From positions 1-20,320 of IMG/VR virus record IMGVR_UViG_3300027801_001189: a stretch of DNA of 20,320 nt; one strand, 5' to 3'. Below the pieces are notes generated by a model, which searched no databases, had not been told where the DNA came from, and worked only from the letters and a program-made list of their open reading frames with translations. This document shows, one piece after another, positions 1-20,320 of the stretch. The stretch comes from a virus. The translations under genes and the position numbers were made by a program. How positions within the stretch are numbered: position 1 is the first letter of the stretch; each line of letters begins with the position of its first letter.

Positions 1-2
1 AG

Positions 3-134
3 ATAGCAAAACTTGAGGTTCATAGGATTACAAACGAGTGCGAGACACCCTTGGTAATCTTAGAATTACAAACAGGCGACTGTCAAGAAGACGACATCAT
101 TAGAATCGAAGACGACTACGGGAGAACAGAATGA
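3..134 (+). CDS. C-terminal end of ManC/phosphomannose isomerase type II cupin protein (partial)
   Basis: The window opens inside a reading frame that stays open from base 3 to a TGA at 132-134. The 43 visible residues contain HRITNECETPLVILELQTGD followed by EDDIIRIEDDYGR. This is the signature end of the cupin domain of type II phosphomannose isomerases, including the C-terminal half of bifunctional mannose-1-phosphate guanylyltransferases (ManC). In that family the domain interconverts fructose-6-phosphate and mannose-6-phosphate for GDP-mannose synthesis. Only the tail is visible, so it cannot be said whether a guanylyltransferase domain precedes it. The stop overlaps the next start as ATGA (131-134), so the two genes are probably translationally coupled. 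Together with the sugar-related genes downstream it suggests a glycan or nucleotide-sugar module. A plain phage cupin of unknown substrate is the alternative. Confidence 0.7.
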   Translation: MAKLEVHRITNECETPLVILELQTGDCQEDDIIRIEDDYGRTE

Positions 135-565
135 GAGTAGGAATTATATCAGGGTACTTCAATCCCATACACACAGGACATCTGGACTATGTTGAGGGTG
201 CAAAAGAAAAGTGCGACTTGCTTTACGTTATCGTAAACAATGATCACCAAGTTTCCCTGAAAGGGTCTAAACAGTTTATGAATGAAGACTCCAGAGTAAG
301 AATAGTTCGTGCATTATCTTCTGTACAAAGGGCTATGGTTTCAATTGACACAGACGGAGCTGTTGTTATGTCTATTGCAAAGATACGCAAAGAATACTGC
401 GATGACCCGTTTGTAAATGACATTTATTTCATGAACGGAGGGGACAGAAAAGCAGGTAACACTCCAGAGTCAGATTTCTGTAAAGAACACGATATCCACT
501 TATTATACAACGTAGGTGGCGGAAAAACCCAGTCGTCTAGTGAACTACTAGGCAACGTAAAATAG
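131..565 (+). CDS. HxGH-motif cytidylyltransferase-like protein (TagD/RfaE2 type)
   Basis: This 144-residue protein begins MRVGIISGYFNPIHTGHLDY, the classic start of the nucleotidylyltransferase superfamily. The HxGH motif is His14-Thr-Gly-His17, which binds the nucleotide phosphates. A glycine/serine-rich stretch near the C-terminus (GGGKTQSSSELL) lies where the family carries its second signature (ISTS-like). The length equals that of glycerol-3-phosphate or heptose-phosphate cytidylyltransferases. Family members transfer CMP or AMP onto a phosphorylated small molecule to make an activated donor. The substrate cannot be read from the sequence. The start is supported by GGAG at 121-124, six bases upstream, and by the ATGA overlap with the ManC-like gene. 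The neighbour suggests a role in making an activated sugar or polyol for a glycan; NAD-synthesis-type adenylyl transfer is less likely in this context. Confidence 0.8.
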   Translation: MRVGIISGYFNPIHTGHLDYVEGAKEKCDLLYVIVNNDHQVSLKGSKQFMNEDSRVRIVRALSSVQRAMVSIDTDGAVVMSIAKIRKEYCDDPFVNDIYFMNGGDRKAGNTPESDFCKEHDIHLLYNVGGGKTQSSSELLGNVK

Positions 566-573
566 GAAAGAAT

Positions 574-663
574 ATGTGGAGCTTGGAGGTAATTATCGCT
601 TTAAACGAGAAAATAAAAGAAGAACACAATAGCAAGAAAAAGAAAGAGAACGCCAAGAAATAA
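574..663 (+). CDS. Small lysine-rich 29-residue ORF
   Basis: A short frame runs from an ATG at 574 to a TAA at 661-663. It has a hydrophobic start (MWSLEVIIAL) and a highly charged, lysine-rich tail. A purine-rich GGAAAG lies just upstream at 565-570, with four bases before the ATG, and the frame fills the gap between two solid genes. It may encode a small basic protein or a one-helix membrane-associated peptide. It is too short for homology-based judgement and may be no more than a spacer. I do not recognise it. Confidence 0.4.
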   Translation: MWSLEVIIALNEKIKEEHNSKKKKENAKK

Positions 664-701
664 GGTTGGGCAACCATTCAAACATACATTGGAGGCAATC
701 A

Positions 702-1016
702 GTGTACGAATACAAAGCAACGGTCGATAGAGTCGTAGACGGTGACACAGTTGACTTTATTGTTGACTTAGGTTTTAGCGTCAAGATAAAGATTAGAGGT
801 AGACTTGCTGGTGTAGATACGCCAGAGCGAGGACACGCAGACTTTATTACAGCTACAGTTAAGTGTAGAGATTTACTAAATAAAGTCTCATGCTCCTTCC
901 CATACCAAGGTAAGGTAGTAATTAAAACAAATAAAACCGGTAAATACGGACGTTGGATTGTGGAGATTCAAGGCGTAACCGATGAACTAGCCAAGACTTG
1001 GCCTTACGGAGATTAA
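702..1016 (+). CDS. Staphylococcal nuclease-like (SNase/thermonuclease) protein
   Basis: This 104-residue protein carries the core of the SNase fold, an OB-fold calcium-dependent nuclease. It has VVDGDTV (residues 11-17), then RLAGVDTPE with Arg34 and Glu42 spaced exactly as the catalytic Arg35 and Glu43 of staphylococcal nuclease, and KYGRW with Arg84 matching Arg87. All three catalytic positions are therefore present. The chosen start is the GTG at 702, preceded by a perfect GGAGG at 691-695 with six bases of spacing. An in-frame TTG at 666 would add twelve residues but has no good ribosome site and lies in a small inverted repeat. There is no signal peptide, so a cytoplasmic role in DNA degradation or processing is more likely than secretion. 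It is shorter than the secreted family members but contains the full catalytic core. Confidence 0.82.
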   Translation: MYEYKATVDRVVDGDTVDFIVDLGFSVKIKIRGRLAGVDTPERGHADFITATVKCRDLLNKVSCSFPYQGKVVIKTNKTGKYGRWIVEIQGVTDELAKTWPYGD

Positions 1017-1017
1017 A

Positions 1018-1257
1018 ATGGACTACAAAAACGAATCTACTTCTACAAAATCATTGAACTACCTTCAGAAGAAAGCGGAGTCTGACAGAGAAGCTGCCAT
1101 GATGTCGTTCGATCTTTTGTTAAAAAAGTCGGTAGGAATTGGCGATCATTCTACCGGAGACTTTCTATCAAACCTAGACGAGACGCTTGACAAACTGGTA
1201 GATGCTTGCGACAGACTTGAAAAAGTTGAATCACTAAGAAAAATATATAAGGACTAG
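1018..1257 (+). CDS. Unknown 79-residue helical protein
   Basis: I do not recognise this gene. The 79-residue product is acidic/mixed-charge and predicted by eye to be mostly helical. A heptad-like C-terminal half (LDETLDKLVDACDRLEKVESL) suggests a short coiled coil. It begins one base after the nuclease stop and ends two bases before the next gene, so it sits inside the same transcription unit. There are no metal-binding, nucleotide-binding or membrane motifs. Its place among early/middle-type phage genes suggests a small regulatory or host-interaction protein, but nothing in the sequence shows this. Confidence 0.65.
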   Translation: MDYKNESTSTKSLNYLQKKAESDREAAMMSFDLLLKKSVGIGDHSTGDFLSNLDETLDKLVDACDRLEKVESLRKIYKD

Positions 1258-1259
1258 AC

Positions 1260-1706
1260 ATGCCTGAAGAATTTAACTCAAGCGACCGAGAAGATGGTGA
1301 AGGTTATATCTTTGCTGTTGTCATGATCACTTTTGATATGGTGAGCGATTCAATGAGCATAGAGCCTGTAGGCGTATGCTCAACGCTTAAGAAAGCACTT
1401 GCGTACTCTTTAGAGCTTGAAGACCTCACTGAAAGAAACAAGAACGTCGAATTAACCTTTGATGTACTTGAGTTCAAGATAGATGAGTCACCTTTTATTC
1501 TTGATTTTCTTAGAAAAAGAAAAAGCAAGGTGGAAAAAGACACCGATGAAGCTATAATAAAACTGATGAAAACTGGAATAGTTGACCAACTTGTTGGAGA
1601 GGACGGAAATTTTTATTATACACTCACGGAAAAAGGGAAAGATAAAATTAAAGGCATGAATTTACCTAAATACATTTCAAAACTATTCAAGAAAAAAAAT
1701 GACTAA
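1260..1706 (+). CDS. Unknown protein with winged-helix-like C-terminal part
   Basis: The 148-residue product is not from a family I recognise. The N-terminal half (about residues 15-85) looks like an alpha/beta domain. The C-terminal part (about 95-138) reads as two helices followed by a strand, GNFYYTLTEKGKDKIKGM, which resembles the wing and final helix of winged-helix proteins where 'YxLTxKGxxxI' is common. That resemblance is a pattern match by eye only. The end is very lysine-rich. It overlaps the following zinc-finger gene by eight bases, a form of coupling seen several times in this window. A DNA-binding regulatory role is possible but unproven. Confidence 0.65.
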   Translation: MPEEFNSSDREDGEGYIFAVVMITFDMVSDSMSIEPVGVCSTLKKALAYSLELEDLTERNKNVELTFDVLEFKIDESPFILDFLRKRKSKVEKDTDEAIIKLMKTGIVDQLVGEDGNFYYTLTEKGKDKIKGMNLPKYISKLFKKKND

Positions 1707-1896
1707 ATGTTCCACCTGCAATAAAGTTTTAGAGCAGGTTAATACTTACAAATGCAGAATATGCGATCTTAATTATTGCGAGAACTGCTCACTAGAACAC
1801 TTCGGCCTATACAAAAACGGGGTGGGAGAAGTTAAATACAAAAATATATTCAAGACTATGCTATGGCTATTACGAAAAAGAATTATAGGCAGGTAA
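1699..1896 (+). CDS. Small cysteine-rich zinc-binding protein
   Basis: This 65-residue protein has cysteines at positions 4, 7, 19, 22, 27 and 30 and a histidine at 34, in the pattern CxxC-x11-CxxC-x4-CxxC-x3-H. That is a RING/B-box-like or treble-clef arrangement that could hold one or two zinc ions. The rest is short, hydrophobic and basic (MLWLLRKRIIGR). The start codon lies within the end of the preceding gene (eight-base overlap, ATGACTAA), which suggests coupled translation. It could bind nucleic acid or a host protein; phages often carry such small zinc proteins without known function. No specific family can be named. Confidence 0.65.
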   Translation: MTKCSTCNKVLEQVNTYKCRICDLNYCENCSLEHFGLYKNGVGEVKYKNIFKTMLWLLRKRIIGR

Positions 1897-1902
1897 AAAA
1901 AT

Positions 1903-2448
1903 ATGAATAAGTTGTCTCAGTTAATCCTAGAAGATAGAAAGCCTGATAGCTGGGATAACTCTTTCTTTCTAAGTGTAGCACTCTGGTCTGTAAGGAGTCA
2001 CGATTCCCAAACTCAATGTGGTGCAGCATTAGTTAAGGATAAAAGAATAATCTCCACTGGGTACAATGGGTTTATTTCAAATATAGACGACTCAGCATTA
2101 CCGAGACAAAGACCTGAAAAATACCCGTTTATGATTCACGCAGAAGCAAACGCTGTTTACAATGCGGCAAAGAACGGAGTTACTACACTTGGCTCTACTT
2201 GCTATGTCACAGCTATACCATGTTTAGGATGTCTACAGATGCTGTATCAGTGCGGAATAAGCAAGGTTATGTTCTCTGACATATCAGACCCAAAACTAGA
2301 GATATACTCAGAAAAATACGACCAGATACTAGGGTTGATTGATGACAAGATGGAAATAATTTATATACCTAAAAAATACCTAGATAAAGACACTCTGGAA
2401 TGTGTCTTAAAAAATATAAAAAAATCTAACAAACCGCTTGACTTTTAA
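1903..2448 (+). CDS. dCMP deaminase (ComEB family, zinc-dependent)
   Basis: The 181-residue protein has the cytidine/deoxycytidylate deaminase signature: His79-Ala-Glu81 (zinc ligand and proton shuttle) and PCLGC with Cys107 and Cys110 as the other zinc ligands. The N-terminal TQCGAALVKDKRIISTGYNG is typical of dCMP deaminases, as is the length. The enzyme converts dCMP to dUMP, feeding thymidylate synthesis in the cytoplasm. In T4-like phages it works with ribonucleotide reductase and thymidylate synthase; nrdA/nrdB lie downstream here, while no thymidylate synthase is in view. The ATG at 1903 has an AGG-type site just upstream. A strong promoter for the next gene overlaps the end of this reading frame. 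Confidence 0.9.
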   Translation: MNKLSQLILEDRKPDSWDNSFFLSVALWSVRSHDSQTQCGAALVKDKRIISTGYNGFISNIDDSALPRQRPEKYPFMIHAEANAVYNAAKNGVTTLGSTCYVTAIPCLGCLQMLYQCGISKVMFSDISDPKLEIYSEKYDQILGLIDDKMEIIYIPKKYLDKDTLECVLKNIKKSNKPLDF

Positions 2449-2466
2449 GCTAAACTGTGATATAAT
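2438..2466 (+). promoter_or_regulatory. Sigma70-type promoter (TTGACT-N17-TATAAT)
   Basis: TTGACT at 2438-2443 and TATAAT at 2461-2466 are separated by 17 bases. This is one mismatch from the full consensus at optimal spacing. The -35 box lies within the last codons of the dCMP deaminase gene. Transcription would start near 2473 and serve the genes at 2501, 2747 and ssb, ending at the terminator at 3495-3530. Confidence 0.85.
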
Positions 2467-2500
2467 ATAATAAAGCAAAACCAAACGACAGGAGAAACAG

Positions 2501-2734
2501 ATGACATCAATTTTAGAAATGGCAGAAGCACACGTACTAAATGTTCAAAGGGAAATCCAAACCTTAGAACAAAGAAGATTAGAAATCGACAAACAAATTG
2601 GAAACTTAACAGAGTATTTACGGGATGGGGTTGAGGCTGTTGACGTAGCTAGGTCAGACGCTGGAGCAGCACTGGCACAAGAAGCAGCCTCTACCCCAAA
2701 CGTTAATAATAATTTTAATAGCATTACAAGTTAA
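2501..2734 (+). CDS. Small coiled-coil protein, unknown function
   Basis: This is the first gene behind the promoter at 2438-2466. The ATG is preceded by AGGAG (2490-2494) at six bases. The 77-residue product has an almost uninterrupted helix from residue 3 to about 45 with coiled-coil character (VQREIQTLEQRRLEIDKQIG). An alanine-rich linker and an asparagine-rich, probably disordered tail follow. No enzymatic motif is present. Because it shares a strong unit with ssb, it may be an abundant early protein, a scaffold, or a partner of the replication machinery; none of these is shown by the sequence. Confidence 0.7.
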   Translation: MTSILEMAEAHVLNVQREIQTLEQRRLEIDKQIGNLTEYLRDGVEAVDVARSDAGAALAQEAASTPNVNNNFNSITS

Positions 2735-2746
2735 AAGGAAAAGATT

Positions 2747-3064
2747 ATGGAAAGCAATGAATTTTACTCAACACTATCCTCCCTACCATCAAGTTACCGT
2801 TTTGATGTAGAAGGAAAGTCAATCACTGGACAGTTGACTCGCGGATCTGCTCGTGGTTCTACGCTAAACCCAGTAACAGCGGTTGCATATCGCACCACTG
2901 GAGAAGTTTATGGAACAAATAAACGTGAGACTCAAAAGGCAGGTCGTGCTTTGGGTCTTACCCGTGAGTTCACAGACCATTTATACAACGCTACTACGGG
3001 CCTTTCAAACCGTGGTAACACTCAAGTAGTTCGTGGAAAGATTAAATCAGCCTTAGGAGTTTAA
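2747..3064 (+). CDS. Unknown basic 105-residue phage protein
   Basis: I do not recognise this gene. The product is basic, rich in Arg, Thr, Gly and Ser, and contains RGSARGS (about residues 32-38). A second half reads like a compact helical domain with KAGRALGLTREFTDHLYNATTGLS. A purine-rich site (AAGGA, starting at 2735) precedes the ATG. It lies between a coiled-coil gene and ssb in the same transcription unit, and its positive charge would suit nucleic-acid binding, but that is inference. The base composition is somewhat richer in G+C than the neighbours, consistent with a well-expressed gene. Confidence 0.65.
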   Translation: MESNEFYSTLSSLPSSYRFDVEGKSITGQLTRGSARGSTLNPVTAVAYRTTGEVYGTNKRETQKAGRALGLTREFTDHLYNATTGLSNRGNTQVVRGKIKSALGV

Positions 3065-3065
3065 G

Positions 3066-3401
3066 ATGGATAGCAATTGTTGGAATGGAGTCGGAAGACT
3101 CACAAAAGATGCAGAGTTCACTACTACCAAGAAGGGAACTCCAATGTCTAAGTTCAGAATGGCGGTAAACGACCGTCGTAATGACAAGACTCTTTTTATT
3201 AATGTGTTGTGCTTTGGTAAAATGGCGGAGAATCTCAGTCCGAGACTGGTGAAGGGTCGTGCGGTTAGCATTCAAGGCAAACTGAACATCGACGATTACG
3301 AAGACGAGAATCAAAACAAGAGAAGCTCTGTCTGCATCATGGCGGACGAAATTTCTCTTGGAAAAGATCCAAGCGAGTCTTTAGAAGAAGTTATTAGTTA
3401 G
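3066..3401 (+). CDS. ssb: Single-stranded DNA-binding protein (OB-fold SSB)
   Basis: The 111-residue protein matches the bacterial-type SSB OB fold. It starts NCWNGVGRLTKDAEF, then has MSKFRMAVND, LFINVLCFGKMAEN and VKGRAVSIQGKLNIDDYEDE in the family's order. It binds and protects single-stranded DNA during replication and recombination. The fold occupies about residues 3-100. The tail is very short and lacks the usual acidic DDDIPF-like tip that recruits host partners, so interaction with host SSB-binding proteins may be reduced. The ATG has GGAG at 3056-3059, six bases upstream. It is the last gene of the unit starting at 2438 and is followed by a structured RNA element and a terminator. 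Confidence 0.9.
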   Translation: MDSNCWNGVGRLTKDAEFTTTKKGTPMSKFRMAVNDRRNDKTLFINVLCFGKMAENLSPRLVKGRAVSIQGKLNIDDYEDENQNKRSSVCIMADEISLGKDPSESLEEVIS

Positions 3402-3430
3402 GTTAGCTACCTATCCATTTTTATATATGA

Positions 3431-3494
3431 TTGGGGTTCAAACCGACATTCCGGCTAGATCGGGATTCAGAGCGTCACCCCAACATTTCGGTTT
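3431..3494 (+). ncRNA. Candidate structured RNA with interleaved stems (pseudoknot-like)
   Basis: Two perfect seven-base complementary pairs are interleaved: TTGGGGT (3431-3437) with ACCCCAA (3477-3483), and AAACCGA (3440-3446) with TCGGTTT (3488-3494). Inside them ATTCCG (3448-3453) can pair with CGGGAT (3461-3466), one G-U, closing a seven-base loop. The order a-b-a'-b' is that of an H-type pseudoknot, or else two mutually exclusive stems. The last paired base is directly followed by the terminator hairpin at 3495. It could be the 3' end of the ssb transcript, a small RNA, or a riboswitch/attenuator for the gene at 3546. I could not match it to a named RNA family. Confidence 0.5.
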
Positions 3495-3530
3495 AGCCTC
3501 GTCAGGCGTAATGCTTGGCGGGGCTTTTTA
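3495..3530 (+). terminator. Rho-independent terminator after ssb / before the sialyltransferase fusion
   Basis: AGCCTCGTC (3495-3503) pairs with GGCGGGGCT (3517-3525) in a nine-base stem that includes two G-U pairs. The 13-base loop is followed by a T run up to 3529. It ends the ssb unit 16 bases before the next ATG. Its position directly behind the structured RNA would also suit conditional termination. Confidence 0.8.
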
Positions 3531-3545
3531 CTAAACGGAGCTTAA

Positions 3546-4970
3546 ATGAAACCGATAGGAATAAAACTAAGGAAGAACGACTTTAATCTGGGTGTACCCA
3601 CCCAAAGGGAAATTATTTGTGGCTCAAGAAAATATAAAAACATCAACCTAGATAAACTCGTTGATAGTTTTGAAGTTATTATTCGCCATAACATGCTAAC
3701 GCCAAACAGTGGGTATGGCAAAAGAAATCCAGATAAACAAGTCCTAAATTGCCATATCCATGACAGCTACAATAAGAAGCTATCACTAGACGGATGGGTT
3801 TCAAATTACCAAGAAGAATTTGGTATATCAACAGATCACATTTCTTCGTTCTATGAGTTTCTAAAGTCAGACGATGTAGACTTCAAGTATTTTGAAGACA
3901 ATAACACTTGCCTCATGAGAGACTTGCTGGCGAAGCATGGTATCGAGCATATGATAGAAACCGGTATGCAAATTAGATGCGGTCTTGCATCTGTAGCTGA
4001 CTGTCTACTAAGAGGTGTCAAGCCTTATCTCATAGGATTTGGCATAGAGCGACAAACCGCACTCAACAGACACAACGCAACAAGCAATGCTGGAGTTGAG
4101 TGCCACGATGAGTTCTCTGAAATCAATCTAATTAAAAAACTGCATGAAGCTGGATTGGTTGACGCAACGCTGTGTGCGATTGAAGATAATAGCGAAGTAA
4201 CCATTGACTCTACATTGCTGAGACCAACGCCGTCCAGCCTCAGAATAGTAGAAGAGGAACTAGACAGTGAATATAAATGTTCAATAAAACAGAAAGTCGT
4301 GGCGGTAATCCCAGCAAGGTCTGGAAGTAAAAGGATTAGAAACAAAAACGTTTCATCCTTTGGCGACACCACCCTCGTTGAGAACAAAATAAAACAACTT
4401 CTAAAATGTAAATATGTTGACACGGTAATAGTGGCGACCAACGACCCCATTGTAAAAGAAATTTGCAAAAGCTACGAGGTATCTGTGATGGATAGAGAAG
4501 ATCGTTTTTGCGACGAAGTCTCTGCCACGCCAAACGAAATGATTGGCGACATCGCATCTAGGGTTGACGAGTCGTTTGATATAATTATATGGTCGCACTG
4601 TACCAATCCACTAATTAGGTCTGAAATTTACGACAATGCCCTAAACACTTTTGTGTTATCAAATAAAATTCACGATTCTCTAATTTCAGTGACAGAGATT
4701 AAGAATCACTTTTGGCACAAAACCAAATCAGGTTTCATACCGTTAAACTATAATCCGCAGGGGGAGGAACATCCACTCGCATCTGAACTGGAACCCCTCT
4801 ACTTTCAGGATGGCGGAATATTCATACAGCGTAGGGAAGATATGGTTTCTAATTCTTACTTTTTTGGAAAAAACCCATATCTCTTTACAATAAACCCATA
4901 CTTGTCTATTGATATAAATGAACCGCTTGATATGTTTCTTGCGGAAGCTATCAATCGCACCAAAGTTTAA
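3546..4970 (+). CDS. Fusion of GT29-like sialyltransferase domain and CMP-sialic acid synthetase (NeuA-like) domain
   Basis: The 474-residue protein has two parts. From residue 250 on it reads KVVAVIPARSGSKRIRNKN, the nucleotide-binding signature of CMP-N-acylneuraminate cytidylyltransferases (NeuA family), which activate sialic-acid-like sugars with CTP. The following DREDRFCDE and LYFQDGGIFIQRRED segments also fit. The first ~245 residues resemble GT29 sialyltransferases: VDSFEVIIRHN (39-49) like sialylmotif L, GLASVADCLL...PYLIGFG (146-166) like motif S, and His187-x4-Glu192 like motif VS. One polypeptide would then make the CMP-sugar and transfer it. The GT29 match is by motif order only and the sugar may be a relative such as Kdo, legionaminic or pseudaminic acid. 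GGAG (3537-3540) supports the ATG. It stands alone between a terminator and a promoter. Confidence 0.8.
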   Translation: MKPIGIKLRKNDFNLGVPTQREIICGSRKYKNINLDKLVDSFEVIIRHNMLTPNSGYGKRNPDKQVLNCHIHDSYNKKLSLDGWVSNYQEEFGISTDHISSFYEFLKSDDVDFKYFEDNNTCLMRDLLAKHGIEHMIETGMQIRCGLASVADCLLRGVKPYLIGFGIERQTALNRHNATSNAGVECHDEFSEINLIKKLHEAGLVDATLCAIEDNSEVTIDSTLLRPTPSSLRIVEEELDSEYKCSIKQKVVAVIPARSGSKRIRNKNVSSFGDTTLVENKIKQLLKCKYVDTVIVATNDPIVKEICKSYEVSVMDREDRFCDEVSATPNEMIGDIASRVDESFDIIIWSHCTNPLIRSEIYDNALNTFVLSNKIHDSLISVTEIKNHFWHKTKSGFIPLNYNPQGEEHPLASELEPLYFQDGGIFIQRREDMVSNSYFFGKNPYLFTINPYLSIDINEPLDMFLAEAINRTKV

Positions 4971-4988
4971 TAATTTCCTCAAGCGGGG

Positions 4989-5017
4989 TTGACAAACGAG
5001 ACGATATATACTATAAT
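4989..5017 (+). promoter_or_regulatory. Perfect consensus sigma70 promoter (TTGACA-N17-TATAAT)
   Basis: TTGACA at 4989-4994 and TATAAT at 5012-5017 are separated by exactly 17 bases. It lies in the 92-base gap between the sialyltransferase fusion and the membrane-protein gene at 5063. Transcription should start near 5024 and run through the GT4 gene and the sigma-like gene. Confidence 0.9.
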
Positions 5018-5062
5018 AGACTGAAGCTAATCAGCAAACACTTTTTAGAACGGCCATATGTC

Positions 5063-5509
5063 ATGTACCAACCAGAAGTATCAACATTCTTTGCACAAGC
5101 ACTGTCTTGGGCATTTTTTATCATCCTAATAGGAGGCGGTGTACAAGGATGGCTAAACGCCAAACCTCTTCAGACCCCAGACATCCTGAAAGACCTAGCA
5201 AACGACAGGATACAGCTAGGATACATTGACGACAACGTTAACAGCCAAGTAAACGTTATCCTTAGCGAAGATGGAGACGAGATTGCTGCTATGAAAAAGC
5301 AGATTCAACTTCTTAAACTCAAGAAAGAACTTGAGTCGCTACAGGAAGAAAGCTCCGTTGATAATGTTTTCTTTGAAGAATGTGTAGATACCATGATTGC
5401 ACTTGGCGAGAAAAAGACAGAGGCTAAGAAAAAAACCAAGCATATACTAGCTAAAAACCCTAAAATAAACACTGTAGATTCATTTATACAACAGGCTTAC
5501 AAATCATGA
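5063..5509 (+). CDS. Membrane-anchored protein with RuvA domain III-like C-terminus
   Basis: The 148-residue product has one hydrophobic segment near the start (about residues 9-30, LSWAFFIILIGGGVQGWL). A charged region with a coiled coil follows at about 75-97 (MKKQIQLLKLKKELESLQEE). The C-terminal 45 residues (CVDTMIALGEKKTEAKKKTKHIL...VDSFIQQAYK) resemble the three-helix domain III of RuvA, the part that contacts the RuvB motor. A soluble Holliday-junction function seems unlikely for a membrane protein, so the domain may bind another protein. It is the first gene behind a consensus promoter. The start is not supported by a clear ribosome site; an out-of-frame ATG lies at 5058. The stop overlaps the GT4 gene as ATGA. 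The RuvA resemblance is by eye. Confidence 0.65.
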   Translation: MYQPEVSTFFAQALSWAFFIILIGGGVQGWLNAKPLQTPDILKDLANDRIQLGYIDDNVNSQVNVILSEDGDEIAAMKKQIQLLKLKKELESLQEESSVDNVFFEECVDTMIALGEKKTEAKKKTKHILAKNPKINTVDSFIQQAYKS

Positions 5510-6582
5510 ATATAAACTTAATGACCCCAATCAACCAGCTTGGTTATGGCGTAGCGGGATTAAATATCCTCAAAGCTCTACAGGCTGAACACAATGTTTC
5601 TCTACATATGATAGGTCAACCTCAAGTTACCAGTCAAGCAGATGCAGACGCTGTAACAAAAGGTATAGAAACATCTAAGATGTTTGATCCAGAAGCACCC
5701 TGTATCAAAATTTGGCATCAGAACCAGATGGCAGAACGTGTAGGTTCAGGTAAACTTATTGGATTTCCTATCTTTGAGCTTGACACATTTACTGACCTAG
5801 AGAAGCATCATCTACAGTCTTGTGATGAGCTATTTGTTTGTTCGCAATGGGCTAAGGGTGTTATCAAAAATAATTATGATTGGAGTATTCCAGCCTACAG
5901 AGAACGTGGGGTTCACCAACGGGTAGAAGTCGTTCCTCTTGGCGTGGACGCAGAAATTTTCAAACCTGCATCAGTAAGACAGGATGACAAGACAATCTTC
6001 TTTAATTGTGGTAAATGGGAGGTACGCAAAGGACACGATTTCCTGATTGATGCTTTTAAGATTGTTGAAAAACACGATCCTAACGTTGAATTGTGGATGA
6101 TGTGTACAAACCCCTTCAATAGCCCTGAAGAAGAGAATAAATGGAAAATGCTATATAGCCACCCTAAAGTAAAGATTATTCCAAGGGCTGAGACACAGCA
6201 GGAAGTGTATAATATAATGTCTCAAGTTGACTGCGGTGTATTTCCTTCTCGCGGAGAGGGTTGGAATCTTGAGCTTTTAGAGATGATGTCTTGCGGTAAA
6301 CACGTAATAGCGACAGATTATTCTGCTCATACTGAATTTTGCACTAAAGAGAACAGTGGTTTAGTGGCGATAAAAGATGTAGAGCCAGCAGTTGACGGTA
6401 AATGGTTCTTTGGTCAGGGTAACTGGGCTAAGATTCATGAGCATGAGATTTTTGAACTAAGCCTTAAAATGCAACGTTTTATTCAGGATCGCAAGGGAAC
6501 TGTAAACGAAGCAGGAATTGAGACGGCCAGACAATTCAGTTGGAAAAACTCCGCAGAGGAAATAATTAAACATGTTGGATAA
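5506..6582 (+). CDS. GT4-family glycosyltransferase
   Basis: The 358-residue protein is a GT-B fold glycosyltransferase. The N-terminal half starts with MTPINQLGYGVAGLNILKAL, the acceptor-side glycine-rich loop. The linker carries VEVVPLGVDAEIFKP, typical of GT4 enzymes. The C-terminal donor-binding half contains FFNCGKWEVRKGHD and the EX7E motif, Glu251 to Glu259 in EGWNLELLE, followed by MMSCGKHVIATDYSAHTEF. GT4 enzymes transfer a sugar from a nucleotide donor with retention of configuration in the cytoplasm. The acceptor is unknown; glycosylation of phage protein, modified DNA, or host surface glycan are all possible. It overlaps the preceding gene by four bases and the next by eleven, so it is tightly coupled. 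It is complete and shows no missing core motif. Confidence 0.88.
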   Translation: MNINLMTPINQLGYGVAGLNILKALQAEHNVSLHMIGQPQVTSQADADAVTKGIETSKMFDPEAPCIKIWHQNQMAERVGSGKLIGFPIFELDTFTDLEKHHLQSCDELFVCSQWAKGVIKNNYDWSIPAYRERGVHQRVEVVPLGVDAEIFKPASVRQDDKTIFFNCGKWEVRKGHDFLIDAFKIVEKHDPNVELWMMCTNPFNSPEEENKWKMLYSHPKVKIIPRAETQQEVYNIMSQVDCGVFPSRGEGWNLELLEMMSCGKHVIATDYSAHTEFCTKENSGLVAIKDVEPAVDGKWFFGQGNWAKIHEHEIFELSLKMQRFIQDRKGTVNEAGIETARQFSWKNSAEEIIKHVG

Positions 6583-6988
6583 AGTAAAAAGTTTTTTTAA
6601 AACAAAAGAAAAAGAAGATAGTAGTGACAGTAAGCCTGATGAGCCTAAAAAAGACGAATCAGATAATCTAGGATCAATAACATACTACTTCAAGTCATCT
6701 GATGATGACACATATTTAGACATACAGTTAGGAGACTTTGAGGAAGACACTCTTAACAAATTCGCCAAAATAGTATCGGGACTATCGTCAATACGATTCC
6801 AGCTAGAAACATTGCAAATGATTAAAGGTTGCTTTGAGGAAAGTGGAGATGAGGATATTTTTAATGAGATAGTAGCGAAGATGATAAAATACACTGAGGA
6901 AGAAGCCTATCAGGTGGAACAGATTAATAAAGAAAGTAAAGTTAGGGAGGATCAGCCTTGGATTAAACCATCAGACATGATTAACTAA
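6572..6988 (+). CDS. Unknown acidic protein
   Basis: I do not recognise this gene. The 138-residue product begins with a basic amphipathic stretch (MLDKVKSFFKTKEKE) and a low-complexity charged linker rich in Ser, Asp, Lys and Pro to about residue 32. A compact alpha/beta domain follows (about 35-125) that includes LGDFEEDTLNKFAKIVSGLSS and a long C-terminal helix. The protein is strongly acidic overall. It overlaps the glycosyltransferase by eleven bases and touches the next gene by one base. GAGGA at 6556-6560 is eleven bases from the ATG, a loose but usable site. Its function is not visible. Confidence 0.68.
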   Translation: MLDKVKSFFKTKEKEDSSDSKPDEPKKDESDNLGSITYYFKSSDDDTYLDIQLGDFEEDTLNKFAKIVSGLSSIRFQLETLQMIKGCFEESGDEDIFNEIVAKMIKYTEEEAYQVEQINKESKVREDQPWIKPSDMIN

Positions 6989-6999
6989 TGGAGCAAAAA

Positions 7000-7470
7000 A
7001 TGAAAAAGACACTCAAAATAGGGTGGCAGAAATATGAGGACGTTATAGAGTCTCAAGTAAATTCACCCATTATAGACCAGCTCTATGAATCAATGATTAA
7101 AAGGTCTAATGAATACATCAATTTAGAAGACGCAACAGAAGAAGAACTGGAGCAATTAGAAGAGTTTTTGGAGCTACAGTCAAATGCAACCGTTCATCCG
7201 CAACAACAGGAACAAGGCATGATGATGAACATAGACGAGAACTTGGCTGGAGAGATTAACTTGGCGACCAACTTTGATTGCTGGATAGCTCATACAAATT
7301 TTAATTTAACTGAAAACATAAAGAACGAGCTAGACGGAGTTGAAGGCGTTGAACTTTTAAAAGTCTTTAGTAGATACAGATTCCTAGTAGGGGTCGGAAG
7401 AATGTTTGACTTCAAAGAAGTTAGACGAGAAATAGAAAAGATTATCCCAAAAAACATCAATCAGGAGTAA
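7000..7470 (+). CDS. Conserved-looking phage protein of unknown function
   Basis: The product (156 residues from this start) has an acidic helical N-terminal half and a low-complexity QQQEQGMMM stretch at about residues 68-76. The C-terminal domain has the pattern CWIAHTNFNLT, GVEGVELLKVFSRYRFLVGVGRMFDFKEVRREIE. I have a recollection of similar 'HTNFDIT...RYRFxIGIGxxF' segments in hypothetical proteins of large marine phages, but no function is known to me. The ATG at 7000 is chosen because GGAG at 6990-6993 lies six bases before it; an in-frame ATG at 6988 would overlap the previous stop and has no site. It precedes the sigma-like gene in the same unit. Confidence 0.7.
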   Translation: MKKTLKIGWQKYEDVIESQVNSPIIDQLYESMIKRSNEYINLEDATEEELEQLEEFLELQSNATVHPQQQEQGMMMNIDENLAGEINLATNFDCWIAHTNFNLTENIKNELDGVEGVELLKVFSRYRFLVGVGRMFDFKEVRREIEKIIPKNINQE

Positions 7471-7474
7471 AGAG

Positions 7475-7990
7475 TTGAATATTGAATTATCTAAAATATT
7501 GGAACAAGTTGACAAAAAAGATTCGTTAGACAAACTTACTAAAGGAGACCTAGAAAGGATAGCAAGTAGAGCCTCTTATAGTTTTCTTGGAGTTCTTTCC
7601 GAGGACGAGATACAATCTTGTATTCTTAGTGCATTATGGAAGGCTTCAGACAGGTTTATAAGTGGGAAGAACACTAAGTTTACTACCTATTTTTACAACG
7701 GGGTAGTTATGGAGTGTCTCACCCAGAAAAAGTTTAACTTAAGCAAACCTGCCAGCAAGATATACGAAAATATCGCTTCATCTAAAAACAAAGAAATTGA
7801 TTCAATTGATATGATTGACGAGATCAATACTTATTGTGACGATCCAGAGATGATGTACAATAGATTCTATAAGAATATGTCAGTTAGAGAGATTGCATTA
7901 ACTAAGGGGGTTTGCAGTGAGACAATTAGAATAAAAATAAAGAAAAATCTGACCAAACTACGCTCAAAATTAGTTAGTTTTAGTGTATAA
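7475..7990 (+). CDS. Phage sigma-factor-like protein (sigma70 regions 2 and 4)
   Basis: The 171-residue protein resembles small sigma factors. About residues 42-88 (EDEIQSCILSALWKASDRF...FTTYFYNGVVMECL) fit region 2, which binds core RNA polymerase and the -10 element. About 125-167 (MMYNRFYKNMSVREIALTKGVCSETIRIKIKKNLTKLR) fit region 4 with a helix-turn-helix. T4 gp55 has a similar size and drives late transcription. The start is a TTG at 7475, supported by GGAG at 7463-7466; no ATG fits better. A TATAAT lacking a -35 box overlaps its stop codon and precedes a probable structural gene, a natural target for such a factor. The match is weak in places, so a general helix-turn-helix regulator is the alternative. 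Confidence 0.65.
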   Translation: MNIELSKILEQVDKKDSLDKLTKGDLERIASRASYSFLGVLSEDEIQSCILSALWKASDRFISGKNTKFTTYFYNGVVMECLTQKKFNLSKPASKIYENIASSKNKEIDSIDMIDEINTYCDDPEMMYNRFYKNMSVREIALTKGVCSETIRIKIKKNLTKLRSKLVSFSV

Positions 7991-7991
7991 T
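7986..7991 (+). promoter_or_regulatory. Isolated TATAAT, candidate phage late promoter
   Basis: A perfect -10 hexamer lies at the end of the sigma-like gene, with no recognisable -35 box 15-19 bases upstream. That contrasts with the three full promoters in this window. It is about 75 bases upstream of the Gly/Thr-rich protein gene. Recognition by the phage's own sigma-like protein is an inference. Confidence 0.45.
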
Positions 7992-8065
7992 AGGGTGGAC
8001 AATAGGATTTTGCGAGGAACTGGAGCTTTTACAATTTTTAAGTTTCCTTATTAGGGAGAAATGTT

Positions 8066-8770
8066 ATGCCAATTATAGGTGCAACAGATGGTTCTGGTGG
8101 TGGCTGGGTCACTGCTAGCGGTAACAATGACGGTGGTACACTAATTGGTGCTGGTAATATCGACACCGGCATCGGGCCAGTCAAAAACGATCTGGCTATC
8201 ACTACGATAGCGGATAAATTTGATGACATTACCGGTTCAAAAGTTGTTTCAAACGACGGAACCGGTGCGTCTACTACTGACAGAGCTGGTGTTGACAAAG
8301 CGGTATCCGGTGGAACCTTAGCGTTTACGCCAACCACTACTGGTACGAGATCAGAAGAGTTTGTAATAATGGGTGTGTCTACAAAAATTGGTGGAGTTGC
8401 AAATGCTCAACTTACATCTAGTAGAGCACACAACGATGGCCTTATTAAAGGTGGGGTAAGCAAACAGCTTATTGCCTCTCAGTCAGGGACGTTCTCCAAC
8501 GACGGAAACACCTACGACGTAATGGCTGCTCCTAGCACGGACATCACACCTAATTTTGCTCATCACAATGCCGCAGATTACCATACGGTAAATGCTACGG
8601 CTACGTTTGTTAATCCGGCAGATGGTTCAGCCGCTGTTGCGAGCGAAATCTTCCCAAGTAGAGCAGTTCCGGGCGAACTAACGTACCACTTCGGTGCAGC
8701 CGGTGGCCCAACTACTGACGAATATAAAGCGAAAGATGCATTTGAAGACGCTACTGATACTTCATCGTAA
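8066..8770 (+). CDS. Gly/Thr/Ala-rich probable virion protein
   Basis: This 234-residue product is dominated by Gly, Ala, Thr, Ser, Asp and Asn, with few charged or large residues (for example GGGWVTASGNNDGGTLIGAGN). That composition is usual for phage head-decoration, fibre or other exposed beta-rich structural proteins. No named family is recognised. Codon use is visibly richer in G+C than in the neighbours, as expected for a highly expressed or separately acquired gene. It stands alone: a -10-like TATAAT lies upstream at 7986, a strong ribosome site (AGGGAG, 8053-8058) sits seven bases before the ATG, and a strong terminator follows at 8790. No signal peptide is present. The structural role is inferred from composition and expression layout. 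Confidence 0.7.
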   Translation: MPIIGATDGSGGGWVTASGNNDGGTLIGAGNIDTGIGPVKNDLAITTIADKFDDITGSKVVSNDGTGASTTDRAGVDKAVSGGTLAFTPTTTGTRSEEFVIMGVSTKIGGVANAQLTSSRAHNDGLIKGGVSKQLIASQSGTFSNDGNTYDVMAAPSTDITPNFAHHNAADYHTVNATATFVNPADGSAAVASEIFPSRAVPGELTYHFGAAGGPTTDEYKAKDAFEDATDTSS

Positions 8771-8789
8771 TCTTTTGTTAGTGTAAATC

Positions 8790-8823
8790 ATTCCCCTTAC
8801 GCAGAAATGCGTAGGGGAATTTT
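8790..8823 (+). terminator. Strong Rho-independent terminator with GAAA tetraloop
   Basis: Bases 8790-8803 pair with 8808-8820 in a 13-base-pair stem with one bulged T, closed by GAAA (8804-8807) and followed by TTTT. It ends the single-gene unit of the Gly/Thr-rich protein, and the next ATG is only 15 bases past it. Confidence 0.9.
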
Positions 8824-8837
8824 CCTTGGGGCAAACG

Positions 8838-9416
8838 ATGTTCAATTTTGATGCAGAGACAATAACAATAGCAACAACAGCGGCTGGAGCATTACTTTCA
8901 GGTGGAATGTTCATGTGGAAAAAGCTTTTTAAACCCGCTATTAAGTTTTTGGACGACCAAGAAGATTTAAAAAATTCAATCGAAACTATCAAAGGCGAGG
9001 TCACTCCCAACGGTGGAGGGTCGATGAAAGATGCGATCAACTGCTTAAGATCTACTTGTCAAAACATAGAAAGAAGTCAAAAAGTTTTAGACCAAAGATC
9101 TAAAGCATCACTTCACTATCATGATAGAGCTTTATTTGAGGTTGATTCATTCGGAAGAATGAAATGGTTTAATGAAAAATTCGAGTTACTCAGCGATAAC
9201 AGCCCAACAGAAGGTTTTGATTGGGTCAACATTGTTGACGAAAGTGAAAGAGAAGACTTTGTTAAAGAAGTAACCTCCTGTCTTGAAATGTGCAGGAAAA
9301 TAGATGTTGTAACAAAATCTATTAAAGAAGAAAGTATACATTTCTTAGGTTATCCGTACAGGATTACGGACAAGGAACATGAAGGATTCTTAATCAATAT
9401 TTACAAGGAGAACTAA
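8838..9416 (+). CDS. Membrane-anchored PAS-domain protein
   Basis: From this ATG the product has 192 residues. Residues about 8-27 (TITIATTAAGALLSGGMFMW) form one membrane segment, followed by KKLFKP. A helical, coiled-coil-like stretch with PNGGGSMKDAINCL spans about 35-85. The last 105 residues fit a PAS fold: ALFEVDSFGRMKWFNEKFELL, then FDWVNIVDESEREDFVKEV, and a final FLGYPYRITDKEHEGFLINIY strand pair. PAS domains sense small ligands, redox state or light, or mediate binding. No kinase, cyclase or other output domain is attached. The ATG at 8838 has GGGG (8828-8831) six bases upstream; an in-frame TTG at 8826 lies at the terminator's edge and is unlikely. The holin-like gene follows one base later, so a link to lysis timing is conceivable. 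Confidence 0.78.
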   Translation: MFNFDAETITIATTAAGALLSGGMFMWKKLFKPAIKFLDDQEDLKNSIETIKGEVTPNGGGSMKDAINCLRSTCQNIERSQKVLDQRSKASLHYHDRALFEVDSFGRMKWFNEKFELLSDNSPTEGFDWVNIVDESEREDFVKEVTSCLEMCRKIDVVTKSIKEESIHFLGYPYRITDKEHEGFLINIYKEN

Positions 9417-9417
9417 C

Positions 9418-9630
9418 ATGGGTTCTAAAAAGTTTAAACTGAATTGGGCTGACTTATCTAAGATCGGCAAAAATGCAGCACTCGTTGGCGGAGCAGCAGC
9501 TCTGACTTACATTGCTGGAAATCTAGATCAAATTGATTTAGGAACTCTTGGTGCATTAGTTGTACCCGTTGTCGCTGTTGGATTGGACACCGCTATTAAG
9601 TGGCTTAAAAACAACAAAGACGAGGAATAA
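9418..9630 (+). CDS. Small holin-like membrane protein
   Basis: The 70-residue protein has a short basic start, two hydrophobic segments at about residues 19-35 (AALVGGAAALTYIAGNL) and 42-60 (LGTLGALVVPVVAVGLDTAI), and a charged tail KWLKNNKDEE. Size, two segments and charged ends match class II-type phage holins, which open the inner membrane at lysis. The ATG has AAGGAG (9405-9410) at seven bases. The next gene encodes a papain-like peptidase rather than a standard peptidoglycan-cutting endolysin, so the lysis role is inferred from topology and neighbours. Another small membrane protein without lysis function is the alternative. Confidence 0.62.
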   Translation: MGSKKFKLNWADLSKIGKNAALVGGAAALTYIAGNLDQIDLGTLGALVVPVVAVGLDTAIKWLKNNKDEE

Positions 9631-9633
9631 AAA

Positions 9634-10557
9634 ATGGAATTTAACAGTCCTAGAGATCTGTTAAATGCCTATAGAGACGGTTTTGCAGGAAGCGTATGCG
9701 ATCCAGAAGAGACCGCAGAACTTTTAGCCAAGCTAAAGACACCTCTTTTTGGTGCTACGGCTTTTAGACTATACGGTAGCGGAGAGGGTAAACTCTCCCT
9801 GCCGTTTAAGTCTTTATTAAAGTTCGACTCAAGCTTCGGCCCGTCTGAGAGGCAGACAACAGGAGATTGCGTAAGTCATTCCACAAGAAACGCTGTTGAC
9901 ATAACAAGAGCTGTGGAGATTGACGTAAATGGCGAGTCAGAATCTTTTGAGGCTCGCAGTGCCACCGAAGGCATATATCAATCTAGAGGCCACAGATCAC
10001 AGGGTATGACCTGTTCAGGAGCCGCTAAGTACGTCCACTCTAAGGGCGGTATTCTACTAAGAAAAGACTACGGAAAAGTAGATCTATCTAAATATAATTC
10101 AGGTCTTGGTGCTAACCACAAGATACCCTCCAGTGTATATATAACGGAGGCTAAAAAGCATCAGGTCAAAACTATCTCAATGATAACAACGGTACAAGAG
10201 GCTAGAGATGCACTTGGCAACGGTTACGCTATTTCTGTATGCTCTGGGCATGGGTTCAGTAGTCGCAGGGATAGCAACGGGATCGCTAAACGAGGTTCTG
10301 GTTGGAACCACGCCATGGTTTGGATCGCTTGCGATGATACTCATAAGCGATTCAAAGAAACCCTCTTCTTAGTTCAAAACAGTTGGGGCAAATGGAACAG
10401 TGGCCCTAGAGTACACGATCAACCAGAAGGGAGTTTCTGGATTAGAGAGAAGGATGCTAGAGGGATGTTAGCAGAGCAAGGATCTTGGGTATTTAGCGAC
10501 GTGGATGGTTTCCCAGCTAGAAACCTGCCAGATTACGGCACAACATCATACCTATAG
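9634..10557 (+). CDS. Papain-like (C1-type) cysteine peptidase
   Basis: The 307-residue protein has the papain-like catalytic layout. Cys79 lies in RQTTGDCVSHS, His226 in GWNHAMVWIA, and Asn249 in VQNSWGKWNSGP, the 'NSWG' block typical of C1 peptidases. Spacing and order fit the family. There is no signal peptide, and the first ~65 residues form a separate N-terminal part that could be a propeptide or targeting segment. Known members cut proteins; in a phage it could process virion proteins, attack host proteins, or cut peptide cross-links at lysis because it follows a holin-like gene at three bases. GAGGA (9622-9626) supports the ATG. The catalytic triad is complete, so it is probably active. 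The substrate cannot be decided. Confidence 0.82.
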   Translation: MEFNSPRDLLNAYRDGFAGSVCDPEETAELLAKLKTPLFGATAFRLYGSGEGKLSLPFKSLLKFDSSFGPSERQTTGDCVSHSTRNAVDITRAVEIDVNGESESFEARSATEGIYQSRGHRSQGMTCSGAAKYVHSKGGILLRKDYGKVDLSKYNSGLGANHKIPSSVYITEAKKHQVKTISMITTVQEARDALGNGYAISVCSGHGFSSRRDSNGIAKRGSGWNHAMVWIACDDTHKRFKETLFLVQNSWGKWNSGPRVHDQPEGSFWIREKDARGMLAEQGSWVFSDVDGFPARNLPDYGTTSYL

Positions 10558-10566
10558 GGTAATATT

Positions 10567-10995
10567 ATGAAACTATTAAGTACTTGGCTTTTAGCCTCAG
10601 CGTTGTTTGGTTTTAGCTTTACTGCAAGCAATCAAGAAGTAAATTACAGACCTTACATTTCTACCAATCTAGCCAAAGTTATAATGACCGACAGCGACGA
10701 CGAAGTCGTAGAAGAAAAATGTGACGGGTCTGGATGGATCACTCACGGAGATGGCCACAAAACAGAGTGTCCCGGATGCTCCGCCTGTAAGAACAATACT
10801 CCGGAAGAATCGACACCCACTGTAGAACCTTCACAGCAAGATCTTAAAAAAAAAAGAACCTTCCCAAGACTCTTTGATTTTTTCAACAGAGCCAGAATAC
10901 TACATCTATCACTTTGGAGCGAAATGGTGTGGTCCATGCGAGAAAATGAAACAGCAGACTTGGGCAAGCACGAAAGTGAAAGAAGCTATAAATAA
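10567..10995 (+). CDS. Exported Cys/His-motif protein, upstream frame of a probable frameshifted thioredoxin
   Basis: The first ~95 residues look real. There is a signal peptide (MKLLSTWLLASALFGFSFTA, cleavage near residue 20), a linker, then CDGSGWITHGDGHKTECPGC with Cys52, His60, His64, Cys68, Cys71 and Cys74, which could bind zinc and resembles the DnaJ-type CxGSG knuckle. A Pro/Ser/Thr/Glu-rich linker follows. After the A10 run at 10846-10855 this frame turns into unlikely sequence (RTFPRLFDFFNRARILHL) and runs to a stop at 10995. The +1 frame from the same point gives a clean thioredoxin domain. The natural gene is therefore probably 10567-11194 with a one-base shift at the A run, by slippage, by mutation or as a sequence error. 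The fused product would be a periplasmic or surface thioredoxin-like protein. Confidence 0.6.
   Translation: MKLLSTWLLASALFGFSFTASNQEVNYRPYISTNLAKVIMTDSDDEVVEEKCDGSGWITHGDGHKTECPGCSACKNNTPEESTPTVEPSQQDLKKKRTFPRLFDFFNRARILHLSLWSEMVWSMRENETADLGKHESERSYK
10846..10855 (+). other. A10 run, probable frameshift or slippage site
   Basis: Ten consecutive A residues follow CTT in the linker of the exported protein. Reading nine or twelve A residues would join the signal-peptide frame to the thioredoxin frame; the +1 frame is open from 10826 on. Long A runs are known sites of polymerase slippage and also of sequencing error, and the two cannot be told apart here. Confidence 0.6.
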
Positions 10996-11194
10996 TAGGA
11001 GGGCGAAGCTTTTCATTTACGATGAAGCGAACCCAAAACATAAGAAACTTTTTTCATACTATAAAGTAAAGTCTTATCCAACAATTATTTTTTTAAACAA
11101 AGACGAATTAAGTAAACCTCTACACAGAGCTTCTGGATTTGTTGATGCGACAAAAATGGCTAAAACTATAAACGAGAAAATAAAAGATGAATGA
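10874..11194 (+). CDS. Thioredoxin-fold domain with CGPC active site
   Basis: The frame encodes YYIYHFGAKWCGPCEKMKQQTW, with the thioredoxin redox motif WCGPC, and later VKSYPTIIFL carrying the cis-proline next to the active site. About 100 residues give a nearly complete thioredoxin fold. The only possible separate start near here is a TTG at 10874 without a good ribosome site, whereas the open frame extends upstream to 10826, at the A10 run. The domain is therefore probably the C-terminal part of the exported protein that begins at 10567. If exported it would reduce or isomerise disulfides in the periplasm or reduce partner envelope proteins; if made alone it could be a cytoplasmic reductant for the NrdA encoded downstream. 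It overlaps the next gene by eight bases. Confidence 0.8.
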   Translation: MIFSTEPEYYIYHFGAKWCGPCEKMKQQTWASTKVKEAINNRRAKLFIYDEANPKHKKLFSYYKVKSYPTIIFLNKDELSKPLHRASGFVDATKMAKTINEKIKDE

Positions 11195-11528
11195 TATACC
11201 TCAAGCACAGAATTTAATTGCTATAAGAGTGTTGTCTCACGCACAGGCGAAGGACGAAAAGTTTTCTTTTGATCCTTTTACCATTATGGCAATTTGTAAT
11301 TGTATTATATCAGTAGTTAAGCTATTATATATGTGTTACTCAAAAGAAGGTGTTGCTTCTGCAATCAAAAAAAGAAGCTATCTTCATGCCATTCTTCTAA
11401 AGAGAGAAATTAGAAAGAACTTTAAAGACAAGAAACAAAGAAAAATAATCTACAAGAGTTTTACGGAGGTAGGAGCCTCTCTTTCAGAAATGGAATTAGT
11501 TAATTTAATCGACAGTATACAGGAGTAA
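11187..11528 (+). CDS. Unknown basic protein with a hydrophobic segment
   Basis: I do not recognise this gene. The 113-residue product has a hydrophobic, cysteine-containing helix at about residues 31-50 (PFTIMAICNCIISVVKLLYM) that may enter a membrane. It is followed by a strongly basic helical region (KREIRKNFKDKKQRKIIYKS) and an acidic C-terminal helix. Its start lies eight bases inside the thioredoxin gene end. Its place between the thioredoxin and two N-terminally anchored proteins suggests an envelope-related role. There is no enzymatic motif. Confidence 0.65.
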   Translation: MNDIPQAQNLIAIRVLSHAQAKDEKFSFDPFTIMAICNCIISVVKLLYMCYSKEGVASAIKKRSYLHAILLKREIRKNFKDKKQRKIIYKSFTEVGASLSEMELVNLIDSIQE

Positions 11529-11530
11529 AA

Positions 11531-11815
11531 ATGAACGCTTTTCAGATTACAATGCTTGTCGGTGCAGGATTGCTTGCACTAAGCGTGTTTTGGGAAAAAA
11601 TTAAAGGTTTGGCTGACAATTTTAAACCGTCTGTAAAACCTTACGTACCGAGTGACAGTACCCCTAAGGACTCTTCACTGGTTGAAATAATTAGATGCTG
11701 GGAACATTTAAAAGTTAGCTGTCAAAAAGCTAATCTTTCGGAAGCATGTAAAGAGCTAGACGAGATCTTTCCCCTCTTCCTTCCTGAACCTGAAAAGGAG
11801 ACACAAAATGTCTAA
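11531..11815 (+). CDS. Small N-terminally membrane-anchored protein
   Basis: The 94-residue product begins with a hydrophobic segment (about residues 4-20, FQITMLVGAGLLALSVF) that could be a signal anchor. A proline-rich linker follows (KPSVKPYVPSDSTPK), then a helical domain with two cysteines (IIRCWEHLKVSCQKANLSEACKELDEIFPLFLP). GGAG at 11522-11525 supports the ATG. No family is recognised. A spanin-like or other envelope protein would fit the anchor and location, but nothing specific shows it. It overlaps the following gene by eight bases. Confidence 0.65.
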   Translation: MNAFQITMLVGAGLLALSVFWEKIKGLADNFKPSVKPYVPSDSTPKDSSLVEIIRCWEHLKVSCQKANLSEACKELDEIFPLFLPEPEKETQNV

Positions 11816-12278
11816 CATGATAAAGTTAGGTCTTGCCTTAATCCTTACAGTAGCCGCCTTGTTTGGGGAACAAGTTGTTGAAGCCATAAAAAACAATGTG
11901 GATATTGTCAACACACCCTCTGTAGATTTGGATGAACCAGCACTAGAATACAAAACGTTGGTAGAGAACATCGTAAACATGGAGATCAAAGATGAAGACG
12001 CCAAGCAAGTGTCAGACTTCTTCCTAGAACTGTCTAATGTTGTGAGTACTGAACCCGACCTTTTAAACTCTACTGGACAATTTAGAGAGTTCAACATGAT
12101 GGCCGGAGGTCTTAACTTTACAGGTCTAGATCTTAAGGACAGATACCCACAGTTAGGAGAAGAGATAGACAAGGCTATAGTCAACACTATTGGTCTAGAG
12201 GACTCGGAATTGACAGATAAAAAAAGAAAAAACCTATGTGATTGCCTTAACGCCGTTGCTTGGGGCGTGCATCAGTAA
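11808..12278 (+). CDS. Unknown secreted or membrane-anchored protein
   Basis: The 156-residue product starts with a typical signal peptide or anchor (MIKLGLALILTVAALFGEQ, from residue 4), followed by a mostly helical acidic domain (about 45-150) with a DFFLELSNVV segment and a conserved-looking GLNFTGLDLKDRYPQLGEE. It ends in NLCDCLNAVAWGVHQ. AAGGAG (11795-11800) lies seven bases before the ATG at 11808; a second in-frame ATG at 11817 is possible. The protein is probably exported or held at the inner membrane. I do not recognise the family. It completes a run of envelope-type genes that began at 8838. Confidence 0.68.
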   Translation: MSNMIKLGLALILTVAALFGEQVVEAIKNNVDIVNTPSVDLDEPALEYKTLVENIVNMEIKDEDAKQVSDFFLELSNVVSTEPDLLNSTGQFREFNMMAGGLNFTGLDLKDRYPQLGEEIDKAIVNTIGLEDSELTDKKRKNLCDCLNAVAWGVHQ

Positions 12279-12451
12279 TGGGTATAACTGAAACTATCAT
12301 CGGAAAATTATTAGACAGACTAAACGTAGAACAAAAAGATATAGACAAGGCAACTGAAATACTAGACATGATATCTTTTACCAAAGAGAACGGGGAAGAC
12401 GTTATCATCATAGAGGTAGGAGACAACGTACAAATTAAAATTAAAAAGTAA
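12278..12451 (+). CDS. Small unknown protein closing the envelope cassette
   Basis: The 57-residue product has an acidic helical first half (TIIGKLLDRLNVEQKDIDKATEILDMI) and a strand-forming second half ending VGDNVQIKIKK. The ATG at 12278 overlaps the previous TAA by one base (TAATG), which implies reinitiation; an in-frame TTG at 12260 would lie deeper inside the previous gene and is less likely. A terminator follows six bases after the stop, so this is the last gene of its unit. Its function is unknown. Confidence 0.6.
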   Translation: MGITETIIGKLLDRLNVEQKDIDKATEILDMISFTKENGEDVIIIEVGDNVQIKIKK

Positions 12452-12456
12452 TTAAT

Positions 12457-12486
12457 ACCCCGCTTTAGCTTTATTGCGGGGTTTTT
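12457..12486 (+). terminator. Rho-independent terminator before the nrdA promoter
   Basis: ACCCCGC (12457-12463) pairs perfectly with GCGGGGT (12476-12482), with a 12-base loop and a five-T run to 12486. It separates the envelope-type cassette from the ribonucleotide reductase unit, whose promoter starts 13 bases further on. Confidence 0.88.
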
Positions 12487-12498
12487 CTATCTGCACAC

Positions 12499-12526
12499 TT
12501 GACAAACAACTTTGATACCGTATAAT
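12499..12526 (+). promoter_or_regulatory. Sigma70 promoter for the nrdA unit (TTGACA-N16-TATAAT)
   Basis: TTGACA at 12499-12504 and TATAAT at 12521-12526 lie 16 bases apart, both boxes matching the consensus. The promoter at 4989 shares the sequence TTGACAAAC at its -35 end. Transcription would start near 12533 and cover nrdA, nrdB, mazG, phoH and the following genes. Confidence 0.88.
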
Positions 12527-12569
12527 TAATGGTGTCATCACGATTAACAAAACAAGGACATTATGTTAA

Positions 12570-14795
12570 ATGCAAGTTACTAAAAGAAGCGGCGATAAAG
12601 AAGGCTTTTCTGTAGAAAAAATACACAAGGTAGTTGAATGGGCGACCAAAGATATCAATGGGGTTTCTTTTTCTGATATAGAAATGAACGCGAACCTCTC
12701 TCTATACGATGGGATTAGTAGTTCAGAAATTCATCAGATACTAATTAAGTCTGCCAACGATTTAATATCACAATCTAGCCCCAACTACCAATACGTTGCG
12801 GCCAGACTATTAAATATGCAACTGAGAAAGCAAGTCTGGGGCTATGGAGAACCTACTGACTTCCTCGTCTTTCTTCAAAGAAACGTAGACAACGGCATCT
12901 ACGATCCACAGATGCTAGATAAATGGGAAAACTCAGAGGTAGATGCTCTTGGTAAATATATAAACCATAACAGGGACGACCAATTCACTTATGCTGGATT
13001 ACAGCAACTGATTGACAAGTACTTGGTGAAGAATAGAAGCAGTGGTTCTATTTACGAGACACCTCAGTTTGCTTACATGTCTATTGCCATGTGTTTATTT
13101 GACACTGTACAAGATGTAAAGAAAGCCTATGATTGTTATTCAACATTTAAAATTAATCTTCCTACCCCAATTATGGCGGGCGTTAGAACTAACATACGGC
13201 AGTTTGCTTCTTGTGTTCTTGTTGACGTTGACGATAACTTGGATGCTATTTTTAGTAGTGTACACGCCGTTGGAAAATATACCGCAAGGCGGGCGGGCAT
13301 CGGACTCAACATTGGAAGAATGAGACCAATAAATTCACCCATCAGAGGCGGTGAGGTCATCCACACAGGGGTAATTCCTTATCTAAAGAACTTTGAATCT
13401 GCTGTAAAATCAACGTCGCAGAACGGTCTTCGTGGAGGCTCTGCCACAGTTCATGTACCATTTTGGCATTATGAGATTGAAGACATAATGGTGCTTAAGA
13501 ATAACGCAGGGACCGACGACAACAGAGTACGCAAGCTAGACTACAGCGTCCAGTTTTGCAAGCTATTCTACGACCGCCTGATTGCCAATGAAGAGATTAC
13601 ACTATTCAGTCCGCACGAGGCTAAAGGTCTGTACGAGGCGTTTGGAGATAACGACAAGTTTGAGAAGCTTTATCTCAAATATGAAAAGACCAGATCCCTA
13701 AAGTTTAAACGTAAGATTCCCGCACGAAAGTTAGCCGAGATCTTTGCTCGCGAGAGACTAGAGACAGGACGTATCTACAGCATGAACATTGACTCAGCTA
13801 ATGCACACGGGTCGTGGTCTGTCCCTGTTTATATGAGTAATCTATGTCAAGAAATTATCCACCCAACTAAGCCGATTAACTCAATAGATGATCCAGATGG
13901 AGAGATAGGAATTTGCATTCTGTCTGCATTAAACCTCTTGGAGCTAGGAAACGAGAAAGATGTAGAAGATGCGTGTCGAATGGCGGTCAGAACTTTAGAA
14001 TCCGTCATCGACTATCAAGACTACCCAGTCTTAGCTGGTGAAAACTTTACTAAAAATAGACGCTCTTTAGGTGTTGGTATTACAAACCTTGCTGGATTCT
14101 TGGCAAAAAATAAGCTTAAGTATGACGATCCCGCCGCCCTAGAATTAGTACACGAGACCATGGAGCAAATCCAATGGAATCTAATTAATGCAAGCTGCGA
14201 ACTTGCTGAAGAGAAGGGTGCTTGTAAGAAGTTTGCAGACACAAAATACGCAGAAGGTTTACTACCAATTGATTGGTATAAAAAGTCTGTTGACAAATTA
14301 ATTAAACCTACATATAATATGGACTGGGAGGGGCTAAGAGAAAGGGTTAAAAAACATGGCCTTCGTCACTCAACCCTGTCCGCAATAATGCCATGTGAAT
14401 CTTCTAGTGTAATCCAGAACAGCACGAACGGGATAGAACCTATTAGGAGTCTACTTATTCACAAGAAGGCAAAGAATGGAATCTTGAAACAATTAGCACC
14501 AAACTATAAAACTAGGAAAAATTACTACAGTTTAGCTTGGGAGATGACCGATAATAATGCTATCATGAATATAGCCGCCGTCATTCAAAAGTTCGTAGAC
14601 ATGAGCATGAGTACAAATCTGTATTATAACTACGCTCACTACGAAGATGGTAATATACCGTTAAGTGTTTTAATTAAAGATCAAATATACGGATATAAAT
14701 ATGGCCTTAAGAATTTTTATTATGCCAACACGCCAGACGGAGACGGTGAAACCGAAAAAGATATGGGTTGCGAATCAGGAGCATGTGCGATATGA
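12570..14795 (+). CDS. nrdA: Class Ia ribonucleoside-diphosphate reductase, alpha subunit
   Basis: The 741-residue protein follows E. coli NrdA along its whole length. It reduces ribonucleoside diphosphates to deoxy forms in the cytoplasm, together with NrdB. Key residues are present: Cys215 (ASCVLV), Asn424, Cys426 and Glu428 (NLCQE), Cys449 (GICILSALN), the Tyr717-Tyr718 pair of the radical path, and the C-terminal redox pair Cys734/Cys739 in CESGACAI. The N-terminal VTKRSGDKEGFSVEKIHKVVEW is the allosteric ATP-cone region. No intron or insertion interrupts it. The ATG at 12570 is chosen from the match with NrdA; a six-codon frame starts at 12563 ahead of it behind AAGGA (12554-12558). It overlaps nrdB as ATGA. 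Confidence 0.96.
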   Translation: MQVTKRSGDKEGFSVEKIHKVVEWATKDINGVSFSDIEMNANLSLYDGISSSEIHQILIKSANDLISQSSPNYQYVAARLLNMQLRKQVWGYGEPTDFLVFLQRNVDNGIYDPQMLDKWENSEVDALGKYINHNRDDQFTYAGLQQLIDKYLVKNRSSGSIYETPQFAYMSIAMCLFDTVQDVKKAYDCYSTFKINLPTPIMAGVRTNIRQFASCVLVDVDDNLDAIFSSVHAVGKYTARRAGIGLNIGRMRPINSPIRGGEVIHTGVIPYLKNFESAVKSTSQNGLRGGSATVHVPFWHYEIEDIMVLKNNAGTDDNRVRKLDYSVQFCKLFYDRLIANEEITLFSPHEAKGLYEAFGDNDKFEKLYLKYEKTRSLKFKRKIPARKLAEIFARERLETGRIYSMNIDSANAHGSWSVPVYMSNLCQEIIHPTKPINSIDDPDGEIGICILSALNLLELGNEKDVEDACRMAVRTLESVIDYQDYPVLAGENFTKNRRSLGVGITNLAGFLAKNKLKYDDPAALELVHETMEQIQWNLINASCELAEEKGACKKFADTKYAEGLLPIDWYKKSVDKLIKPTYNMDWEGLRERVKKHGLRHSTLSAIMPCESSSVIQNSTNGIEPIRSLLIHKKAKNGILKQLAPNYKTRKNYYSLAWEMTDNNAIMNIAAVIQKFVDMSMSTNLYYNYAHYEDGNIPLSVLIKDQIYGYKYGLKNFYYANTPDGDGETEKDMGCESGACAI

Positions 14796-15865
14796 AAACT
14801 ATCTTTAATACAAAGAACGTAGACCCAATGACACAGCCACTGTTTTTGGGCAAGGACTTAGGAGTTCAGCGTTATGACGTTCTCAAGTATCCTGTCTTTA
14901 AGGATCTTGATAGCAAGCAGATGATGAACTTCTGGAGGCCAGAAGAGATTGAGTTGAAGAAAGATCGTGGCGACTTTAAGGAAATGTCGGATAACGAGAA
15001 GTTTATCTTTACGTCAAACTTGAAGTACCAAACCATGCTCGACAGTGTAATTTGTCGTGGTGTACCAACCTTGCTAGAGTTCGTTACAAACACAGAGCTA
15101 GAAGCCTGTCTTATGACGTGGCAGTTCTTTGAAAAGATTCATAGCCAATCATACTCATATATCATTCAAAACGTCTATGCGGACAGCTCAGAGGTTTTTG
15201 AGGGCATATACGAAGACAAAGAGATTATGAAACGTGCGAACGGTGCAATTAGCGATTACAACAACTTGATGGGCATGGCCTGTGACAAGAATAAACCAGC
15301 AGATTTGAAGAAGCAGATTTATATGACAGTCATGAGTATAAACATTTTAGAAGCTGTTAGATTTTATGTTTCTTTTATATGCTCTTTTGCCTTCGCGGAG
15401 AACAAAAAGATGGCGGGCAATGCAGACATCATAAAGCTAATCAAGAGAGACGAGGCGTTGCACCTTACAAACACTAGAGAGATACTTAAAATCTTACAAA
15501 GAGAAGAAAGCGAAGGATTTGTAAAGATAGCAAAGCAGTGCGAAGAAGACGCAATCAAGATGTTTGAAAGTGCGGCTAAAGAAGAAAAGGAATGGGCTTC
15601 ATACCTATTTAAAGATGGCTCGATCATCGGACTGAATGAAATTGTACTACATCAGTACATTGATTGGCTTTGTATGTCAAGAAGAAAAATGATTGGTTTA
15701 CCGTATGAGAACGTGGGAAAGAACCCCATCGCTGGCTGGACTCAAGCATGGATGCAAAGCGAAAGTGTTCAGGTTGCACCACAAGAACACGAAATAACAT
15801 CATACAAAATTGGTGCCAGTAAAAACGACTTAGAAGACATGGATTTCGGAGATATGAAGCTATGA
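14792..15865 (+). CDS. nrdB: Class Ia ribonucleoside-diphosphate reductase, beta subunit
   Basis: The 357-residue protein carries the di-iron centre and tyrosyl radical that NrdA needs. The core FEKIHSQSY supplies Glu114, His117 and radical Tyr121, in the positions of E. coli Glu115, His118 and Tyr122. LKYQTMLDS gives the Asp ligand, NILEAVRFYVSF the next Glu, and RDEALHLTNT the last Glu/His pair. The C-terminal NVQVAPQE-like segment (SVQVAPQEHEITSYKIG) and acidic tail match the region that docks into NrdA. The ATG at 14792 overlaps the nrdA stop by four bases; an upstream in-frame TTG at 14768 lies inside nrdA and is rejected. The presence of the tyrosine marks the normal Ia mechanism. Confidence 0.96.
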   Translation: MKTIFNTKNVDPMTQPLFLGKDLGVQRYDVLKYPVFKDLDSKQMMNFWRPEEIELKKDRGDFKEMSDNEKFIFTSNLKYQTMLDSVICRGVPTLLEFVTNTELEACLMTWQFFEKIHSQSYSYIIQNVYADSSEVFEGIYEDKEIMKRANGAISDYNNLMGMACDKNKPADLKKQIYMTVMSINILEAVRFYVSFICSFAFAENKKMAGNADIIKLIKRDEALHLTNTREILKILQREESEGFVKIAKQCEEDAIKMFESAAKEEKEWASYLFKDGSIIGLNEIVLHQYIDWLCMSRRKMIGLPYENVGKNPIAGWTQAWMQSESVQVAPQEHEITSYKIGASKNDLEDMDFGDMKL

Positions 15866-16320
15866 CAGATAAAGAAAATTATTCACATCCTGACCAACAA
15901 GCTAGAATAAACATGCTTAATTCTTATAGTGTCGATACGGTTCACGGCTTACAGCAGGACGTATATTTCAACAGTTACCCAGAGGAAATTAAATTAGAAG
16001 AAAAACTTGAGTTTGACACCTTGGTAAACAAAGTTATTAACTGGCACCAAGATAGAAACTTGATAGACGGCAGTTCCGACAAAGACCAAGCACTTAAGCT
16101 TCTGCAAGAACTTGGAGAGCTTTCGGACAGCATTTGCAAGGGTGGAGACATCAAAGATGACATTGGAGACATGTTGGTTGTAATGTTAAACATAACGACT
16201 AGGAACAAAGTATCGCTCTCACAATGTCTAGCAAAGGCTTGGGAGGATATTAAAGATAGAAAAGGGAAAATGATAGACGGTATCTTCGTGAAAGAAGAGG
16301 ACTTGAATAACAAAAACTAA
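15862..16320 (+). CDS. MazG-like nucleoside triphosphate pyrophosphohydrolase
   Basis: The 152-residue protein has an N-terminal extension of about 55 residues and a MazG-like domain at about 57-145. The motif Glu83-x-x-Glu86 (LLQELGELSDS) and the Asp-rich KDDIGDMLVV (Asp100, Asp103) bind magnesium; the usual ExxD is changed to DxxD. The end, CLAKAWEDIKDRKGKMIDGIFVKEED, is characteristic of phage MazG proteins. MazG enzymes hydrolyse NTPs or dNTPs to monophosphates; in phages they are thought to adjust nucleotide pools or the host starvation response. It overlaps nrdB by four bases (ATGA), which supports a role in the same nucleotide pathway. Confidence 0.85.
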   Translation: MTDKENYSHPDQQARINMLNSYSVDTVHGLQQDVYFNSYPEEIKLEEKLEFDTLVNKVINWHQDRNLIDGSSDKDQALKLLQELGELSDSICKGGDIKDDIGDMLVVMLNITTRNKVSLSQCLAKAWEDIKDRKGKMIDGIFVKEEDLNNKN

Positions 16321-16343
16321 GCTTAATATAAGGTATCCCATAC

Positions 16344-17015
16344 ATGCCAAATAGAAGATCTAGATCCAAGAGAGACAACAAGCAAGCACAAAAATTAGTA
16401 CCCCTAGAAGCACAAACCATAAACCAAAAAGAATATATAAGATCAATAGTAGAGAACGACGTAGTATTTTGTTCAGGGCCGTCCGGTTCCGGCAAGTCTT
16501 TTATAGCCGCTGGTATGGCGGCACACCATTTACATAGAGGAGAAATCGAACAGGTAATAGTCACAAGACCCTTAGTTTGTACCGGTAAAGAGATAGGATC
16601 GCTACCGGGAGAGCTGGGTGAAAAAATAGCTCCTTATCTATTACCAATGAAGGAAAATCTAAAGTTTTTTCTTGGACAATCCTTCTACGGATACTATGAT
16701 AATGATGGTGCAATTCAGTACAAACCTTTAGAGGTGATGCGTGGCTCTACTTTTCATAACACTTATATGATTTTGGACGAAGCACAAAACTGTACAGTGG
16801 ATCAAATAAAAATGTTTATCACTAGAATGGGCAAAAACTCTAAGGTTTTAATTAACGGCGATGTTAAACAAGACGACCTAAGAGGAAGAAGCGGTCTAGA
16901 CTTTTGTATAGAGAAACTGAACGGAGTTGAAGGGGTGGGCATCTCAAGACTCACCTATGACGACATACAAAGAAACGGAATATTAGGAAGAATCCTTAAC
17001 GCATTGGAGAACTAA
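16344..17015 (+). CDS. phoH: PhoH-like P-loop ATPase
   Basis: The 223-residue protein is a PhoH-family ATPase. After a basic N-terminal segment it has the Walker A motif GPSGSGKS (45-52), the family block VTRPLVCTGKEIGSLPGE (73-90) and Walker B MILDEAQN with Asp145-Glu146. NGDVKQDDLR and GISRLTYDDIQRN complete the pattern. PhoH proteins are ATP-binding, possibly RNA-handling proteins; in marine phages they are common but their role is debated. It starts 23 bases after mazG with AAGG (16330-16333) ten bases upstream, and the next gene follows without a gap. No domain is missing. Confidence 0.93.
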   Translation: MPNRRSRSKRDNKQAQKLVPLEAQTINQKEYIRSIVENDVVFCSGPSGSGKSFIAAGMAAHHLHRGEIEQVIVTRPLVCTGKEIGSLPGELGEKIAPYLLPMKENLKFFLGQSFYGYYDNDGAIQYKPLEVMRGSTFHNTYMILDEAQNCTVDQIKMFITRMGKNSKVLINGDVKQDDLRGRSGLDFCIEKLNGVEGVGISRLTYDDIQRNGILGRILNALEN

Positions 17016-17372
17016 ATGCCACTATACGACTATGAGTGCGAAGGCTGCTCACACAAGATGGAGGATGTTAAGCAGTCATTTAACGATGAACCGCTGTCCA
17101 TATGTCCACAGTGCGACGAGGAAAAACTTTTTAGAGTTGTAACGGGTGGAATACACGTTTCGGTCAAAGGTACGAGTACAATAGGACAACTAGAAGACAG
17201 GAACACCAAGAACAACAAATCTATCATCCAAGAAAATCAACACAGAGCCTCTGAGAATAAATCTACTAAAGATAAAAGTTGGATGAGCAATCACAGAAAC
17301 GCCAGTAACAAAGAGGTACAGAAAATGACGAAAGAACAAAAAGCTAGATATATAATGGAAGGTAAAAAATAG
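17016..17372 (+). CDS. FmdB-like zinc-ribbon protein
   Basis: The first ~50 residues match the FmdB-type zinc ribbon: MPLYDYECEGCSHKMEDV with Cys8 and Cys11, then ICPQC with Cys30 and Cys33, followed by LFRVVTGG. The remaining ~65 residues are hydrophilic, rich in Lys, Asn, Ser and Glu, and probably disordered until a short basic helix at the end. The family is often described as putative regulatory protein, without a firm role. It begins on the base directly after the phoH stop. It may bind nucleic acid or RNA polymerase, as other phage zinc ribbons do, but nothing here decides it. Confidence 0.78.
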   Translation: MPLYDYECEGCSHKMEDVKQSFNDEPLSICPQCDEEKLFRVVTGGIHVSVKGTSTIGQLEDRNTKNNKSIIQENQHRASENKSTKDKSWMSNHRNASNKEVQKMTKEQKARYIMEGKK

Positions 17373-17702
17373 ATGTCTCTACATAAAATAAAAAACTCTA
17401 TTCCAGATAAGCACAAGGAAGAGGTGCTTTTTGATAGAAATGGTAACATAATGGACGCACCCCAATCCAAAGATACTTACGGTAAAATAATTTGCGTTAA
17501 CAAGCAAGAGAAAATGTATCTAGTAAAGGTTTTACAAAGTAATCTTTACGACCCAATGGGAACGTACTCAAATAGAAAAAGATACTTGGAGTCTAATTTT
17601 AAAAAAGCCTCCAAAAACACGTTTGATTTCTATATGATGTATCTAAAAACAAATAATTCTATTTATCTAACAAAAGCTCAGAGAGGATTTTTAAATGACT
17701 AA
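17373..17702 (+). CDS. Unknown basic 109-residue protein
   Basis: I do not recognise this gene. The product is basic and contains a strand-rich centre (YGKIICVNKQEKMYLVKVLQ) and a C-terminal helical half with several tyrosines (FDFYMMYLKTNNSIYLTKAQRGFL). GGAAGG at 17357-17362 is ten bases before the ATG. The gene starts on the base after the FmdB-like stop and overlaps the following gene by eight bases, so it is part of the continuous unit from nrdA on. No metal, nucleotide or membrane motif is visible. Confidence 0.68.
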   Translation: MSLHKIKNSIPDKHKEEVLFDRNGNIMDAPQSKDTYGKIICVNKQEKMYLVKVLQSNLYDPMGTYSNRKRYLESNFKKASKNTFDFYMMYLKTNNSIYLTKAQRGFLND

Positions 17703-18042
17703 GACAGGACCGCTAAGTAAAGCAGAGAAATTTTACATTGAAAGTAAATACTCAGAAGATATGGACGTAGAACAGTTATGCAAAGAGTTGGACAGGGCAA
17801 AGAAATCTGTGCAAAACTTTATAACAAAAAACGACATCTCTAAAAACAAACAAGAGCCTGAAGAGCCTGAAGAACCTAAGAAGAAAGACACTTTGCTTTC
17901 GCAACAGTTTGCAAATAACAATAAGGGATCTATTGTAATGACGCCAAACGCATCTGTTATGGCTGACGACATGAGACCAACGTTTAATCAAAATAAATCT
18001 CAAAGAAGAAAATGCGTAACGAAGATTAAAAATGAACAATGA
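17695..18042 (+). CDS. Small protein with helix-turn-helix-like N-terminus and acidic repeat linker
   Basis: The 115-residue product starts LSKAEKFYIESKYSEDMDVEQLCKELDRAKKSVQNFI, a helical stretch compatible with a helix-turn-helix that binds DNA. An acidic repeat linker (EPEEPEEPKKK, about residues 53-63) follows. The tail contains GSIVMTPNASVMADDMRP and ends basic. The 'VMTxxAS..aDD' phrase is reminiscent of tails in other phage hypothetical proteins, but I cannot name a family. The start uses the same ATGACTAA overlap as the gene at 1699. A regulatory or DNA-packaging accessory role would be a guess. Confidence 0.66.
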   Translation: MTKTGPLSKAEKFYIESKYSEDMDVEQLCKELDRAKKSVQNFITKNDISKNKQEPEEPEEPKKKDTLLSQQFANNNKGSIVMTPNASVMADDMRPTFNQNKSQRRKCVTKIKNEQ

Positions 18043-18463
18043 AAAATTCTTAGAAAAGTACAGAGAAGACAAGACTTCCGTTTGGACAAAGCTAACTCTT
18101 AGCGACGGAACCGACGTTTTCTTTAATGACTACAAGATATGGCGTAGCCTAAAAAAGCACTGCCAAGAAAAATCTTTATTTGTAGAAGATTTTCGCCTTC
18201 AATTTAGGTCACACGAAATTAAGATAGATGTTACAGATATTGATGGATTATATTTCATCAGATCTGTTCTCGGTCAAATGGGAGGTGACACTAAAAATTA
18301 TTATACAGTCGGAACAATTAAGTCGGGAGTTGTCCAGAAAAAGATGTGGCTAATACCCGAACTTATAGAAGAAAAAAGCTATGAAGACGACATTGAATCT
18401 TGCTTTGAAGAAGGAATTATTTACGATGGACGAGAGAAAAAGAAAGAGGACGGACAAGAGTAA
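18032..18463 (+). CDS. Unknown 143-residue protein
   Basis: I do not recognise this gene. The product looks like a mixed alpha/beta domain: KTSVWTKLTLSDGTDVFFNDY near the start, DFRLQFRSHEIKIDVTDIDGLYFIRSVLGQM in the middle, and YYTVGTIKSGVVQKKMWLIPELI before an acidic end. It overlaps the previous gene by eleven bases. The C-terminal 38 bases overlap the next gene if that gene starts at 18426. The protein lacks known motifs. Its place just ahead of the recombinase suggests DNA metabolism, which is only an inference from context. Confidence 0.66.
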   Translation: MNNEKFLEKYREDKTSVWTKLTLSDGTDVFFNDYKIWRSLKKHCQEKSLFVEDFRLQFRSHEIKIDVTDIDGLYFIRSVLGQMGGDTKNYYTVGTIKSGVVQKKMWLIPELIEEKSYEDDIESCFEEGIIYDGREKKKEDGQE

Positions 18464-18890
18464 ATATAAGCACGAGAGCACCGGTGAATATTGTACCTGT
18501 GGTGCTTACGTAGCAGAAATGATGTGTAAAAAGAACGCTGAAAATAAGAACCAAGGATCTCTTCCGTATAAGTTTTGGAGCAAAAAACCTTGGGACTGGA
18601 CTTTTAAAAGACAGCTAATTGCTGCAAACAAGATTCTTAAAGAGCATAGAATATCGGAAGAAGCCTTAGTGAAAGCGGTGCTGTCTAATGAATTTAAAAG
18701 GATATTTTCTCTAAATCACCCAAATGCTATTGGGATTATTCAGCGTTATCAGCTATTATTAGATAAGCAATCAAACCGAAGACAAGAGATAGAAGTAAAG
18801 AAAGAAGCCAAGCATCAGAAGAAAAAGTTTGGAAAGAAAAATATACTAAAGACATTAAGGAAACTGGAAAATGGCGAAGAAGAAATCTAA
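18426..18890 (+). CDS. Unknown basic protein upstream of the RecA-like gene
   Basis: From this start the product has 154 residues. The first part is very basic (MDERKRKRTDKSKYKHES) and then carries a Cys pattern YCTCGAYVAEMMC that may bind a metal. A central segment reads GSLPYKFWSKKPWDWTFKRQLIAANKILKEH, followed by a helical region with EFKRIFSLNHPNAIG and a lysine-rich tail. An in-frame ATG at 18381 would add 15 residues but deepen the overlap with the previous gene; AAGGA at 18411-18415 favours 18426. It overlaps the recombinase gene by 20 bases. Positive charge and location suggest DNA or recombinase interaction; no family is recognised. Confidence 0.68.
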   Translation: MDERKRKRTDKSKYKHESTGEYCTCGAYVAEMMCKKNAENKNQGSLPYKFWSKKPWDWTFKRQLIAANKILKEHRISEEALVKAVLSNEFKRIFSLNHPNAIGIIQRYQLLLDKQSNRRQEIEVKKEAKHQKKKFGKKNILKTLRKLENGEEEI

Positions 18891-19986
18891 AGTTGTTGAG
18901 TTTGATAATGACCCAGTCAGCAATCAAATCAATAAGAAGTATGGTGCTATAGTTCAATCTGGAAGTCAAGTTCTGGCAAATCTAGAAAACTTTAAAATAA
19001 TCGGTATCTCGCCAGCATTAGATATAGCACTGGGTGGAGGTCTTAGAGAGGGTAGCTGTGTCGTAATGACAGGAGATCCGAAAACAGGTAAAACGACCAC
19101 CGCACTTTACTTTGCAGCAAAAGCTCAGAGAGAAGGAAAGAACGTGATCTATTTTAATACCGAAGGTAGGCTCACAAAAGAGAACTTCAAAGGTATAAAA
19201 GATCTAGATGTAGACGCTATCAAAATTGTACAGGCTACAGATAAGGAACCTCTAGTCTCTGCTGAAAAATATCTAAACACTCTGGAAACCTACATCAAAA
19301 ACACCCCAGACTTGGTAGCAATAGTAGACTCCACATCTAGCATGGTTCCTCAAGACGAACTGGATGGAGAAATCAGAACCGGTGTAAGAAACGCTTTACC
19401 TAGACTCTTATCTATGTTCTTTAAGCGTATCAGCGGAGATGTTGGTAGAATGAAGGCTATATGTATCTTCATAACGCACAACATCGCAAATACTGGAGGG
19501 AGCAGGTTTGCACCCAAGAAAATGGCTGACTGCGGTAACATGCTACAGTACCAAGCAGGAACAAACATGGTGATAACTCATCGTGGCAAATGGGAAGTGC
19601 CAAAAGATTCAGGCAACCACGTTGGTCAAATCGCGAACTGGAAAGTTATGACATCCGCAGCAGGAGGCACACCTCTAAAAACCACTGAAAGCTGGATTAG
19701 ATACGGAATCGGAATCGACGAGTGCCAAGAAGTGGCACAAATAGCCAGCGAGTTTGCCATGATAGACAGAAGCGGAGCTTGGTACACAATCTCTTGTGCT
19801 ATAGAAAATAAAGAAGACCCAGTAATTAAGAACTGGTTGATAGAAAACGAGGTTGACACAGAAGACCAAGAAGCTATAACAAAAGCATTTAAGTTCCAAG
19901 GTATGGAAAATGTTACTAATTTCTTGGAGGCCAATAACGAAATAACTCAGTTTATCTATGAGCAGATAAGAGAAGTATTTATATGA
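18871..19986 (+). CDS. RecA/UvsX-like recombinase
   Basis: The 371-residue protein has the RecA fold core. Walker A is GDPKTGKT (residues 68-75), then YFNTEGRLTKENF follows as the catalytic-glutamate region, and Walker B is LVAIVDSTS with Asp153. Next comes SMVPQDELDGEIRTGVRNALPRLLS, which aligns with the loop L1 region, and a later FITHNIANTGGSRFAPKK region like loop L2. RecA-family proteins coat single-stranded DNA and catalyse strand exchange for repair and recombination-dependent replication; T4 UvsX is the phage counterpart. The protein lacks a large C-terminal extension. It overlaps both neighbours, the downstream one as ATGA, so it is translated with the endonuclease. Whether it is closer to UvsX or to bacterial RecA needs alignment. 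Confidence 0.88.
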   Translation: MAKKKSKVVEFDNDPVSNQINKKYGAIVQSGSQVLANLENFKIIGISPALDIALGGGLREGSCVVMTGDPKTGKTTTALYFAAKAQREGKNVIYFNTEGRLTKENFKGIKDLDVDAIKIVQATDKEPLVSAEKYLNTLETYIKNTPDLVAIVDSTSSMVPQDELDGEIRTGVRNALPRLLSMFFKRISGDVGRMKAICIFITHNIANTGGSRFAPKKMADCGNMLQYQAGTNMVITHRGKWEVPKDSGNHVGQIANWKVMTSAAGGTPLKTTESWIRYGIGIDECQEVAQIASEFAMIDRSGAWYTISCAIENKEDPVIKNWLIENEVDTEDQEAITKAFKFQGMENVTNFLEANNEITQFIYEQIREVFI

Positions 19987-20320
19987 AAGTAGTTGGCTTA
20001 AACGGTAGAGAATATAATCTCGACCTTAAAAAATATATAGACAACGACAGATCAAAAAGATCCTTTTACCACCTACAGGCTAGAGAATTAATAAAAGATA
20101 TCTTTCATGGATACAACATTTTAGAAGAGGTTAAGCTTCCGGGAAGTGTAAAACCTTCAAAAAAATCTGTTTTATATCTTGACTTCCTAATTCCGAATGC
20201 TAGAATAGGTGTAGAGGTTCACGGCCAACAACATTTTAAATACACACCATTTTTCCACAAAAGCAAGGCAGGTTTCCTGTTTGCAAAAGCCAGAGATAGA
20301 GACAAGGCGGAATGGTGCGA
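19983..20320 (+). CDS. PD-(D/E)XK-like endonuclease, N-terminal part (runs off the window)
   Basis: The frame is open from the ATG at 19983 to the window end; 112 residues are visible. A conserved Glu35 in an N-terminal helix, then VLYLDFLIPNARIGVEVHGQQHF with Asp67 and Glu78, match the layout of the restriction-endonuclease-like fold as seen in Vsr-like and DUF559-like nucleases. The basic RDRDKAEWC segment follows. It would cut DNA in recombination, repair or host-DNA breakdown. The start overlaps the recombinase stop by four bases (ATGA), so the two may act together. The C-terminus is outside the window, so the full domain content is unknown. Confidence 0.75.
   Translation, partial: MKVVGLNGREYNLDLKKYIDNDRSKRSFYHLQARELIKDIFHGYNILEEVKLPGSVKPSKKSVLYLDFLIPNARIGVEVHGQQHFKYTPFFHKSKAGFLFAKARDRDKAEWC

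Follow-up and report, generated by a model that had tools for sequence, protein, structure and literature searches.

A phage gene joining a divergent GT29-type sialyltransferase-like domain to a NeuA-type CMP-nonulosonate synthetase domain

The activation of sialic acid and its transfer onto glycans are normally the work of separate proteins, and other phages and bacteria use separate neighbouring genes for the two steps. Could a single phage polypeptide both activate such a sugar and transfer it? The question is raised by a gene at positions 3546-4970 of IMG/VR record IMGVR_UViG_3300027801_001189, a linear virus record whose 20,320 bases, analysed as a whole, are called the window here; the gene, its domains and motifs, the signals that flank it and the glycosyltransferase gene of the next unit all lie on the plus strand. 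The window carries phage RNR, PhoH and UvsX-like genes, and its small RNR subunit has its nearest relatives, at about 50% identity, in marine myophages, Pseudoalteromonas phage J2-1 for example. It has no nucleotide-level match among phage records, and an Rfam search of it returned no match. Two genes farther along merit a remark: 9634-10557 shows a papain-like pattern (GDC...H...QNSWG), without a Pfam match, and may encode a cysteine protease, and 10874-11194 is thioredoxin-like and, as called, shares about 120 nt with the ORF before it; its true start is probably later.

An earlier note, made from the letters alone, had read 3546-4970 as a sialyltransferase-like domain fused to a CMP-sialic acid synthetase. 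The frame is exactly as described there: the ORF list gives one uninterrupted run of 474 codons with an ATG start, encoding 474 aa, and direct reading of the sequence places a ribosome-binding-site-like GGAG (3537-3540) 5 nt upstream of the ATG. Directly upstream of the gene lies an intrinsic-terminator-like hairpin with a 14-pair stem and a T-tract (3495-3525). The region 3402-3545 folds with a z of -3.4, and this structured leader, with the terminator-like hairpin at its end, is a possible attenuator. Directly downstream is an exact (12/12) sigma-70 consensus promoter, TTGACA-N17-TATAAT, at 4989-5017. It would drive the next transcription unit, which contains a GT4-type glycosyltransferase (5506-6582; PF13692, E 4.7e-19; phrog_2170, E 6.5e-28).

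The C-terminal domain, residues 250-474 (4293-4967), matches the Pfam model PF02348 (CTP_transf_3) at E 2.4e-20 and 73.7 bits, above the cut-off of 22.6, and its best solved structure is a NeuA, that of Neisseria meningitidis (1eyr, E 5.7e-10). In alignments the CTP-binding signature IPAR-x-GSK-x4-KN is intact as IPARSGSKRIRNKN; the NeuA signature that the note had announced is present as VVAVIPARSGSKR, at residues 251-263 (4296-4334) instead of 250-263. The sugar pocket is another matter. Alignments show an atypical segment, HPLASELEPLYFQDGGIFI (residues 409-427; 4770-4826), in which HPLASELEPLY stands where most NeuAs have R-x-x-Q, and relative to the N. meningitidis enzyme the domain has His351 for Gln and Asn458 for the second Asp as well as HPLAS for R-x-x-Q. 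The closest NeuA found is encoded on a Paracoccus liaowanqingii plasmid (WP_139615548.1, annotated 'acylneuraminate cytidylyltransferase family protein'; 43% identity over residues 248-468, E 5e-51), and the pocket variant is common to the window protein (HPLASELEPLYFQDGGIFIQ) and this Paracoccus locus, P0002 (HPPASSLPPLYAQDGGIFIQ; also HPPASSLPPLYAQDGGIFI). A Subdoligranulum NeuA of similar type lacks R-x-x-Q too, and the variant is therefore not diagnostic of the donor sugar. The top NCBIfam equivalog is PseF (TIGR03584), whose 66.3 bits are far below the cut-off of 205.7; KdsB models match weakly. PF02348 bears out the NeuA part of the proposed CMP-sialic acid synthetase; with so atypical a pocket, and with a top equivalog that falls so far short, sialic acid is only a candidate for the sugar. 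Given that pocket, CMP-nonulosonate synthetase is preferred as a label to CMP-Neu5Ac synthetase, and from these comparisons we call the domain a putative NeuA-type CMP-nonulosonate synthetase, not assigned to a particular sugar.

The N-terminal domain, residues 1-235 (3546-4250), is joined to it by a linker at residues 236-249 (4251-4292), placed there by low pLDDT at 233-245 and by the end of N-domain homology in a stand-alone homologue of 242 aa. None of the Pfam, NCBIfam and PHROG models detects residues 1-249 directly. PF00777, the GT29 model, gives no match at E<=1, whereas it matches the other viral GT29s scanned at E 1e-11 to 1e-30. What links the domain to GT29 is comparison with those viral proteins. 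A profile of 25 other, PF00777-positive viral GT29s, built without the window sequence, scores it at 42.9 bits (E 2.7e-11), against a best score of 14.0 bits in 5,000 shuffles of the domain, and scores the stand-alone homologue at 38.7 bits. Three PF00777-positive viral GT29s are enough for a profile to detect the window protein (E 2.7e-6), and hhalign of the two-member N-domain family against a ten-member GT29 profile gives a probability of 95% (E 1.8e-8) over residues 14-207, covering all the motifs. The GT29 assignment made earlier thus has profile support, but for a divergent member of the family: on these sequence comparisons, the N-terminal domain is a remote, divergent GT29-type sialyltransferase domain.

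GT29 enzymes are inverting, need no metal and use a histidine as base; the VS motif has the consensus H-x4-E, and its His is the proposed catalytic base (PMC8433944). Alignment with viral GT29s locates the corresponding blocks in the window protein. The equivalent of sialylmotif L (IICGS...VDSFEVIIRHN...NCH; residues 23-70, 3612-3755) contains VDSFEVIIRHN at residues 39-49, the R-x-N core of the motif, and is missing the G-S-K-T stretch. That of sialylmotif S, RCGLASVADCLLRGVKPYLIGFG (residues 144-166; 3975-4043), includes CGLASVADCLL..IGFG at residues 145-166. A degenerate motif III and the VS motif H187-x4-E192 follow at 4071-4121. Motif III, (H/y)-Y-(Y/W/F/h)-(D/E/q/g), is HYWE in relatives; here His176 lies near its column and the aromatic residue is absent. 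When eight sequences, viral GT29s among them, are aligned, R47, N49, G146 and E192 never vary and H187 matches the VS His in seven of the eight; H187-x4-E192 also lines up with HDGDFE in porcine ST3Gal1. The three blocks first picked out from the letters exceed chance, as the profile score against the shuffles shows, and residues 47, 49, 187 and 192 do fall on GT29 motif columns. In sum, the domain resembles GT29 sialyltransferases (CAZy GT29, PF00777) in R-x-N of motif L, in the Gly and GFG of motif S, in H-x4-E, in motif order and spacing and in the company of NeuA, a neighbour in many cases, and its predicted fold would be consistent with a GT-A variant; it differs in being PF00777-negative, degenerate in motif III and G-S-K-T, and fused to NeuA.

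The N-terminal fold and the placing of the motif residues had been set beforehand as refuting tests, and the reading was refuted by neither: the best matches among solved structures proved to be GT29 sialyltransferases together with the GT42 enzyme CstII, and the residues lie as just described. AlphaFold run on the full protein as a single sequence gave no usable model (pLDDT 35); run on the N-terminal domain with the eight-sequence alignment it gave a model of moderate confidence, with a pLDDT of 66 and a pTM of 0.68. The first 24 PDB matches of this model in Foldseek are all sialyltransferases, at a modest TM of about 0.44, headed by human ST8SiaIII (E 7.3e-5), ST6GalNAc2, bacterial CstII in third place and ST3Gal1. 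Since the alignment contained GT29 rows, the match is consistent with GT29 and is not independent proof. Matches among viral models include proteins named GT29 or sialyltransferase. One of these matches, a 492-aa 'Glycosyl transferase family 29' protein of an uncultured Caudovirales phage (UniProt A0A6J5NLG3), is matched over about half its length, and the remainder could be a second fusion.

How are the two functions arranged in other viruses? The closest relative of the N-terminal domain, the 242-aa stand-alone homologue mentioned above, is encoded by a phage represented by three contigs, IMGVR_UViG_3300005918_000027 (L152) and two near-identical to it, with a PhoH-like match. It is 35% identical over 243 aa (E 8e-43) and keeps R47, N49, G146, H187 and E192. 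Its gene is followed in the same direction by an NAD-dependent epimerase, a NeuB + TIM-barrel fusion, a PhyH-like gene and NeuA. This homologue is thus like the N-terminal domain across its whole length, in its key residues and in belonging to a pathway operon (NeuB, NeuA), and differs in being a separate gene with NeuA four genes downstream. The NeuB fusion of this phage (L155:9605-11503) joins NeuB and a xylose-isomerase-like TIM barrel in one ORF. The Paracoccus NeuA likewise has a GT29 neighbour, a PF00777-positive 'glycosyltransferase family 29 protein' gene, and shares the pocket variant HPxASxLxPLYxQDGGIFIQ; it differs in being a separate gene, oriented divergently from the GT29 gene, and there is no NeuB within about 10 kb of it.

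When viral contigs were scanned with the NeuA signature, considerably more than 100 NeuA loci came out, several of them with a separate GT29 gene adjoining NeuA. A second scan, for GT29 only, detected a relative in 324 viral stretches, of which the best 80 were examined. They hold 74 distinct other GT29 ORFs, with NeuA in the flank of at least 28 and NeuB in that of at least 17, and with NeuA at 300 nt or less from at least 14; the retrieved flanks are of finite length and these neighbour counts are therefore lower bounds. Together with the finds of the NeuA-led scan, the survey took in about 94 distinct viral GT29 ORFs, that of the window and about 93 others, and none of the others is fused to NeuA: GT29 and NeuA share one ORF in the window only. 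The phage survey suggested in the earlier note therefore found the two domains as separate neighbours in many viral contigs and the fusion in one. Domains that are fused in one genome and repeated neighbours elsewhere are a classic sign of action in one pathway.

Other arrangements turned up in the viral contigs. Tandem runs of four or five GT29 genes per viral contig (L189:2808-5675, L222:4304-7839, L227:4989-9582) look as if the genes had multiplied. Other GT29 fusions, with the GT29 domain C-terminal, occur in viral-class contigs (L212/L213:3585-5588, L020:1758-3176, L192:4143-5558, L236:4431-5567); their N-terminal parts look, on reading, like glycosyltransferases or methyltransferases, and the model scan covered L020 only. 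One viral NeuA has a confirmed C-terminal cupin (L123:712-1854), and the extensions of two more look alike (L038:2731-3864, L089:646-1824). In tblastn against 50,697 phage records the full protein, the N-terminal domain and the stand-alone homologue had no match, and two scans of viral contigs with single-sequence patterns gave no true relative; L002 was an out-of-frame chance match and L003 a chance pattern match. Two scans of bacterial genomes found no relative of the N-terminal domain and so no cellular source, but they used short exact-type patterns only, which makes them weak evidence of absence.

What, then, would the protein do? Comparison identifies both domains, and from these identities we infer catalysis, substrate, acceptor and role. 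The reading that we favour, with a probability of roughly three in four, is that one polypeptide makes a CMP-nonulosonate and transfers the same sugar to a glycan. The NeuA-type domain would condense CTP with a free nonulosonic acid, a sialic-acid-type sugar, to give the CMP-sugar. The GT29-type domain would bind this through the Rossmann core of motifs L and S, and His187 would serve as general base for transfer with inversion onto a glycan hydroxyl. There is no NeuB gene within the 20-kb window; the free acid would be supplied by the host or by a NeuB gene outside the fragment. The acceptor would most likely be a glycan on the surface of the infected cell, or else one that the phage encodes and builds with neighbouring glycosyltransferases such as the GT4-type enzyme at 5506-6582. 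Surface mimicry or receptor masking, as suggested in the earlier note, may be the purpose.

One rival reading concerns the donor. The domains may be as described and the acid be another CMP-activated one, Kdo or an unusual ulosonate, in place of a nine-carbon sialic-type acid. HPLASELEPLY in the position of R-x-x-Q, the weak KdsB matches and the Paracoccus relative without a nearby NeuB would all suit such a donor, and plant GT29-like proteins have been proposed to act on Kdo-type donors. We nevertheless consider it unlikely, given that PseF is the best NCBIfam match and NeuA the best solved structure, that the phage with the stand-alone homologue encodes NeuB, and that the Subdoligranulum NeuA robs the pocket of diagnostic value. 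Might the N-terminal domain instead be a GT29 relative that no longer transfers and now helps the NeuA enzyme by binding sugar or by targeting? A degenerate motif III, the loss of G-S-K-T and the silence of Pfam could be taken that way. Yet R47, N49, G146, H187 and E192 have survived, while so much else has changed, both in this domain and in its homologue at 35% identity. Their survival points to a selected active site and makes an inactive domain quite improbable.

That the domain belongs to another Rossmann-like family, such as GT42 or the MptE-like proteins, is suggested by the third place of CstII among the structure matches and by one related viral ORF on which MptE-like and GT29 models overlap. 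Single-sequence hhalign, however, gave no signal with one PF06002-positive GT42 protein or with one MptE-like protein, a weak one with one single GT29 and, as reported above, a strong one once a GT29 alignment was used. The GT42 model PF06002 (CST-I) has no Pfam match in the window protein, and GT52 and GT80 appear neither among Pfam matches for residues 1-249 nor among the structure matches of the N-domain model; a GT42 gene search of 50 viral records matched nowhere, controls included. We regard membership of another family as highly improbable. It is scarcely to be expected, finally, that there is no functional fusion, whether because two genes were wrongly run together in assembly or sequencing or because NeuA is made mainly from an internal start. 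The window is a single metagenomic contig with no second copy, and an in-frame GTG does occur at residue 252, but this GTG, the sole in-frame start near the junction, has no Shine-Dalgarno sequence, the 474 codons run without a stop, the two sides of the junction are even in GC content (39.9% and 39.2%), and the join coincides with the domain boundary given by the stand-alone homologue.

GT29 is established in bacteria (PMC5811610), and 'GT29' phage proteins are already in databases, so that the family itself is nothing new in either. Its natural fusion to NeuA, of which there was no other instance in the collections searched or in the open-licence literature, appears to be new within those collections. 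An engineered fusion of CMP-Neu5Ac synthetase and sialyltransferase exists (Gilbert et al. 1998, Nat Biotechnol 16:769, cited in PMC13159100). It resembles the window protein in uniting on one polypeptide the two activities proposed here, and differs in being man-made where the phage fusion is natural. It was reportedly built from Neisseria enzymes and not from GT29. Among phage genes, epaA and epaB of Acinetobacter prophages alter nonulosonic acids of the host surface by pseudaminic acid epimerisation (PMC12053666); they share with the window gene, on the reading favoured here, the phage-encoded modification of nonulosonates and differ in acting by epimerisation, as against activation and transfer.

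A fuller proposal, which we offer tentatively and would lean slightly against, is that this protein is a natural CMP-nonulosonate synthetase/GT29-type transferase on a single polypeptide, the founder of a divergent branch of phage GT29s whose sugar specificity is unusual, and that it couples donor synthesis to transfer inside the infected cell, a setting in which free CMP-nonulosonate may be scarce. The man-made fusion is a biotechnological tool; with a natural one, the importance of coupling can be tested without any engineering. By the survey, GT29, the family of animal sialyltransferases, is common in phage contigs together with NeuA and NeuB, and the idea that phages drive the sialylation of glycans on bacteria or virions thus becomes open to direct test.
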